Shown here: piece by piece, positions 1 through 64,000 of the stretch
Numbering within the stretch: position 1 is the stretch's first letter
Layout: the number at the start of each line of letters is the position of its first letter
From: Stigmatella aurantiaca
GTDB lineage: Bacteria; Myxococcota; Myxococcia; Myxococcales; Myxococcaceae
Assembly: GCF_900109545.1 (NCBI RefSeq)
Contig: NZ_FOAP01000003.1
Coordinates: 310,001-374,000 of the forward strand
DNA: 64,000 nucleotides
Direction: 5' to 3'
Made by a program: the position numbers and the translations under genes
The notes under the pieces: generated by a model
Told to the model about the DNA's origin: nothing
Databases searched by the model: none
What the model saw: the letters and a program-made list of their open reading frames with translations, nothing else

Positions 1-12
1 TCTGTTTTCAAA

Positions 13-32
13 GTCCGGTCCGACTTCCGGAC
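13..32 (-). terminator. Hairpin terminator after the URC operon
   Basis: Six-base arms GTCCGG and CCGGAC flank an 8-nt loop. Read on the minus strand the second arm runs into TTTG. It lies just downstream of the uracil phosphoribosyltransferase stop and probably ends the minus-strand operon. Confidence 0.4.
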
Positions 33-55
33 AGGACGGCGTTCATTGTTGGCCG

Positions 56-697
56 CTACTTCGTGCCGAAGAGCCGGTCACCCGCGTCGCCCAGGCCCGG
101 AAGGATATAGCCGTGCTCGTTGAGCCGCTCGTCGATGGCCGCCGTGTACACGTGCACGTCCGGGTGGTGCTCGCGCAGGTTCGCCAGCCCCTCCGGGCAG
201 GCCAGCAGGCACACGAAGCGCAAGCTCCCGGGCTTGCTCGCCTTGATGCGGCTGAGCGCGGCGACGGCCGAGTTGCCCGTGGCCAGCATGGGGTCGCAGA
301 CGATGACGTCGCGGTCCGTCAGCTGTCCCGGCACCTTGTAGTAGTACTCCACCGCCATCAGCGTCTCGGGGTCGCGGTACATGCCGATGTGCCCGATGCG
401 CGCGGACGGGACGAGCTGCAGCATGCCGTCCAGGATGCCCTGGCCCGCCCGGAGGATGGCCACCAGCACCAGCTTCTTGCCCTCCAGCACCGGCGCCTGC
501 ATCGTCGCCAGCGGCGTCTGGATGGTCTCCTCGCGCAGCTTCAGGTCGCGCATGGCCTCGTACGCCAGGAGCTGGGAGATCTCCTGCAACAGGGCGCGGA
601 AGCTCGCCGTGCTCGTCTCCACGCGCCGCATCAGCGTGAGCTTGTGCTTCACCAGCGGGTGATCCACCACGGTACAGTTCGGGAAGTCCTGACTCAC
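56..697 (-). CDS. upp: Uracil phosphoribosyltransferase
   Basis: A 213-residue cytosolic enzyme of the usual length for the family that joins uracil to PRPP to give UMP. The PRPP-binding loop is seen as DPMLATGNS at residues 135-143, and the C-terminal uracil-binding segment [13 protein letters not shown] is intact. It is the last gene of a minus-strand operon, 58 bp after the DUF1688 gene. In the URC pathway known from the yeast Lachancea kluyveri, uracil is first converted to its ribonucleotide by this kind of enzyme (URC6). Together with URC1 and URC4 homologues upstream, this copy may feed uracil degradation and not only salvage. The assignment as UPRT is firm; the catabolic role is inferred from neighbours. 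Confidence 0.95.
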
Positions 698-755
698 GTG
701 CCCTCTCCCTTCGGCTAACGAGGCCCAGGCGCCTTCATAGCGCCCCGGGCATGAC

Positions 756-1946
756 TTAGAAGACCGTTCCGTCGCTTTCGATGCGAATGGGCGGCGTGCC
801 CCCCGCGCGCTTCTCCGCGGCGATGCGCCGGCCCGCGCTCCACGTGCCGCCCTGGAGCACCTTGGCCAGCGGCAGCTGCGCGGGCGTGCGCCCCAGCGTC
901 TCGCGCACCCGGTTTCCCACCTCGTCCAGCAGCGCCACGGTGAGCGCCCGCCACTCGACGATGGGCTCGGAGCCCGGCAGGAAGGCCTCCTCCAGGAGCC
1001 GCCCGTCCCGGGGCACCAGCAGCCCCAGGTCCACCAGCAGCCCGCCGTTGCGGTACTCGGGCAGCCCGGTCAGCTCATCCAGGTGCGTCACCTCGAGGCC
1101 GCCCTCAGCCAGCGGCTCCAGCAGCGAGTACGTCAGCCACTGGGACAACTTGTGGAAAGGCACCAGCCCGTCCGCGCTCTCCGGCGGCCCCAGGCTGGAG
1201 TGCGGCCACACATCGCCCAGGTTCACCCCGTCCAGGGTGATGCGGCCCGGCCAGATGGGGCCCAGCCGATCCAGCACCAGGCCCAGCACCTCGGAGGCCC
1301 GCACCGTGCCCCCGCGGGGCGCGAGCGCGTCATACAGCGCCCCGGGCCGGGGCAGCACCCGCCCCAGGCCGTGCAAGAGCGACAGCCGCCCGTCCAGCCC
1401 CTCCAGGGGGTTGGCCTCGGTGACTTGAAACCCGCGCGCCAGCGCCTCGCGCGTGAGGCCGGTGAGCCCCGCGGCGTCCGCGCGCAGCGGCTGGTGCGGA
1501 TCCGACGAGAACGCACCCGCGAGGAACATCCGGAAGCTGGCCACCGCCAGCCCCTCCGAGCGCGCGTACAGCCCGCCCCCGGCCTCGTGGTACTTCCAGC
1601 GCGGCCCGCTGCCGGCATCCAGGAGGACGCTGGTGATGACCAGATCCAACTTCGCCCGCGCCCGCTCCTCGCGGGGCAGCGAGGCCAGGCGCGCATCCAG
1701 CTCCGCGTTGCGCGCCACGCCGCCCACGTCGAAGTGGCCCCAACGGCTGTGCACGGGGATGTCCAGCGTGGGGTACGCCTCGCGCGTCACCTTCAACACG
1801 TAGCCGGCCACCGCGGGCAGCTGCTCCATGCGCACGCGGAAGTGGGGCAGCCGGTCCGCGCGGCCCAGCTCCAGCAGCCGGTGGCAGCGCTCGCGCACGG
1901 CGCGCGGGCTCCTCAAATACGCGACGGCCGGAGAGACCTCAGGCAT
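756..1946 (-). CDS. URC4/Urg3-like DUF1688 protein
   Basis: A 396-residue soluble protein resembling the DUF1688 (URC4/Urg3) family throughout its length. No signal peptide or membrane segment is visible, and no catalytic motif can be named. URC4 is one of the genes required for reductive-independent uracil breakdown in Lachancea kluyveri, where its reaction is not securely defined. Its ATG overlaps the end of the URC1-like gene by 8 bp (1939-1946), so translational coupling is likely, and the uracil phosphoribosyltransferase gene follows. The tight gene order URC1-URC4-UPRT is the best support for the call. The exact chemistry remains unknown. Confidence 0.85.
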
Positions 1947-3192
1947 CCAGGTCCCGTCCCTTCACCTGCTGCAGCTCCTGGGTGTTGGCCACCTTGCCCG
2001 GCGTGTAGTACCCGGCGGCCTTCTTGGCCTCCATCTCCACCTGGGCGTCCGCGGGGACGAGCCCATCGGGGATGGCAACGCGCTCGAGGATCTCGATGCC
2101 CGAGCGGGTGATGGCGTTGTACTTCATGTCACTCATGGACACGAAGCGGTGGATGCGGGTGATGCCCAGCCAGTGCAGCGCATCCGGCATCAGCTCCTGG
2201 AAGCGCATGTCCTGCACGCCCGCCACGCACTCGGTGCGGTGGAAGTAGGTGGCCGCCGAGTCCCCGCCCTCCTGGCGCTTGCGCGCGTTGTACACGAGGA
2301 ACTTCGTCACCTCGCCCAGCGCGCGGCCCTCCTTGCGCGAGTAGACGATGACGCCCGCGCCGCCCGCCTGCGCCGTGCGCACGCACTCTTCAACGCCATG
2401 CGCCAGGTACGGCCGGCACGTGCAGATGTCGCTGCCGAACACGTCCGAGCCGTTGCACTCGTCGTGCACGCGCACCGCCAGGGGCACGTTGGGGTCGGAG
2501 ATCGTCTCCATCTTCCCGAAGAAGTAGATGGTGAGCCCGCCGATGGGCGGCAGGAACACGTGCAGGTCCGGCCGGGTGATGAGCTCCGGGAACATGCCGC
2601 CGGTGTGCTCGAAGAGGCCGCGGCGCAGCGCGCTCTCCGTCAGCCCGAAGCGCTTGGCGATGCCGGGCAGGTGCCACACGGGCTCCACCGCCGCCTTCGT
2701 CACCTTCAGGTCCCCGTTGGCCGTCAGGTGGTGCCCATCCGGCACCAGCCGCCCGGCGGTGATGGCATCGCGCAGCTCCGGCATGTTCATGTGCGCGCGG
2801 GTAATCGCGATGGTGGGCCGGATGTCCACGCCCTGCTCCATGTAGGCGCGGAACACCTGCGGGGCCACCGCGCCCCAGGGGTCCATGGAGACGATGCGCT
2901 CCGGGTCCTTCCAGGAGGGGAAGGGGCCAATCTCTTCCGCCGGCGCGGTGTTCGTCAGGTCCGCGCGGTGGTCCTGCGGCAGGCTGCCCGCGGCGACGGC
3001 CAGCGCGCGGTAGATGGCGTAGGAGCCCGCGTGGGTGCCGATGACGTTGCGGTGCGCATGCTCGGTGAGGGTGGCCACCACGGGCCCTCGCCGCAGGGGC
3101 TCCGCATCCCCCCAGTGCAGCCGGACGGCCTGCGAGTCACTGTCCGGGTGGGAGGTGAGGCGGATGTGATTGACCGGCTTCTTTTCGGGCAT
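1939..3192 (-). CDS. URC1-type GTP cyclohydrolase II homologue
   Basis: A 417-residue protein with a roughly 200-residue N-terminal extension before a RibA-like GTP cyclohydrolase II domain. The RibA zinc ligands Cys-x10-Cys-x-Cys are present at Cys246, Cys257 and Cys259, and the RKEGRALGEVTKF segment matches the RibA QEGRGIGL region. The long N-terminus and the absence of other riboflavin genes nearby separate it from ordinary RibA and match URC1, thought to open the pyrimidine ring of a uracil nucleotide or nucleoside derivative in the URC pathway. An AAGGAGGG ribosome binding site lies 9 bp before the ATG. The gene sits 67 bp after the semialdehyde dehydrogenase and overlaps the DUF1688 gene. 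Confidence 0.88.
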   Translation of the reverse strand: MPEKKPVNHIRLTSHPDSDSQAVRLHWGDAEPLRRGPVVATLTEHAHRNVIGTHAGSYAIYRALAVAAGSLPQDHRADLTNTAPAEEIGPFPSWKDPERIVSMDPWGAVAPQVFRAYMEQGVDIRPTIAITRAHMNMPELRDAITAGRLVPDGHHLTANGDLKVTKAAVEPVWHLPGIAKRFGLTESALRRGLFEHTGGMFPELITRPDLHVFLPPIGGLTIYFFGKMETISDPNVPLAVRVHDECNGSDVFGSDICTCRPYLAHGVEECVRTAQAGGAGVIVYSRKEGRALGEVTKFLVYNARKRQEGGDSAATYFHRTECVAGVQDMRFQELMPDALHWLGITRIHRFVSMSDMKYNAITRSGIEILERVAIPDGLVPADAQVEMEAKKAAGYYTPGKVANTQELQQVKGRDLDA

Positions 3193-3259
3193 CGACGACG
3201 CCCTCCTTCAGGTGCGCCGCGAGGGCGCGAGGGAACTGCAAGAGAACCGCGAGAAGGCT

Positions 3260-4744
<1,485 letters not shown>

Positions 4745-4899
4745 GGGGACCTCCCGGGGGCGCCCTGGGAAACAGGGAAAGACCCGATCCTAGCAGGGGC
4801 GGCTGGAGAAACCGCAACTCCCCCCAGCGTTCCTCGCCCTCGGGGGCTGTCTGCCAACCAACCCAGCAGCCTCTGGGTGTTCAGCAAACAGCGGGCGGC

Positions 4900-5457
4900 T
4901 CACCCTCGCTGGGGCTCCTTCCAGGCAATCCGATACGTCGTGCCCTCCGCGTCGCTCTCCAGGATGTCCACGGTCAGCCCCGTCACCCGGCCCAGGAGCA
5001 TCCCCGCGAAGATGAGCCCTTGCACGAAGTAGCGCACGTGGCTCGTGTCATTCACCCAGACTTCCGCCACGGTGGGGGACACGGCCTTGGTGCGGGTGAC
5101 AGTGTAGTTGTTGCCCGAGCGAAGGCTCTTCTGCAGCCGCCCCAGCCGCTGGTGCGGCCTCAGCGCCGCCAGCAACGTGAGCATGGCGGAGCCCATGGGC
5201 GTCTGCTGATAGCCTCGCACCATCAGCTCGCCCAGCATCCACCAGGAATCCTTCTCGGGCAGGGCCGGGAACAGCTCGGCGGCCGTCAGCTCCAGGCATT
5301 TGAGCCACGTTTCGAAGGGGTAGGCGGGCAGCAGCTTCTGGTCCAGATCGATCCCCGCCTGCCGGAGCTTGTTCTTCAACCGCGGTGTGACTTGTCCGGA
5401 GAGCCCTCGCAGGAAGAACCCTTCGACCGCGTAATCAAAGACGAGCCTCTCCGCCAT
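4900..5457 (-). CDS. DUF2378 (TIGR02265) family protein
   Basis: A 185-residue soluble protein of a family that is heavily expanded in myxobacteria and has no known function. The conserved opening (MAERLVFDYAVEGFFLRGL) fixes the start at 5457; a longer reading frame from 5547 begins with residues unlike the family. It belongs to the alpha-helical DUF2378 group by its PMGSAMLTLL and YFVQGLIFAGML blocks. It lies alone between the URC operon and a divergent DUF3592 gene. There is no catalytic motif to suggest an activity. Confidence 0.85.
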   Translation of the reverse strand: MAERLVFDYAVEGFFLRGLSGQVTPRLKNKLRQAGIDLDQKLLPAYPFETWLKCLELTAAELFPALPEKDSWWMLGELMVRGYQQTPMGSAMLTLLAALRPHQRLGRLQKSLRSGNNYTVTRTKAVSPTVAEVWVNDTSHVRYFVQGLIFAGMLLGRVTGLTVDILESDAEGTTYRIAWKEPQRG

Positions 5458-5570
5458 GGGGCCAGCGTCAGCGTCTGGGCACCGCCAGTCAAGCGAGGGC
5501 TGTTCATTTGCGTGAGGCTTCCACCTGGGCTCTCCTGGCCGCTCCACGAAGTCATTGCAGGGCGGGCACC

Positions 5571-5972
5571 ATGGGGTTCATTTTCTTGGCGGCAGGTGTG
5601 GGCATGGGGGTGATTTGTCTGGTCACCCTCGTCCGCACCCGGCGGTTCCTCGCCCTGGCCCACGAGACACACGCCCAGGTGGTGGGCAACCACTCGCGCC
5701 TTCATAACCGCAAGCCCACCTACTACCCCGTGCTGCGCTACCAGACGCAGGAGGGCACGCAGCACGAGGTGGTCTCCCCCGTGGGCTCCAACCCGCCCCG
5801 CTACCGGGAGGGAGCGCAGGTGACGCTGCTCTACAACCCGGCGAATCCGCAGCAGGTGCGCATCAACAACTTCCTCAACCTGTGGCTGATGCCGCTGCTG
5901 TTTGGCGTGCTGGGCGCTGCCTTCCTGCTCGTGGGCGGCCTGGCCCTGATGGCCAGCTCTCTGCGGCGCTGA
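5571..5972 (+). CDS. DUF3592 membrane protein
   Basis: A 133-residue protein with an N-terminal membrane segment (residues about 1-20), a central extramembrane domain and a second membrane segment near the C-terminus (about 105-128). The central part, with YYPVLRYQTQEGTQHEV and VTLLYNPANPQQVRIN, is characteristic of DUF3592, a small beta-rich domain between two helices. The ATG at 5571 is preferred because it begins the first hydrophobic segment; the upstream in-frame start at 5508 adds residues with no family resemblance. Function is unknown. It is divergent from the DUF2378 gene and convergent with a GNAT gene. Confidence 0.8.
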   Translation: MGFIFLAAGVGMGVICLVTLVRTRRFLALAHETHAQVVGNHSRLHNRKPTYYPVLRYQTQEGTQHEVVSPVGSNPPRYREGAQVTLLYNPANPQQVRINNFLNLWLMPLLFGVLGAAFLLVGGLALMASSLRR

Positions 5973-5981
5973 GCCCTCACG

Positions 5982-5998
5982 CCAGGCTTCAGCCCTGG
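5982..5998. terminator. Hairpin between convergent genes
   Basis: CCAGG and CCTGG arms with a short loop lie in the 16-bp gap between, and overlapping the stop of, two convergent genes. It could act in both directions. There is no T tract, so the evidence is weak. Confidence 0.25.
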
Positions 5999-6516
5999 AG
6001 CCTCAGAAGGTAGGCCTCCAGGTACACCGAGGGCGTGTCCAGGTCTCCCTCCGGGGTCCGGACGTAACCGCGCTGCTGGTACATGCGGGCCACGCCGGCG
6101 ACGCCCCGGCGCACGTGCAGGGCCACGGCCGCCACGCCCCACGTGCGCGCGAGCGCCTCGGCCGCATCCAGCAACGGCTTGCCCAAACCCTGGCCATGGT
6201 AGCGGACCGCCGTGGCGAGGTGCCGGAGGTCCGCCGCGTGGGGCACCCAGGCCTCGGAGCCCGGCGCCCCCGGAGGGAAGAGGGCCACCGTGCCCACCAC
6301 CTCGCCGTTCACCTCGGCCACCAGCACCGTGGCCACCTCGCGCTTGGGCGCCACGTCGCGCAGGGCGCGCTTGCGCTCGTCGGTGTAGACCACCTCGGGC
6401 AGCTTCTTCGCGTACTGCGTCACATACGCATCGACGAGCAACTCGCCGATCGCGGCATCATCCTCGGGCCGGGCCTCCCGGATGTGAACCGGGCCCAGGC
6501 TCTCGCTCTGGCTCAT
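5989..6516 (-). CDS. GNAT family N-acetyltransferase
   Basis: A 175-residue acetyltransferase of typical single-domain GNAT size. The acetyl-CoA pyrophosphate-binding motif A is seen as YHGQGLGKPLL around residues 104-114, followed by the helix with LARTWGVAAVAL and a C-terminal segment carrying MYQQRGYV, the usual beta6-beta7 region. The substrate cannot be read from the sequence. The gene begins 36 bp after the DUF4091 gene on the same strand, so the two may be cotranscribed, but a shared function is not obvious. Confidence 0.85.
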   Translation of the reverse strand: MSQSESLGPVHIREARPEDDAAIGELLVDAYVTQYAKKLPEVVYTDERKRALRDVAPKREVATVLVAEVNGEVVGTVALFPPGAPGSEAWVPHAADLRHLATAVRYHGQGLGKPLLDAAEALARTWGVAAVALHVRRGVAGVARMYQQRGYVRTPEGDLDTPSVYLEAYLLRLQG

Positions 6517-6552
6517 GGCCCCGCCTCTATCACGGCCGGACCGTGGAGGGGC

Positions 6553-8514
6553 TCACCGCCGGCGAGGCGCCCGCACCCGCGCGGGCACCCGGCGCCGCTC
6601 CATGAACAGCCACGCCATCAGCAGCAGCGCGCCCCCGGCGGCTCCCGTGCTTCCCCCGGTGCTGCACCCGGCCTGCGCCTCCGCCGCGGACTCCAGCGGG
6701 CCCGTGGGCCCGGTCGAGGCGGGCGGCTCCGGCAGGGACGCTTCCTCCGGGACCGGCACCGTCCCCGGGGCAGGGGCGGGCGTCCCAGTGGGAGGCGCCG
6801 GCGTCTCCGGGCTGGGCGGCGTCCCGGGCGTGGCGGGCTCCTCCGGAAGCGCGGGTGCTCCCGTGAGTTCCAGGTAGCGCGAGATGAGCTTCTTCCGGGC
6901 GCGCTCGAACGCCTCGCCCTCGTCCGGCACCTTCGAGGCGGAGGGGATGAGCTGGCGGGCCACCTTGTTCGCGAAGGCCGGGTCTCCCGCGTCGCTCACG
7001 GCCTTGAGCCACTCGTAGTCCTGCACGCCCATGCGGATGAGCTTCAGCCGGATGGAGGCCACCGGCACATCCGTGGCGCCGCCGATGGCCGCGGGCGTGC
7101 CGGGGTAGAACAGCGTCCCGTCGCCGTTGCCGTTGAAGCGGAACTGATCCGTCCACGCCGTCGCCAGCATGCCCACCGTCTGGTAGTACAGCTCGCCCGT
7201 GGCTCCCTCCAGGAAGGACACCCACTCCATCGCGCGCGCCTTCGCCGCCGAGCGGTCCACCATATAAGAGGGCCACCCGGCCCCCGGCTGGTTCTCGGGC
7301 GCGTTCGTCCCGTACGCGCAGCCGTGGCTCATGCAGCTCTGGTACATCCACAGCTCCCGGCCCGGCCGCGAGAGGAAGTCCTCGTAGGTGGCCCGCTGGC
7401 TGCCCAGGAACGGCGGCGCCGTCCCATCCAGGTGGTTCACCACGGGCGCCGCCACGTCCATGAGCTCCTCCAGCCCGTGGCGGGCCAGCTCCCGCGAGTT
7501 CGTCGTCACCAGCGTGCGCAGCTCGGGCGCCACCTGCCGGGCCAGCTCCGCGTTCTGGCGCAGCGCCTCGAAGGAGATGCCATACGGGGGCTCGTCACCC
7601 ACGAAGTCATACGCCCGCGGCAGCCAGCCGCGCGCCTGCGCCCCGGCCGTGAACTCCATGAGCCCCTCCGCCGTGTGCTCGCCCACGTACTGGAAGCTCG
7701 TCAGCCGCGCGCCGGGCAGCCGCGTCTGCACCGTGCCGTCCAGGAACGGGCCCCACACCGCCTCGAAGGCGCTCCAGGGCTGGGGCGCACGCGGAAAGCC
7801 GCTGGAGAGCGACACCCGGTGCTCCAGCGCCATGCGGTGGTAGCGCGCCAGCAGCTCCTCCTGCTTCGCCACCGGACAGTCCGGGCTGCCCGTGTGCGCG
7901 TTGCACACGTGCGGCGGCCACACCAGGAAGGCCGTGGCCAGCGACGGGGTGCTGGGCAGCGTCGCGTCCACCACCGTCAGCCGCACGCCCACCCGCGCGG
8001 GGGCGCCTTGCGAGGACGTCACCTCCACCGTGCCCCGGTACTGGCCGGGCGGCGCATCCACCGGCACGTGCACATCCACCCAGATGGCGCGCGTCTCGCG
8101 GGCGGGCACGTCGAATGGGAAGGCGCGGCGGCCCTCGCCGGCAATCTCATCCACGTCCGGCACCAGCCCATCCGGCCACGGGCCCACGGGCGTGCCCGGC
8201 ACCGAGGGCCGCACCGTCGTCAGGTACGCCACGCGGTACAGCGTCACGTCCGCCGCCGGAATGCTCGTGGGTCCCACGAGCGCATTCATCCTCGCGCGCA
8301 CCCCGTTGAGTCCCGTGTTGCCGCCGTGCAGCGCCACCTGGAAGGAGACGAACTCGTTGCGGGCCGCCGTGAGGTGCAGCTCGGGCTGGACGCGCGGCGC
8401 CAGGTTCGGCCGGACCTTCACCATCGCGCTCTCGCCCCAGACGGACGGAGGGGCTGCGGCGGCAGGCAACGCCAGCAGCAAGGGCAGGAAGACCACCAGA
8501 CGCTTGAGGTGCAT
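6553..8514 (-). CDS. DUF4091 glycoside-hydrolase-like protein with MYXO-CTERM anchor
   Basis: A 653-residue exported protein. The start at 8514 opens a clear signal peptide (MHLKRLVVFLPLLLALPAAAA). The N-terminal part (about 25-220) looks like beta-sandwich modules, and the region from about 220 to 530 resembles DUF4091, a TIM-barrel family found in putative glycoside hydrolases; the block FVGDEPPYG is a typical acidic motif. A Pro/Thr/Glu-rich linker is followed by a MYXO-CTERM-like tail: a cysteine (GCSTGG), a hydrophobic stretch and a final Arg-rich end. Proteins with this tail are processed and placed on the myxobacterial cell surface. Substrate is unknown; a polysaccharide-directed role is inferred from the DUF4091 family. 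Confidence 0.82.
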   Translation of the reverse strand: MHLKRLVVFLPLLLALPAAAAPPSVWGESAMVKVRPNLAPRVQPELHLTAARNEFVSFQVALHGGNTGLNGVRARMNALVGPTSIPAADVTLYRVAYLTTVRPSVPGTPVGPWPDGLVPDVDEIAGEGRRAFPFDVPARETRAIWVDVHVPVDAPPGQYRGTVEVTSSQGAPARVGVRLTVVDATLPSTPSLATAFLVWPPHVCNAHTGSPDCPVAKQEELLARYHRMALEHRVSLSSGFPRAPQPWSAFEAVWGPFLDGTVQTRLPGARLTSFQYVGEHTAEGLMEFTAGAQARGWLPRAYDFVGDEPPYGISFEALRQNAELARQVAPELRTLVTTNSRELARHGLEELMDVAAPVVNHLDGTAPPFLGSQRATYEDFLSRPGRELWMYQSCMSHGCAYGTNAPENQPGAGWPSYMVDRSAAKARAMEWVSFLEGATGELYYQTVGMLATAWTDQFRFNGNGDGTLFYPGTPAAIGGATDVPVASIRLKLIRMGVQDYEWLKAVSDAGDPAFANKVARQLIPSASKVPDEGEAFERARKKLISRYLELTGAPALPEEPATPGTPPSPETPAPPTGTPAPAPGTVPVPEEASLPEPPASTGPTGPLESAAEAQAGCSTGGSTGAAGGALLLMAWLFMERRRVPARVRAPRRR

Positions 8515-8625
8515 GACGGGCTGAACGAATGGCTTTGCCCGGGAGCTTCCCGCCCGCTCCCTCCCAGCAGGCAAGCGCCCGGCCGCCCGATGGCTGCACG
8601 CGAGCCCCTGCGTGCCGTCCGGGCG

Positions 8626-9084
8626 TCAGCGCAGGAGCTTCAGCGTCGACAGGGAGCGCTCCACCCGCGAGGAGCGGGGCCCGTAGTCCGATTCGGGCGC
8701 GCTGAAGGTGACGAGCACGAAGCGGTCCGGACGCGGCAGGACATAGACGAGCGTACGCACATTTCCCTTCAGGAACTCGTAGCGCGCCACCGCCCCGGCG
8801 GGGAGCGTTCCCCGGGCCTGCTGCACGGCCTTGCCGGGCAGGGACACCCCGGCGAGGCGGAACACCTCCTCGGGCGGCGTCTCCAGCGGGAGCTCCGGGC
8901 CCGGAACCGAGCGCAGCTCCAGACCGCCCTCGAAGTGGGCCACGGCCGGGGGCCCGGCCTCCTCCGAGGCGAAGCTCACCCCAGAAGGGGGCTCGTACTG
9001 GAGCCCCAGGGCGTCGGATGTGACGGGGCGGGAGCAGCCCAGGGCGAGCAACAGCGGCAACAGCCAAGGCGTCGGGGGTCTCAC
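8626..9084 (-). CDS. Small lipoprotein, function unknown
   Basis: A 152-residue lipoprotein beginning at a GTG (9084) whose signal peptide ends in the lipobox LALGC, with Cys17 as the predicted lipidated residue. The mature domain is short and beta-rich (VRTLVYVLPRPDRFVLVTFSA) and resembles generic small periplasmic domains. The longer in-frame extension to 9516 has no signal peptide and runs antisense into the divergent secreted-protein gene, so it was rejected. The gene is divergent from the gene at 9172. No family can be named. Confidence 0.68.
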   Translation of the reverse strand: MRPPTPWLLPLLLALGCSRPVTSDALGLQYEPPSGVSFASEEAGPPAVAHFEGGLELRSVPGPELPLETPPEEVFRLAGVSLPGKAVQQARGTLPAGAVARYEFLKGNVRTLVYVLPRPDRFVLVTFSAPESDYGPRSSRVERSLSTLKLLR

Positions 9085-9171
9085 CGGCCCAGCCTGACAG
9101 GTTCCCGAGGGATGGGAAGGCCACCCGAGCGAGCTTCCCTCGGCACGCCGCTCGGATACGCTGGGGGGGCG

Positions 9172-10365
9172 ATGAGCCTCCTCCGTCCCCGCGTTGCCCT
9201 GCTCCTGGCGTTGTCCCTGGCCCCGGACGTGCTGGCCCAGCCAGCCTCCTCCTCTCCTCAGAACCTGGCCCCGCCCCGGCTGCTGGCGGCCCCCCGGGAG
9301 AACCGGCTGCCCCTGCCGAAGACGCCCGGGAAGGACACCCCGCCGGTTCCGTTCGAGGATGTCCTCACCAAGCTGCGCAAGTCGGGCAAGGTCGCCACCG
9401 CCCAGCGCCTGCTCAACGCGGCCAACGCGGCGAAGGCCGAGAAGCAGAAGCAGGGCAAGGGCCAGGTCGTGGCCGGCCGCGCTGTCATCACCAAAGGTCC
9501 GGGCAAGCTGGAGCAACTGCTCGTGCCAGGGACGCTCGTGGAGGACGGCTGGTTCGTCGCGCTGATGGAGGACCCGAAGCAGCTCGTTTCGCTTCGCCTA
9601 CATGGGTACGAGCCCGTGGGCGTCTCCCCGCTGGCGTTTCCCCAGAAGGACGTCATCCACCTGGGGGACATCGCCCTGAACCCGCTGCCCCCGGAGAAGA
9701 CCGGCACGGTGAAGGGCCGGGTCCTGGCCTCGGAGCCGAAGACGCCCCTCCAGGCCTACGCCTTCATCGTCCCCGGGAATGTCGCCGCCTCCTCCGGCAA
9801 GGGGGAGCCCGCCCGGCCGGGGGCGAAGGTGGAGGTGAAGCTCCAGCCGGATGGCAGCTTCCAGCTGGGAGGCTTCACGCCGCGCCCGGCGCGCTACGAA
9901 CTCTGGTTCAAGGCGGCGGGGCACGAGCCACAGAGCCAGACGCTCAATTTGGCGGCGGGCACGACCCAGGATCTGGGAGAGATCCGGCTGTCGAAGCCGA
10001 GCAAGCTGCGCGTGCGCTACGTCCTGTCGAACACGCCGCCGCCCTTCCAGAACGCGCAGGTGCGCGAGGCGCAGATCTCGGAGAACCAGTCGTTCAAGGC
10101 CGACCCGGCGATGAAGGGCGACACGTTCTTCCTCCAGCCCCGTCCGGGCGGGGACCGGCTGAAGTTCGCCACCCAGCCCACGCGGCTCGCCTCGCTCGGC
10201 CAGGGCAAGCTGGAGGACTACGCGTCCGTGGACCCCGCCAGCGTGAAGTTCGCCGTGCCCTATGAGGTGCCCTTCGAGCCGGGCCGCGTCTACCTCGTGG
10301 ACCACCGCGCCGCCGAGCGGTGGGTGCTCTTCCAGGTCGAGGGCAGCGCCCCAGCCAAGAAGTAA
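9172..10365 (+). CDS. Secreted carboxypeptidase-regulatory-like domain protein
   Basis: A 397-residue exported protein. The signal peptide MSLLRPRVALLLALSLAPDVLA is followed by a Pro-rich linker. Residues from about 60 to 380 contain beta-sandwich segments such as TGTVKGRVLA and FQLGGFTPRPARYELWFKAAGHE, typical of carboxypeptidase-regulatory-like or prealbumin-like folds that bind or decorate surface structures. No catalytic residues are recognisable. The start at 9172 follows a G-rich leader (CTGGGGGGGCG). A 1,416-residue frame running through this gene from 6115 is antisense to upstream genes for most of its length and is not real. Function is unknown. Confidence 0.72.
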   Translation: MSLLRPRVALLLALSLAPDVLAQPASSSPQNLAPPRLLAAPRENRLPLPKTPGKDTPPVPFEDVLTKLRKSGKVATAQRLLNAANAAKAEKQKQGKGQVVAGRAVITKGPGKLEQLLVPGTLVEDGWFVALMEDPKQLVSLRLHGYEPVGVSPLAFPQKDVIHLGDIALNPLPPEKTGTVKGRVLASEPKTPLQAYAFIVPGNVAASSGKGEPARPGAKVEVKLQPDGSFQLGGFTPRPARYELWFKAAGHEPQSQTLNLAAGTTQDLGEIRLSKPSKLRVRYVLSNTPPPFQNAQVREAQISENQSFKADPAMKGDTFFLQPRPGGDRLKFATQPTRLASLGQGKLEDYASVDPASVKFAVPYEVPFEPGRVYLVDHRAAERWVLFQVEGSAPAKK

Positions 10366-10418
10366 CCTCTGGAGTTGCCTGGGCCATCTAAGCACCTGGA
10401 ATTCCTTGGCTACCCGTT

Positions 10419-10438
10419 GGAGCCCTTTTGGGAGCTCC
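10419..10438 (+). terminator. Possible hairpin terminator
   Basis: GGAGCCC and GGG-AG-CTCC form an interrupted stem around TTTT, downstream of the secreted-protein gene and upstream of the AbiE pair. It is followed by CCTTTTG. The stem has a bulge, so support is limited. Confidence 0.3.
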
Positions 10439-10558
10439 TCCCCTTTTGTGGCTCTGTTGTCTGCCCGGCAAGCCTCCAGCCCTGAAGATTCAGGCCTTTA
10501 GGAGGAGCCTTGCCGATTCGAACTGGCCTTTGTAATTTTTTTGCGGAGAATTAATACA

Positions 10559-11140
10559 ATGGCCGCCATGGCACTGCCACCGCTGGAGCAGGGACGCGTT
10601 TATCGCACGCAGGATTTCGAGCTCTGGAGCTCGAATCCCTCGCGGTTCGCTGCGGACTTGGTTGAGAAGGGTGTGCTGGTGCAAGTGACTCACGGGCTGT
10701 TTGCCTGCCCCAAGCGGAGCAAATTCGGTGTGGTGCCTCCGGGGGACGATGCCTTGATGAGGGCGTTCCTCAAGGGCAGCCCGTTCGTCTTCACCGGCCC
10801 TGAGCGCTGGAACGCACTGGGGCTTGGCGCAACGGCCGTGTTTGCTGCGCCGCTCGTCTACAACACGAAGCGTTCCGGGACCGTTGATCTTGGCGGCCGC
10901 CTTTTCGAACTGCGGCGGGTGGCCTTCCCACAGGCTCCCTCACAAGAGTGGTTCGTGGTGGACCTCCTCGAAAACGCTGATCGCGCTGGCACTTCGCGTA
11001 CGGAGTTGGCTGGAGCACTGGTGCGTGCGCTGGCGCGCGGATCCTTTGACCGGGAGCGTCTGCGAGAAATGGCGCAGCGTTACGGGACGAAGGCTACCCG
11101 GGATTGGGTCTATTCGGCGCTCCGGGCCTCTGCGGTTTGA
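10559..11140 (+). CDS. AbiEi-like (DUF6088) type IV antitoxin
   Basis: A 193-residue cytosolic protein with an N-terminal winged-helix-like segment (about 1-60, with VEKGVLVQVTHGLFACP) and a C-terminal domain of AbiEi/DUF6088 type. Such proteins repress their own promoter and counteract an AbiEii nucleotidyltransferase toxin. The ATG at 10559 is preferred because GGAG lies 10 bp upstream; the in-frame TTG at 10541 contains that site. The gene overlaps the toxin gene by 4 bp. Local GC is visibly lower than in the flanking genes, and the promoter region is AT-rich, which suggests horizontal gain. Confidence 0.82.
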   Translation: MAAMALPPLEQGRVYRTQDFELWSSNPSRFAADLVEKGVLVQVTHGLFACPKRSKFGVVPPGDDALMRAFLKGSPFVFTGPERWNALGLGATAVFAAPLVYNTKRSGTVDLGGRLFELRRVAFPQAPSQEWFVVDLLENADRAGTSRTELAGALVRALARGSFDRERLREMAQRYGTKATRDWVYSALRASAV

Positions 11141-12105
11141 ACTTCATCCACGACGACCCCGAGTTCGACGATCTGCTGCGGATCGTCGCTGGCAACCGCA
11201 ACCTCTCGTTGGCACTCGTTGAGAAGGATTATTGGGTCACCCACACGCTCTGGGCGCTCCATGCAGAAGGCTTCGACGTCTGGTTCAAGGGAGGAACCTC
11301 CCTCTCCAAGGGATTTTCCCTCATCAACCGGTTCTCCGAGGACCTGGACCTTAAAATTGAGCCTGGAAGGACCCCCTTGCCCTCAGTCTCCAACTGGAAG
11401 GGGGATGGGACGAAAGCAACAAACGAGCGCCGCACTTACTTCGAGACCCTCCCGTCACTCATCCGTGTCCCGGGCACGACAGCCGAACTCGATCCGAACG
11501 CCATAGATGCACGCTGGCGCAACGGCAATGTGCGTGTCAGCTACCCTGCTCGCCACCGGGGTGACCTTGCTGACGTCCTCAGACCCTTCGTGTTGCTTGA
11601 GATCGGCAACGCACGCGTGACGCCTTTCGTGCCACGCGACATGTCATCCTTCGTGCACGACTATCTCAAGCACATAGGGCACCTGGACAACTACGCCGAC
11701 AACCGCCCCAGGCGCGTGCGTTGCGTGCATCCCCTTGTCACGCTCCTTGAGAAACTCGACGCCCTCCAGAAGCGGGCACCGAAGGAGGACATCGAGCCTG
11801 CTTCTTTCGTGCGCCACTACGAGGACGCCGCGCGCATCATCACCGCCGAGCCAACCCTTCCTCCCCTTCCGGACTTTGCGGATGTGAAGGCGCTCGCAAC
11901 GGAGATGCTCGCCCAGAAGCAGATCGCTCCCCCACCAAGACCCGATTCCTCCACCTTCACGCTGCCTCCGGGGGCTCGTACCGAAGCCATTCGCAAGGCC
12001 TATGAGGCCATTGGTGGGATGTTCTGGGGGCCGCGACAGCCGTTGGATGAAACGGTGTCCGTCATTTGCGCATGGCTCACGCGTACCCCTCTTCCGGCCC
12101 GGTAG
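11137..12105 (+). CDS. AbiEii-type nucleotidyltransferase toxin
   Basis: A protein of about 322 residues in the AbiEii/AbiGii family of DNA polymerase beta-like nucleotidyltransferases. The family motifs are visible: KGGTSLSKGF for the nucleotide-binding motif I, followed by the metal-binding FSEDLDLKI, and later LVTLLEKLDALQKR with the conserved lysine. Related toxins (AbiEii, MenT) transfer nucleotides to cellular targets such as tRNA and stop growth, often during phage infection. A TTG at 11137 overlaps the antitoxin TGA as TTGA, which suits coupled translation; a longer TTG start at 11104 is possible. It forms a type IV toxin-antitoxin pair with the preceding gene. Confidence 0.87.
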   Translation: MNFIHDDPEFDDLLRIVAGNRNLSLALVEKDYWVTHTLWALHAEGFDVWFKGGTSLSKGFSLINRFSEDLDLKIEPGRTPLPSVSNWKGDGTKATNERRTYFETLPSLIRVPGTTAELDPNAIDARWRNGNVRVSYPARHRGDLADVLRPFVLLEIGNARVTPFVPRDMSSFVHDYLKHIGHLDNYADNRPRRVRCVHPLVTLLEKLDALQKRAPKEDIEPASFVRHYEDAARIITAEPTLPPLPDFADVKALATEMLAQKQIAPPPRPDSSTFTLPPGARTEAIRKAYEAIGGMFWGPRQPLDETVSVICAWLTRTPLPAR

Positions 12106-12107
12106 GC

Positions 12108-12122
12108 CGCGCTCAAAGCGCG
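12108..12122. terminator. Hairpin between convergent genes
   Basis: Perfect 6-bp arms CGCGCT and AGCGCG with a 3-nt CAA loop occupy the 36-bp gap between the AbiEii gene and the convergent M28 peptidase gene. It is symmetric enough to serve both. No T tract is present. Confidence 0.4.
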
Positions 12123-12141
12123 TCCACGCCAGCGAAGTGGC

Positions 12142-13560
12142 TCAATGCCCCGCAGATGGGGTGGGCACCTCCGGGCGGGGCAGCAGCTCGGGCATCTCCG
12201 CCATCGCGTAGGCCAGCCACGTCACCGCGGCCGTGCTCTGCGCCAGCGCCACCGGGTCCACCTTGTCCAACGTGTCCGCGTGCGTGTGGTGCACGTCGAA
12301 GTAGCGCGAGGCGTCCTGCCTCAGCCCGAAGAAGGGCACCCGCGCGGGCATCAGGGGAATCAGGTCCGCGCCCCCTGCCTCGCCCTCCATGAGCGCGCCT
12401 GCCCCCACCGTCCGCAGCGGGCTCAACCAGGGCCGCACCTTCTCCGCCGCCCCTGCCCCCGCCCGGAGCACCACCCCCACCGGCCGCCCGCCCCCTGAAT
12501 CCAGCTCCAGCGCCGCCACGTGGCGCGGCAGCTCCGCCGCGTGCGCCTCGGCGTAGGCCCTCGCGCCCCGCAGGCCGTTCTCCTCGTTCATGAAGAGCAC
12601 CACCCGCACCGTGCGCCGGGGCGCGGGCCGTTGCTTCGCCAGCAGCCGCGCGGCCTCCATCACCATCACCACGCCCGCCCCATCATCGTGCGCGCCCGTC
12701 CCCACGTCCCACGAGTCCAGGTGCGCGCCCAGCAGCACCACCTCCTGCGGCTTCTCGCGGCCCTTCACCTCGGCCACCACATTGAAGGAGTCCGCGTCCG
12801 GCAGTTCCTGGCACCCGAGCACCAGCTTCACCCGCACCGGCCCGCCCGCCGCCACGAGCCGGCTGAGCAGCTCCGCGTCCTCCACCGTGACGGAGGCGGC
12901 GGCGATGCGCGGATCTCCCTCCTCGAACCGCGTGGCGCCCGTGTGCGGCGTGGCCAGGGACGCGGTGGCCAGGGAGCGCACCAGCGCCGCCACCGCGCCC
13001 GCCTTCGCCGCCGCCGCCGGGCCCCGGGAGCGCAGCGACGCGAAGCGCCCATAGTCCTCGGGCTTCTGCATGATGTGGTTGAAGAGGACGATGCGGCCCT
13101 TCACGCGCTCGCCCAGCGCGCCCAGCTCCTCCAGGGAGCGCACCTCCACCACCTCGCCGGTGACACCCTCGGGGGGCGTCGCGCCGCTTCCCCCCAGCGC
13201 CATCACGCTCAGCGGCCGGCCCCGGAAGCGCTCCGAGCCGAGCAGCTCCGCCCGCTCCTCCCCCCGCACCCAGTGCGGCACCTTGACGGGCTCCAGCCAC
13301 GCCTTCACCCCGTCCGCCTTGAAGGAGCGAAGCGCCCACTGCACCGCGGCCGCCGCCCCCTCCGAGCCCGACAGCCGGGCCCCCACCCCATCCGTGAGCT
13401 CCGCCAGGCGCGTCCAGGCATGGCCCTCGGTGAGCGCCGCGCCCACGAGCCGCTCCGCCACGGGCAGCGCGGGCGCCGCCTGGGGCGCCGGGGCCGGAGC
13501 CGCCGCCGTGAGGAGCTGAAGCATCAGGTGGGAGGGAACCAGGAAGGTGGACACGGGCAC
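12142..13560 (-). CDS. M28 family metallopeptidase, carboxypeptidase Q-like
   Basis: A 472-residue zinc peptidase. An N-terminal hydrophobic, Ala/Pro-rich segment suggests export. A PA-type insert domain occupies roughly 130-250, and the M28 zinc centre is complete: GAHLDSWDVGTGAHDDGAG (first ligands and bridging Asp), NEENGLRGA (catalytic Glu pair) and HHTHADTLDKVD (last His). Carboxypeptidase Q-type enzymes remove amino acids or split dipeptides outside the cytosol, which fits a predatory lifestyle. The GTG start at 13560 has a GGAGG site at 6-7 bp. The gene is convergent with the AbiEii gene and is followed upstream by another exported protein. Confidence 0.88.
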   Translation of the reverse strand: MPVSTFLVPSHLMLQLLTAAAPAPAPQAAPALPVAERLVGAALTEGHAWTRLAELTDGVGARLSGSEGAAAAVQWALRSFKADGVKAWLEPVKVPHWVRGEERAELLGSERFRGRPLSVMALGGSGATPPEGVTGEVVEVRSLEELGALGERVKGRIVLFNHIMQKPEDYGRFASLRSRGPAAAAKAGAVAALVRSLATASLATPHTGATRFEEGDPRIAAASVTVEDAELLSRLVAAGGPVRVKLVLGCQELPDADSFNVVAEVKGREKPQEVVLLGAHLDSWDVGTGAHDDGAGVVMVMEAARLLAKQRPAPRRTVRVVLFMNEENGLRGARAYAEAHAAELPRHVAALELDSGGGRPVGVVLRAGAGAAEKVRPWLSPLRTVGAGALMEGEAGGADLIPLMPARVPFFGLRQDASRYFDVHHTHADTLDKVDPVALAQSTAAVTWLAYAMAEMPELLPRPEVPTPSAGH

Positions 13561-13631
13561 GGGAGTCCTCCGAAGGAAGTCGCCGCACTCTCAGCCCTCG
13601 GCCCTCCCCCCGCAAGCGATTCCCGCGCCCC

Positions 13632-15059
13632 TTACTGCCGGAGCCGGAACACGAACGCGGCGGTCTGCTCAGGGGTGAGCAGTCCCGTGCCGAAGTCCGT
13701 GGGCCCGGCGAGGATGCCCGAGACGATGATCTCCCCCTCCAGGCTCGCCGCCAGCTTGTTCACCTGGACGATGCCGTCCGCGGCGAAGGCCGTCACCCAG
13801 CGCTGGTTGCCCTGGGCCCGGTCCACCTTCGTCAGGAACAGGTACCGCGAGGAGGCGGGCGGCAACGGGCCCACGCCCAGCTCATGGCCCGGTTCGGCGA
13901 ATCCCATCACCATCGCATCGTCCCGGGGGTCGATCATCACATCCAGCGCCGCGGAGCCCAGTGGCTTGGCCCACAGCTCGCCCCCGTCGCGGTGGTACGC
14001 GAGCAGCAGCCCCTGCTCCGCTTGGGAATCGAACGTGTCCCGGCCAAAGCTGAAGCGCCCGGTGAACCCCCCGGTGACGAGCAGCCGGGTGCCCTGGACC
14101 GCGATGCCCCGGAACTCCGCGCGGCCCACCAGCTCGCGCAGCGGCTCGGACCAGACGTGCTCCCCGGTGGCCGTGTACCGGGCAATCACGGGCCCGCGCT
14201 GCCCCTCGGGCACGGTAAACACCTCTCCACCGAACTGGCCCGTCCCGGTGAAGTAACCCGACACATAGACGTGGCCGTGGTTGTCCGGCGTCACATCCCC
14301 GAAGTGGCTGGCCTGCGCATTCATGAAGATGCGGTCCCACAGCCACCGGCCATCCGGGGCGTATTTGACGAGGAAGGCCGACGCCGTGGGCGCGCGCCTG
14401 GGGCTGCCCGAGCCCAGGTCCACGCTGCCCGCGAACGAGCCCGCGAGCAGGATGTTGCCCTCCGCGTCCACGGTGACGCTGCTGCCGGGGGACAGCGTCC
14501 CCTTGAGCGGCCGGGCCCACGCGTAGTCCCCGTCCGGACCATAGTGAGCCAGGAACGTGCCCGCGGGCATGCCCCCGCCGCCCACGTCCGTGCCCAGCGT
14601 GCCCTCGCCCAGCACGGTGATTCCGCCCTCGGCATCCACGGCGGCATCCAGGAACCGGGTGCTCAGCCGGAGGACCTCCGGCGGCGGCGAGGTGTGGCCG
14701 AAGCTGCGCGAGCCCAGGTGGGTACCCTCTGGCGAGTACCGGGCCAGGAACGCGCGCGTGCCCTGGGGCCCCAGCGGCGGGGGGAAGGCACTGCCCCCCA
14801 CGTCCGCGGAGGCGCCCGTGTAGTGGCCCACCATGACGAGGTTACCGGCCCGGTCGATGGCCACCGCGTGCGAGGCCTCGCCCTCGGGGCCCTGGCTCTG
14901 ACGGGCCCAGCGCGCGATCGGACCGGGAAGCAGCGAGGCCTGCTCCACTTGGGCCAGCGGCGCGCCCTCCTCCGCGGGAGGGACTTCGCCACAGGCCCAA
15001 GAACCCCACACAGCCCCCAGCACGCACAGCCCCTTGCGTCCCCACACCCGCATCGCCAT
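13632..15059 (-). CDS. Beta-propeller lipoprotein, function unknown
   Basis: A 475-residue lipoprotein; the signal peptide ends GSWACG, giving a lipidated cysteine near residue 23. The mature protein is built of repeats with the pattern VDAEGNILLAGSF / FLVKYAPDGRWLW, occurring about every 60-70 residues, which is the SBBP (seven-bladed beta-propeller) style found in many myxobacterial surface proteins. It has no enzyme motif. The ATG at 15059 is preferred because GGGGGATGAC precedes it; a further 18 codons upstream look non-coding. It lies in a minus-strand run of exported genes. Confidence 0.8.
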   Translation of the reverse strand: MAMRVWGRKGLCVLGAVWGSWACGEVPPAEEGAPLAQVEQASLLPGPIARWARQSQGPEGEASHAVAIDRAGNLVMVGHYTGASADVGGSAFPPPLGPQGTRAFLARYSPEGTHLGSRSFGHTSPPPEVLRLSTRFLDAAVDAEGGITVLGEGTLGTDVGGGGMPAGTFLAHYGPDGDYAWARPLKGTLSPGSSVTVDAEGNILLAGSFAGSVDLGSGSPRRAPTASAFLVKYAPDGRWLWDRIFMNAQASHFGDVTPDNHGHVYVSGYFTGTGQFGGEVFTVPEGQRGPVIARYTATGEHVWSEPLRELVGRAEFRGIAVQGTRLLVTGGFTGRFSFGRDTFDSQAEQGLLLAYHRDGGELWAKPLGSAALDVMIDPRDDAMVMGFAEPGHELGVGPLPPASSRYLFLTKVDRAQGNQRWVTAFAADGIVQVNKLAASLEGEIIVSGILAGPTDFGTGLLTPEQTAAFVFRLRQ

Positions 15060-15183
15060 GTCATCCCCCGGACGGTGCCTGGGGCTCAGCCCGAAACACA
15101 CCGCGAAAATCAAGCTATTCGAGCAGAGCTGCTTTTACTGTTACCCCCGGGCGTGAGGGGCCTGTTCATCCGGGAACCCCGCC

Positions 15184-18100
15184 TCAGTCCTCCTCGAGGG
15201 TGTGCGTCACGCCCGGTGCCCAGGCCTCGCCGCCCTCCTGCTCGAAGAAGAGCTTGGCGCGCGGGCGGGGATGGTTTCCCACCTCATTCATCGTCGCCGC
15301 GTCGAACAGCCGCCCATTCACCATCGTGTAGCGGACCGAGTCGGTGTGGCTCAGGTTCTCCAGCGGGTTGCGGTCCAGGACGATCAGGTCGGCGAGCTTG
15401 CCCACCTCCAGCGAGCCCAGCTCCTTGTCCAGGCCCAGGTAGGCCGCGCCCGCCAGCGTCCCGGCGCGCAGGGCCTGCAGGGGGCTCATGCCGCCCTGGC
15501 CGAACATCGACAGCTCCCAGTGGGCGGCGAGCCCCTCGCGCTGGCCGTGCGCGCCGAGCTGTACGCTCACGCCCGCGTCGTTCAGCGCCTTGGCCACCGT
15601 GGCCACGCGCACGTGGTTGAACTCCTCGTCCGGCACGCGCAGGCGGCGGCGGCTCGCCGCGTCCACCACGCGCCGGGGCACGAAGGCCATCAGCCGCGGG
15701 TTCTCCCAGACGTTCGTCTTCTGGTACCAGTACTCCTCGCCCATGAGCCCGCCGTACGCCACGCCCAGCGTCGGGGTGTAGCCCACCTTGCTCGGGCCCC
15801 AGAGCTGGAGCACGTCCGCGTAGATGCGGCCCACGGGCAGCGAGTGCTCCACGCCCGTGTGCCCGTCCACCACCATGGTCATGTTGTGCTGGAAGAGTGA
15901 GCCGCCCTCGGGCACCACCAGCATGCCCAGCTCGCGCGCCGCCTGGAGCACCTTCTGCCGCTGGTCCCGGCGCGGCTGGTTGTAGCTCTTCACACTGAAG
16001 GCCCCCAGCGCCTTCATGCGCCGCAGGTGCGAGCGCGCATCGTCCAGCGTCTCGATGGGGGCGCGGTACCCGGGCCCCTGCGCGCCATACAAGATGGTGC
16101 CCGTGGAGAAGATGCGCGGGGAGCGCGTGCGCCCGGAGCGGCCCAGCTCGCTGGCGGCGAAAATCTCGGCCGAGTTGTTGGACGGGTCATGCAGGGTCGT
16201 CACGCCGAAGGCCAGCGAGGCGAGCTGCACCCAGCTCTGCTCGGGGAGGATGCCCTCGGAGCCCATGGGCCCGTGCCAGTGCACGTCCACCAGGCCCGGC
16301 ATCACCGTCTTGCCCTTCACGTCCACCACCTTCGCGCCTGCGGGCACCTGCACCTGGCCGGACTTGCCCACCGCGGTGATGCGGTTGCCGCTCACCACCA
16401 CCACGCCGTCCTCGATGACCTCGTCCCCACGCATGGAGACGATGCGCCCTCCCACGAGCGCCACCGTGCCGGTGGGCGCGTCCGCCTTCTCCAGGAAGCC
16501 GATGTCCACGCCCTTCTGCGGCGGCTCGGGCAGCTTCTCCGGCGCCCCCTGCACGAAGGCGAAGGCCTCCTTCAGCTCGCGCGAGAACAGCTCGGGCCCG
16601 AGCGACCAGTGCAGCCGCTTCGAGTCCCCCGACCAGTGCAGGAAATTGCCCGCGTCGCGGGACACCCGCGTCACCGGCAGCGCCTTGCTGTCCTTGCTGG
16701 CCACCACCGTCTTGCCCCCCCGGCTCAGCGGGGCGACGTAGGCGTTGAACACCTCCTGGAACGCCACCCAGCGCTCGTCCGGGGAGACGCGGTAGGAGAC
16801 CACCTCCGAGCTGGTCAGGTGCGTGCGCGGCGCGGTGCCATCCAGGCCGATGCTGCGCAGCTCCCGCTTGTCCTCCTTGTCCCCGCCCTCCACCGCCAGG
16901 AAGTAGACCCGGTCCGAGGCCGCGCCGAAGTGCGGCTGCTCCCCGTCCTTCGAGAGCTTGCGCGGCGTGCCGCCGTCCTTGCCCACCACGTAGAGCCCCG
17001 TGTCCCGGCTGTAGAGCCCCGGCAGCAGGTACCCGCCGCTGGTGGCCCGGTAGACGATGGAACGGCCATCCGGCGAGAACGCCGGCTCCAGGTAGAAGCC
17101 CGGCTGCGCGCTCACCACCTTGCCCTCGCCGCCGCTGGCGGACACCACGCGCACGGTGCCCAGCGCGTCGTCATCCCACGTGGTGTAGACAATGGACTTG
17201 CCGTCCCGGGAGAAGGACGGGTGCATCTCGAAGTGCTCCGTCTGCTTCGTCAACCGGCGCGGCTGGCCGTTGGGAAGCTCCCGCATATAAAGGTGGCCGA
17301 GCGCCTGGTACACCACGCGGTTCCCCTGCGGGGACACCTGCACCCAGCGCAGCATCTTCACCGGGAAGCGATCGGGGGCCACCACCTGTGCCTGCGGCGA
17401 GTGGACGCGCGCGAACAGCGTGCGCGTGCCCTTCACGTGGAAGGGAATGGGCGTCACGCGCTTGCTGGCCACCTCGAGGCGGTGGAGCTTGCCCTGCGCC
17501 CAGAAGACCAGGGACTTGCTGTCGGGCGTCCAGGCCATGGCCGGGTACACGCCGTGGATGGCCCACGTCTCCTGCATGTCGCGGTCGAGCCCATCGAACA
17601 GCGGGCGCTCGGCCCCCGAGACGAGGTCGGCGGTGTACAGCACGCTCTTGTTGCGCACCCGCCGCACGAAGGCGAGCGACTTGCCATCCGGCGAGGGCGT
17701 GGGCCGCACCGAGCCGCCGGGGCCAGTGAGGAAGGGCTCCAGCTCCTTCGTGTCCAGGTTGAGCCGCTGGATGACGTAGATCTGGCTGTTGGGGTCCTTG
17801 TTGTACTCGAACACCCGGCCCGGGGTGGTGTCCTGGCTGAAGTAGAGGTAGCGGCCATCCGGGGAGAACGCGGGCTCGCCCGCGTCCTTCTGATCATTGG
17901 GCCGCTCGGTGAGCTGGATGCCCTCGCCGCCGGAGCGGTGGTAGAGCCACATCTCGCCCGCGCCCAGCGAGCGGCGCGAGGAGAAGTGCTTGCGCCCCAC
18001 GAGGTACTGGCCGTCGGGGGACCAGGTAGGGCTGTTGAGCAGGCGGAAGGACTCCTGCGTCACCGGGCGCGGGTCCGAGCCATCGCGCTTCATCACCCAG

Positions 18101-18480
18101 AGGTTGTCGCCGCCGCCCCGGTCGCTCGTGAAGGCGATGGAGGCGCCATCCGGGCTGTAGCGGGGCTGCATGTCCCAGGCGGCGCCCGTGGTGAGCGGCT
18201 TCGCCTCGCCGCCGGTGATGGGCAGCGTGTAGAGGTCCCCCAGCAAGTCGAAGACGAGCTCGTCCCCCTTGGGGCTCACGTCCACGCTCATCCACGTGCC
18301 CTCGGTGACGTCCAGGGGCACCTCGGTGGCGGGGAAGCCCGGCGCGCTGACGTTCCAGGTGGGAGGGGCCGCCGGAGCCGCGGGCGGCGGGGATGCGGGC
18401 GGCGGCGTCTGGGCCCACGCGGAGGAGAGCGCTCCGATGGCGAGGAACACGCGGCACAGCGACACGGCGAGTCGTTTCAC
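15184..18480 (-). CDS. Propeller-amidohydrolase fusion, secreted
   Basis: A 1,098-residue exported enzyme. A GTG at 18480 opens the signal peptide MKRLAVSLCRVFLAIGALSS, ending near AWA. Residues about 60-700 carry repeated PD40/TolB-type propeller motifs such as YSPDGASIAFTSDRGG and FSPDGRYLYFSQD. The C-terminal 380 residues are an amidohydrolase: VMPGLVDVHWHGP holds the first metal ligands HxH, and VLDRNPLENLSH closes the barrel in the family manner. Family members hydrolyse cyclic amides or dipeptides; the substrate here is unknown. The start codon lies 14 bp downstream of a 14-bp perfect hairpin (18494-18537) that may end transcription from the previous gene or control this one. Confidence 0.87.
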   Translation of the reverse strand: MKRLAVSLCRVFLAIGALSSAWAQTPPPASPPPAAPAAPPTWNVSAPGFPATEVPLDVTEGTWMSVDVSPKGDELVFDLLGDLYTLPITGGEAKPLTTGAAWDMQPRYSPDGASIAFTSDRGGGDNLWVMKRDGSDPRPVTQESFRLLNSPTWSPDGQYLVGRKHFSSRRSLGAGEMWLYHRSGGEGIQLTERPNDQKDAGEPAFSPDGRYLYFSQDTTPGRVFEYNKDPNSQIYVIQRLNLDTKELEPFLTGPGGSVRPTPSPDGKSLAFVRRVRNKSVLYTADLVSGAERPLFDGLDRDMQETWAIHGVYPAMAWTPDSKSLVFWAQGKLHRLEVASKRVTPIPFHVKGTRTLFARVHSPQAQVVAPDRFPVKMLRWVQVSPQGNRVVYQALGHLYMRELPNGQPRRLTKQTEHFEMHPSFSRDGKSIVYTTWDDDALGTVRVVSASGGEGKVVSAQPGFYLEPAFSPDGRSIVYRATSGGYLLPGLYSRDTGLYVVGKDGGTPRKLSKDGEQPHFGAASDRVYFLAVEGGDKEDKRELRSIGLDGTAPRTHLTSSEVVSYRVSPDERWVAFQEVFNAYVAPLSRGGKTVVASKDSKALPVTRVSRDAGNFLHWSGDSKRLHWSLGPELFSRELKEAFAFVQGAPEKLPEPPQKGVDIGFLEKADAPTGTVALVGGRIVSMRGDEVIEDGVVVVSGNRITAVGKSGQVQVPAGAKVVDVKGKTVMPGLVDVHWHGPMGSEGILPEQSWVQLASLAFGVTTLHDPSNNSAEIFAASELGRSGRTRSPRIFSTGTILYGAQGPGYRAPIETLDDARSHLRRMKALGAFSVKSYNQPRRDQRQKVLQAARELGMLVVPEGGSLFQHNMTMVVDGHTGVEHSLPVGRIYADVLQLWGPSKVGYTPTLGVAYGGLMGEEYWYQKTNVWENPRLMAFVPRRVVDAASRRRLRVPDEEFNHVRVATVAKALNDAGVSVQLGAHGQREGLAAHWELSMFGQGGMSPLQALRAGTLAGAAYLGLDKELGSLEVGKLADLIVLDRNPLENLSHTDSVRYTMVNGRLFDAATMNEVGNHPRPRAKLFFEQEGGEAWAPGVTHTLEED

Positions 18481-18493
18481 GAGGCGTCCTGGG

Positions 18494-18537
18494 GAAAGTC
18501 CGGGCGGGGGATACTCAAGGATACCGCCCGGACTTTC
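18494..18537 (-). terminator. 14-bp perfect hairpin between two genes
   Basis: Arms GAAAGTCCGGGCGG (18494-18507) and CCGCCCGGACTTTC (18524-18537) pair perfectly around a 16-nt loop. On the minus strand the stem ends in TTTCCCC, only 13 bp before the GTG of the amidohydrolase gene and 38 bp after the stop of the sorbosone-dehydrogenase-like gene. It is best read as that gene's terminator. Its closeness to the next ribosome binding site also allows a translational control role. Confidence 0.6.
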
Positions 18538-18575
18538 GAGACAAATTGAACGCCCCTGGCAGGCAGGGAGGCGGC

Positions 18576-19964
18576 TCAGTCCTTGCGCAGCAGGTAGAGC
18601 GCCCCGGCCTTGTCGTCGCTGATCAGCAGACCGCCATCCGGCAGGACGGCCACGTCCACCGGCCGGCCCCAGACCGTCTTGTTGGCCCCTGCCCAGCCCT
18701 TGACGAGCGCCCGCTCCTCGGTGGGCTGGCGCGTCGCGGCATCCCACCCGAAGTGAGCCACCTTGTAGCCCACCCCGCCGGTGTGGTTCCACGAGCCGTG
18801 GTAGGCCACCACGAGGCCCGGGTTGTAGGGCGCGGGGAAGGCGGTGCCCTGGAGGAAGGCCAGCCCCAGCGGCGCCGAGTGCGCCTGGATGCCCTGGTCC
18901 ACGGGGTCCATCTGGGCGCAGTCCACGCTCCCGGTGCGGTTCAGGTTGTAGTCCCGGTCGTAGGGCATCCGCTTCATGCCGCTGGCCGTGTCCGGGTTGG
19001 GGTTGCAGAAGGGCCAGCCGTAGCGGCCCCCCTCGCGCGCCCGGGTGAGGGACTCCGGCGGGTGGTTGTCCACGTACTCGGTGAGGACCTGGCCGTACTT
19101 GCCGGTGCCGTCATCGTGCGGATAGGGGATGTTGTCGCGCGCGTTCACCGTCACCCAGAGCGTGTCCGTGCCGGGCTCGAAGGCCAGCCCCTCCGCGTTG
19201 CGCAGACCGCTGGCGAAGAGCTGGCCCCCCGTCCCATCCGGCGCATGGCGGTACACGGTGGCGCGCTGGGGCGTGCTCTGCGTGTCGGAGAGGCACACGT
19301 TGCACGTGGAGGCGATGGAGACGTAGAGCCGCCCCTCCGAGTCCACGGCGATGTTCTTCAGCTCGTGCCCATACTTGCCCTGCAGCTCACCCGAGCTGCT
19401 GTCCGGCAGCCCGTCCACGAGCACCGAGGCCGTCGCGCGTGCCGTTTCTCCGGGCGTCCAGACCGAGCGCGTCACCCGGTTCGTCTCGGACACGTACACC
19501 CAGGTGGTGCCCTCGCGGGTGTGGAAGACGATGTCATGGGGCCGCCGCAGCCCGGTGGCCCAGTCGAACACCTCGGGCGTCTGCCCGGCGCGGGGGCGCA
19601 GGAGCTTCACCACGCCCTGCTGGTCGGGCTGGGAGACGAGCACGTCGCCGTTGGGGGCCAGCGCGATGAAGCGCGCATCGGGCACCCGGGCGAAGACGGA
19701 GATGGAGAAGCCCGGCGGCACGGTGAGGGTGCGCGGCGTGTTGAACGGATAGGTGTTCAAGCCCTCGGGAACGGTGACGGGCACCTCCACGCTGGCCTCC
19801 TGCGGGGGGACCGGCGGAACGCCCCCATCCTCGGGAGGCAGGCCCGCGTCTGGGGTCTCCGGAGGCGGCCCCCCGGTCCCACCATCCTGAGAGGGCTCCG
19901 GAGAGCTTCGGCAAGCCGAGGACATCCACAACAGTACGGACAGAGACACAAGCCAGTGGCGCAT
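18576..19964 (-). CDS. Sorbosone dehydrogenase-like (PQQ/GDH propeller) lipoprotein
   Basis: A 462-residue lipoprotein starting at the ATG at 19964, whose signal peptide ends in LLWMSSAC. A Gly/Pro/Asp-rich linker leads to a six-bladed propeller of the L-sorbosone dehydrogenase/soluble glucose dehydrogenase family, with segments such as GFSISVFARVPDARFIAL, GLRRPHDIVFH, GLRNAEGLAFEPGTD and AYHGSWNHTGGVGYKV. Members oxidise sugars or aldehydes with PQQ as cofactor, but myxobacterial copies have not been tested as far as I know, and no PQQ synthesis gene is nearby. It may use exogenous PQQ or be a binding protein. Confidence 0.82.
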   Translation of the reverse strand: MRHWLVSLSVLLWMSSACRSSPEPSQDGGTGGPPPETPDAGLPPEDGGVPPVPPQEASVEVPVTVPEGLNTYPFNTPRTLTVPPGFSISVFARVPDARFIALAPNGDVLVSQPDQQGVVKLLRPRAGQTPEVFDWATGLRRPHDIVFHTREGTTWVYVSETNRVTRSVWTPGETARATASVLVDGLPDSSSGELQGKYGHELKNIAVDSEGRLYVSIASTCNVCLSDTQSTPQRATVYRHAPDGTGGQLFASGLRNAEGLAFEPGTDTLWVTVNARDNIPYPHDDGTGKYGQVLTEYVDNHPPESLTRAREGGRYGWPFCNPNPDTASGMKRMPYDRDYNLNRTGSVDCAQMDPVDQGIQAHSAPLGLAFLQGTAFPAPYNPGLVVAYHGSWNHTGGVGYKVAHFGWDAATRQPTEERALVKGWAGANKTVWGRPVDVAVLPDGGLLISDDKAGALYLLRKD

Positions 19965-20068
19965 GCCCGGCACGCTAGCGAGCCATTTCATGCGCCTTCA
20001 ACCTTTGGGGAGCCCCCTCCGTTACCCACCCCACGAAACGCGCGAAGGCTCGAAACGCCTCCGGGCGG

Positions 20069-20097
20069 GGCGCCGGCCCCCACGGCGGACCGGCGCC
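20069..20097 (-). terminator. Hairpin terminator after glycerophosphodiesterase gene
   Basis: Perfect 8-bp arms GGCGCCGG and CCGGCGCC with a 13-nt loop lie 17 bp downstream of the glycerophosphodiesterase stop on the minus strand. The stem is GC-rich with no T tract. Confidence 0.4.
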
Positions 20098-20113
20098 TCA
20101 CGGCACGTGCCCC

Positions 20114-21277
20114 TCAGGGGTTGTACGTGTCCACCGCGCGGCGGCCCACGGCGGGATCATCGGTGAAGAACCCGTCGATGCCCGCATCGAGGTACGCGTG
20201 GAGCTCGGCGATCAACCCCTCCTCGTTGCGCGTGCTGTCGGGCCCGGTCACCTTGAGCGGGGCGGGCATGAAGGCGTTTTCCGGACGGAAGGTGTACGGG
20301 TGCACCGTCAGGTTCACCGCGTGGGCGTTGCGCACCAGGCTGCTCGGCGGCAGGAACTTCCCCTCGGCATCCACGTTGATGATGCTGCGCTTGTTGGGCC
20401 CGACGCCGTTGGCGTAGGTGGCGATCTCCTTCATGCCCGCCTCGGTCATCAGGTCCGCGTAGGTGCGCGTATCGCCCTTCACGGTGAAGTCGTACGGCCT
20501 GCGGGTCTCCTCCTCCATCAACTGCACCAGCTTCCAGTTGGGCTGCGAGGTGCCCAGCTGCTGGCGGAGGTCCTTCAGGTTCTGGGTCTCGAAGGACTGG
20601 ATGTACACGGTGGCTTGGCTCGCGGTGTAGCTGTCCGCCTTGAGCGTGGCGACGAGCGGCGCCTCCAGCGCCAACCCGATGGACTGGAAGTACGTGGGGT
20701 GCTTCGTCTCCGGGTAGATGGGAACCGTACGGCCGATTTCGGCCGACAGCTGCTTGGCCAGCGCGATGACCTCGGCGAGCGTGGGAATCTCGAACTGGTC
20801 GTCGTACTGGGTGTTGCCGGGCCGTATGACGGGGATGCGCTCGCGGGCGCGCAACTCCTTGAGCTCCGCCAGCGTGAAGTCCTCGGTGAACCAGCCGGTG
20901 AGCGGCACCCCGTCGATGGTCTTCGTCACCTTGCGGTCGGCGAACTTGGCCACCTGCGACACGTTCGTGGTGCCGGAAATCTCATTCTCGTGCCGTGCCA
21001 CCAGCACGCCATCCTTCGTGGACACGAGGTCCGGCTCGATGATGTCCGCACCGTCCTCGACGGCCTTTCGGTAGGCCGCCAGGGTGTGCTCGGGCCTCAG
21101 CGCGCTGGCGCCCCGGTGCCCCACCACGAGGGCCTTCTGCTCGATCGGGGGCGGGGGCGGAGGATCCTGCTCATCGTCATCACAGCCGGCAAGCGTCAGG
21201 GCGCAGCCCGCCACGAACGGCAGGGCCAGGGACAGGCGAAGGAAGCGGCGGAACGAAAAGGGGGAGTACGGGTGCAG
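20114..21277 (-). CDS. glpQ: Glycerophosphodiester phosphodiesterase (GlpQ-type) lipoprotein
   Basis: An exported enzyme of about 387 residues that splits glycerophosphodiesters into glycerol 3-phosphate and an alcohol. The catalytic motifs are present: [14 protein letters not shown], then the acidic pair in DIIEPDL, and ARHENEI with the second catalytic His. The signal peptide [24 protein letters not shown] carries two possible lipoboxes, so it is probably a lipoprotein. No ATG fits: GTG codons at 21310 and 21358 lack ribosome binding sites, whereas the CTG at 21277 has AGGAG at 7 bp and gives a signal peptide of normal length. I take CTG as the likely start. Confidence 0.85.
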
Positions 21278-21326
21278 GGGCAGTCTCCTTGTCTGTAACG
21301 CGTGCGTCACAGGGGGGGCGACCGTA

Positions 21327-21351
21327 TCACCGGCACATGACACGCCGGTGA
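21327..21351. promoter_or_regulatory. Inverted repeat in divergent intergenic region
   Basis: Arms TCACCGGC and GCCGGTGA (8 bp, perfect) flank a 9-nt spacer between the glycerophosphodiesterase and alcohol dehydrogenase starts. It could be an operator or a hairpin. Arms this long and GC-rich can arise by chance here. Confidence 0.3.
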
Positions 21352-21554
21352 ACCTCACGGCAACACGGCATCACACCGCGTCGCGGCATTCCCCGCGCCG
21401 GTGCTCGCCAGGCCCGGGCGACAGCCTGTGTTGTGGAAGGCATCAGCCCACCCCCGGGGTCCTTTTTTCGCGGCAGGGCCCTATCCCACCCGTTACCCTC
21501 CGCACGTCTTTTGGCCGCGTTGCACCTACCTTGTTTTGCCCTTTGGAATTTTTC

Positions 21555-22601
21555 ATGCCGACTACCCCTGCCTATGCCGCTCCGAGCGCCAAAGCGCCGC
21601 TCGCCCCTTTCTCCGTGGAGCGCCGCGAGCCCGGCCCCCACGATGTGCTGATCGACATCCACTACTGCGGTGTCTGCCATTCGGACATCCACCAGGCCCG
21701 TGACGAGTGGGGCGGCGCCATCTTCCCGATGGTGCCCGGCCACGAGATTGCCGGCCGCGTGGCCCAGGTGGGCGGCTCGGTCACCCGCTACAAGGTGGGG
21801 GACGCGGTGGGCGTGGGGTGCTTCGTGGACTCCTGCCGCGAGTGTGAGTGGTGCCGCAAGGGCGAGGAGCAGTACTGCGACCGCGGCATGAACGGCACGT
21901 ACAACGGCCGCGAGCGCAATGGCCAGCCGACCTACGGCGGCTACTCCACGCGCATCACCGTGGATGAGAACTACGTGCTGCGCATCCCCGAGTCGCTGCC
22001 GCTGGACAAGGCGGCCCCGCTGCTGTGCGCGGGCATCACCACCTACTCGCCGCTGAAGAGCTACGGCCTCAAGGCCGGGGACACGCTGGCGGTGGTGGGC
22101 CTGGGCGGCCTGGGCCACATGGGCGTGAAGCTGGGCAAGGCGCTGGGCGCGGAAGTCACCGTGCTCAGCACCTCGCCGTCCAAGGAGAAGGACGCGAAGG
22201 CCCTGGGCGCCGCCCACTTCGCCGCCACCTCCAACAAGGACACCTTCCAGAAGCTCGCCCGGAAGTTCGACTTCATCCTCGACACGGTCTCGGCCGAGCA
22301 CGACTACAACGCCTACCTCAACCTGCTGAAGACCGACGGCACGATGATCCTCGTGGGCGCGCCGGAGACGCCGTCGAAGCTGGGCGCCTTCTCGCTCATC
22401 GGCCGGCGGCTGAAGCTCGGGGGCTCGATGATCGGCGGCATCCGCGAGACGCAGGAGATGCTCGACTTCTGCGCCAAGCACAATGTGACGTCCGACATCG
22501 AGGTCATTCCGATCCAGAAGATCAACGAGGCCTACGAGCGCATGCTCAAGGGCGATGTGCGCTACCGCTTCGTCATCGACATCAACAGCCTGAAGAAGTG
22601 A
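21555..22601 (+). CDS. Zinc-dependent NADP(H) alcohol/aldehyde reductase (YahK/AdhC type)
   Basis: A 348-residue medium-chain dehydrogenase. The catalytic zinc ligands are Cys41 (GVCHSD) and His63-Glu64 (PGHEIAG); four structural-zinc cysteines follow at 94, 97, 100 and 108. The Rossmann motif [17 protein letters not shown] and the [11 protein letters not shown] segment after the second strand are typical of the NADPH-preferring YahK/cinnamyl alcohol dehydrogenase group, which reduces a broad range of aldehydes. It is cytosolic and monocistronic, divergent from the glycerophosphodiesterase gene, and is followed by a hairpin at 22616-22643. Confidence 0.9.
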
Positions 22602-22615
22602 TGTGACCGCGGAGC

Positions 22616-22643
22616 GCTTCCGGGACGCACCGCGCCCGGAAGC
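22616..22643 (+). terminator. Hairpin terminator after alcohol dehydrogenase
   Basis: Perfect 9-bp arms GCTTCCGGG (22616-22624) and CCCGGAAGC (22635-22643) with a 10-nt loop start 14 bp after the stop codon. No T tract follows, as is common in this GC range. Confidence 0.5.
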
Positions 22644-22955
22644 CGCGCCCAGGCCGCAGGCAGGCAAGCCGGGGCATGCGCCCGCTCCCGCCTTGAAGCC
22701 TTACAGGACATACAGCTCTCACGGCCTTTCCTAGTTACAGGGCTCCCGCCTTCTTTACAGACTGAGCGGGGCCGCTCGCGGCGCGCGAATCCGACAGCGG
22801 GGAGGCTGCACCGGTGCGTGCTGGACGTTGCCACGCTCCACTCTCGCCTCGCGGGGAAGCGTCACTGCCCAGGCGCCAACCCTCGCCGCGCGCGGCACAG
22901 TGAATGCTTGGGTTCTGCGTGCGCGTGCCCACTCGGGCGCGGCGCAGGGGCGTTC
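22644..22955 (+). other. Intergenic region upstream of TPR gene
   Basis: About 310 bp between the alcohol dehydrogenase hairpin and the TPR gene. Short frames here are shadows with no ribosome binding site or family resemblance. I see no RNA gene or repeat; it presumably holds the promoter of the TPR gene. Confidence 0.4.
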
Positions 22956-23888
22956 ATGGGGCTGAGAGAGCTGAAGGAAGTGGCGCATGAGCAATTCGTC
23001 CGGGGGAAGTTCGCCCAGTGCGCGCAGACTTACGGGCAGGTGCTCCGGCTCGCGCCGAAGGATCCCAACATGCGCGTGCGGCACGCGGAGGCCTGCCGGC
23101 GCGCGGGAGACAGGCTGCAAGCCATTGCCTCGTACCGGGCCGCGGCGGAGCTGCTGCTGGAGCTGGGCTGTGAGTCCCGGGCCCGGGGCGCGCTGAAGGC
23201 CGCGCTCGAGCTGGATCCAAAGGATCCGCTGCTCCTGGCGGACATCGCCGCCCTGGCGCCCCAAGGGGTCCTGTCGGATCTCGAGCGCGCGTCCCTGGAC
23301 TTCTGCGAGTCCGATGGACTGCCCGCGCTGCCGCCCCTGGAGGCCACCGTCGGGTTCGCGACACCCTCTCACCGGAACCCCCGCACGCCGGCCCCCGCCT
23401 CGGCGGAGAGACGCCCCGCGCTGCCGCCCCTTCACCGGGCGCTGCCCATGGCTCCGCTCACGCCCCCGCCGCCGGTGCTGCTCGCCGTGCACGAGCCCCT
23501 CCCCCCGGGGCCCCTCGCGCAGTCCCGCTTCTCGGCCGAGGACGTCACGCCCACGGTGACGTCTTCACCTTTGGAGCTTCCCGTGCAACCGGAGCCCACG
23601 CCCCCGGAGGCCCTGCGGCCCCCTGGCATCCAGCCCCTGGTGCCCGTGCCCTCGCCGGGGCCCGCCCCGCGCGCGCCGAGACCCGCCATGGAAGTCCGGC
23701 GGCTGTCCCCCACGACGCTGGCCTTCCGCCTGTCGCCTCAGGACAGTTGGGTGCTCGTCCGGGCGCGGACGCCCCTGGACATGCACATGGTGGCGGATCT
23801 GGAGACGTTCCGGCCCGACTCCCACGAGTTCACGCTCGACATCACCGTGGACTCGCAGGACGAGGACGCCTCGCACGCGGCGCCCTGA
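22956..23888 (+). CDS. TPR protein with Pro-rich linker, function unknown
   Basis: A 310-residue soluble protein. Residues 1-95 contain two to three tetratricopeptide-like helical hairpins (FAQCAQTYGQVLRLAPKDPN, SRARGALKAALELDPKDP), a fold used for protein-protein contacts. A long Pro/Ala-rich stretch (about 125-240) separates this from a compact C-terminal block (about 240-310) with LSPTTLAFRLSPQDSWVLVRA. There is no signal peptide. The start at 22956 places the TPR at the very N-terminus. It is convergent with the small secreted-protein gene. Such TPR adaptors are frequent in myxobacteria; no partner can be named from context. Confidence 0.7.
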   Translation: MGLRELKEVAHEQFVRGKFAQCAQTYGQVLRLAPKDPNMRVRHAEACRRAGDRLQAIASYRAAAELLLELGCESRARGALKAALELDPKDPLLLADIAALAPQGVLSDLERASLDFCESDGLPALPPLEATVGFATPSHRNPRTPAPASAERRPALPPLHRALPMAPLTPPPPVLLAVHEPLPPGPLAQSRFSAEDVTPTVTSSPLELPVQPEPTPPEALRPPGIQPLVPVPSPGPAPRAPRPAMEVRRLSPTTLAFRLSPQDSWVLVRARTPLDMHMVADLETFRPDSHEFTLDITVDSQDEDASHAAP

Positions 23889-23905
23889 AGCGTCCCTACC
23901 GAGGG

Positions 23906-23922
23906 GCCCGGGAGTGCCGGGC
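23906..23922. terminator. Hairpin between convergent genes
   Basis: Perfect 6-bp arms GCCCGG and CCGGGC with a 5-nt loop lie in the 41-bp gap between the TPR gene and the convergent small secreted-protein gene. It probably serves both. Confidence 0.42.
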
Positions 23923-23929
23923 ACCCGGC

Positions 23930-24169
23930 TCAGAGGGAGACGGACTTCTTCGGCTCGGCGTCGTCAGGCATCGAGGCATTGACCGGCGCCTCGCAGTGGT
24001 CCCCCTTGCGGTTGGGGTGACAGTGCCGGACACCGTAGACATGGTGGCAACCACACGGGTCCACGCGCTTCTTGGCGCACACGGAGGGGTTGAACACCTG
24101 GCCCGCCGTCGGAACCGGAGGAGCCGCCTGCAACGCCATCGCCAGCAACACACCGCCCATGAATCCCAT
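23930..24169 (-). CDS. Small Cys/His-rich secreted protein
   Basis: A 79-residue protein with a short signal peptide (MGFMGGVLLAMALQAAPP) and a mature part containing five cysteines and five histidines clustered between residues 31 and 59 (VDPCGCHHVYGVRHCHPN, GDHC). The spacing suggests metal binding or disulphide bonding, but it matches no family I recognise. The ATG at 24169 has AGGGGG at 8 bp; the 592-residue frame that contains it is antisense to the RtcB gene further upstream. The gene is divergent from rtcB, 225 bp apart, with a 14-bp palindrome between them. Confidence 0.62.
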   Translation of the reverse strand: MGFMGGVLLAMALQAAPPVPTAGQVFNPSVCAKKRVDPCGCHHVYGVRHCHPNRKGDHCEAPVNASMPDDAEPKKSVSL

Positions 24170-24270
24170 CGCCCTACCCCCTTGTTGCCCTGAAACATGA
24201 ATGGGAATGCAGATCGGCTCTTGCAAGTCCCCACACCTTTCCCATGGGGACGGATGTACACAGGCGGAAC

Positions 24271-24284
24271 TTCGCCCGGGCGAA
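24271..24284. promoter_or_regulatory. 14-bp palindrome between divergent genes
   Basis: TTCGCCC-GGGCGAA is a perfect palindrome centred between the small secreted-protein gene and rtcB. It has the form of a repressor or activator site, although a GC-rich palindrome of this size is not rare by chance. Confidence 0.28.
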
Positions 24285-24394
24285 CCCTTCTCCCGCCCCG
24301 CAGGGAGGGCAGGCGAGCAGGCATCCCTGTCAGCTCCTTCTGAACGTTTCCGTCGCTGGCGCGGGTTGAATGCGGTCCGGGAGGGACATACGCG

Positions 24395-25747
24395 ATGAGC
24401 TGGATTCAACGTTTGGAGAAGGTCTCGGAGGGGCACTACGTGCTGCCGAAGACCAAGACGATGCGGGTCGACGCCGACCTGTTCCTGTCCGACAAGCTCC
24501 TCCATGGCGAGGGGCCGGACAGCCCGGGCCTGGAGGAAGCCGTCTTCTCCCAGGTCGTCAACGCCGCCTCCTTTCCGGGCGTCACGCGCGTGGCGGTGAC
24601 GCCGGACTGCCATGTGGGCTACGGGGTGCCCATCGGCACCGTGGTGGAGACCGACGGCATCCTGCTGCCCACCGCGGCCGGCTACGACATCGGCTGCGGC
24701 ATGGTGCAGCTCAAGACGACGCTGACGGCCGAGGACGTGGCGGACCCGGGCAAGCGCCGGCAGTGGATCGACCAGGTGATTCGCCGCATCGCCGTGGGCG
24801 TGGGCGCCAGCCGCGCGCAGCACCAGCGCAAGGTGGACGCGCGCACCTTCGCGGAGGTGGTGCGCCATGGCGCCAAGGCCCTGGGGCGCACGAACTCCAC
24901 CACCGAGCGGGACTTCATCCCCGTGGAGGACGACCGGGTGGACATCCCCGAGCGCGCCGCGGGCAAGCGTGACCAGCTGGGCAGCCTGGGCGGCGGCAAC
25001 CACTTCACCGAGATGCAGGTGGATGAGGAGGGCCGGGTGTGGGTGATGCTGCACACGGGCAGCCGGGGCTTCGGGTGGAACATCGCCAAGCACTTCTTCG
25101 TGGAAGGGGCGCGCGAGCGGGGGCTGGGCTCGCGCAGCGAGGACTTCATCTGGCTGGACGCGGAGACGCGGCTGGGGCGCGAGTACTGGAACCTGCACAA
25201 CATGGCGGCCAACTTCGCCGTGGCCAACCGGCTCATCATCGGCGAGGCGGTGTGCGCGGCGCTCGAGGACGTGTTCGGCGGCACCGCGGACATCTATTAC
25301 GAGATTTCCCACAACCTCATCCAGAAGGAGGCTGGGAAGTTCGTGGCCCGCAAGGGCGCCACGCGCGCCTTCCCCAAGGGGCACCCCTCGCTGCGCAAAA
25401 CCTCCTGGGAGCACACCGGCCACCCCATCCTCATCCCGGGCTCCATGGAGACGGGCAGCGCCATCCTCTTCGCCGAGGAGGGGGCCGCCAAGTCCATCTA
25501 CTCGGTGAACCACGGCTCGGGCCGCCGGCTGTCCCGGGGCGAGGCCCGGCGGGTGCTGCGCCAGGACGAGACCGACCAGCGCATGGCCGAGGCGGGGATT
25601 CTGCTCAACACCCGGAACACGCCGCTGGATGAGTCGGGCCCCTGCTACAAGAACCTGGATGACGTGCTGGAGACGGTGGAGATGGCGGGGCTGGCGCGGG
25701 TGGCCCACCGCCTGACGCCGGTGGCCTGCATCAAGGGCACGGACTGA
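24395..25747 (+). CDS. rtcB: RtcB-type RNA-splicing ligase
   Basis: A 450-residue ligase that joins RNA 2',3'-cyclic phosphate (or 3'-phosphate) ends to 5'-OH ends using GTP and Mn2+. The family motifs are complete: PDCHVGYGVPIG (71-82), YDIGCGM with Asp98 and Cys101 as metal ligands, SLGGGNHF, HTGSRGFG, EISHN, RKGATRAFP, GSMETGSAIL and VNHGSGRRLSR, whose His receives GMP. The N-terminus is a little longer than in E. coli RtcB. GGGAGGGA lies before the ATG. No rtcA, rtcR or archease gene is adjacent, so its role may be tRNA or damaged-RNA repair; this is inference. Confidence 0.95.
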   Translation: MSWIQRLEKVSEGHYVLPKTKTMRVDADLFLSDKLLHGEGPDSPGLEEAVFSQVVNAASFPGVTRVAVTPDCHVGYGVPIGTVVETDGILLPTAAGYDIGCGMVQLKTTLTAEDVADPGKRRQWIDQVIRRIAVGVGASRAQHQRKVDARTFAEVVRHGAKALGRTNSTTERDFIPVEDDRVDIPERAAGKRDQLGSLGGGNHFTEMQVDEEGRVWVMLHTGSRGFGWNIAKHFFVEGARERGLGSRSEDFIWLDAETRLGREYWNLHNMAANFAVANRLIIGEAVCAALEDVFGGTADIYYEISHNLIQKEAGKFVARKGATRAFPKGHPSLRKTSWEHTGHPILIPGSMETGSAILFAEEGAAKSIYSVNHGSGRRLSRGEARRVLRQDETDQRMAEAGILLNTRNTPLDESGPCYKNLDDVLETVEMAGLARVAHRLTPVACIKGTD

Positions 25748-25839
25748 GGCCCGGCCGGGCTAGCAGCCGGCCAGGCACCGCGGGGGGCTCGTGGCCCCGG
25801 CCGGGGGCGGCTAGAGTGGGGCCACGTCAGGAGCCGTCG

Positions 25840-26745
25840 ATGAGGCCGCCCTCCAATACCTTTCTTCGTCCCATCACCACGCGCGAGGCCGAGCTCACGC
25901 GCGCCGAGGCCGAGCTGTCGGCGCTCGAGACGCGCACGGCGGATCAGGTGGCCCGTGCCTCCACCGAGGCCACCACGCTGGCCCAGCGGCTGAACCAGAT
26001 CCGCACCGAGCTGGCCCAGGTGCAGTCCGACACAGGAGATGTGTCCCTGCCGGAGATTGGCGCCCGGCTCCAGGCCGCCGCCATCCCAGAGCTGGCCGTG
26101 GAGGTGGCGCGGGACCGGGCCCTCAACGCCCGCAAGGAGGCCCTGGAGGTCCGCACCAAGGCCAACGAAGAGGTGCAGATCGCCCTGCATGCCTTCATCC
26201 AGCAGACCCAGGCGTTGACGCGGGAGCTGGCCGAGGCGGAGGCCCGCCTCAAGAGCGCCACCGAAGCGGCCCGCCTGCGCCGCCAGCAGGAAGCGGCCCG
26301 GGCCCGTCAGCCGCCCCCGCCCCCGCCGGGCGCCCGGCCTCCGCTGCCTCCCCGGGCCCCTTCCTCGGCATCCCTGAGCGCCATGCCTCCGCCCCCGCCC
26401 GTGGCCAAGCGGGCGCGCGGGCGGGTGCGGCTCCAGGCGCAGATTCACCTGAAGAGCGACTCCAACTTCTTCACGGGCTTCACTTCGGACGTGCTTGCCG
26501 GGGGGCTCTTCGTCGCCACGGTGGAGACGGTGCCCCGCGGTACCCCGGTGGACCTGGACTTCACCCTGCCCGGGGGGAGGCCCCACAAGGTCAGCGGCGT
26601 GGTGCGCTGGCTGCGCGAGCCGAATGACCACATGCCGGACCTGATGCCGGGCATGGGGGTGCAGTTCCAGGACGTGCCGCCCGAGGTGGCCAGCGCCATC
26701 TCCAGCTTCATGGCCCAGCGCGAGCCGCTCTTCTACCCCGACTGA
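25840..26745 (+). CDS. Coiled-coil protein with C-terminal PilZ domain
   Basis: A 301-residue soluble protein. Residues about 12-155 form a long charged alpha-helical coiled coil (repeated AEAEL/EVRTKANEE patterns); a Pro-rich linker (about 158-190) leads to a TIGR02266-type PilZ domain (about 195-298) recognised by DVLAGGLFVAT, GTPVDLDFTLPGG, VSGVVRWLRE and PGMGVQF. The RxxxR c-di-GMP signature is represented only loosely by KRARGRVR, so nucleotide binding is uncertain. CAGGAG precedes the ATG at 25840. Such PilZ proteins in myxobacteria act in motility and cell-envelope regulation. It is followed by a hairpin. Confidence 0.8.
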   Translation: MRPPSNTFLRPITTREAELTRAEAELSALETRTADQVARASTEATTLAQRLNQIRTELAQVQSDTGDVSLPEIGARLQAAAIPELAVEVARDRALNARKEALEVRTKANEEVQIALHAFIQQTQALTRELAEAEARLKSATEAARLRRQQEAARARQPPPPPPGARPPLPPRAPSSASLSAMPPPPPVAKRARGRVRLQAQIHLKSDSNFFTGFTSDVLAGGLFVATVETVPRGTPVDLDFTLPGGRPHKVSGVVRWLREPNDHMPDLMPGMGVQFQDVPPEVASAISSFMAQREPLFYPD

Positions 26746-26748
26746 AAC

Positions 26749-26768
26749 CCGTTTTCGCCCAAAAACGG
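26749..26768 (+). terminator. Hairpin terminator after PilZ gene
   Basis: Arms CCGTTTT and AAAACGG (7 bp, perfect) with a 6-nt loop begin 3 bp after the stop codon. The AT content of the stem stands out against the surrounding GC. Confidence 0.5.
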
Positions 26769-26854
26769 ACATAACCGGTTGCCCGCCTGTTGGGCAGTGC
26801 CCAGGGTGACGCCATCATTCGGCTCAACCTGGGGCGCGGGCTCCGGCCAGGGGG

Positions 26855-27376
26855 ATGCAGGGCATGAGAAGCGATGGCGAAACACCTCCCACGCTGGGCA
26901 TCGGCACGGCGGCGCGGGGCGAGAGCTGCTGGCGTCCACGGTGGGACTGGCGCAGGGCCTCGCCGGACACCGGGGCGGAGACGAACACCGCCGCCGAGAG
27001 CCCGCTGGAACAGGCCGTGGAGAAGGTGAACCTGGAGAACAAGTTCTCCCTCTTCTCCGAGCACTGGAAGCCCAAGGTGGTGGGGGAGCTGAACGGCCAG
27101 CAGGTGAAGCTCGCCAAGCTGAGCGGCTCGTTCGTGTGGCACCACCACGAGGCCGAGGACGAGCTGTTCCTGGTGGTGAAGGGCCACCTGCGCATCGAGC
27201 TGCGGGACCGGACGGTGGCGCTGGGGCCCGGCGAGTTCCTCATCATCCCCCGGGGCGTGGAGCACCGGCCCGTGGCGGAAGGCGAGGTGGAGGTGCTGCT
27301 CTTCGAGCCGTCCTCCACGCTGAACACCGGCAACGTGCGCGACGAGCGCACGGCGAGCACGCTCGAGCACCTTTGA
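26855..27376 (+). CDS. Cupin domain protein
   Basis: A protein of 173 residues or fewer with a single cupin fold. Residues about 57-155 hold the two cupin motifs: FVWHHHEAEDELFLVVKG (motif 1 with three His and a Glu) and LGPGEFLIIPRGVEHRP (motif 2 with the last His), a complete metal-binding set. Similar stand-alone cupins act as dioxygenases, isomerases or sensors; the substrate is unknown. The first 50 residues have no cupin character, so the true start may be the ATG at 26864 or a GTG at 27017 giving a protein of about 119 residues. A short stem follows the stop. Confidence 0.78.
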   Translation: MQGMRSDGETPPTLGIGTAARGESCWRPRWDWRRASPDTGAETNTAAESPLEQAVEKVNLENKFSLFSEHWKPKVVGELNGQQVKLAKLSGSFVWHHHEAEDELFLVVKGHLRIELRDRTVALGPGEFLIIPRGVEHRPVAEGEVEVLLFEPSSTLNTGNVRDERTASTLEHL

Positions 27377-27380
27377 GCTT

Positions 27381-27395
27381 CCCCGCCTGGCGGGG
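27381..27395 (+). terminator. Hairpin after cupin gene
   Basis: CCCCGC and GCGGGG pair around a 3-nt CTG loop, 4 bp after the cupin stop codon. It is a compact GC-rich stem without a T tract. Confidence 0.4.
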
Positions 27396-27502
27396 GAACG
27401 GCCAGACGCTAGGGCCCTGTGGTTCCATGTGGGCTCCCCACGGCGCAGCTTTGCTCAGGACCGGGGTCCACCGAAGGACCCTCTCTGCCCTGGAGCCGCG
27501 TC

Positions 27503-28414
27503 ATGGCGCTGCGCGTTCACCACCTCAATTGCACGACGATGTGTCCACCGGGTGGCCGGTTGATGGACGGGCGCATGGACGTCTCGGGCCCGGCGGCGCT
27601 GGTGTGCCACTGCCTGCTGGTGGAGACGGACCGGAGCCTGGTGCTGGTGGACACAGGCTTTGGGCTCAATGACGTGCTGAGGCCCCGGCCCCGGCTGAGC
27701 CCGCTGTTCCTGAAGGGACTGTGCCGGCCCCAGCTCAGCGAGGGGATGACGGCCATCCGGCAGATCGAGCGGCTGGGCTTCAAGCCCACGGACGTGACGG
27801 ACATCCTGTTGACGCACCTGGACTTCGACCACGCGGGTGGGCTGGATGACTTCCCCTGGGCGCGGGTGCACCTGCTGGACGCGGAGTACCTGGGCGCGGT
27901 GGCGCAGAAGACGCCGCTCGACCAGCGGCGCTTCCGGCCCAGCCAGTGGATGAACGTGAACTGGGTCACCTACCCGAAGCCCGAGGCGGGAGAGCGCTGG
28001 TTCGGCTTCGAATGCGTGCGCGACCTCGCAGGCCTGCCGCCGGAATTGCTCCTCGTACCGTTGCAGGGCCACACGGTGGGACACTCGGGCATCGCGCTGC
28101 AGGTGGGTGGCCGGTGGCTGCTGCACGCGGGGGATGCGTACTTCCACCACCGGGAGATGGACGTGGACAAGCGGCGGTGCCCGCCGGGCCTGCGCTTCTA
28201 CCAGACGTTGATGGAGAAGAACCGGCGCCAGCGCCTGTACAACCAGGAGCGTCTGCGCGAGCTGGTGAAGGGCCACGGCTCCGAGGTGACGGTCTTCAGC
28301 GCCCACGACGCGGTGGAGTTCGAGCGGCTGGAGTCGCTGGAGAAGGTGCCGCTCGACTCGCCCTTCCTCACCTTCCCGCTGGAGAGCGAGCGCCCCCCCA
28401 CGCTGCACGCGTGA
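27503..28414 (+). CDS. MBL-fold metallohydrolase
   Basis: A 303-residue cytosolic metallo-beta-lactamase-fold enzyme. The metal-binding motif is complete as LLTHLDFDHAGGLDD (HxxFDHxxG region), with further ligands in GHTVGHSG, HAGDAYFH and a late His in VFSAHDAVEF. The pattern resembles the quorum-quenching lactonase/arylsulfatase-like MBL group and generic lactonases, but the substrate cannot be fixed. The ATG at 27503 is chosen because it begins the conserved ALRVHHLNC strand; the frame is open to 27419 with unrelated residues. It is convergent with the DUSAM gene across a long hairpin. Confidence 0.83.
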   Translation: MALRVHHLNCTTMCPPGGRLMDGRMDVSGPAALVCHCLLVETDRSLVLVDTGFGLNDVLRPRPRLSPLFLKGLCRPQLSEGMTAIRQIERLGFKPTDVTDILLTHLDFDHAGGLDDFPWARVHLLDAEYLGAVAQKTPLDQRRFRPSQWMNVNWVTYPKPEAGERWFGFECVRDLAGLPPELLLVPLQGHTVGHSGIALQVGGRWLLHAGDAYFHHREMDVDKRRCPPGLRFYQTLMEKNRRQRLYNQERLRELVKGHGSEVTVFSAHDAVEFERLESLEKVPLDSPFLTFPLESERPPTLHA

Positions 28415-28419
28415 AAGCG

Positions 28420-28462
28420 GGCGTTTGGGCACGGGACTGCAGTGCTCCCAAGCCTAAACGCC
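28420..28462. terminator. Long bidirectional hairpin
   Basis: Eleven-base arms GGCGTTTGGGC (28420-28430) and GCCTAAACGCC (28452-28462) pair fully with one G-U, and the 21-nt loop holds a further GGGA/TCCC stem. It separates the MBL gene from the convergent, lower-GC DUSAM gene and starts 6 bp after the MBL stop. Confidence 0.58.
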
Positions 28463-28492
28463 GTTCTCCGGGATTGATACAACCGGCGTTCG

Positions 28493-28873
28493 TTACGGCA
28501 ACTTGGCGAGCTTTGCGAGTTCGCCTTCGGCGATCTCTCGATACTCCGGTACAACTTCGACGGCTAGCACGTCTCGCATCTGTTGGCGTGCCCCTTCGAG
28601 ATCCCCAGCATCCTGGAGTTCGTACATCCGGAAGAGCGCGTCGCTGAGCCGATCCGAGCCCTCGCTGATCCGCTCCCGAATCTTCCGGAGCAAGGCGGTT
28701 GCACTCTCCACGTTGGCGAGGGCTGCTTTCGCTTCGGTGTCGCTGATGGCCACTGTTGGAGCCGAGCGCAGTAGAAGATCGCGTACGTCAGCTGTGAGGG
28801 CTAGGGCTTGCCCCTGCTGAACGCGGGTGTCCAGCACCCGGATTTCGTGCCACTCACCTTCCTCATGCTCCAT
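28493..28873 (-). CDS. DUSAM (DUF2379) domain protein, possible immunity protein
   Basis: A 126-residue all-helical cytosolic protein that matches the myxobacteria-specific DUSAM/DUF2379 family through HEIRVLDTRVQQGQALAL, RDLLLRSAPTVAIS, RISEGSDRLSDALFRMYELQ and VEVVPEYREIAEGEL. The function of DUSAM proteins is unknown. AAGGAG lies 10 bp before the ATG, and the gene follows the lipoprotein gene by only 7 bp, so the two are cotranscribed. Base composition is distinctly lower in GC than the neighbours. The arrangement, exported lipoprotein first and small cytosolic protein second, resembles SitA/SitI toxin-immunity cassettes; that role is a hypothesis. Confidence 0.8.
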   Translation of the reverse strand: MEHEEGEWHEIRVLDTRVQQGQALALTADVRDLLLRSAPTVAISDTEAKAALANVESATALLRKIRERISEGSDRLSDALFRMYELQDAGDLEGARQQMRDVLAVEVVPEYREIAEGELAKLAKLP

Positions 28874-28880
28874 GCGCTGA

Positions 28881-29414
28881 CTACTCCTTGCGGGGCCTAC
28901 AGGTGCGTAGGGGCCAGTTGCGCTGTCCCTCACAATAGCGGAAGCAGTCGTCGCACTTACCCGTCCATCCCTTGTCCTTGCACGTGTAGTAGCTCTTGAT
29001 GCATCGCTGCTTCCACTCTGGGAGTTCGGCAATGCTGGTCCAGTCTTCCGCCTGCTCCACTTCGGCTACGTCTGCGTCCGCTACTTCCTTCGCCTCGGGA
29101 TTTGCTGCTGCGTAGAGACTCTCGAAGGTCTTGAGGATCTTCGCCGCTTCCAGAGGGTCCGCTCCGCACCTCTGCACCGGGGAGAGGGGATGGTTCTGGA
29201 TACAGCAACTCATCGAGTTCCAGCAGGCTCCAGCAGTCTGGGCAAGGGAGGCCGACGGGTTGGGTCCGGTAGCGGGGAGTCGCTGCGGATCAACCACAGC
29301 GAGCGGCGCGAGAGCACGGGTAGCAGTGATGTGGGCTCCCGTGGAACAGCCTCCCATCAGGGCCGTGATCATGACCGGCAACCCAAGGACAAGGATTCGA
29401 TTCTCCTTAGAAAT
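28881..29414 (-). CDS. Cys-rich lipoprotein, possible polymorphic toxin
   Basis: A lipoprotein of about 177 residues. The mature part begins at the Cys of ALMGGC and contains cysteine clusters (ACWNSMSCC) and a Cys/Trp-rich C-terminal domain (PEWKQRCIKSYYTCKDKGW, KCDDCFRYCEGQRNWPL, then TCRP). The only standard start, TTG at 29381, gives a 10-residue leader too short to act as a signal peptide. Extending in frame to an ATT at 29414 restores SKENRILVLGLPVMITALMGGC, a well-formed lipoprotein signal. It sits 10 bp after the DUF2183 stop and 7 bp before the DUSAM gene. I do not recognise an enzymatic family; a secreted or exchanged toxin is inferred from the architecture. Confidence 0.65.
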   Translation of the reverse strand: MSKENRILVLGLPVMITALMGGCSTGAHITATRALAPLAVVDPQRLPATGPNPSASLAQTAGACWNSMSCCIQNHPLSPVQRCGADPLEAAKILKTFESLYAAANPEAKEVADADVAEVEQAEDWTSIAELPEWKQRCIKSYYTCKDKGWTGKCDDCFRYCEGQRNWPLRTCRPRKE

Positions 29415-29424
29415 GACGAGGCCC

Positions 29425-30576
29425 CTACTCGCGGTCGAGGGCGTCCAGCACCGTCCGGGCTTCCGCGTCCTCGCGCTGGTGCTCTTCCACGCGCGGCACC
29501 TCTTCCCAGCGGATCCACCCGGCCTTGGCCGCGTGCCGGGCCGCCGTCACCGTGTCGTCCACCACCACCATCTGGCTGCCCGCCCGGCGCACCTGCTCCG
29601 CGATGCGCGCCAGCTCCACCGCCCGCTTCTCCTTCGACGGCACGTTGCGGATGTACACGCACTTCACCCGCCCCGGGTACTCGCGGACGATGGTCCGGTA
29701 GTGCTCCGCGTCCTCCTGGCCGCTGTCCCCAATCAGGATGAAGGGCAGGTGCTCCAGCGTGCCCATCACCGCGCGAATCTTGTCCAGCTTGTGCCCATGC
29801 CCGCCCCCCGGCGCGAACCCGTGGCGCGACAGCCCCCAGTCCCGCAGCAGCAGCGGGCCCGCCGGAATCCGGTGCAGCGACAGGAACTCGTCCAGGTGCT
29901 CGTACAGGTTCCACGGGCTGCTGGAGACATAGAAGATGGGGTTCGTCTCCAGCCCCTTACTGCCGTCGTGCAGCGCCTTGTAAAAGGCATCCACGCCCTC
30001 GAAGGGCAGGCGCGTGCGGTGCTCCGTCAGGAACAGCGTCCATGCCCGCTTCACCGGGTTCGTCACCCCCGTGACGATGACCGTGTCGTCGATGTCGCTG
30101 ATGACGCCCAGCTCCGCCTCCGCCCCCGCCACCAGCACCGGCGCGGACACCGTGGGCACCCCTTCCGGCTCCGGCGCGAGCAGCTCCAGCTTCACGAAGT
30201 TCCACCCCGGCTGCACCCCCGCCGGGGGCTCCACCCACAGCGTGAGGAAGCCCTCCTCGTCCGTGGTGCCCTCCCAGCGCTTCTCCTCCCAGTGCACCGC
30301 CACCCGCGCCCCGCCCAGCTCCCGCGTCGCATACCGCTGGTACGAGGCGATGGCGCTGCCCACCAGCGTGCGCCGCAGGTGCGCGGGCCGCACGTCCCGG
30401 TCCTCCAGCACCCGCGCCTGGATGAGCACCCGCTCCGGGGAGCCATACCCGCGGTAGGGCAGAATCCGCGGAGGCCGCGCCCACTTCAGCTGGCGCCGGA
30501 CCCGGCGGCTCCATGCGTCCCACGTGGCGTCGGCTCGAACGGCGAACTCGAAGAAGGAGGACTTGAAGGCAGGCAT
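29425..30576 (-). CDS. DUF2183 (App1-like) phosphatase domain protein
   Basis: A 383-residue soluble protein. The N-terminal 140 residues form a beta-rich domain, and the C-terminal part is DUF2183, a HAD-like domain related to yeast App1 phosphatidate phosphatase. Motif I is GVISDIDDTVIVTG with the two catalytic aspartates, motif II is FYVSSSPWNLYEHL, and ILIGDSGQEDAEHY supplies the last acidic pair. It therefore probably dephosphorylates a phospholipid or similar substrate. The start at 30576 gives the family N-terminus. The gene is divergent from the hybrid histidine kinase and its stop is 10 bp from the lower-GC lipoprotein gene. Confidence 0.86.
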   Translation of the reverse strand: MPAFKSSFFEFAVRADATWDAWSRRVRRQLKWARPPRILPYRGYGSPERVLIQARVLEDRDVRPAHLRRTLVGSAIASYQRYATRELGGARVAVHWEEKRWEGTTDEEGFLTLWVEPPAGVQPGWNFVKLELLAPEPEGVPTVSAPVLVAGAEAELGVISDIDDTVIVTGVTNPVKRAWTLFLTEHRTRLPFEGVDAFYKALHDGSKGLETNPIFYVSSSPWNLYEHLDEFLSLHRIPAGPLLLRDWGLSRHGFAPGGGHGHKLDKIRAVMGTLEHLPFILIGDSGQEDAEHYRTIVREYPGRVKCVYIRNVPSKEKRAVELARIAEQVRRAGSQMVVVDDTVTAARHAAKAGWIRWEEVPRVEEHQREDAEARTVLDALDRE

Positions 30577-30713
30577 GGTCGAGGGGCCTCTAGTGTACTT
30601 GGCCTTTCCCGCAGCCTCCCATTGTCTTCGGCCAGGTGTCACACCCCGGTTTTCCCCGCTTCATGAGAAATATGGAGTTCCCTCCCGCCCCCGTCGCGGG
30701 TACCGTCTCCGGG

Positions 30714-30733
30714 GACGTTACCTAGCGAACGTC
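30714..30733. promoter_or_regulatory. GACGTT/AACGTC inverted repeat
   Basis: Six-base arms GACGTT and AACGTC with an 8-nt spacer lie in the divergent region between the DUF2183 and histidine kinase genes. A third AACGTC half-site occurs at 30781-30786. It is a weak operator candidate. Confidence 0.22.
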
Positions 30734-32921
30734 GGCACCCTCCACGAACCCCCTGGGGGGCCTTCGAGGGCTCGCGGGAGAACGTCAAGCACCGGGCCTG
30801 CTTCCATCGGGGGGGACATAGGAATGATTTACCGCCAGGAATCCGATCGCCTCCCATTAGAGCACCATGTGCCCACCGGGCAGGTCACGGCGAGCCGTGG
30901 CGCTGCCCCCACCGCGCCCCGCCCGCTGAACGAGCAGCTCCGGCTGGAGCGCCTCCGCAGCTACGGCATCCTCGACACGCCTCCCGAGCCCCCGTTCGAT
31001 GATCTCGCCCGCCTGGCGGCCCTGCTGTGTCACGCGCCCACCGCCTTCATCTCGCTGACGGACGAGACGCGCCAGTGGTTCAAGGCCTGCATGGGAACGA
31101 GCGGCGACGCCCAGGAGCTCCCCCGGGACGACTCCTTCTGCACCTACGCCATCCTGCAGACCCAGCCCTTCGTGATTCCGGACGCCTCGCTCGACCCACG
31201 CTTCCGGGACAACCCCAATGTCACCGGCGGGCGGCGCATCCGCTTCTACGCCGCGGCGCCGCTGCTCACCGAGGACGGGCTCGCGCTCGGCACGCTGTGT
31301 GTGCTCGGCCGCGAGCCCCAGGAACTCTCCGCGCAGCAGGGCCAAGCCCTGGAAGCCCTGGCCCGGCAGGTGGTCAGCCAGCTGGAGCTGCGGCGCTTGA
31401 ACCTCCACCAGCAGCGGCTCATCCAGGAGCTGCGCACCACCAACGAGCGGCTGGAGCGGATCCAACACGCCACCAACGACATCATCTGGGACTGGGATGT
31501 GGTGGCGGGCCGGGTGATGTGGAACTCCCGCATCACCGAGGTGCTCGGCTACCCCCTGGAGCAGGTGGGGGAGCAGTCCAACTGGTGGTACCGCCACATC
31601 CACCCGGATGACCAGGAGCGCCTGGCCCAGAGCTTCCAGCGGGCCCTGGCCGAGGGCGCCTCGAAGTGGACGGCGGAGTACAGCCTGCGCCGCGCCAACG
31701 GCACCTGGGCCCGCGTGCTGGATCGCAGCACCATCCAGCGCGACGCGGCCGGCAAGCCCGTGCGCATCTACGGGGCGGTGGTGGACCTGAGCGAGCGCGA
31801 GGAGATGCGCACCCGCCTGGCGCTGGCCGACCGCATGGCCTCGGTGGGCACGCTCGCGGCGGGCGTGGCGCATGAAATCAACAACCCCCTGGCCTACGTC
31901 ATCGCCAACCTGGACTTCACCCTCCAGGAGGTGAACACCGCGGGCGCCCCCCCCGTGACCGAGCTGTGCGAGGCGCTCCAGGAGGCCCGGGAGGGCGCCG
32001 AGCGCATGCGCCTCATCGTCCGGGACCTGAAGATGTTCAGCCGGCCCGATGACGAGCGCCTGGAGCGGGTGGAGCTCTGCCACGCCATCGACTCGGCGGC
32101 GACGATGGCCTGGAACGAGATCCGCCACCGGGCGCGGCTGGTGAAGGACTACCAGCCCGTGCCCCCGCTGTACGCGAACGAGGCCCGGCTGGGCCAGGTG
32201 TTCCTCAACCTGCTGGTGAACGCCGCGCACGCCATCCCCGAGGGGGCCGCGGACCGCAATGAAATCCACGTCTCCACGCGGCTGGACGCCGCGGGCCGCA
32301 TCGTCGCCGAGGTGCGCGACACGGGCAGCGGGATTCCCGCGGAGATCCGCTCGCGCATCCTCGAGCCGTTCTTCACCACCAAGCCCACGGGCGTGGGCAC
32401 GGGCCTGGGGCTGTCCATCTGCCACGGCATCGTCAGCAGCCTGCACGGCGAGCTTCAGTTCGAGAGCGAGGTGGGCCGGGGCTCGGTGTTCCGCGTGGTG
32501 CTCCCCGTCCCAGCGCCGGTGGAGACAGAGGACGCTCCCCTGGAGCCCACGCCCCAGGCCCCCCGCCGCAGCCACATCCTGGTGGTGGACGATGAGCCCC
32601 TGGTGCTCAGCGCCCTCAAGCGCACGCTCCTCGAGGAGCACGACGTCACCGTCTTCTCCCGGGCCCGGGCGGCGCTGGAGTGGCTGGAGCAGGGCCTTCC
32701 GTGGGACCTCATCCTCTGTGACTTGATGATGCCGGAGATGACGGGGATGGACTTCCACGAGGAGCTGAGCCGGCGGATGCCGGAGCGGGCCGGCCAGGTC
32801 GTCTTCGTCACCGGGGGGGCGTTCACCGCCAAGGCCCGGGACTTCCTCGGACGGGTGCCGAACCCGCGCACCGAGAAGCCCTTCGAGGCGCGGGCGCTGC
32901 GCGAGCTGGTGAACGCCCGGC

Positions 32922-34820
<1,899 letters not shown>

Positions 34821-34837
34821 TGCCGGGCTCCTCTGCC

Positions 34838-35923
34838 TCAGGCGAAGCGGATGATGTGCTTGATGCCGCCGGACTTGCCGGTCACCACCTTCTGGAAGTC
34901 CTCGGGCGGATGGCGCTCGGTGAGAATCGCCTCCAGCTGCCCCGGCCAGCGCTCCTGGAAGCGCGCCAGGTCCTCCAGGGCGGCCTGGAAGTCCGCCTCC
35001 GAGGCATTCACGGTGCCCAGCACCAGCTGGTTCTTCAACACCAGCTGCTTGAGCAGCGCCGCGCCGTCCAGCTCCAGCGGCTCCTTCTTCCCGGGGACCC
35101 CGGTGAAGATGAACACCCCGTTGGGCCCGAGCACCTTGAGCACCTCGAAGCCCGCCTTCGCGGAGCCCGAGGCCTCGTACACCACGTCCACGGGGCCCGC
35201 GCGCTGGGTGAGCGCCTCCGCCCCCACCTCTTTCGAGGAGAGGTAGGGCGCCCCCACCGCCTCGGCCACCGCCGCCTTGGCGTTGGGCTTCGGCGAGCGC
35301 GAGTACACCGTGGTGTCATGGCCGGCGCGCTTCAAGGCCATGGCCCCCAGGAGCCCCACGGGCCCGGCGCCCAGCACGACCGCGTGCCCCGGCTGCTTCT
35401 TCCACGGCAGCCGCCGCTTGAGCACCTCCAGCTCCCGCAGCGCCTTCTCCGCGATGGTGAGGGGCTCGGTGAGCACCGCCACCCCGCGCAGCGCGGCGGG
35501 CACCGGGTGCAGGTAGGCCGCCTCCTCCACGAAGAACTCCGCGCAGAAGCCATGGGCCTTCTGGATGCCGCGCTCCCGGTAGTCCCCCGTCACGCAGAAA
35601 TCCGGATTCCCGCTGCGGCACGCGGCGCAGGCCTCGTGGGGACAGGGCCGCCGCACGCGCGGGACGACCAGGTCCCCCGGCTTCAGGCCCTTCACCTGCG
35701 CGCCCACCTCCACCACCTCCCCCAGCGCCTCGTGGCCCATGATGAGGAACTCCTCGCCCTCGGGGGGGGCACCGTGCTGGAACTCGGCGATCTCCTGGTC
35801 CGTGCCGCACACGCCCACCTCCAGCGTGCGTACCCGTACCCCCGTGGCGGAGCTCAACCGGGGCTCCGCCACGTCGATGACGCGCACCTCACGGGACTTC
35901 GGAATCGCGGCGACGGCCTTCAT
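34838..35923 (-). CDS. gdh: Glucose 1-dehydrogenase (zinc MDR type)
   Basis: A 361-residue medium-chain dehydrogenase of the glucose dehydrogenase subgroup. Zinc ligands appear in [10 protein letters not shown] and MGHEALGEV, a structural-zinc cysteine set in [17 protein letters not shown], and the nucleotide-binding turn as [16 protein letters not shown]. The C-terminus with [13 protein letters not shown] and IKHIIRF is typical of archaeal and bacterial enzymes that oxidise D-glucose to gluconolactone with NAD(P)+. GGAGGG lies 8 bp before the ATG at 35923. Being cotranscribed with a GH15 enzyme that would release glucose, the two suggest a small internal glucan-to-gluconate route. Confidence 0.9.
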
Positions 35924-36093
35924 GCGGTGCACCCTCCAGGAGAAGAGGCCATAGATGCCCTACCCCCCTGCCGGGCGCAGGGCCCCTGGAGAACCGGGGC
36001 CCGGGGGTGAACAGTCGAGCGGCCCGAGGTGCCGGAAGGTCAACGTTGCCGGCCCCCATGGATTCCAGGTGCCAGGGCGGGTGGGCGGGGTTT

Positions 36094-36675
36094 ATGACAG
36101 GGGCCGTGACCGACCCCGCCTCGCAGGGAATTGCCTCGGACGAAGCCCCCGCCTACCGCTCCCGGTCGCTGCGCATCAGCACCGTGGGCTTCCTGCTGCT
36201 CGCCGCGCCCTTCCTCGTCTTCGGGGGGATGATGCTCCTGCTCAAGACGCGCGTGGAGCTGCACTGCGATCCAGGGGGGTGCCAGCTCTTCCACCTCAGC
36301 TGGGTGACGTCCCAGCGCGTGGAACTCTTCCCGCTGGGGGAGCTCCAGGGGGCCCTGGTCGACCGCAACCGCAGCAGCCGGGCGGGCGCGGAGCCCCTCT
36401 ACCGGCCGGTGCTGGAGACGGCCCGGGGCAAGTTCCCCCTCAGCTACCGCTGGCTGAACGACGAGGCCGAGGCGGCGCGCACGGTGAGCATCCTCCAGCG
36501 CTACCTGGCCAACCCCATGGCCACCCAAGGCCGGACCCTGGTGCTCTTCCATGACCACCGGCGCACCCCGCTGCTCGTGGGCAGCGCCTTCAGCGCGGTG
36601 GGGCTCGCGCTGGTGGGGCTGAGCCTGTGGATGGCGCTCAAGTTGCGGAAGGCATCCGCCAGTCCCAGAGGATGA
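36094..36675 (+). CDS. Two-helix membrane protein, function unknown
   Basis: A 193-residue protein with a membrane helix near the N-terminus (about 31-53, VGFLLLAAPFLVFGGMMLLL), a soluble domain of about 110 residues and a second helix close to the C-terminus (about 160-183). The soluble part begins with VELHCDPGGCQLF, two cysteines five residues apart. The ATG at 36094 is chosen over two upstream starts because it gives a compact N-terminus before the first helix. The architecture resembles DUF3592-like proteins, but I cannot name the family. It overlaps the convergent GNAT gene by 38 bp. Confidence 0.65.
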   Translation: MTGAVTDPASQGIASDEAPAYRSRSLRISTVGFLLLAAPFLVFGGMMLLLKTRVELHCDPGGCQLFHLSWVTSQRVELFPLGELQGALVDRNRSSRAGAEPLYRPVLETARGKFPLSYRWLNDEAEAARTVSILQRYLANPMATQGRTLVLFHDHRRTPLLVGSAFSAVGLALVGLSLWMALKLRKASASPRG

Positions 36676-37213
36676 CGGCCCACTCCTCCAGCGCATCCCG
36701 GTAGGTGTGCACCGTCTGGAACCCCACGCGCTCGTGCGCGCGCAGGGAGCGGCGGTTGCGGGTGGCCACCTCCGTGAGGAGCAGGTCGAAGCGCGGCCGG
36801 TAGCGCTCCCGGTGGTGGTGGTAGAGCTGATCGAACAGGCCCTGTCCCCGGTGGGCCTTGCCGACGCAGATCTGCCCCATCACATAAAAGCGCGCCTGCG
36901 TGAGCGGCTGGCCCTGGTACTCCAGCGTCTCGAAGAGCTGGAACATGGGCACCAGCTCGGGGCACAGGGCCTGGCACTCCCGGAGCATCGTGAGCGCATA
37001 CGCCACGGGCGTCTGCCCCTGACGCACGACGATGCTGGGCGCCAGCGCATGCATCTGCTGGAGCGTGTCCAGGCTGTGCCGCACCGTTACGAACCCCTGG
37101 GAGCCCTCCTCCTCGGGCGAAATGTCCCCCCGGAGGTTCTCCCGTTGCAGCGCCAGGATGTGTTCGAGGTCGGCGGTGTCCCGCGCCATGTCCGCCCAGT
37201 AGTGCGAGCTCAT
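36638..37213 (-). CDS. GNAT family N-acetyltransferase
   Basis: A 191-residue acetyltransferase. The acetyl-CoA-binding motif appears as VGKAHRGQGLFDQLYH, followed by LLLTEVATRNRRSLRAHERVGF, the usual beta5-alpha4 region with a conserved Asn-Xaa-Arg-Ser. The N-terminal part (SSHYWADMARDTADLEHIL) is helical. Its ATG overlaps the stop of the upstream zincin-like gene as ATGA, so the two are translationally coupled and probably act together. The substrate is unknown. Its 3' end overlaps the convergent membrane-protein gene. Confidence 0.82.
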   Translation of the reverse strand: MSSHYWADMARDTADLEHILALQRENLRGDISPEEEGSQGFVTVRHSLDTLQQMHALAPSIVVRQGQTPVAYALTMLRECQALCPELVPMFQLFETLEYQGQPLTQARFYVMGQICVGKAHRGQGLFDQLYHHHRERYRPRFDLLLTEVATRNRRSLRAHERVGFQTVHTYRDALEEWAVILWDWRMPSAT

Positions 37214-38178
37214 ACCTTGGAAGAGTCCTCCTCGGAGGAGGACTGCTTCGCCGACGGCGTCCACCCGATGAAGAGGTTGGTGTCGTCGAAGAAATCCGGA
37301 TCGGGATTTTGCATGCGCAGCATCCGCTGCTTCTCGTACTTCTGCCGGCGCTCCTGCTGCTCGGTCCAATCCTCCAGGGTGTAGGTGGGGTAGGCCTGCG
37401 TCTTCATCAGGATGTTCTCTTCCACGAGCACGCCGGTTCCAAACGCCAGCGAGCCGGTGCCCACCGCCTTGCAGGAATAGCCCATGGCCTTCGAGAAGGT
37501 GGAGGGCGTCACCTTCACTTGCGAGGAGACGCGCTGGACGAACGAGAAGGGCACCTTCTTGGTGACCGCGCACAGGAGCAACCCTCCAAACGCCGCCATC
37601 GCGAAGCCCACCCCGTTCCGGAGGACCTCGGCCTCCTTGGGGTGCTGATTCACGTTGTTGAACTCGTGCGCCAGGGTCGAGATGAACCGGCCGGCCAGGT
37701 CGCTGTCCTTGTCCACCTTGGACATCGTGTACTTGAACATGCTGTGAAACAGGACCCCTGAGTTGTAATAGAGATAGCCCGTGGGCATCGTGGGGGCGTG
37801 GGCCTGGCGGGCCGCGATGAGGTGCGCCACCCAGATGTCATACCAGCCCAACCGGGGGTCCATCCCGAGACGTCTCTTGTTCTCGATCATCTGGTTCTGG
37901 AGCTTGGGCAGCCACGACCGGAACGAGAACATCACCGGCGACAGCGGGGGCGCGTAGAGCTGGACGTCGTGCTGGGCGTTCGCCTGGGCCGACGGGATGC
38001 TCGGCTTCAACTTCATGTATTCGTTATGCGCCTGGTCCTCGATATTCGGCGCATCGAAGGAGCGCCTCTGCTGCTGGGCCACCTTCTGGGGCAGCTCGGT
38101 GACGCGGTTGATGAAGTACTTGAAGCACTCGAAGGCTCCCTGGGGGGGACCTCCCTTGTTGTCATTCGGGTCGCGCAT
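37210..38178 (-). CDS. Degenerate zincin-like (M48-related?) membrane protein
   Basis: A 322-residue protein. Its middle resembles M48 peptidases: PTGYLYYNSGVLFHSMF (131-147) is like the strand and turn before the active-site helix, and STLAHEFNNVNQHP (167-180) sits where HExxH is expected, but the second His is Asn175. Two weakly hydrophobic stretches (about 188-206 and 232-256) may contact membrane. The C-terminus is charged and coiled. If the M48 relation is right, zinc binding is impaired and the protein is a pseudoprotease; otherwise it is an unknown family. It is coupled by ATGA to the downstream GNAT gene. Confidence 0.6.
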   Translation of the reverse strand: MRDPNDNKGGPPQGAFECFKYFINRVTELPQKVAQQQRRSFDAPNIEDQAHNEYMKLKPSIPSAQANAQHDVQLYAPPLSPVMFSFRSWLPKLQNQMIENKRRLGMDPRLGWYDIWVAHLIAARQAHAPTMPTGYLYYNSGVLFHSMFKYTMSKVDKDSDLAGRFISTLAHEFNNVNQHPKEAEVLRNGVGFAMAAFGGLLLCAVTKKVPFSFVQRVSSQVKVTPSTFSKAMGYSCKAVGTGSLAFGTGVLVEENILMKTQAYPTYTLEDWTEQQERRQKYEKQRMLRMQNPDPDFFDDTNLFIGWTPSAKQSSSEEDSSKV

Positions 38179-38373
38179 GTCCGGGAGGCTCTCCAGCGGG
38201 GAAGATGCCGGAGTCTACTGGCTCCTCCCACCCTGGGGGAGCCCCCCACTGGTCAAGCCCCTCGGAAGAACCCGGTGGGTGTTTCAGCCTCCCGCCTGAA
38301 TGTGACGTACCCGATGGTGGCCGGAGTGCCGCGTTGACGGCCGCCCCGGGGAAGGCTCGTGTGGTGTGAGCCC

Positions 38374-38862
38374 ATGCGCCCACTGCCTGCCCCGACGACG
38401 TCCCCCGCTGATTCCGCCGCGCTCGACCAGGTCCGCCGTCTGGCCCGGCAGTTGGACACCTCCCTGCGGCTGCCCGGAGGGGTGCGCGTCGGGTGGGACG
38501 CCGTGCTGGGCCTGATTCCCGCCGTGGGTGATTGGGCGGGCGCCCTGCTCTCCAGCTACATCATCCTGCAGGCGGTGCGCCTGGGCGCCTCCCGCGAGGT
38601 GCTGCTGCGCATGGTGGGAAACGTGGCGGTCGAGGCGCTCGTGGGCGTGGTGCCCTTCCTGGGAGATGTTTTCGACGTGGCCTGGCGGGCCAACGTGCGC
38701 AACGTGACCCTGCTCGAAAGACACCTGGCCGCGCCCACCGCCACCCGGCGCGCCAGCCGGGCCTGGGTGTTCCTGGCCGTGCTGCTGCTGGTGGCGCTGC
38801 TGGCCCTGGCCGCGACGCTCACCGTGCTGGTCTGGCGCGCCCTGGGCCTTCACCTCTTCTGA
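38374..38862 (+). CDS. DUF4112 membrane protein
   Basis: A 162-residue membrane protein of the DUF4112 family, recognised by ALDQVRRLARQLDTSLRLP, RVGWDAVLGLIPAVGDWAG and LVGVVPFLGDVFDVAWRAN, the two copies of the P-xx-GD motif being diagnostic. Three hydrophobic segments are likely, the last at about 128-155. The function of the family is unknown. The ATG at 38374 is preferred over an in-frame GTG at 38359. It lies 29 bp ahead of the ABC transporter genes on the same strand and could be in the same transcript, though no functional link is known. Confidence 0.85.
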   Translation: MRPLPAPTTSPADSAALDQVRRLARQLDTSLRLPGGVRVGWDAVLGLIPAVGDWAGALLSSYIILQAVRLGASREVLLRMVGNVAVEALVGVVPFLGDVFDVAWRANVRNVTLLERHLAAPTATRRASRAWVFLAVLLLVALLALAATLTVLVWRALGLHLF

Positions 38863-38891
38863 GCCAGCCCCTCTCCCGGGAGGTCCTTCTC

Positions 38892-39977
38892 TTGAAAAGA
38901 CTGCTGACCGTCCTGGCGGTGGCCCTGTGTCTGACAGGTGCCGCGGCCGAAAGCGCCGGGGTCCCGCTGCCCGAAGGCTACCCGCCCGCCTACGCGCGCA
39001 TCATCGAGGCGGCGCGCCAGGAGGGCACGCTGAGCATCTACTCGGCCACCGACGCGAGCGAGGCCGCGCCGCTCATCCGCGAGTTCGAGGCCACCTACCC
39101 CGGCGTGCGCGTCGAGTACGCGGATCAGAACTCCACGGAGATCTACAGCCGCTTCATCGCGGAGGTGGCGGCCGGGCAGGGCACCGCGGACCTCGTGTGG
39201 AGCTCGGCGATGGACCTTCAGGTCAAGCTCATCCACGACGGCTACGCGCAGGCGTATGCCTCGCCGGAGAAGCCGAACCTGCCCGGCTGGGCGGTGTGGA
39301 AGGACGCGGGCTATGGTGTCACCGCCGAGCCGCTCGTCATCGCCTACAACAAGCGGCTGATGCCCGCGGAGGACGTGCCGCGCACGCGCGCGGACCTGGA
39401 GCGGCTGCTGCGCGCGAAGAAGGACTTCTACCGGGGCAAGGTCGCCAGCTACGACCCGGAGCGCAGCGGCGTGGGCTTCCTGTTCATCTCCCAGGACGTG
39501 CAGCTCAGCCAGGACACCTGGCGCTTGGTGGAGGCCATGGCTGGCACCGAGCCCCGGCTCTACACCTCCACCGGCGCGATGATGGAGCGGCTCGTCTCCG
39601 GCGAGCACCTGCTCGTCTACAACATGATCGGCTCCTATGCGCTGCGGCGGCAGAAGCAGGATCCGTCGGTGGGCATCGTCTTCCCGGCCGACTTCACGCT
39701 GACGCTCTCGCGCATCGCCTTCATTCCCACCGAGGCCCGCCACCCCAACGCCGCGAAGCTGTTCCTGGACTTCCTGCTGTCCAAGCGGGGCCAGCGCCTG
39801 CTGGCCGGGCGCGACATGGCCCCCGTGAGGACTGACGTGGACACCACCGGCGTGCCCATGCCACCCGCCGGGCAGGTGCGGGCCATCCGCCTGGGACCAC
39901 AGCTCCTCACCCACCTCGACCCGCTCACGCGCCTGCGCTTCCTCAAACAGTGGAAGCGCATCGTGCGCGGCCGTTGA
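38892..39977 (+). CDS. ABC importer substrate-binding protein (FbpA/AfuA family)
   Basis: A 361-residue periplasmic binding protein. A TTG at 38892 with GGAGG at 8 bp opens the signal peptide MKRLLTVLAVALCLTGAAA. The mature protein is a family 1 solute-binding protein: EGTLSIYSATDASEAAPLIREF is the start of the first lobe, and YADQNSTEIYSRFIAE and LVWSSAMDLQVKLI match FbpA-like proteins. The tandem tyrosines that bind ferric iron in FbpA are not evident, so the ligand may be a phosphate-containing compound instead of iron. It is the first of three clustered transporter genes. Confidence 0.85.
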   Translation: MKRLLTVLAVALCLTGAAAESAGVPLPEGYPPAYARIIEAARQEGTLSIYSATDASEAAPLIREFEATYPGVRVEYADQNSTEIYSRFIAEVAAGQGTADLVWSSAMDLQVKLIHDGYAQAYASPEKPNLPGWAVWKDAGYGVTAEPLVIAYNKRLMPAEDVPRTRADLERLLRAKKDFYRGKVASYDPERSGVGFLFISQDVQLSQDTWRLVEAMAGTEPRLYTSTGAMMERLVSGEHLLVYNMIGSYALRRQKQDPSVGIVFPADFTLTLSRIAFIPTEARHPNAAKLFLDFLLSKRGQRLLAGRDMAPVRTDVDTTGVPMPPAGQVRAIRLGPQLLTHLDPLTRLRFLKQWKRIVRGR

Positions 39978-39996
39978 GCCACCAGGACTTTTCTTC

Positions 39997-41667
39997 ATGA
40001 ACCGCTCGGCGCGCATCGCGGTTGTCCTGGCCTCTGCTCTCGCCATCCTCGCCCCGCTGCTGCTGGTGGTCTGGCAGAGCTTCCTGGATGGCCCCTTCTT
40101 CGCCCGCAACGTGCACCCCTCGCTGGGGGCCTACCAGTTCGTCTTCGAGGATCCGGACTTCTACCGCGCGCTGGGCAACTCGGTGCTGGTGGCCGGGGGC
40201 ATGACCCTCATCGCCGTGCCGGTGGGGGCGCTGCTCGCCTTCCTGCTGGTGCGCACCGACCTGCCCGGCCGAAGGTGGATGGAGCCTCTCATCCTCACGC
40301 CGATGTTCATCTCCTCCATCGTGCTGGCGTTCGGCTTCGTGGTGGCCTTCGGGCCCGTGGGCCTCGTCAGCCTGTGGGTGAAGGGCTGGGCGGGCGCGCT
40401 GCCGTGGGACTTGTACTCCCGGCCGTCGCTCATCCTCATCGCGGGCCTCACGCACGCACCCCACGTGTTCCTCTATGCCGCCACGGCGCTGCGCAGCCTG
40501 GGCTCGGACGTGGAGGAGGCCGCGCGCTCCATGGGGGCGGGGCCGCTCCGGGTGGCGGCCACCATCAGCCTGCCCATGATTCGCCCCGCCCTCTTGTACG
40601 CGGGCGTGCTGGTCTTCTTCCTGGGCTTCGAGCTGTTCGGCCTGCCGCTGGTGCTGGCAGACCCCCAGGGGGAGCTGGTGCTGGCCACCTACCTCTACAA
40701 GCTGACCAACGTGCTCGGTATCCCCTCCTACCAGCTCATGGCGGTGGTGGTGATGGTCATCGTCGTCATCGCGGTGCCGCTCGTGTGGTTACAGAACCGG
40801 CTGCTCCAGGGCGCCAACCGCTACGTGTCCATCCAGGGCAAGGCCCAGAGCGCGCGGCCCATCGCGCTGGGCGTGTGGCGCTGGCCCGCCGCGGCGCTCA
40901 TCGCGCTGTGGCTCTTCACGGTGGTGGTGGCGCCCGTGTGCGGGCTGGTGCTGCGCGCCTTCGTGTCGAGCTGGGGCGAGGGCGTGGACCTGGCCGACGC
41001 GCTGACGCTGTCCCACTTCCGCGAGCTGGCCCACTACCCCAACCTGATGCGGGGCATCACCAACACCCTGGTGCTGGCCGCGGTGGGCGGGGCCGCGTCG
41101 GTGGCCGTCTACACGGTCATCAACCTCGCGGTGCACCGCTGGCGCTCGGCCTGGGCGCGCGCCATCGACTACCTCGTGCTGCTGCCGCGCGCCATGCCGG
41201 GCATCGTCGCGGGCCTGGCCATCTTCTGGGTGTTCCTCTTCTTCCCCCCGCTGCAGCCGTTCCGGCAGACGCTGCTGGCCATGTGGGTGGCCTATACGCT
41301 GGTGTGGATGGCCTACGGCATGCGCCTGGTGTCGAGCAGCCTGCTGCAGATCGCCCCGGACCTGGAGGAGGCCGGCCGGGTGGTGGGTGCCTCCCTGGGC
41401 CGCGTCACCCGGGATGTCACGCTGCCGCTCATCCGCGCGGGGCTCGTGGGCAGTTGGGTGCTCGTCTTCGTCACCTTCGCGCGCGAGTACTCCACGGGGG
41501 TGTACCTGCTGGGGCCGGGCACGGAGGTGATTGGCTCGCTGCTCGTGTCGCTCTGGGCCACCGGCGCCGTGGACACTGTCGTGGCCCTGTCGGTCATCAA
41601 CATCGCGATGGTCGGCGCGGGTCTCTTGTTGCTTACCCTGTTCGGAAGGAAGGCCCACCCTGGCTAA
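39997..41667 (+). CDS. ABC importer permease (FbpB-type, fused double domain)
   Basis: A 556-residue inner-membrane permease with about twelve hydrophobic segments and two BPD_transp_1 modules, as in FbpB-type iron and phosphosugar importers. Each half has an EAA loop: VEEAARSMGAGPLRVAATIS around residue 170 and LEEAGRVVGASLGRVTRDVT around residue 457; these contact the ATPase. The ATG lies 19 bp after the binding-protein gene, and the stop is overlapped by the likely start of the ATPase gene. The ligand is unknown. Confidence 0.9.
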   Translation: MNRSARIAVVLASALAILAPLLLVVWQSFLDGPFFARNVHPSLGAYQFVFEDPDFYRALGNSVLVAGGMTLIAVPVGALLAFLLVRTDLPGRRWMEPLILTPMFISSIVLAFGFVVAFGPVGLVSLWVKGWAGALPWDLYSRPSLILIAGLTHAPHVFLYAATALRSLGSDVEEAARSMGAGPLRVAATISLPMIRPALLYAGVLVFFLGFELFGLPLVLADPQGELVLATYLYKLTNVLGIPSYQLMAVVVMVIVVIAVPLVWLQNRLLQGANRYVSIQGKAQSARPIALGVWRWPAAALIALWLFTVVVAPVCGLVLRAFVSSWGEGVDLADALTLSHFRELAHYPNLMRGITNTLVLAAVGGAASVAVYTVINLAVHRWRSAWARAIDYLVLLPRAMPGIVAGLAIFWVFLFFPPLQPFRQTLLAMWVAYTLVWMAYGMRLVSSSLLQIAPDLEEAGRVVGASLGRVTRDVTLPLIRAGLVGSWVLVFVTFAREYSTGVYLLGPGTEVIGSLLVSLWATGAVDTVVALSVINIAMVGAGLLLLTLFGRKAHPG

Positions 41668-42715
41668 CTTGCTCGTCGAGGACATCCATGTCCGGCTCGG
41701 TGCCCATGACATCCTGAAAGGCATCCGCGCGGAGTTCCGCGACGGCGACGTGGTGGCGCTGCTGGGCCGCTCCGGCTGCGGCAAGTCGACGTTGCTGCGC
41801 TCCATCGCAGGCCTGGAGACGCCCGGGCAGGGCCGCATCCACATCGGCGGCCGGACGGTGTTCGACGCGGCGGCCAAGGTGAACCTGCCTCCGGAGCAGC
41901 GCGACCTGGGGCTCGTCTTCCAGTCCTATGCGCTGTGGCCGCACAAGACCGTGTTCGACAACATCGCCTACGGCCTGCGGCTGCGAAAACAGCCCAAGGA
42001 GGCCGTGGACCGGGCGGTACACGAGGTGATGGCGGGCGTGGGCCTGGAGGGCTACGGCGAGCGCCTGCCCAGCGAGCTGTCCGGAGGCCAGCAGCAGCGC
42101 GTGGCCCTGGCGCGGGCGCTCGCCTACAGACCCCCCATCGTTCTGCTGGATGAGCCCCTGTCCAACCTGGACGCCAAGCTGCGCGAGGAAGCCCGCATCT
42201 GGATTCGCGGCCTCATCAAACGGCTGGGGCTCACCGCCCTCTTCGTCACCCACGACCAGGTGGAGGCCATGGCCATCGCCGACCGCATCATGCTGATGGA
42301 CGGAGGGCGCATGGTTCAGGACGGCACGCCGGAGCAGCTCTACACGGAGCCCCAGAGCCTCTTCGCGGCGGACTTCATGGGGGTGAACAACACCCTGCTG
42401 GGCCGCGTGGTGGAGCGCCGCGGCGGCGAGGCCCGGCTGGAGGTAGGCGGGCTGTCGCTGTGGGGCCAGCAGCGCGGCGGCACGGGCACCGAGGGGACCG
42501 CCACGGGCGTCATCCGCGTGGAGGAGCTGGAGCTGGCCTCCGGCCCTGGCGAGAACCGGCTGCCCGCGCAACTGGACAGCTCCCTCTACGTGGGAGGCCG
42601 CTGGGAGCACCAGTTCCAGCTCGCGGGCCACGCGCTCCGGGCCACCACGCGGGGAGCCCTCGCGCCTGGAGCCTACACGCTCGCGTTTCCCCGGGAGCGC
42701 CTGTGGATCTTCTGA
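41660..42715 (+). CDS. ABC importer ATP-binding protein (FbpC type)
   Basis: A protein of about 351 residues that powers the importer. Walker A is GRSGCGKST, the signature is LSGGQQQRVALARAL, Walker B is IVLLDEPLSNLD, and THDQVEAM holds the switch His. A C-terminal TOBE-like regulatory domain (about 250-351) follows. No ATG or GTG fits the N-terminus: a CTG at 41660 has GGAAGGAAGG ending 6 bp upstream and overlaps the permease TAA by 8 bp, while the TTG at 41669 is 15 bp from that site. The CTG is the better start. It completes the binding-protein/permease/ATPase set. Confidence 0.9.
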   Translation: MANLLVEDIHVRLGAHDILKGIRAEFRDGDVVALLGRSGCGKSTLLRSIAGLETPGQGRIHIGGRTVFDAAAKVNLPPEQRDLGLVFQSYALWPHKTVFDNIAYGLRLRKQPKEAVDRAVHEVMAGVGLEGYGERLPSELSGGQQQRVALARALAYRPPIVLLDEPLSNLDAKLREEARIWIRGLIKRLGLTALFVTHDQVEAMAIADRIMLMDGGRMVQDGTPEQLYTEPQSLFAADFMGVNNTLLGRVVERRGGEARLEVGGLSLWGQQRGGTGTEGTATGVIRVEELELASGPGENRLPAQLDSSLYVGGRWEHQFQLAGHALRATTRGALAPGAYTLAFPRERLWIF

Positions 42716-42970
42716 GCCGCCGCTGGGAATCCATTGGTATCTCAACGACTGCGCGCGCAGCGTCTCTTCACCTGTCCGGGTGAGCAGTAACCGAAAGACT
42801 GATGGGGCGGCCGAGCCCAACTGAAGCGCCCCTCGAAAAAACCGGGCCCCTTCTTCCCCGTTGGTTAGTCTGCCGCGCCCAAACGGCAGATCGAGGATGA
42901 ACGCATGGAGTTGCGGACCAGTCAGCAGGGGCAGCACGGAATCCCGCTCGCACGCGAGGGAGGAGGAACC

Positions 42971-45196
42971 ATGCACCCGGCTCCCTCCAATCCTCAGCTC
43001 GCCGGAGCAGATCTCCTCCGCCGCGTCGAAGCGCTGCTGGAGCAGATGACGCTCGAGGAGAAGGCGGGCCAGCTCGCGCAGTACTCCGTGGGGACCCCTA
43101 CCGGGCCCGGCACCGGCCGCAACGACTACGAGACGCTCGTGCGCACGGGCGCCGCCGGTTCGCTGCTCAACGTGGTGGGCGCCCAGGAGACCAATCGTTA
43201 CCAGCGCATCGCGGTCGAGCAGAGCCGTCTCAAGATTCCCCTGCTGTTTGGCTTCGACGTCATTCACGGCTACCGCACCATTCTGCCCATCCCCCTGGGC
43301 ATGGCCGCGAGCTTCGACCCCGCCCTGGTGGAGCAGGCCGTCCGCCTGTCCGCGGTGGAGGCCGCCGCTGAGGGGATCCGCTGGGCCTTCTCGCCCATGG
43401 TCGACATCGCGCGGGACGCACGCTGGGGCCGCGTCGCCGAGAGCTCGGGAGAGGATCCCCACTTGGGAGCCGCCCTGGCGCGCGCATATGTCCGGGGGTA
43501 CCAGGGCACTTCGCTCTCCGAGCCCACCTCGGTGGCGGCCAGCGTGAAGCACTTCGCCGGCTATGGCGCGGCGGAAGGTGGCCGGGACTACAACACCGTC
43601 GACATGTCCGACGTGAGCCTGCGGCAGATTTATCTGCCTCCCTTCCAGGCCGCCGTCGAAGAGGGGGTGGCGACCCTGATGAGCGCCTTCCATTCACACA
43701 ATGGGGTGCCCGCCACGGCCAATGGCTATCTCATGACCCGCATCCTGCGGGAGGAGTGGGGCTTCAACGGCTTCGTGGTCAGTGACTGGGGCGCGGTAGG
43801 CGAGCTGCTGAAGCATGGCGTCGCCCTGGACGGCGCCACCGCCGCGCGCAAGGCCCTGAGCGCAGGCGTCGAAATGGACATGGAGGCGCACCTCTATGGG
43901 CCCGAGATTCCCCGGCTGGTGCGCGAGGGGAAGCTCAGCGAGGCGGTGGTGAACGAGGCCGTGCGCCGCGTGCTGCGCGTCAAGTTCGCGCTCGGCCTGT
44001 TCGAGAACCCGTTCGTGGACGAGAAGGCCGTGGCCTATGTGGCCACCCCTCAGAAGCGCGAGCTTGCCCGGCGCATGGCGGAGGAGTCCTTCGTCCTGCT
44101 CAAGAACGAAGGTGGGGTGCTCCCCCTGCCCCCCTCGGGCCGGAAGATCGCCCTGGTGGGCCCCCTGGCGGATGCAGCGTCCAGCATGCTGGGCATCTGG
44201 AGCGCCAAGGGAGAGCCCCAGGACGTGGTGACCCTGCGTGCCGCGCTGGAGCGCCAGCTGAAGGACAAGGGAACCCTGCGCTATGCCCAGGGGACCGGCG
44301 TCCTGTCGAGCGACACCGCGGGCTTCCAGGAAGCTGTGGCGGCAGCGGCCGCCTCGGACGTGGTGATCGCCGCGATGGGCGAGGACGAAAACATGAGCGG
44401 CGAGGCCGGGTGCCGGACGCGCCTCGAACTGCCTGGCAACCAGCGCCAGTTGCTTGAGGCGCTGGCCGCCACGGGCAAGCCAGTGGTCCTGATTGTCTTC
44501 AGTGGCCGCCCAATGGCCCTCACGGAGGTGCAAGGCTTTGCATCGGCCATCGTGCAGGCGTGGCAGCCCGGCATTGAGGCGGGCCCCGCGCTGACGAACC
44601 TGCTGTGGGGCGAGGTGAACTTCAGTGGCCGCCTGCCGGTGACTTTTCCCCGGAGCAGCGGACAGGTCCCGCTCTATTACAATCATTTCAACACGGGCCG
44701 CCCGCCGGGAACGACAGACTTGACGCGCCCTCCGGCCAACCCGGCGGAGAAGTATGTCTCGCGCTACATCGACGAGTGCAACATCCCGCTCTACCCCTTC
44801 GGCCACGGCCTCTCGTACACCACGTTCAGCTTCTCCGAGCCCACGCTGAGCGCTTCGGCCCTCAAGGCCCACGAGGTCCAAAAACAGGGCAAGAACGTGC
44901 TGCGCGTGAGGACCCAGGTGCGCAACACGGGCAAGGTCCAGGGCACGGTGGTGGCGCAGTTCTACCTGCGCATCCACGGCGCGAGCACCGCGCAGCCCGT
45001 GCGCCAGCTCGCGGGCTTCCAGCGCATCGCACTGGCCCCGGGCGAGTCCCGGGACGTGGAGTTCCCCCTGGGCTTCCAGGAGCTGTCCTTCATCGACACG
45101 CGCTCGGCGCGCTGCGTGGAGCCTCACACGCGCTATGACATCTGGGTGGGCGACACTTCGGAAGCCACCCAGCACGCCTCCTTCACGATGGAGTGA
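42971..45196 (+). CDS. bglX: GH3 family beta-glucosidase
   Basis: A 741-residue glycoside hydrolase with the BglX domain order: GH3 N-terminal barrel (about 15-330), GH3 C-terminal domain (about 370-600) and a fibronectin-like domain (about 650-735). Substrate and catalytic motifs are intact: LLFGFDVIHGYRT, KHFAGYGAAEGGRDYN and GFVVSDWGA with the nucleophile Asp. Such enzymes cleave terminal beta-glucosides. AGGAGG lies directly before the ATG at 42971; no signal peptide is seen, unlike E. coli BglX, so it may be cytosolic or exported by another route. It is monocistronic, after the ABC importer genes by 255 bp. Confidence 0.93.
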   Translation: MHPAPSNPQLAGADLLRRVEALLEQMTLEEKAGQLAQYSVGTPTGPGTGRNDYETLVRTGAAGSLLNVVGAQETNRYQRIAVEQSRLKIPLLFGFDVIHGYRTILPIPLGMAASFDPALVEQAVRLSAVEAAAEGIRWAFSPMVDIARDARWGRVAESSGEDPHLGAALARAYVRGYQGTSLSEPTSVAASVKHFAGYGAAEGGRDYNTVDMSDVSLRQIYLPPFQAAVEEGVATLMSAFHSHNGVPATANGYLMTRILREEWGFNGFVVSDWGAVGELLKHGVALDGATAARKALSAGVEMDMEAHLYGPEIPRLVREGKLSEAVVNEAVRRVLRVKFALGLFENPFVDEKAVAYVATPQKRELARRMAEESFVLLKNEGGVLPLPPSGRKIALVGPLADAASSMLGIWSAKGEPQDVVTLRAALERQLKDKGTLRYAQGTGVLSSDTAGFQEAVAAAAASDVVIAAMGEDENMSGEAGCRTRLELPGNQRQLLEALAATGKPVVLIVFSGRPMALTEVQGFASAIVQAWQPGIEAGPALTNLLWGEVNFSGRLPVTFPRSSGQVPLYYNHFNTGRPPGTTDLTRPPANPAEKYVSRYIDECNIPLYPFGHGLSYTTFSFSEPTLSASALKAHEVQKQGKNVLRVRTQVRNTGKVQGTVVAQFYLRIHGASTAQPVRQLAGFQRIALAPGESRDVEFPLGFQELSFIDTRSARCVEPHTRYDIWVGDTSEATQHASFTME

Positions 45197-45245
45197 CGAA
45201 TTTCCAGAGCTGACTTGCCCAGTGGCAGCGGAAGAAGATCACCTC

Positions 45246-45593
45246 ATGGCAGGCGCGGACTCGTACATGCGGACTCTTACGGTTTCAGCAAGAATCACCG
45301 CTGCACTCCTCAGTGCCATGCTCGTTTCGTGTGGATCTTCCCGATACACCGCTCCAGCCCATCCTGAAAAACTCTCCCATGCGGAAGAAGTTGATCTTTC
45401 GCAATATTCACGCATGGCAGCGGCAGCCCAGCACATCGTGCTCACCATGGGCCGCAAGCGTGACTGCGATGAGGAAAACCGCGAGTGCATCCGGGAGTGC
45501 ATGAGCCGCCCACTTCCACAAGGATTTGGACATATCGCTTCAGGAAGAAAGGGGCGCGGCGGCAAGGTTTACATGGTGGAGGTAGCACCATGA
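45246..45593 (+). CDS. Short lipoprotein, possibly a decayed toxin
   Basis: A 115-residue lipoprotein whose signal peptide (MRTLTVSARITAALLSAMLVSC region) gives a lipidated Cys near residue 29. The mature part has a charged helix and a Cys-rich segment KRDCDEENRECIRECMSRPL followed by QGFGHIASGRKGRGGK, and ends abruptly with VYMVEVAP. From memory, longer myxobacterial lipoproteins share this Cys-rich block and continue with a further Cys motif and a hydrophobic domain; if so, this copy has lost its middle. GGAAG lies 8-9 bp before the ATG. It overlaps the next gene as ATGA. Base composition is lower in GC than the flanks. Confidence 0.65.
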   Translation: MAGADSYMRTLTVSARITAALLSAMLVSCGSSRYTAPAHPEKLSHAEEVDLSQYSRMAAAAQHIVLTMGRKRDCDEENRECIRECMSRPLPQGFGHIASGRKGRGGKVYMVEVAP

Positions 45594-46165
45594 AGTTGGG
45601 AGGACTCGCTCTGGAGACTCAGGAACTGCTTGGGCAGCAGCGAGAAGCCGCCCACTCCGCTGAAGAGAAGGAGCGGTTCCTGGTGGCCATGGATGCGCTC
45701 AAGTTCATCGCTGCTACTGGCCAATTCCAAGACTTCGAAGACTATCGCAAGAGCTTGGACACCCATGCTCCCCCTCTTGTACTTGCGGCCTTCGGTACGC
45801 GCGAAGAAGCCGAGGCTTGGTTGAATGGCCATCCCAAGCCACCGCACCTTGCTTATGTCTTGATTGCCAGCGCGTATCACGTGGTCATGCATGTCCCTGA
45901 GCTCAATCACCGCAGGCTGATTTCCCATCCTGTTCTCGAGTTCTATCTCGCGGAGATGATCCGGGAAGGGATTCCCGCTCCCATGGCCACCTTCCACACG
46001 CAAGAAGAGGCGAGGACGTGGCTTGAGCATCAACCTGAGCCTCCTCGCCAGGTCTTCATCCATATTGGAGGAGAACCTCACCTCGTGGCGTACCACCACA
46101 GGATTGGCCTCCGCGCGATGTATCCTCTCTCCATGGCCGCACCGCTGAAACAAGCAGACGAGTGA
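45590..46165 (+). CDS. Tandem-repeat cytosolic protein, possible immunity protein
   Basis: A 191-residue soluble protein. After a helical N-terminus (1-58) it has two related units of about 50 residues, at 61-110 and 129-176. Each follows the pattern PxPxxAxFxTxEEAxxWL, then PxPPxxxFVxI and a His-rich strand (YHVVMHV / HLVAYHH). The ATG overlaps the lipoprotein TGA, with GGAGG at 6 bp, so translation is coupled. No enzyme motif is visible. The exported lipoprotein followed by a small coupled cytosolic protein is the SitA/SitI toxin-immunity layout; the repeat domain may bind the toxin or be a general sensor. This function is inference. Confidence 0.7.
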   Translation: MKLGGLALETQELLGQQREAAHSAEEKERFLVAMDALKFIAATGQFQDFEDYRKSLDTHAPPLVLAAFGTREEAEAWLNGHPKPPHLAYVLIASAYHVVMHVPELNHRRLISHPVLEFYLAEMIREGIPAPMATFHTQEEARTWLEHQPEPPRQVFIHIGGEPHLVAYHHRIGLRAMYPLSMAAPLKQADE

Positions 46166-46246
46166 GCACTCTGGCCTCTCATCTGATAGACTGGGTTTCC
46201 TCACGAGCACTGGCCGGAGGCTCGCACATCCCAGGGAATCCCTGTC

Positions 46247-46879
46247 ATGAGCCTCCGCCGCCTCGCGTCCCCCCTGCTCCTGCTGTGCGTCCTTCCAGCG
46301 GCCGCCCTGGCGGAACCACCGCCCCGGAACTCCGCCGCTGAAGCGCCGCTGTGTTTTCGTGGAGAGCCCTTGCCGGAGTGCCAGGACTTCCTGCTGACGG
46401 AGTTCGCGGCCGCCATCGCGCGTCCGTCGAGCTACCGCCGGCCTCCCGTCAACGCCATCTGGGAGCTGGGCTACATGCACAACCTGGACGAGGCATCGCT
46501 CGCGCTCGGGGGAACCCTGTTTTTCGTCTATGACGACAAGGAGCGCATCCTGTTCGGCTTCAAACCCCGGCTGCGGCGATGGTTGACGCCGTGGCTGAGC
46601 GCCGAGGTGGGCCCGGGAGTTATCGTCGGCGGAGGAAACGGCGGCAGCTTCGCCCCCTCCTACCCCGCCTTCAGCGGCCACGCGGCCCTCAACTTCGGAG
46701 ACCTGGTCTCCGTGAGCGCCCAGTTGGAGGTGCTCCCGCTCACCCAGATGTCGAACGTCAATCCCCAGGGGCGGGAAGTCACCGGCTACATCGGCCTGCG
46801 CTTCGGCTCCTACGCGGGCATGGCCGTAGGTCCCCTGGCGGGTGCTTTCTTGGTGTGGGCGAACGGGGTCAGCGACTGA
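46247..46879 (+). CDS. Secreted protein, possible small outer-membrane barrel
   Basis: A 210-residue exported protein with a clear signal peptide (MSLRRLASPLLLLCVLPAAALA). The mature part has alternating hydrophobic strands such as LALGGTLFFVYDDKERILFGF, LSAEVGPGVIVGG and GYIGLRFGSYAGMAVGPL, which suggests an outer-membrane beta-barrel. Two cysteines lie close together near the mature N-terminus (APLCFRGEPLPECQ). I do not recognise the family. GC content returns to the genome norm here, so it lies outside the preceding low-GC pair. Confidence 0.68.
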   Translation: MSLRRLASPLLLLCVLPAAALAEPPPRNSAAEAPLCFRGEPLPECQDFLLTEFAAAIARPSSYRRPPVNAIWELGYMHNLDEASLALGGTLFFVYDDKERILFGFKPRLRRWLTPWLSAEVGPGVIVGGGNGGSFAPSYPAFSGHAALNFGDLVSVSAQLEVLPLTQMSNVNPQGREVTGYIGLRFGSYAGMAVGPLAGAFLVWANGVSD

Positions 46880-47017
46880 GCCAGCCGGGCATTGCCCTTT
46901 CCGCCGAGACAAGTGTCCGCTTCCGGGAGTTCACGGCCCTGCGACAACATGTCCCATCCCCCCGGTGCGCGCCCGGGTCCTAGAAGGCGCCTGCCACTCT
47001 TTACCGGGGGAACCTGC

Positions 47018-47725
47018 ATGAACGCATCTTTACGTCTGTCTTTGGCCGCCGTGGCCACCCTGCTGTGCACCGCCGCCGAGGCCCACATCTCTGTCCTCTC
47101 GGGGCCCTTCATCGCTGGCAATTCCCAGGAGCTCACGTTCAACATCGCCCATGGCTGCTCGGGCGCGGACACGTTCCGCATCGAGATTCACCTGCCCGAA
47201 GGCGTGACGTCGGTGCGCCCCCTGGACTCGGTGTTTGGCAAGGCCGCCCTCTCCAAGGACGCCAACGGCGCCGTGAAGTCCGTGGTCTGGACCAAGCCCG
47301 CCGCGGAGGTGCTCCCCGGGGACACCCACCTGTATCGCGTGGGCCTGAGCGCGATGCTGCCCAACAAGCCCTTCACCACGCTGTACTTCCCCACCTTCCA
47401 GTCCTGCCGCGCCGCGGATGGCACCGAGTCCACCGTCGAGTGGATCGCCACCGGTGGGGGCCATGACCACGGCGGGGGAACCGGCCCCTCGGCGAATCCC
47501 GCCCCCGCGGTGTTCCTGCTTCCCGAGCGAGCCCCCGGCTGGAACAAGTACACCGTGGATCAGCACGTTCACGACATGGCTGTCTTCAAGGATGCGCAGA
47601 TCGTCTGGGCGGGAAAGACCGCCTACAGCCCCAACCCCCTCGTCCGGAGCCTCATCGAGCGGGAGCCGGACACCCAGATGCTTCAGGAGATTCATCCCGG
47701 CACTGAGATCTGGATCAAATACTGA
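47018..47725 (+). CDS. YcnI/DUF1775-like copper-binding protein
   Basis: A 235-residue periplasmic protein of the YcnI (DUF1775) type. The signal peptide MNASLRLSLAAVATLLCTAAEA would leave His23 (HISVLSGPF) as the mature N-terminus, the residue that binds Cu(II) in a monohistidine brace in Bacillus YcnI. The core with FNIAHGCSGADTFRIEIHLPEG matches the family. An insert GGGHDHGGG at about 147-155 adds two histidines between the core and a C-terminal extension with QHVHDM. The start at 47018 follows a GGGGGAAC leader. A small lipoprotein gene lies 9 bp downstream. Copper handling is likely; the partner protein is unknown. Confidence 0.82.
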   Translation: MNASLRLSLAAVATLLCTAAEAHISVLSGPFIAGNSQELTFNIAHGCSGADTFRIEIHLPEGVTSVRPLDSVFGKAALSKDANGAVKSVVWTKPAAEVLPGDTHLYRVGLSAMLPNKPFTTLYFPTFQSCRAADGTESTVEWIATGGGHDHGGGTGPSANPAPAVFLLPERAPGWNKYTVDQHVHDMAVFKDAQIVWAGKTAYSPNPLVRSLIEREPDTQMLQEIHPGTEIWIKY

Positions 47726-47734
47726 GAGGCTTCC

Positions 47735-47950
47735 ATGCGCCCTTTGCTCATCCTGACCGCCCTGTCGTGGCTGTGCGCGTGTTCCAGTGACAGCAGCGCT
47801 CCAGCTCCCGCTCCCGGAGGGCCGCCGCCGGAGGTGCCTCCGGGCTCCTCCGTGGAGGCCCCTCCCGCCGCCCAGCTCGATGCGGAGCTGAAGCCTTCCG
47901 CCTTCCAGGCCGGGGCGGGCCTGCCGGCCTCCCTCAAGCCTCCCCCGTAG
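47735..47950 (+). CDS. Small Pro-rich lipoprotein
   Basis: A 71-residue lipoprotein with a signal peptide ending WLCACSS, placing the lipidated cysteine near residue 16. The mature part is short, Pro/Ala-rich and probably unstructured. It begins 9 bp after the YcnI-like gene and is probably cotranscribed, so it may be a small anchor or spacer for the same copper-related function. No family is recognisable. Confidence 0.6.
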   Translation: MRPLLILTALSWLCACSSDSSAPAPAPGGPPPEVPPGSSVEAPPAAQLDAELKPSAFQAGAGLPASLKPPP

Positions 47951-48011
47951 AGCCCAGCCGCGCCGGGGAAGAAGGGTTGAGGTCCCCCGGCCCGGTCACT
48001 AGCTTGCCCCC

Positions 48012-48329
48012 ATGAGCCCTGCTCGCCCTGTTCGCCCTCCTTGGAAAGCCGGCGTGGTGCTGGTGTGCCGGAAGTGTTCCGGCAACAAGACGCTGGATTT
48101 GCGCGGCTGGCTCAAGGACCGGCTCAAGGAGGACGGCCACAAGGGCCAGATCCGCATCCTCCGCGTGGGCTGCCTGGACATCTGTCCCAAGAAGCGCGTG
48201 ATGGCCCTGGTGCAGCCGCTCCCAGGCCATGCCGGAGGCGGCTGTTTCGCGGTGGAGCCGAAAGAGGAGGGGGAGGACTTCTACCGCCAGGTGCTCAAGC
48301 TCCTAGAGGACACCCCCTCCCCGCGCTAA
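48012..48329 (+). CDS. Thioredoxin-like [2Fe-2S] ferredoxin domain protein
   Basis: A 105-residue cytosolic protein with four cysteines in the order Cys19-x2-Cys22 and Cys54-x3-Cys58 (LVCRKCSGNK and VGCLDICPKK). The spacing and the GCxxxCPK turn are like thioredoxin-fold [2Fe-2S] ferredoxin domains, although the first pair is closer than in classical members. It may carry electrons or be a metal-binding relative of that fold. It is monocistronic, between the YcnI pair and an alpha/beta hydrolase gene on the other strand. Confidence 0.7.
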   Translation: MSPARPVRPPWKAGVVLVCRKCSGNKTLDLRGWLKDRLKEDGHKGQIRILRVGCLDICPKKRVMALVQPLPGHAGGGCFAVEPKEEGEDFYRQVLKLLEDTPSPR

Positions 48330-48373
48330 GCCCCTGAACACGAAGGTACAAGAGGCGGCTCGCTCAGGAGCAC

Positions 48374-48389
48374 GGCGGAAGGTGCCGCC
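48374..48389. terminator. Hairpin between convergent genes
   Basis: GGCGG and CCGCC pair around a 6-nt loop in the gap between the ferredoxin-like gene and the convergent hydrolase gene. The stem is only 5 bp. Confidence 0.3.
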
Positions 48390-48395
48390 AGCGCA

Positions 48396-49268
48396 TCATG
48401 GCCGCCCTGCTGGCGCTCCGGCCTGTGGCCCCGCCACGTCCAGCGCAAAGCCCCTGATCACGGCAGCCGCGCGAGCAGGTTCGTCCCGCAGCATTTCATG
48501 ACCTGCGTCGAACCGCGCCTCTGTGCACGGAGCCCGCAGGTGCTCCTTCAATTCCGCGACATCGGCGGGGGTGGCGATGACATCGTCGGCCGCGGAAAGG
48601 ATGAGCACCGGAGCGGTAATCCTCGCGAGCCGGTCCCGAAGGTCGAAGGTCTGCATCTCGCCGCCCACGAAACTGTCGGCGACCTGCAGGTTCATCACCA
48701 TACGCGCTACCATCTGCGGGCCGGGAGCCGTGCGGCCATAGAGCGGGTAGCAACGCTCCATGTACTCGGGGAAATGCTCAGCGGGGCGCCGGAAGAACCG
48801 GGACGCCGTATCCGCCGCCGCCGCGCCGCCGAGGCGCTCGAACGCTGCCAGCGCACGCTCCAGGACGAAGCGAGGCGCGGTTCCCGCCAGAATCAACGCT
48901 CCTGGCTGATCAGGATGGGCGGCGGCGTAGGCCTGGGCCACGTACCCGCCAAAGGAGTGGCCAAGAACGATGGGGCGATGCAAGCCCAAAGCTGCAACGA
49001 ACCCATGGATGTCTTCCGCCCACCCGTCGAGCGTCAAACCCCGCCGGTCTCCTGTCTCACTTCGCCCATTCGCACGATGATCCAGATAGACGACGTGCAG
49101 GCGATCCGACACGGCTCTTCCCAGCTGCCGGTATGGCGAATGGTCGATTCCCGGACCCCCGTGCAGAATGAGCAGCGTCGGCCTGCGCCGCAGCTCGGGC
49201 CCACTCTCCTCCCACTCCGGCCCTTCTGTATCAAAGAACAAGCGCGCGCCGCTCACCTCAGCGTACAT
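48396..49268 (-). CDS. Alpha/beta hydrolase (proline iminopeptidase-like)
   Basis: A 290-residue alpha/beta hydrolase. The oxyanion segment LILHGGPGIDHSPY near residue 40 and the nucleophile elbow GHSFGGYVAQAYA (Ser near 110) resemble proline iminopeptidases; the acid is in LSAADDVIATPADV and the catalytic His in DAGHEMLRDEP. Members cleave N-terminal proline or hydrolyse esters. The ATG at 49268 is chosen because TTGGAG lies 6 bp before it and the protein then starts with the family strand YAEVSGARLFF; GTG at 49292 is the alternative. Codon use is a little less GC-biased than neighbours. Confidence 0.85.
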   Translation of the reverse strand: MYAEVSGARLFFDTEGPEWEESGPELRRRPTLLILHGGPGIDHSPYRQLGRAVSDRLHVVYLDHRANGRSETGDRRGLTLDGWAEDIHGFVAALGLHRPIVLGHSFGGYVAQAYAAAHPDQPGALILAGTAPRFVLERALAAFERLGGAAAADTASRFFRRPAEHFPEYMERCYPLYGRTAPGPQMVARMVMNLQVADSFVGGEMQTFDLRDRLARITAPVLILSAADDVIATPADVAELKEHLRAPCTEARFDAGHEMLRDEPARAAAVIRGFALDVAGPQAGAPAGRP

Positions 49269-49411
49269 TTGCGTCTCCAAGAGCATGGCCACTGCAGCGG
49301 TCCACGAGCGTGGGGGGGGATGGGCTCGCGGTGATTGCCAGCGCCCATTCCATCAACCTTCCGCTGCGCCATACCCCAGGTATACACCCGTCATGTCCGG
49401 GGGATGAGCCC

Positions 49412-50266
49412 TCAGCGCCCCTGCTGCTGGAAGGTGTCGCACGCCTCGAGCGTGCCCTGCTCCAGGCCCCGGCGGAACCAGGCGACCCGCTGCGCCGAGG
49501 AGCCGTGGGTGAAGGACTCGGGCACCACGTGCCCCCCTGCCCGGCGCTGCAGGGTGTCATCCCCGATGGCCGAGGCCGCGTTCAGCCCCTCCTCCACATC
49601 CCCCTGCTCCAGCACCTGGCGCTGCTGCTGGGCGTGGTGGGCCCAGATGCCGGCGTAGCAGTCCGCCTGCAGCTCCTGGAGCACGGACAGGGCGTTGGCG
49701 TCCGCCCGGCTCCGGGCCCGCATCTCGTGCACCCGCTGCGAGGTGCCCATCAGGTTCTGCACGTGATGTCCCACCTCATGCGCCACCACGTATGCCTGCG
49801 CGAAGTCCCCGGAGGCACCCAGCCGCCGGTCCAGCTCTCCGAAGAAGGTCAGGTCCAGGTACACCCGCTGGTCCCCCGGACAATAGAAGGGGCCCACCGC
49901 GCTCTGCTGGAAGCCGCAGGCGGACTCCACCGCGTCCGAGAAGAGGACCAGGCGCGGCTCCTCATAGGTGACGCCCACCTCGGAGAGCAGCGCGGGCCAG
50001 GTGTCCTCCGTGTCCGCCAGGATGACGGAGACGAACTCCTTGAGGGGCTCCTGGGCCGGATCCACCGGCGCGCCCGAACCTCCCACCCCGGAGGAGGGAT
50101 ATTGCGGCGCCTGGGACACGAAGTCCCCCGGGTCTCCGCCCAGCAGGTACACCAGCACCGCGATGACCAGCGTCGCCGCCCCGCCTCCCACCGCCAGCGG
50201 GCGCCCCGCGCCCATGCCCCGGCGATCCTCGATGTTCGAGCTGCGACGGCCTCCTTGCCACCTCAT
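49412..50266 (-). CDS. Neutral zinc metallopeptidase (YpfJ/KPN_02809 family)
   Basis: A 284-residue membrane-anchored protein: a charged N-terminus (MRWQGGRRSSNIEDRRG), one membrane helix (about 27-44) and an external domain. The zincin motif is intact as AHEVGHHVQNLMG, with a later QELQADCYAGIWAHH glutamate as third ligand, both diagnostic of the family. The N-terminal sequence is very close to that of E. coli YpfJ. AGGAGGGG precedes the ATG at 50266. The physiological substrate is unknown. It is divergent from the DNRLRE protein gene. Confidence 0.9.
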   Translation of the reverse strand: MRWQGGRRSSNIEDRRGMGAGRPLAVGGGAATLVIAVLVYLLGGDPGDFVSQAPQYPSSGVGGSGAPVDPAQEPLKEFVSVILADTEDTWPALLSEVGVTYEEPRLVLFSDAVESACGFQQSAVGPFYCPGDQRVYLDLTFFGELDRRLGASGDFAQAYVVAHEVGHHVQNLMGTSQRVHEMRARSRADANALSVLQELQADCYAGIWAHHAQQQRQVLEQGDVEEGLNAASAIGDDTLQRRAGGHVVPESFTHGSSAQRVAWFRRGLEQGTLEACDTFQQQGR

Positions 50267-50655
50267 GGGACACCCCTCCTGTCCCCTCCCAAGGTAGGCA
50301 GCCCCCTTGCCCCCATCGACCCGCCCCGCCCCCGCCCGGAAGCGGGCTTGAACGGGGGGCAGGCCGCCGGGCGGGCGCCTGATTTCATCGGGGGTGATGA
50401 TTTCCCGGCTGGCCATTTTCACGCATCGCCCTCATGCCGGTGAAACCGAGACAGGCCCGTGAAACAAACTCACACATTCACCGCATGTTTTCCAGGCGCG
50501 GTGGAGCATTAAGTCCCGCCTGTTGTGTGGCGCAATCCGTCACAGTTCCGGCGCAAGGCTTTGAAAACAATCTTCGTATCCCTCTCAAATAAGCTGTTGC
50601 TTGCAGTTTCAGGCCTGTATCATCCCGTCCGCCGAACCGACAGGAGCCCCCATCC
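50267..50655 (+). other. Divergent intergenic region, 389 bp
   Basis: It lies between the zinc metallopeptidase and the DNRLRE gene. A stretch of relatively AT-rich sequence (about 50460-50620) contrasts with the genome; TTGAAA at 50561-50566 followed 19 bp later by CAAATA is the best promoter guess for the plus-strand gene. Short frames inside it lack support. No RNA gene or repeat was recognised. Confidence 0.35.
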
Positions 50656-51852
50656 ATGCGCCCTCTCCCCTTGTCTCTTGGCTTTCCCTCTCCCCGTCTC
50701 TCCCGTTCGAAAGACAGTCTTTCCAAGCTGCTGCTGGCCGTGAGCCTTTGCGGTCCCCTGGCCGCGAGTGCCCATACCGTCGTCATCACCGTGGACCTGG
50801 AGCCCATCGAGGATGCGATGGTGACCTCCGCGATGCCGTACACCAACTACGGACATCAGCCGAGCTTCGAGATTTCCCCGGTCTGGCGCCCCTTCGTCGA
50901 TTACTCCCGCGAGAGCTTCCTGAAGTTCGACCTGAGCGGGATTCCCGAGGGCGTCCAGGTGCTCTCCGCCAGGCTTCAGGCCACGGCGTACGACGGTTTC
51001 GCCTACGGGGGCGACGGCAGTGTTTACGCCCACTTCGTACCGGATGACTCCTGGAGCGAAGGTTCCCTCATCTGGCTCAACAAGCCCGCCATTTCGGGGC
51101 AGGCTCTGGGCTCCTGGTGGCTCTGGTATGACTTCCGGAACGGGCAGCCCCGGCCGGAGCAGTCCGGCAGCGCCGAGTCCGCGGCGCTCGCCGCCCAGGT
51201 CCAGGCCGAGGTGGAGCAGGACAACCTCCTGAGCCTGCGGCTGTCCTCGTCCGGGTATGAGACGTTTTATCACTCGTCCGAGGCTGCCGATGCCACCAAG
51301 CGCCCCAAGCTGCGCGTCCGCTACTCGGCCCCGGCTTGCAGCTTCGAACGGCCCGCGCCCACGCTGACCGTGAATGGTTCCCTGGAGATGACGCTGGAGT
51401 GCGGGGCGAGCACCTGGCAGGACCCGGGCGCCTCGGCCACGGATGCGTGCGGCCCCGTGACGGTGGAGCGCTACAACTCGGGTGAGGATGCCTACGGCCC
51501 CGGCCCCAACCCGAACGCCGAGGGCACCTACTCGGTGCAGTACATCGCCCGGAACCTCAATGGCGAGGCGAGCGCCGTGCGCACCGTCACCGTGGAGGAC
51601 ACCCTGGCGCCCCAGCTCACGTTGAACGGCGAGCCGGAGATGACGCACACGTGCGGCACCGCGTTCGTGGATCCCGGCGTCACGGCCCAGGACGCGTGCT
51701 ACGGCGACCTCACGCAGTCGGTGCAGGTCTTCGGGTATGTGAATGGCTGGGTCCCCGGCACCTATACGGTCGAATACTTCGTCACGGACAGCGGCGGGAA
51801 CGCGGCCGCGCCCCTGGTGCGCACGGTGACCGTGGCCAACTGCCCCTGGTAG
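50656..51852 (+). CDS. Secreted DNRLRE domain protein with Ig-like repeats
   Basis: A 398-residue exported protein with a late signal peptide (hydrophobic SKLLLAVSLCGPLAASA, cleavage near residue 39). Residues about 45-220 form a DNRLRE (CBM96-like) beta-sandwich, seen in ESFLKFDLSGIPEGVQVLSA and PKLRVRYS. Two DUF5011/HYR-like Ig repeats follow (about 230-312 and 315-396), with matching LTVNGSLEMTLECGASTWQDPG and LTLNGEPEMTHTCGTAFVDPG blocks, each with one Cys pair. Such proteins bind surface carbohydrate or form adhesive structures. No enzyme domain is present. A strong hairpin follows the stop. Confidence 0.82.
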   Translation: MRPLPLSLGFPSPRLSRSKDSLSKLLLAVSLCGPLAASAHTVVITVDLEPIEDAMVTSAMPYTNYGHQPSFEISPVWRPFVDYSRESFLKFDLSGIPEGVQVLSARLQATAYDGFAYGGDGSVYAHFVPDDSWSEGSLIWLNKPAISGQALGSWWLWYDFRNGQPRPEQSGSAESAALAAQVQAEVEQDNLLSLRLSSSGYETFYHSSEAADATKRPKLRVRYSAPACSFERPAPTLTVNGSLEMTLECGASTWQDPGASATDACGPVTVERYNSGEDAYGPGPNPNAEGTYSVQYIARNLNGEASAVRTVTVEDTLAPQLTLNGEPEMTHTCGTAFVDPGVTAQDACYGDLTQSVQVFGYVNGWVPGTYTVEYFVTDSGGNAAAPLVRTVTVANCPW

Positions 51853-51862
51853 GCAGCCCCCT

Positions 51863-51905
51863 GGACGGCGGCCCCCGGGGCAACCGGGCAGGCAGGCCGC
51901 CGTCC
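51863..51905 (+). terminator. Hairpin terminator after DNRLRE gene
   Basis: Perfect 10-bp arms GGACGGCGGC (51863-51872) and GCCGCCGTCC (51896-51905) with a 23-nt loop begin 11 bp after the stop codon, separating it from the ABC importer operon. Confidence 0.55.
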
Positions 51906-51926
51906 CCCGCGGGTCGGGCAAGCGAG

Positions 51927-51947
51927 ACGTAGGGGCAATTCCTACGT
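51927..51947 (+). promoter_or_regulatory. Dyad operator upstream of ABC importer
   Basis: Perfect 7-bp arms ACGTAGG (51927-51933) and CCTACGT (51941-51947) with a 7-nt spacer lie 9 bp before the ATPase start. A third GTAGG at 51949-51953 overlaps the ribosome binding site. It may be an operator that controls the importer genes. Confidence 0.38.
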
Positions 51948-51956
51948 TGTAGGTGA

Positions 51957-52832
51957 ATGTTCCGAGCCCTGCTGGCCCGTTGGAAGAACTCCCTCAAGCA
52001 CCTGCGTCCCACGCGGGTGTCCACCGAGCGCGCCAAAATTGCCGTGGCGCAGGTCGACTACGCCTACGCCAACAAGGTCGTCGCCCTGAGGAACGTGAAC
52101 CTCAACGTTCACTCAGGAGAGTTCGTCTGTCTGCTGGGCCCCTCGGGCTGTGGCAAGTCCACGCTCCTGTATGCGCTGGCCGGGCAGCTCGTGCCCACCG
52201 GCGGCACCGTCTCCATCGATGACCAGCGCATCCGCGGGCCTGGGCCCGACCGGCTCCTCATGTTCCAGGAGGCCGCGCTGTTTCCGTGGATGACGGTGCT
52301 GGGCAACCTCCAGTTCGCCCTCGCCGCGCGCGGGGTGCCCCGGTCCGAGCGCAAGGCGCGGGCGCTCGAGTTCATCCAGCGCGTGCACCTGTCCGGCTTC
52401 GAGAACACCCTGCCCCACCAGCTCTCCGGCGGCATGAAGATGCGCGTGAGCCTGGCGCGGGCGCTCGCCACGGACCCGGCCGTGCTGCTGATGGACGAGC
52501 CCTTCGGCGCGCTGGATGCCCAGACGCGCATCCACATGCAGGAGCTGTTGCAGTCCATCTGGCTGCGCACCCGCAAGACGGTGGTGTTCGTCACCCACGA
52601 CGTGCACGAGGCGCTGATGCTCGGCACCCGGGTGGTGCTCATGGCGCCGCGCCCCGGCCGCATCGTGAAGGACCTGGAGGTCCACCTGCCCATGCCCCGC
52701 TCGCTGGAGGACCGCTCGCTCAATGAGATGGCCCGGTACCTGCGCATGGAGATGCGCCAGGTGGATGCGCCCACCTCGAGTTCCGAGTTCGCGTCCCTGG
52801 GCTCCGGTGAGCCGGCGAGCCTGGATCATTAG
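51957..52832 (+). CDS. ABC importer ATP-binding protein (SsuB/TauB type)
   Basis: A 291-residue ATPase of the nitrate/sulfonate/bicarbonate importer family. Walker A is GPSGCGKST at 61-69, followed by MFQEAALFPWMTVLGN (Q loop), the signature LSGGMKMRVSLARAL, Walker B LLMDEPFGALD and the THDVHEA switch His. It begins 51 bp after the hairpin of the previous gene with AGG only 3 bp before the ATG, and is followed by permease and binding-protein genes in order. Its substrate class is alkanesulfonate, nitrate, thiamine precursor or similar; which one is not determined. Confidence 0.93.
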   Translation: MFRALLARWKNSLKHLRPTRVSTERAKIAVAQVDYAYANKVVALRNVNLNVHSGEFVCLLGPSGCGKSTLLYALAGQLVPTGGTVSIDDQRIRGPGPDRLLMFQEAALFPWMTVLGNLQFALAARGVPRSERKARALEFIQRVHLSGFENTLPHQLSGGMKMRVSLARALATDPAVLLMDEPFGALDAQTRIHMQELLQSIWLRTRKTVVFVTHDVHEALMLGTRVVLMAPRPGRIVKDLEVHLPMPRSLEDRSLNEMARYLRMEMRQVDAPTSSSEFASLGSGEPASLDH

Positions 52833-52858
52833 CAAGCGCAAGGAGCAAGGAGCGGCAC

Positions 52859-53620
52859 ATGAAGCGCTGGGCACAGAAGCTGGGAATGCTGGTGCTGCTG
52901 CTGGGCGTCTGGGAGCTGCTGGCGCGCTCCGGCCTCTGGTCCCCTCACCTCTTCCCGGGGCCGGTGACGGTGGTGGGCAGCCTCGTCCACATGGTGTCCA
53001 CCGGGCAGATGGGCAGCGCGGTGCTGCGCTCCCTGGGGCGGCTGGGGCGCGCGTACCTCATCTCGGTGGGCATCGGCGTGCCCCTGGGCCTGGCCATCGC
53101 CCGGCTGTCGTTCTTCCGCGAGGCGGTGAAGCCCATCGTGGCGGGCTTGCAGGCCCTGCCCTCCATCTGCTGGCTGCCCCTGGCCCTGCTGTGGTTTGGC
53201 CTCAATGACTCGGCCATCCTCTTCGTCGTCGTCATGGGCAGCGTGCTCGCCATCGCCATCGCCGTGGAGGATGGGGTGAAGAGCATCGACCCGCAGCTCA
53301 TCCGCGTGGCCCACACGCTGGGGGTCCGGGGCGCCCGCTTCTCGTTCGGCGTGCTGCTGCCCGCGGCCCTGCCCGGCATCATCACCGGGCTGAAGCTGGG
53401 GTGGAGCTTCGCCTGGCGCGCGCTGCTCGCGGGCGAGCTGCTCTTCGTCTCGGGCGGCCTGGGGCAGCTGCTCACCCTGGGCCGGGAGCTGATGGACGTG
53501 CCCCAGGTGATGGCGGTGATGCTGGCCATCATCGCCCTGGGCATGCTCGTGGACCGGCTGCTCTTCCAGACGGTGGAGACGCGGGTGCGGCGGCGCTGGG
53601 GCCTGCAACCCCAGCTGTGA
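52859..53620 (+). CDS. ABC importer permease (SsuC type)
   Basis: A 253-residue inner-membrane permease with six hydrophobic segments. The EAA loop is HTLGVRGARFSFGVLLPAAL at about residue 145, which contacts the ATPase encoded 26 bp upstream; GLKLGWSFAWRALLAGELLF is typical of the SsuC/TauC family. AGGAGCAAGGAG lies before the ATG. The ATPase and binding-protein genes flank it in the same operon. Confidence 0.93.
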   Translation: MKRWAQKLGMLVLLLGVWELLARSGLWSPHLFPGPVTVVGSLVHMVSTGQMGSAVLRSLGRLGRAYLISVGIGVPLGLAIARLSFFREAVKPIVAGLQALPSICWLPLALLWFGLNDSAILFVVVMGSVLAIAIAVEDGVKSIDPQLIRVAHTLGVRGARFSFGVLLPAALPGIITGLKLGWSFAWRALLAGELLFVSGGLGQLLTLGRELMDVPQVMAVMLAIIALGMLVDRLLFQTVETRVRRRWGLQPQL

Positions 53621-53672
53621 GGTGGCCGACGCCCGGCGCCCAGAGCGGTTGCCTCCCGCCCCGGGCAAGGCG

Positions 53673-54686
53673 ATGTGCACAGCGATGGACGTGCTTCGCC
53701 GCCGCTTTCTCGTGGGCCTGTTGGCCCTGTCCGCCACCGCCAAGCTGGGCTGCAAGAAGGCCCGGGACGCCGGGGGGCCGCTGCGCCTGGGCTTCTTTCC
53801 CAACATCACCCATGCGCAGGCGCTCGTGGGCAACGCCGAGGGCGCCTTCGCCTCCGAGCCCGGCGTGGGGCCCCTGGAGGTGAAGCAGTTCAACGCGGGG
53901 CCCGCCGCCATGGAGGCCCTGGTGGCCGGCTCCCTGGACGTCTCGTACGTGGGCACCGGCCCCGCCATCAACACCTTCCTCAAGGCGGGCCGGGAGCTGC
54001 GCATCATCGCCGGCGCGGTGAGCGGGGGCGCGGTGTTCGTCACCCGCACGGTGAAGACGCCCGAGGGGCTCAAGGGAAAGAAGCTGGCCTCGCCCCAGAT
54101 TGGCAACACCCAGGACATCGCGCTGCGCTACTGGCTGAAGCAGCAGGGGCTGCGCGCCACCGGGGGCCCGGATGACGACGTGCAGGTGTTTCCCCTGACC
54201 AACCCGGACATCCTCGGCCAGTACCTCCATGGCGGCATCGAAGGGGCCTGGGTGCCCGAGCCCTGGGCCTCGCGCATGCTCACCGAGGGCGGCGGCCACA
54301 TCCTCGTGGACGAGCGGGACTTGTGGCCCGGGGGAAGCTTTCCCACCACGGTGGTGGTGGCCACGAAGCGCGCCCTGGAGACGCGCAGGCCCCAGCTCGT
54401 GGCCCTGCTGCGCGCGCACGTGCGGCTGACGGAGCGCTGGCGCGCCAATCCCGGCCGGTTCCAGAACGAGGTGAATGCCGCCTTTGGCCAGCTCACCCAC
54501 AAGCCCCTGCGCGAGGAGGTGCTGAAGGCGGCGTTCTCCCGGCTGGAGCCCGCGCTGGAGCCGGGCGGCGCGGCCCTGGCCGCCGCGGCACGGCATGCCC
54601 GGGAGCTGAACTACCTCACCAGCGATGACATCTCGGGGCTGGTGGACCTCAGCCTGCTCGTCGAGGCGCGCGTCCCAGCCCCCTGA
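53673..54686 (+). CDS. ABC importer substrate-binding protein (SsuA/NMT1 type)
   Basis: A 337-residue exported binding protein. The N-terminus has Arg-Arg-Arg-Phe-Leu followed by a hydrophobic stretch and the lipobox-like KLGCKK, so it may be a Tat-dependent lipoprotein. The mature part opens with LRLGFFPNITHAQALVGN, then KQFNAGPAAMEALVAGSLDVSYVGTGPAIN, the pattern of the aliphatic sulfonate/NMT1 family. The ATG at 53673 is near an AAGG; the ATG at 53685 is an alternative. As the third gene of an ATPase-permease-binding protein operon it completes the importer. No sulfonate or thiamine enzyme gene is nearby to identify the ligand. Confidence 0.9.
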   Translation: MCTAMDVLRRRFLVGLLALSATAKLGCKKARDAGGPLRLGFFPNITHAQALVGNAEGAFASEPGVGPLEVKQFNAGPAAMEALVAGSLDVSYVGTGPAINTFLKAGRELRIIAGAVSGGAVFVTRTVKTPEGLKGKKLASPQIGNTQDIALRYWLKQQGLRATGGPDDDVQVFPLTNPDILGQYLHGGIEGAWVPEPWASRMLTEGGGHILVDERDLWPGGSFPTTVVVATKRALETRRPQLVALLRAHVRLTERWRANPGRFQNEVNAAFGQLTHKPLREEVLKAAFSRLEPALEPGGAALAAAARHARELNYLTSDDISGLVDLSLLVEARVPAP

Positions 54687-54709
54687 GGGGCGTCACCACA
54701 GGCCCTGCG

Positions 54710-56773
54710 TTACTCCGCGCGGGGCGTGGTGGCCTCGCACAGGTGCTCCAGGAACTCCGGCAGCAGGCCGGAGGAGATGATCCACAGCACGCCCTCGCCC
54801 AGGTCCGCCAGCGCCGCGCGCTCGGCGTACTCCACGTTGGTGCACTCCACGTAGTGGATGAAGAGGCGGCGGTTGCGCTCGCGGAACCACTCGGCCGCGC
54901 GCGTGAGCAGGCCGAACATGCCCTTCTGCGCCTCGGGCCGCGTGTCGTCGATGAGCGGGATGATGCGCACGCTGTCGAGGATCTGGAACAGGTTGAAGCC
55001 CGGGGTGGCCGTCTCGGCGATGCCGATCGCCACCGGCTTGCCGTCGATGCGGGCGACGAACGCCTCGCGCTCACGCGACAGCTGGGCGCTGTTCCACAGC
55101 TCGCGCGTGGCCTGCATGTCGAAGCGCTCGGGGACCAGATCCAACGCCTCGCGGAACGCCAGGGGCTTGGTCTGCTCCACGTGCTTGAAGAACACCGCGA
55201 GCTCTTCGGGCGTGGGCGTGCCCACCTCCACCCCGGCCGGGATGGGCTCCCAGGCGCGGTCCGTCTCGCCCTCCATCAGGCGGAAGTCGATGGCGGCCGA
55301 CTGCCCGGTGTGCTCGTACCACGAGGCGAAGTCGAACATCGCGTAGCGCGACCAGCGCACCCGGGCCTCGAAGTACCCGAAGAACCACTTCACGTCCGGG
55401 TCGAGCTGCGCCGGCTCGTAGCCGCGCAGGTAGATGTCGCGCAGCGCCTCGCGCGCGGAGACCTTCTTGCCCTCCAGGCCGGTGGGGTGCTGGCGCGCCA
55501 CCATGTGCGTCATCCAGCTGGTGCCGTAGGGCTTGGCCACCGAGATGGAGGCCTCCACCTTGGAGCCATCCAGCGGCTTGACGATGCGGAAGCCCAGGCG
55601 CGGCCGGCCCACCAGCTTGTTCTGCGTCTCGTAGAACTCGCGCTTGAAGGCGTCGAACTTCGTCGGGTCCTTGCCCGAGAGCCGGAAGTACCCGGACTTC
55701 TCGTACATGTCCCACACCGCGTCGTTCCAGTCGCCCGCGGTGCGGGTGCGCGGGTGGATCTGCTCCTCCACCATGGCGCGCCAGGCCACGCCGTGCTCCT
55801 CGTTGATGGGGCACACCCACATGCCGCAGCGGCGGCCCTTGGGGGTGGTGGAGATGTTGCGCACCTCGGCCAGAAGCTTCACCGGGGCGCGGTTGGGCAT
55901 CTCCACCTCCATCACCGGCACGCGCATGCCCGGGTAGAGCAGGTCCTCGCCGGGCTCGGTCATGAAGGACAGCCCCTCGTAGGAGATGTCCATCAGCGAG
56001 CGGCGCACGCTGACCTGCGGCCAGAGCGGGTGGTTGAAGGAGAGGAAGCAGTCGATGGTGATGGGGGCGCGGCGCAGCCAGCGGTGGCGGAAGCGCGTGA
56101 GCTCCACCGGCAGCGGCATCACCCACAGCCCGCCCTCTTCGTGCGCCCGGTCCACGCGGAAGTGCAGCACCGAGCTGTAGCCGAAGGCCTCCATCGTGAA
56201 GGGGCGCCGGGGAACCGGTACATCGGCCGCCCAGCCGATCGTCCCATCGTACTTGTCGAACAGCGCCGCGCGGACCTCCACGCGGGTGCCATCCTCCAGC
56301 CGCGCCACGCCGCGGGTGCTGCGCGCCGCCAGCGCCTCGCTGATGCGGAGGATGCGGTCCTCGCGGGTGATGACTTCCTTCCACACCGGGCGGGCCTCGG
56401 GCACCACCAGGTGGCCGCTCTCGCGCAGCAGCTCCAGCGCGGAGACGATCTGCCGGCCCGTGTCCAGCGGGGGCGCCACGAAGCGCAGGCTCAGCTCGGG
56501 CGACATCTCCGGGCCGCCCATGGACACGTCCATCACCTCGGCCTGCAGCGACGGGGTGCAGCGGTTGCCCAGCCCCAGCACCACGGAGGCCGCCTGGCCC
56601 GGGCGCAGGGACGTGCACGAGGCCATGTGCAGCGTCAGGTGCTCCAGCGAGAGCTGCACCAGCCGGCCCTCGGAGCCCTGCTCATCGCCGAACGAGGCGA
56701 CCGCCGACAACGCCGTGCCCATCCGGTAGCCCAGAATTGACTCGCGGGTCGACATCCGGTTGTCCGACTGCAT
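54710..56773 (-). CDS. PilZ domain protein with C-terminal GNAT-like domain
   Basis: A 687-residue soluble protein. It opens with a PilZ-like region (about 15-110: RESILGYRMGTALSAVASF, MDVSMGGPEMSPELSLRF), has a middle unit (150-250) and then a second PilZ-like region (about 260-360: VRRSLMDISYEGLSFMTEPG, LLAEVRNISTTPKGRRCGMWV). The C-terminal 270 residues resemble an acyltransferase-like (GNAT) fold, with FVARIDGKPVAIGIAETATPG as its clearest segment. Perhaps it links a cyclic-di-GMP signal to an acyl-transfer or binding function. The ATG at 56773 has GGAG at 6 bp. It is divergent from the Ser/Thr kinase gene. Confidence 0.75.
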   Translation of the reverse strand: MQSDNRMSTRESILGYRMGTALSAVASFGDEQGSEGRLVQLSLEHLTLHMASCTSLRPGQAASVVLGLGNRCTPSLQAEVMDVSMGGPEMSPELSLRFVAPPLDTGRQIVSALELLRESGHLVVPEARPVWKEVITREDRILRISEALAARSTRGVARLEDGTRVEVRAALFDKYDGTIGWAADVPVPRRPFTMEAFGYSSVLHFRVDRAHEEGGLWVMPLPVELTRFRHRWLRRAPITIDCFLSFNHPLWPQVSVRRSLMDISYEGLSFMTEPGEDLLYPGMRVPVMEVEMPNRAPVKLLAEVRNISTTPKGRRCGMWVCPINEEHGVAWRAMVEEQIHPRTRTAGDWNDAVWDMYEKSGYFRLSGKDPTKFDAFKREFYETQNKLVGRPRLGFRIVKPLDGSKVEASISVAKPYGTSWMTHMVARQHPTGLEGKKVSAREALRDIYLRGYEPAQLDPDVKWFFGYFEARVRWSRYAMFDFASWYEHTGQSAAIDFRLMEGETDRAWEPIPAGVEVGTPTPEELAVFFKHVEQTKPLAFREALDLVPERFDMQATRELWNSAQLSREREAFVARIDGKPVAIGIAETATPGFNLFQILDSVRIIPLIDDTRPEAQKGMFGLLTRAAEWFRERNRRLFIHYVECTNVEYAERAALADLGEGVLWIISSGLLPEFLEHLCEATTPRAE

Positions 56774-56806
56774 GGGAGCTCCGTCGCCGGGTGAATTGGC
56801 TTTTTC

Positions 56807-56840
56807 GTTATAGCAGAACAATTTCATAACACGGTTCTGC
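56807..56840 (-). promoter_or_regulatory. Extended -10 promoter overlapping a dyad
   Basis: On the minus strand TGCTATAAC gives an extended -10 box (TATAAC at 56807-56812) about 34 bp before the PilZ protein start. A perfect 7-bp dyad GCAGAAC (56813-56819) and GTTCTGC (56834-56840), spaced 14 bp so that the arms are two helical turns apart, covers the -10 to -35 interval. A repressor or activator site is likely. Confidence 0.45.
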
Positions 56841-56843
56841 GGT

Positions 56844-56865
56844 ATTCCCCTAAGGGAATTTTTTT
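56844..56865 (+). terminator. Intrinsic-terminator-like hairpin, plus strand
   Basis: ATTCCC and GGGAAT pair around a CTAA loop and are followed by six T residues on the plus strand. It lies in the divergent region and would stop plus-strand transcripts coming from antisense of the PilZ gene. Reading minus, it is in the upstream part of that gene's promoter region. Confidence 0.45.
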
Positions 56866-57261
56866 CCCTATCAGGGTTAGCAGCTTTTGTGCGGGGCGCA
56901 TCTGCCTCGGACCCAAGGGCAAGGTCCACTGCTTTTTGGGTGTGCGGAACTCCGCAAATGGTCAGGAAGCCGATCGTCCTCCAGGGGGGTTGAACTGTCT
57001 ACTGCCGGACCCTGAGCGCCGCCTCCTCCCTCGCTTGCCTCCCCCGGGGCCCGCGCGGTTGCAGCCTGTTCGCGGAATTCTCGTTCGTTGCCTGGGGGCT
57101 GTCCATCCCCCCGAAAATCCATGGTTTACGGATTCAACACGTTCAGATCCAATTGAAGAAGGCCGTCTCTGCTGGATCTGCCCCCGGGGGAGGGGGGGGT
57201 GTTCGCCGCACTGCGTCCCATCGAATGGGCGCGTGTTGCGGTATACACTCCACTTCCTCAC
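56866..57261 (+). other. Intergenic region upstream of Ser/Thr kinase
   Basis: About 396 bp between the terminator-like hairpin and the kinase start. TATACA at 57242-57247, 15 bp before the ATG, is a -10 candidate; no clear Shine-Dalgarno site precedes the start, so a very short leader is possible. No gene, RNA or repeat is recognised. Confidence 0.35.
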
Positions 57262-59589
57262 ATGGGCGGTTCCACGCTGCAGCTCACGACGGACGCGTTC
57301 AGCGGCCGGAAGCTGGGCAAATACGAGGTGCTCTGCCGCCTGTCCACGGGCGGAATGGCGGAGATCTTCCTCGCGTCGCAGCGGGGCCTGGCCGGCTTCC
57401 GCAAGCTCGTGGTGCTCAAGCAGATCCTCCCGGACATCAAGGGCGAGGAGGAGTTCGTCCGGATGTTCCTGGACGAGGCGAAGGTGACGGCGGCCTTCAA
57501 CCACCCGCACATCGCCCAGGTGTTCGACCTGGACATCGCCGAGGGCGAGCTGTTCCTGGCCATGGAGTTCGTGCCGGGCGCCACGCTGGTGGAGGTGGCC
57601 AAGGCGTGCCGGCTGGCGGGCGAGGCCATCCCCATGGGCCTGTCGCTGGCCGCGGCGCGCGACACGGCGCTGGCGCTGCACTACGCGCACACCTTCACGG
57701 ACCCGCTGGGCCGGCCCTCGCCCGTCATCCACCGGGACGTGGCCGAGAAGAACATCATGGTGACGTACGAGGGCGTCACCAAGCTCCTGGACTTCGGCAT
57801 CGCCAAGAACCTGGCGCGGCGGGGCCGCACCCAGGTGGGCATGGTGAAGGGCACCAGCGGCTACATGTCCCCGGAGCAGCTGCTCGGCGAGCCGCTGGAC
57901 TCGCGCAGTGACTTGTTCAGCCTGGGCGTGGTGCTGCACGAGTGCCTCACGGGCCTGCGCCTGTTCCACGCGAAGACGCCCGAGGCGGGCGCCGGCGCGG
58001 TGCTGCACGGCCAGGTGCCGCCCCCCTCGCGCGGCAACAAGGCGGTGCCCCCGGAGCTGGACGCCATCGTGCTCAAGGCGCTCGCGCGCAAGCGCGAGGA
58101 CCGGTACGCCTCCACGCTGGAGTTCGCGCGCGCGCTGGAGCGCGCCGTGGGCCCCCTCATCTGGCACCCGGAGCAGAACGGCGAGCTGATGCAGCGGCTG
58201 TTCGCCGACCGGCGCGAGCAGACCCGGCAGCTCCTGGTGTCCGGGCAGGACCTGAGCGGCGACACCACCGGCGAGGTGCGCCTGTCCCAGATTTTCGCCC
58301 TGCCCGTGCCCCCGCCGCCCGAGCCGCAGGGCCCCTCGGGCCTGCCGCAGATCACCCCCGCCCTGCCCAGCCCTTCGCCTCGCATGGCCTCGGCCTCGGC
58401 GCTCACCGTGCCCTCCGCCACCCTGCCCTCCCCTTCCGAGGAGACGCAGGTCGCCTCCAAGGCCCCGGAGCCCGCGCCCCGGCCCCCCGCTCCTCCCGTG
58501 CCGCGCAGGCCCACGAGCAGCACGCTCCCGCCGGTGACGCCTTCGGAGCCTCCCCGCAGGCGCACGAACGGCTCGCTCCCGCCGGTGGCGTCCAAGCGCG
58601 CCGTCCCCGCGGAGCCCGCCTCCCCGGAGCCCTCCGCCCGCCCACAGGCCCCCGACGAGGGCGCCCGCAGGGGACCTCCCGCACGGCCGCGCTCGGCCTC
58701 CAGCGAGCGGATTCCCCGCGCGACGGGCCACCCTCCGGCCCGGCCCTCGCAGTCCCGCCTTCCCACGCCCCCGGCCCCGGAGCCGTCCGAGGATGAGTCC
58801 GATTCCTCGGAGTTCATCACCCGTCCCTACCAGGTGCTTCCGCCCGGCGGGGACGAGGAACCGGCCGACACCAACGAGACGCCCCTCCCCGAGGACGCGC
58901 TCCCCGAGAGCGATGAGACGAACATCATCACGGACTCGTACGGAGGGCCCGGCACGAGACCCAAGGGCCGTGGGCTGCTCTTCCTGGGCATGGCCGCGCT
59001 CCTGGTGGTGGGCGGTGGCATCGCCGCGGCGGTGACGCTCGGGTGGAACATGCTCCATGTGGAGGCGCTCTGGGCGGAGGAGGCGCCGCCGCCGCGAGGC
59101 CTGCTGGAGCCCTTGTCCGTGGCCAAGCCCACCCCGCCTCCGCCCCCCGCGCCCGCGGTCCCCCCCGCGCCAGCTCCCGCGCCGGTTCCCGAGGCGGTGG
59201 CCGAGGCCGCGCCGGCCGAGCCGCCCCTGGACAGCGCTCCGGAGGACAGCGCCCCCGAGGCCGTCCCCGAGCCCATCGAGCCGCCCCCCCTGGAGCCACA
59301 GCGCCCCGCCAAGCGGTCCCGCAAGGACGCGAAGCCCTCCCCGCAGGCCGCCCCTTCCATCCCCGCGGGCCTGGGCTCGCTCACCCTCGTCACCGAGCCC
59401 TACGCCAAGGTCTACCTGGGCAAGCGTTTCCTCGGTGAGACGCCCTTCTTCAACCTGGACTTCCCGCCCGGCCGGCACGCCCTGCGGCTCGTCGACCCTC
59501 ATGGCAAGAGCCTGCGGCTCGCGGTGGAGGTGAAGAGCGGGGAGAACAGCTCGGTCCGCGTCACCCTGGAGCAGCTCGCCCCGGAGTAG
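57262..59589 (+). CDS. Ser/Thr protein kinase with C-terminal PEGA domain
   Basis: A 775-residue transmembrane kinase. The kinase domain (about 20-300) has Lys53 (VVLKQI), Glu72, catalytic loop HRDVAEKN at 157-164, DFG at 177-179 and the activation segment GTSGYMSPEQ. The catalytic loop departs from the usual HRDLKxxN: the Lys is replaced by Ala with a Lys two residues later. A long Pro-rich region (about 350-565) precedes a membrane helix near 570-592 (LLFLGMAALLVVGGG). The periplasmic part is Pro-rich and ends in a PEGA domain (about 705-770: GSLTLVTEPYAKVYLGKRFL). This architecture is common in myxobacterial kinases; targets are unknown. Confidence 0.93.
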   Translation: MGGSTLQLTTDAFSGRKLGKYEVLCRLSTGGMAEIFLASQRGLAGFRKLVVLKQILPDIKGEEEFVRMFLDEAKVTAAFNHPHIAQVFDLDIAEGELFLAMEFVPGATLVEVAKACRLAGEAIPMGLSLAAARDTALALHYAHTFTDPLGRPSPVIHRDVAEKNIMVTYEGVTKLLDFGIAKNLARRGRTQVGMVKGTSGYMSPEQLLGEPLDSRSDLFSLGVVLHECLTGLRLFHAKTPEAGAGAVLHGQVPPPSRGNKAVPPELDAIVLKALARKREDRYASTLEFARALERAVGPLIWHPEQNGELMQRLFADRREQTRQLLVSGQDLSGDTTGEVRLSQIFALPVPPPPEPQGPSGLPQITPALPSPSPRMASASALTVPSATLPSPSEETQVASKAPEPAPRPPAPPVPRRPTSSTLPPVTPSEPPRRRTNGSLPPVASKRAVPAEPASPEPSARPQAPDEGARRGPPARPRSASSERIPRATGHPPARPSQSRLPTPPAPEPSEDESDSSEFITRPYQVLPPGGDEEPADTNETPLPEDALPESDETNIITDSYGGPGTRPKGRGLLFLGMAALLVVGGGIAAAVTLGWNMLHVEALWAEEAPPPRGLLEPLSVAKPTPPPPPAPAVPPAPAPAPVPEAVAEAAPAEPPLDSAPEDSAPEAVPEPIEPPPLEPQRPAKRSRKDAKPSPQAAPSIPAGLGSLTLVTEPYAKVYLGKRFLGETPFFNLDFPPGRHALRLVDPHGKSLRLAVEVKSGENSSVRVTLEQLAPE

Positions 59590-59632
59590 GCCCGGGCAAT
59601 GGCTCCGCCGTCCGGGCGTACGCACGGAGGAA

Positions 59633-59651
59633 GGGGCCTGTGGAAGGCCCC
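59633..59651 (+). terminator. Hairpin after Ser/Thr kinase gene
   Basis: GGGGCC and GGCCCC pair around a 7-nt loop, followed by ATTT, between the kinase stop and the DUF2807 gene. Confidence 0.4.
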
Positions 59652-59674
59652 ATTTCCGCCTGGAGCCCTCCGCC

Positions 59675-60364
59675 ATGAAGACCCTGCGTGTTGCCGCCAC
59701 CCTCTCCGCCCTCCTGCTGTCCTTCAGCGCCCTCGCCGAGGAGCAGACGCGCCAGACCGGAGACTTCCAGGGCATCTCGGTGGGCGGCGGCCTCAAGGCC
59801 CGCGTCACCGTGGGCCCCACGTCCGTGCGCCTCTCCGGCGACCCCCAGGCCCTGGAGCAGGTCCAGACCGAGGTGGAGGACGGCACGCTCGTGGTGCGCT
59901 CGAAGCGGGGCGGCTCCTGGAAGGGCTCCTCCCGCGTCACCCTCACCGTCTCCAGCCCGCGGATGACGCGCGTGGAGGCCACCGGCGGCGCCTCGGTGGA
60001 GGCCGAGGCCACCGCCACGCCCACCTTCACCATCGAGTCCAGCGGCGGCAGCACCGTGTCCGTGAGCGGCCTGGACTCCACGCGCGTCGAGGTGGACGCC
60101 AGCGGTGGGGCCCATGTGACGCTCAAGGGGCGCGCGGACCTGCTCGCCGCGGAGGCCAGCGGCGGCTGTCAGGTCTACGGCGAGGCGATGAGCCTCAAGG
60201 CGCTCGAGGCCGAGGCCAGCGGCGGCTCCGAGGTACGTGCCAATCCCACCGAGCGCGTCACGGCCGAGGCCAGCGGCGGCTCCACGGTCCAGGTTGACTC
60301 GCAGCCCGCTCAGCGGCATGTCTCCATCTCCGGTGGCTCGAAGGTGCGCTTCCCCCGTCCGTGA
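59675..60364 (+). CDS. DUF2807 (head GIN domain) secreted protein
   Basis: A 229-residue exported protein with signal peptide MKTLRVAATLSALLLSFSALA. The mature domain is the DUF2807/GIN beta-solenoid: early FQGISVGGGLKARVTVGP and SVRLSGDPQALEQVQTEVED, then repeated short turns with ASGG (for example EASGGCQVYG, EASGGSEVRA, EASGGSTVQV) about every 20 residues. GIN-domain proteins are thought to be surface or adhesin-like solenoids with no known enzyme activity. It starts 85 bp after the Ser/Thr kinase gene, perhaps as a separate transcript. Confidence 0.88.
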   Translation: MKTLRVAATLSALLLSFSALAEEQTRQTGDFQGISVGGGLKARVTVGPTSVRLSGDPQALEQVQTEVEDGTLVVRSKRGGSWKGSSRVTLTVSSPRMTRVEATGGASVEAEATATPTFTIESSGGSTVSVSGLDSTRVEVDASGGAHVTLKGRADLLAAEASGGCQVYGEAMSLKALEAEASGGSEVRANPTERVTAEASGGSTVQVDSQPAQRHVSISGGSKVRFPRP

Positions 60365-60427
60365 CGGTGTCCCGGGGACGCTGGCGCCCACTTCCACCTA
60401 CCTGCGCGGAGTTGGAGGGAGATGGTA

Positions 60428-60483
60428 GGGACGTGAAAATTTCACGCCCCTATTGAAATCTGATCCGGGTTGTCGTCGATAAT
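60428..60483 (+). promoter_or_regulatory. Promoter with near-palindromic operator
   Basis: CGTGAAA (60432-60438) and TTTCACG (60440-60446) form a palindrome around a single A, extended by GGG and CCC after one mismatch on each side. TTGAAA at 60453-60458 and GATAAT at 60478-60483, spaced 19 bp, make a -35/-10 pair. The palindrome would sit just upstream of the -35 box of the haem-oxygenase-like gene. Confidence 0.42.
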
Positions 60484-60526
60484 GGGGCTCCCGTTGGCCC
60501 CACTCGCCGTTACCCAGGAGTCCTCC

Positions 60527-61855
60527 ATGACCTCTTCCTCGTCGTCGAAGTCTTCCCCGCTCTGGCAGACCCGGGCGCGGCCTCAAGTGGTCACGCACAA
60601 GGCCACCGAGAAGCTGGACGTCGTCATCGAGCGCGTACCGCAGGCGCAGCCCTCGCTGCTCGCGGCGCTGGCCTCCTCGCCGGCCGCGGAGTTCCTGGCC
60701 CCCGAGAGCCTGGAGAACACGCTGGGCGAGGACGTGGCGGTGGTGGACCGCGCCTCGGGCCGCACGGTGGCCTTCGCCAGCGTGCTCGCCGCGGAGGGCA
60801 CGGACTTCCAGAAGCGCACGCGCCTGGCGGGCAGCGCCCTGCAGCGCGCCGCCTACTTCACCCGCGTGCACGTGGCGCCGGACGCCCCGGCCGGCACGCA
60901 GGCGGTCCTCATGTACGCGGCGCTTCGCACCGCGCGCGCCTGGGGCCGCGATGTGGCCGCCTTCCTGATGGCGGACGATGACACCCCCACCTCGCGCCGC
61001 TATGGGCTCATCAACCTCGCCAACGTGGCGCGCGTGGACGTGCCCGGCAAGGGCGCCTTCCGCGCCAAGTCGCAGCGGCTGGACCTGCTTCTGCACCAGA
61101 CCTCCGAGGAGGCCGCCCAGGCCGGCCAGCCCCTGGCGCCCTCGTTCCTCGTGCACGAGATTCTGGACACCCTGCAGCACCAGCTCTTCACCCCGGTGAC
61201 GCAGGCGCGCTTCTTCACCGCGGTGGAGGCGGGCACCCTCACGCGCGAGCAATACATCTATTCGCTCACCCAGCTGCACCTGTTCGTGCGCTTCACCACG
61301 CGGCTGCTGGGCCGGTGCGTGGGTTACTCGCCCACCACCGAGCTGCGCACGCACTTCATCAGCCACCTCACCGGCGAGGTGAACCATGAAATCATCATCG
61401 AGCGCGACCTGGAGCACCTGGGCGAGAACCCCTCGTATGTGAAGGAGATTGCCCAGCCCAACGTGCCCACGCGCGAGTTCATGGCCTCGCAGGAGAGCGC
61501 CATCGGCTTCTACCAGGACCCGCTCTTGCTGCTCGTGGCGCCCCTGGCCGCCGAGGGCGTCACCGGGCACCTGGCCCCGGGCTTCATGGAGAAGCTCAAC
61601 GCGTGCGTCGCCTCGTGGGGGGTGAAGGACCCACAGAAGGCCACCCGCTTCCTCAGCTCGCACATCGAGTATGACGGCGGCGAGGACGGGCACTGGCAGG
61701 GCAACCTGGACTTGCTGTCCAAGCACCTTCACAACGAGACGTTGCTGCGCCGCTTCCTGACGCTCTTGCGCGTGGCGGCCGAGGGCACGCTGCGCCAGTG
61801 GGACAGCTACGTGGGCGATGTGGAGTTGTGGACGGCTCGCCCGCCGGCCCAGTAA
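60527..61855 (+). CDS. Acyltransferase-like/haem-oxygenase-like fusion protein
   Basis: A 442-residue soluble protein. The N-terminal part (about 25-200) resembles the N-acyl amino acid synthase/GNAT-like fold, with a conserved-looking YFTRVHVAPDAPAGTQAVLM. The C-terminal part (about 210-435) is an iron-containing-redox-enzyme (haem-oxygenase-like, HDO) fold, recognised from helices LVHEILDTLQHQLFTPVT and HFISHLTGEVNHEIIIERDL, where His and Glu residues could bind a di-iron centre. Neither activity can be fixed. CAGGAG lies 8 bp before the ATG at 60527. It follows a palindromic promoter region and is the most unusual fusion in this part of the window. Confidence 0.78.
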   Translation: MTSSSSSKSSPLWQTRARPQVVTHKATEKLDVVIERVPQAQPSLLAALASSPAAEFLAPESLENTLGEDVAVVDRASGRTVAFASVLAAEGTDFQKRTRLAGSALQRAAYFTRVHVAPDAPAGTQAVLMYAALRTARAWGRDVAAFLMADDDTPTSRRYGLINLANVARVDVPGKGAFRAKSQRLDLLLHQTSEEAAQAGQPLAPSFLVHEILDTLQHQLFTPVTQARFFTAVEAGTLTREQYIYSLTQLHLFVRFTTRLLGRCVGYSPTTELRTHFISHLTGEVNHEIIIERDLEHLGENPSYVKEIAQPNVPTREFMASQESAIGFYQDPLLLLVAPLAAEGVTGHLAPGFMEKLNACVASWGVKDPQKATRFLSSHIEYDGGEDGHWQGNLDLLSKHLHNETLLRRFLTLLRVAAEGTLRQWDSYVGDVELWTARPPAQ

Positions 61856-61936
61856 GCATCGCGACGCTGTAGCACCGGGATTCCTGGGGGGTGGGGAGTT
61901 TCCTTTCCACCTTCCCTCGCTTTGGTGCAGGATAAC

Positions 61937-61951
61937 GCCCTCGAAGAGGGC
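61937..61951 (+). terminator. Hairpin after haem-oxygenase-like gene
   Basis: GCCCTC and GAGGGC pair around a GAA loop and are followed by TTG, 81 bp after the stop codon and 70 bp before the next gene. It may be a terminator or a leader hairpin of the small conserved gene. Confidence 0.38.
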
Positions 61952-62021
61952 TTGCCTTCTACCGCCCGTACCCTCTCCGGCGGCCCCAGGCCCTCGTTAC
62001 TCGTCGAGGAGTGAGGGCGTT

Positions 62022-62462
62022 GTGACGACTGCATTCAAAACCGAAGTGATTGACCGGATCTTCTTTGCCCGGTACTCCCAGCCGCCGTCCAAGGACACCA
62101 CCGCGGCGGTGCTCGCGCTCGTGGCGGCCGCCCAGCAGCGGATTGGCCAGCCGCTCATCTACGTCGGCTCCATCGACTCCAAGTCGAAGGTCCCCAATGC
62201 CGAGGAGCGCAACAACCTCAACACCCTGCTGGCCGACCTGCGTCCGTACTGCGAGGCCATCAACCTCATCATCGAAGGCTCGGAGCTGCAGAACAGCCTC
62301 CAGCGCGTGGTCATCTCGGGCATGATCATCTTCACGCGCACCTACGACAACTTCGCGGTGCACAAGAGCATCGACGGCGTCACCGCGGACCTGGCCGAGC
62401 GGCTCAAGAAGGACGTGAGTCCCCTCATCAAGATGGCCCGTGACCGCGGTCTGGTGATGTAG
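62022..62462 (+). CDS. Small conserved protein, STAS-like fold suspected
   Basis: A 146-residue soluble protein starting at GTG (62022). It alternates strands and helices: RIFFARYSQPPSKDTTAAVL, QPLIYVGSIDSKSKVP, CEAINLIIEGSELQNSLQR and VVISGMIIFTRT. The pattern is like STAS/SpoIIAA-type or related small regulatory folds found next to kinases, but I cannot confirm the family. No signal peptide or membrane segment is present. GAGGAG is found 10-12 bp upstream. It lies between the haem-oxygenase-like gene and the FAD hydroxylase gene. Confidence 0.7.
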   Translation: MTTAFKTEVIDRIFFARYSQPPSKDTTAAVLALVAAAQQRIGQPLIYVGSIDSKSKVPNAEERNNLNTLLADLRPYCEAINLIIEGSELQNSLQRVVISGMIIFTRTYDNFAVHKSIDGVTADLAERLKKDVSPLIKMARDRGLVM

Positions 62463-62532
62463 CCCCCAGACGCACCCTCTGTCCCGTTGAGCGTCTTGAA
62501 GCGCCCCTCGGGTATCACCCGGTAGCAGTTTC

Positions 62533-62548
62533 CCCCGGCTTCCCGGGG
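62533..62548 (+). terminator. Hairpin after small conserved gene
   Basis: CCCCGG and CCGGGG pair around a 4-nt CTTC loop, 71 bp after the stop. It is GC-rich without a T tract, in the 275-bp gap before the hydroxylase gene; nothing else is seen there. Confidence 0.35.
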
Positions 62549-62737
62549 CCTTACGGCCAAGGTCCCCGCCGCCCCCCGCCTTGCCCATGTGCACCGGAAG
62601 GGTGCCAGGCGAGCCATCTCCCGGAAGACTCCCACTCAAGGGAGCCGGGGGCGAGGGGCGAAGAATTCTGGACATCCGTTTAGACTTCCGCGCCAGTCCC
62701 TGCCCCTGCGGCGGGACGCCCTCTTCCCGGAGATGTG

Positions 62738-64000
62738 ATGTCCGCTGAGACTGTCGACGTAATCATCGTGGGGTGTGGCCCCGTGGGCGCCATCACCGCC
62801 AACTACCTGGGACAGGATGGAGTACGGACGCTCATCATCGACCGGGAGCTCTACGCCCACACACAGCCCCGGGCCTTCTCGTGTGACGACGAGACGCAGC
62901 GCAACTTCCAGTCCGCGGGCATGGTGGACGAGCTGGCGGTGAGCCTCTACCACTGCCCCCGGATGGACTACATCGACGGGCAGCGCAACGTGCTCGCCTC
63001 GGCGGTGTTCAAGGGGCTGGACTTCGGACATGGCCACACGGCGCTGGCCTTCTTCAGCCAGCCGCAGCTCGAGGGGGTGCTGCGCCAGGGCCTGCGCCGC
63101 TTTCCGCACGTGGAGCTGCGGATGGGGCACGAGGTGGAGTCCTTCACCCAGGATGCCGGCGGCGTCACCGTGCACATGACCGAGCGGCTCACGGGGCGCA
63201 AGCGCACCGTGCGCGCCCAGTACCTGCTGGGCTGCGATGGCTCGCACAGCAGCATCCGGGAGATGCTGCAGATTCCCATGAAGGGCACCTCCTACGGCGT
63301 GCCGTGGATCACCATCACCGCCACCACGCCCACCCCGGAGCCCATCTACACGTATTACGTGTGCGACCCCGAGCGGCCCGGCTTCGCCACGCGCGGCGCG
63401 CTGAATGAGATCCGCATGGACCTGCTGCTGCGCGGCAACGAGCGCACGGAGGTGGTGGAGAAGAAGGAAGTCGTCGAGCGCATCATCGGCTCGTTCATGG
63501 ACCCGAGCCTGGTGACCATCGTCCGGGCCGCGGTGTTCACCTTCCACAGCAAGGTGGCGCAGCGCTGGCGCGCCGGCCGCGTGTTTCTCCTGGGCGATGC
63601 GGCCCACCTGATGCCCCCCTTCCTGGGCCAGGGCATGTGCTCGGGCATCCGCGACGCGGTCAACCTCACCTGGAAGCTGGCCCTGGCGGTGAAGGGCACC
63701 GCGGGGGACGAGCTGCTCGATACCTACGAGCGAGAGCGGCGCCCCCACGCGGTGAACATGATCAACGCCACGGTGAAGATGGGGCAGATCTTCCTGTCCC
63801 GCTCGAAGTTCGTGGCGGCCCTGCGCAACAAGGTCATGCAGTGGATCTGGCGCAACCCGAAGACGCGCCCCCTCTTGCGTGACTGGAAGGTGAAGCAGCC
63901 CATCGTGCTCACCCACGGCTTCATGGCGGGCGGCAAGCACAAGAAGGGCCTGTCCGGGGGCACGTACTTCCCCCAGCCCACGGTGGGGCTCGCGGGCGGC
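62738..64000 (+). CDS. FAD-dependent MhpA-type aromatic hydroxylase (partial)
   Basis: The first 421 residues of a flavin monooxygenase cut off by the window end. The FAD-binding motif is VIIVGCGPVGAITANYLG at about 8-25, GCDGSHSSIR is the DG motif at about 166-175, and GDAAHLMPPFLGQGMCSGIRD supplies the second FAD-binding GD motif at about 286. Members such as MhpA hydroxylate phenolic rings with NAD(P)H and O2, and the order of segments matches 3-(3-hydroxyphenyl)propionate hydroxylases. Related enzymes also act in secondary metabolism, so the substrate is uncertain. The ATG at 62738 follows CGGAG. Other aromatic-pathway genes may lie beyond the edge. Confidence 0.87.
   Translation, partial: MSAETVDVIIVGCGPVGAITANYLGQDGVRTLIIDRELYAHTQPRAFSCDDETQRNFQSAGMVDELAVSLYHCPRMDYIDGQRNVLASAVFKGLDFGHGHTALAFFSQPQLEGVLRQGLRRFPHVELRMGHEVESFTQDAGGVTVHMTERLTGRKRTVRAQYLLGCDGSHSSIREMLQIPMKGTSYGVPWITITATTPTPEPIYTYYVCDPERPGFATRGALNEIRMDLLLRGNERTEVVEKKEVVERIIGSFMDPSLVTIVRAAVFTFHSKVAQRWRAGRVFLLGDAAHLMPPFLGQGMCSGIRDAVNLTWKLALAVKGTAGDELLDTYERERRPHAVNMINATVKMGQIFLSRSKFVAALRNKVMQWIWRNPKTRPLLRDWKVKQPIVLTHGFMAGGKHKKGLSGGTYFPQPTVGLAGG

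Follow-up and report, generated by a model that had tools for sequence, protein, structure and literature searches.

The fusion gene and its surroundings

Near the right-hand end of the window, by which we mean the whole stretch of 64,000 nucleotides analysed here, lies a plus-strand gene for a protein of 442 residues (P0001) that joins a predicted GNAT-type fold to a putative haem-oxygenase-like dimetal oxidase (HDO). The first-pass annotation had described a protein of this length with two such regions; the frame is present behind an AGGAG sequence, and the fusion is conserved across nine members. A longer frame in the open reading frame list, starting at a TTG at 60470, is unlikely to be used, as this codon lies 5′ of the -10-like hexamer. 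The features discussed below are as follows.

60428–60450, no strand assigned: inverted repeat GGGA-CGTGAAA-A-TTTCACG-CCCC, candidate operator, read from the sequence
60453–60458, plus strand: -35-like hexamer TTGAAA
60478–60483, plus strand: -10-like hexamer GATAAT
60516–60520, plus strand: putative ribosome-binding site AGGAG, likewise a sequence match
60527–61855, plus strand: gene for P0001, from ATG at 60527 to a TAA ending at 61855
60575–61120, plus strand: predicted GNAT-fold domain (approximately residues 17–198)
61124–61855, plus strand: putative HDO domain (approximately residues 200–442)
61376–61387, plus strand: putative ligand pair E284-x2-H287, from the joint alignment
61553–61555, plus strand: putative ligand E343, from the joint alignment
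61661–61693, plus strand: putative ligands H379, D383 and H389, with a three-residue insertion, from the joint alignment
62022–62462, plus strand: 146-residue protein from a family that is widespread in the group
62735–64000, plus strand: FAD-dependent aromatic hydroxylase (MhpA-like), truncated where the window ends

In 7 of 8 loci the small protein is encoded beside the fusion, and in 7 of 8 the hydroxylase lies 3′ of the fusion. Six loci have the fusion followed by the 146-residue protein, the FAD hydroxylase and another copy of the small protein, all in the same direction; the first small gene is missing in G040, and the small gene alone is present in G042. The small-protein family is general in the group (64/96 genomes), so that among the downstream neighbours the hydroxylase alone is informative. 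The two small proteins flanking the hydroxylase (62022–62462 of the window and 13409–13855 of L027) are paralogues without a Pfam family. A GNAT gene near position 64,900 in window numbering, on the minus strand, was rejected as a partner because it accompanies the fusion in only 3 of 8 loci and lies on the opposite strand. Upstream are genes for a DUF2807 protein and a kinase-like protein (so classified by eye), together with an oppositely oriented gene for a PilZ protein. The last of these (739 residues; 54710–56929, minus strand) has a long C-terminal part without a Pfam match.

Distribution and sequence conservation

Among 96 genomes of the family, the fusion was found in eight, comprising 7/7 of the genus and 1/89 of the others, and hence the gene is no assembly accident. 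The orthologues in these eight genomes share 63–98% identity. A ninth homologue, from a Sandaracinaceae MAG (protein P0002 at L002), is 39% identical over the shared part and carries about 230 additional N-terminal residues in the same frame, which gave weak GNAT matches (PF00583, E 0.1; PRK07757, E 0.01). When a profile of the nine members was run against 195 genomes of the phylum, one further weak match was obtained, to a stand-alone HDO gene in G002. No relatives of the fusion were detected in the viral contigs or plasmids searched. A 1009-residue open frame in G042 was rejected as a longer fusion, as its surplus part is antisense to another gene.

P0001 had no Pfam match at E up to 5 and no NCBIfam match, and none of the nine fusion members matched Pfam; a PHROGs match at E 0.18 was disregarded. 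The full fusion profile had no match among PDB sequences at E up to 1. As a single sequence, P0001 gave three PDB matches (E 0.14–0.71), two of them to the TenA-like proteins 2a6b and 1z72 over residues 203–344. The two halves did not fall into one known single-function family. A full-length model, built from two sequences, reached a pLDDT of 39.2.

In four close pairs, dN/dS was 0.16–0.21 for the N-terminal half and 0.04–0.10 for the HDO half. Both halves are under purifying selection, and the HDO half is the more constrained. Three more distant pairs (0.31–0.68) were left out because their GC-rich synonymous sites look saturated.

An upstream palindrome conserved in one sub-clade

The first-pass annotation had called the gene palindrome-controlled, on the strength of CGTGAAA-A-TTTCACG with flanking GGG/CCC ahead of a -35/-10 pair. 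All of these elements are present. The -35-like hexamer is TTGAAA in seven of the eight genomes and TTGGAA in one (G042), and the -10-like hexamer follows 19 nt past it with the same spacing in all eight. A promoter scanner that allows 16–18 nt reported no promoter, because the hexamers are 19 nt apart.

Judged by its symmetry, the palindrome is close to what chance would give and not special. The window contains 13 sites in which 7-bp arms surround a 1-nt centre, compared with a mean of 10.1 (range 5–17) in 20 random sequences matched to it in dinucleotide composition; for 11-bp arms with at most one mismatch there are 4 window sites, the palindrome at 60428 among them, compared with 1.8 (range 0–3) in the same controls. 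The repeat is kept in G038, G037 and G036, and is absent ahead of the fusion gene in G039, G040, G041 and G042, that is, in four of the eight genomes compared. The three sister genomes carry a different base at its outermost left position, which leaves the window's genome as the only one with a perfect 7-bp arm.

Its conservation is more distinctive. Against G037 and G036, respectively, 21 and 20 of the 23 palindrome positions are identical, as are 34 and 34 of 36 in the promoter stretch, 30 and 32 of the 40 bp after it, and 36 and 37 of the 63 bp upstream of the palindrome. The 9.4 Mb genome contains two copies of the palindrome core GTGAAANTTTCAC, and in 4/7 genomes of the genus this core stands at the fusion gene. 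We read the palindrome as the candidate operator of one sub-clade: what stands of the earlier claim is a conserved element beside the promoter in these close relatives, and what does not is any distinction by symmetry or presence throughout the eight loci. A chance inverted repeat, no operator but kept in close relatives because it lies beside a promoter, would explain the near-chance symmetry and the four genomes without it, and we rate this explanation somewhat below an even prospect; the excess of conserved positions over the adjacent upstream 63 bp and the two copies of the core in 9.4 Mb speak against it.

The C-terminal half resembles dimetal oxidases

The haem-oxygenase-like character proposed earlier for the C-terminal half is supported by profile comparison and by a putative set of metal ligands. 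The fusion C-terminal profile matched a family of stand-alone HDO proteins, most of them encoded behind a FeeM-type gene (see below), with an hhalign probability of 96.3% and E 1.9e-9; one member of this family, P0006, matches PF14518 at 9.3e-17. The gathering cut-off of PF14518 is 28.9 bits, which none of the nine fusion members reaches: P0002, the MAG protein, scores 19.7 bits at full length, and its trimmed part had no match. The HDO-domain profile gave a best E of 1.1 against PDB sequences, with two kinase chains and one TenA protein, and Foldseek on the poor full-length model (pLDDT 39) listed TenA chains among its rows at E 0.12 and higher.

The ligand positions were compared in an alignment of the nine fusions, 30 paired HDOs and seven others. 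E284, H287, E343, H379, D383 and H389 are invariant in 9/9 fusions and the same in 30/30 paired HDOs. Among the seven others, E284, E343 and H379 are kept in all, D383 and H389 in six, and H287 in four, where some of the mismatches are alignment shifts; in both KAS III-HDO rows H287 is misaligned and was counted as a mismatch. The di-iron-type ligand check suggested by the first-pass annotation thus returned a complete 3-His/3-carboxylate set, which a passage of PMC13108848 gives as the commonest in HDOs.

All nine fusions have a three-residue insertion before the last His (DGG[ED]DGH) that is found in none of the 37 other aligned proteins. Such an insertion could shift this His out of the site. 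PMC13108848 describes the ligand helix alpha-3 of HDOs as flexible, and the insertion may be tolerated.

The N-terminal half has a predicted GNAT fold

Modelled alone, the N-terminal domain reached a pLDDT of 54.5, rising to about 80 in some stretches of the central strands; its strands and helices follow the GNAT order. Foldseek with this model gave a best E of 2.7e-4, and the 50 rows shown were acetyltransferases or other GNAT-fold proteins (TacT, Mom and the 7byy toxin). With VIA, yeast GNA1 was matched at Z 8.7 (rmsd 3.9, 103 residues aligned), a score that the tool places near the reach of unrelated models. The VIA rows shown were again acetyltransferases or proteins containing such a domain (Elp3 and ICL2). 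FeeM structures are missing from these fold rows, a gap that carries no weight. A VIA match of the full model to the AHL synthase TofI (Z 7.6) was not used, being tied with many other GNATs. Together these comparisons assign a GNAT fold to the N-terminal half with moderate confidence.

The domain had been annotated as N-acyl amino acid synthase-like. The acyltransferase-type fold is consistent with this description to the extent that a model of moderate quality allows, whereas the more specific kinship did not hold at the level of sequence: no fusion member has a PF21926 or FeeM match by Pfam, and the N-domain aligned with a profile of 23 FeeM-type sequences at an hhalign probability of 0.2%. 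In GNAT enzymes the turn that binds the CoA pyrophosphate carries the motif R/Q-x-x-G-x-G/A. The corresponding turn in the window protein reads A-P-A-G-T-Q; the Arg/Gln is absent, and one Gly (G123) is kept in the eight Myxococcaceae proteins, none in the MAG homologue. The CoA-binding turn thus appears eroded.

Related HDO genes lie beside acyl-handling enzymes

When the HDO-domain profile was run against the 195 genomes, it found the eight orthologues and seven other places, all of them among the relatives of P0006; adjacency to a FeeM-type gene was seen in both of those inspected (L065 and L091). P0006 itself is encoded directly behind a FeeM-type gene, P0007 (PF21926, 28.2 bits against a cut-off of 27), with overlapping open frames. 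From a longer list of P0006 relatives, 30 loci were fetched. A FeeM-type gene stands directly upstream of the HDO gene at full length in 23 of these and in part in two; five have none, one of which is cut by a contig end. A LuxR-type regulator lies within the fetched stretch in 22/30. Because the HDO family closest to the fusion mostly follows a FeeM-type gene, the first-pass idea of a protein that might make and then oxidise a fatty-acyl product gains indirect support.

The FeeM-type/HDO/LuxR cassette recurs in Myxococcaceae (L065–L094), and is also present in the window's own genome, at L032, where its parts are arranged as follows. It could possibly serve as a unit for signal synthesis and sensing.

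437–1267 of L032, plus strand: FeeM-type gene
to 2064 of L032, plus strand: HDO gene
2150–3214 of L032, minus strand: LuxR-type regulator gene

Relatives of P0006 were also found in 24 plasmid records. Eight were examined, all from Pseudomonadota, and seven of these carry a row of T_hemolysin (PF12261), AMP-binding, HDO and SDR genes, while one does not; the PF12261 protein is GNAT-like. In two of the seven rows (L107 and L108) ligase and HDO form one gene. The hosts of the rows (L103 and L105–L110) are Variovorax, Vibrio, Pseudoalteromonas, Novosphingobium and Alteromonas.

Open frames of 625–740 residues had been suspected of being further GNAT-HDO fusions; the four that were read, each from a different genome, proved to be fusions of a KAS III-type ketoacyl synthase to an HDO, about 640–710 residues long; in one of them the HDO part falls just under the Pfam cut-off.

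1983–4121 of L095, minus strand: KAS III-HDO fusion
1967–3919 of L096, minus strand: KAS III-HDO fusion
222–2255 of L097, plus strand: KAS III-HDO fusion
1513–3438 of L098, plus strand: KAS III-HDO fusion

The recurring partners of HDOs are enzymes of activated acyl groups, which gives the strongest argument, though a circumstantial one, that the fusion may work on an acylated molecule.

A possible sequential enzyme

We propose that the fusion is a biosynthetic enzyme whose two domains act in sequence on one acylated small molecule, and give this proposal an even chance of being correct. The HDO domain would bind two metal ions (Fe/Fe or Fe/Mn), activate O2 and oxidise the small acylated molecule by desaturation, hydroxylation or oxidative decarboxylation. 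The GNAT-fold domain, which would bind the acyl or amine portion of this molecule, would make or hold it, and both would act on the same substrate one after the other, as the separately encoded FeeM-type synthase and HDO of these genomes presumably do. The metal, the O2 chemistry, the substrate and the sequential action are what we infer for the fusion; they are suggested by the invariant ligands, the profile kinship (E 1.9e-9), the GNAT topology and the FeeM-paired relatives, by HDOs fused to KAS III or to an AMP-binding ligase, by the plasmid rows and the FAD hydroxylase downstream in 7/8 loci, and by purifying selection on both halves in the four close pairs. Weighing against the proposal are an N-domain without FeeM similarity, its eroded CoA turn and the lack of a Pfam match, together with the three-residue insertion, the poor full-length model and the faster evolution of the N-domain.

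The main rival to a sequential enzyme is an inert GNAT half, a pseudo-enzyme that serves dimerisation or partner binding without substrate contact, so that the protein would be an ordinary HDO with a decorated N terminus. This would fit the eroded CoA turn, the faster evolution of the N-domain and its lack of FeeM kinship, and in the MAG homologue the extra N-terminal region with its weak GNAT matches could do the transfer instead. The N-domain is nevertheless still under purifying selection, and GNAT-type or other acyl-handling partners recur beside HDOs, which makes an inert half possible but rather unlikely. An HDO half that acts on no small molecule at all, being self-modifying like CADD or, as has been proposed for DtpC of Acinetobacter, protecting from iron or oxidants (such HDOs are reported in PMC13232832 and PMC13108848), is improbable, since the fusion to a GNAT fold, the hydroxylase downstream in 7/8 loci and the nearest kinship to FeeM-paired HDOs all point to biosynthesis.

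Within the sequential two-domain reading, the chances that the GNAT half has kept acyl-transfer activity are about balanced. A stricter version, in which the fusion acylates an amino acid-like amine and then oxidises the product at its dimetal centre under a dedicated operator, seems to us unlikely, although the idea of one protein that makes and then oxidises its product is conceivable. If it were true, the fusion would yield an oxidised N-acyl metabolite, either a signal or a protective lipid, and would correspond in fused form to the FeeM-HDO-LuxR cassettes that these genomes also carry.

Relation to known systems

With the HDO superfamily (UndA, SznF, BesC and CADD; PF14518 or TenA-type fold), the fusion shares the 3-His/3-carboxylate set in the same register, and its C-terminal half has profile kinship to PF14518 proteins. 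It differs in lying below or outside the Pfam cut-off, in the insertion before the last His and in its N-terminal GNAT-fold domain. SznF, as described in PMC13108848, is likewise a single chain that combines an HDO with another domain; in that case the partner is a C-terminal cupin, the order is different and SznF has an extra carboxylate ligand.

The two-gene cassettes of Myxococcaceae, FeeM-type (PF21926/PF13444) plus HDO, contain the nearest HDO family and, like the fusion, place a GNAT-type enzyme before an HDO. There the genes are separate and often accompanied by a LuxR-type regulator (22/30 loci), and the FeeM protein has no detectable relation to the fusion's N-domain. The plasmid rows are akin to the fusion in setting an HDO beside a PF12261 protein and a ligase, but consist of four or more genes, in which the HDO stands by itself or, in L107 and L108, shares a gene with the ligase.

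The full-text literature searched yielded neither a GNAT-HDO fusion nor a FeeM-HDO cassette, which is weak evidence, as most subscription papers lie outside such a search; nor did that literature yield a function for the T_hemolysin/AMP-binding/HDO/SDR rows or products of the FeeM-HDO-LuxR cassettes. PMC10469919 names an HDO gene solely as a predicted interaction partner, and does the same for a thermostable hemolysin. According to a passage of PMC13108848, the HDO superfamily has >10,000 members, of which about a dozen are functionally validated. Against this background the fusion names a functional partner of an HDO directly. Taken with the FeeM pairs, the fusions to KAS III and the rows containing a ligase, it points to acyl-chain chemistry, so that the substrate class can be put to the test in bacteria for a large group of unassigned HDOs.

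The window's genome holds seven further PF14518 matches besides the L032 pair, one of them under the cut-off. It also encodes an HDO-cupin fusion (L034, 976–2256, minus strand), in which the columns of D383 and H389 are occupied by Ser and Arg, so that these ligands have been lost.
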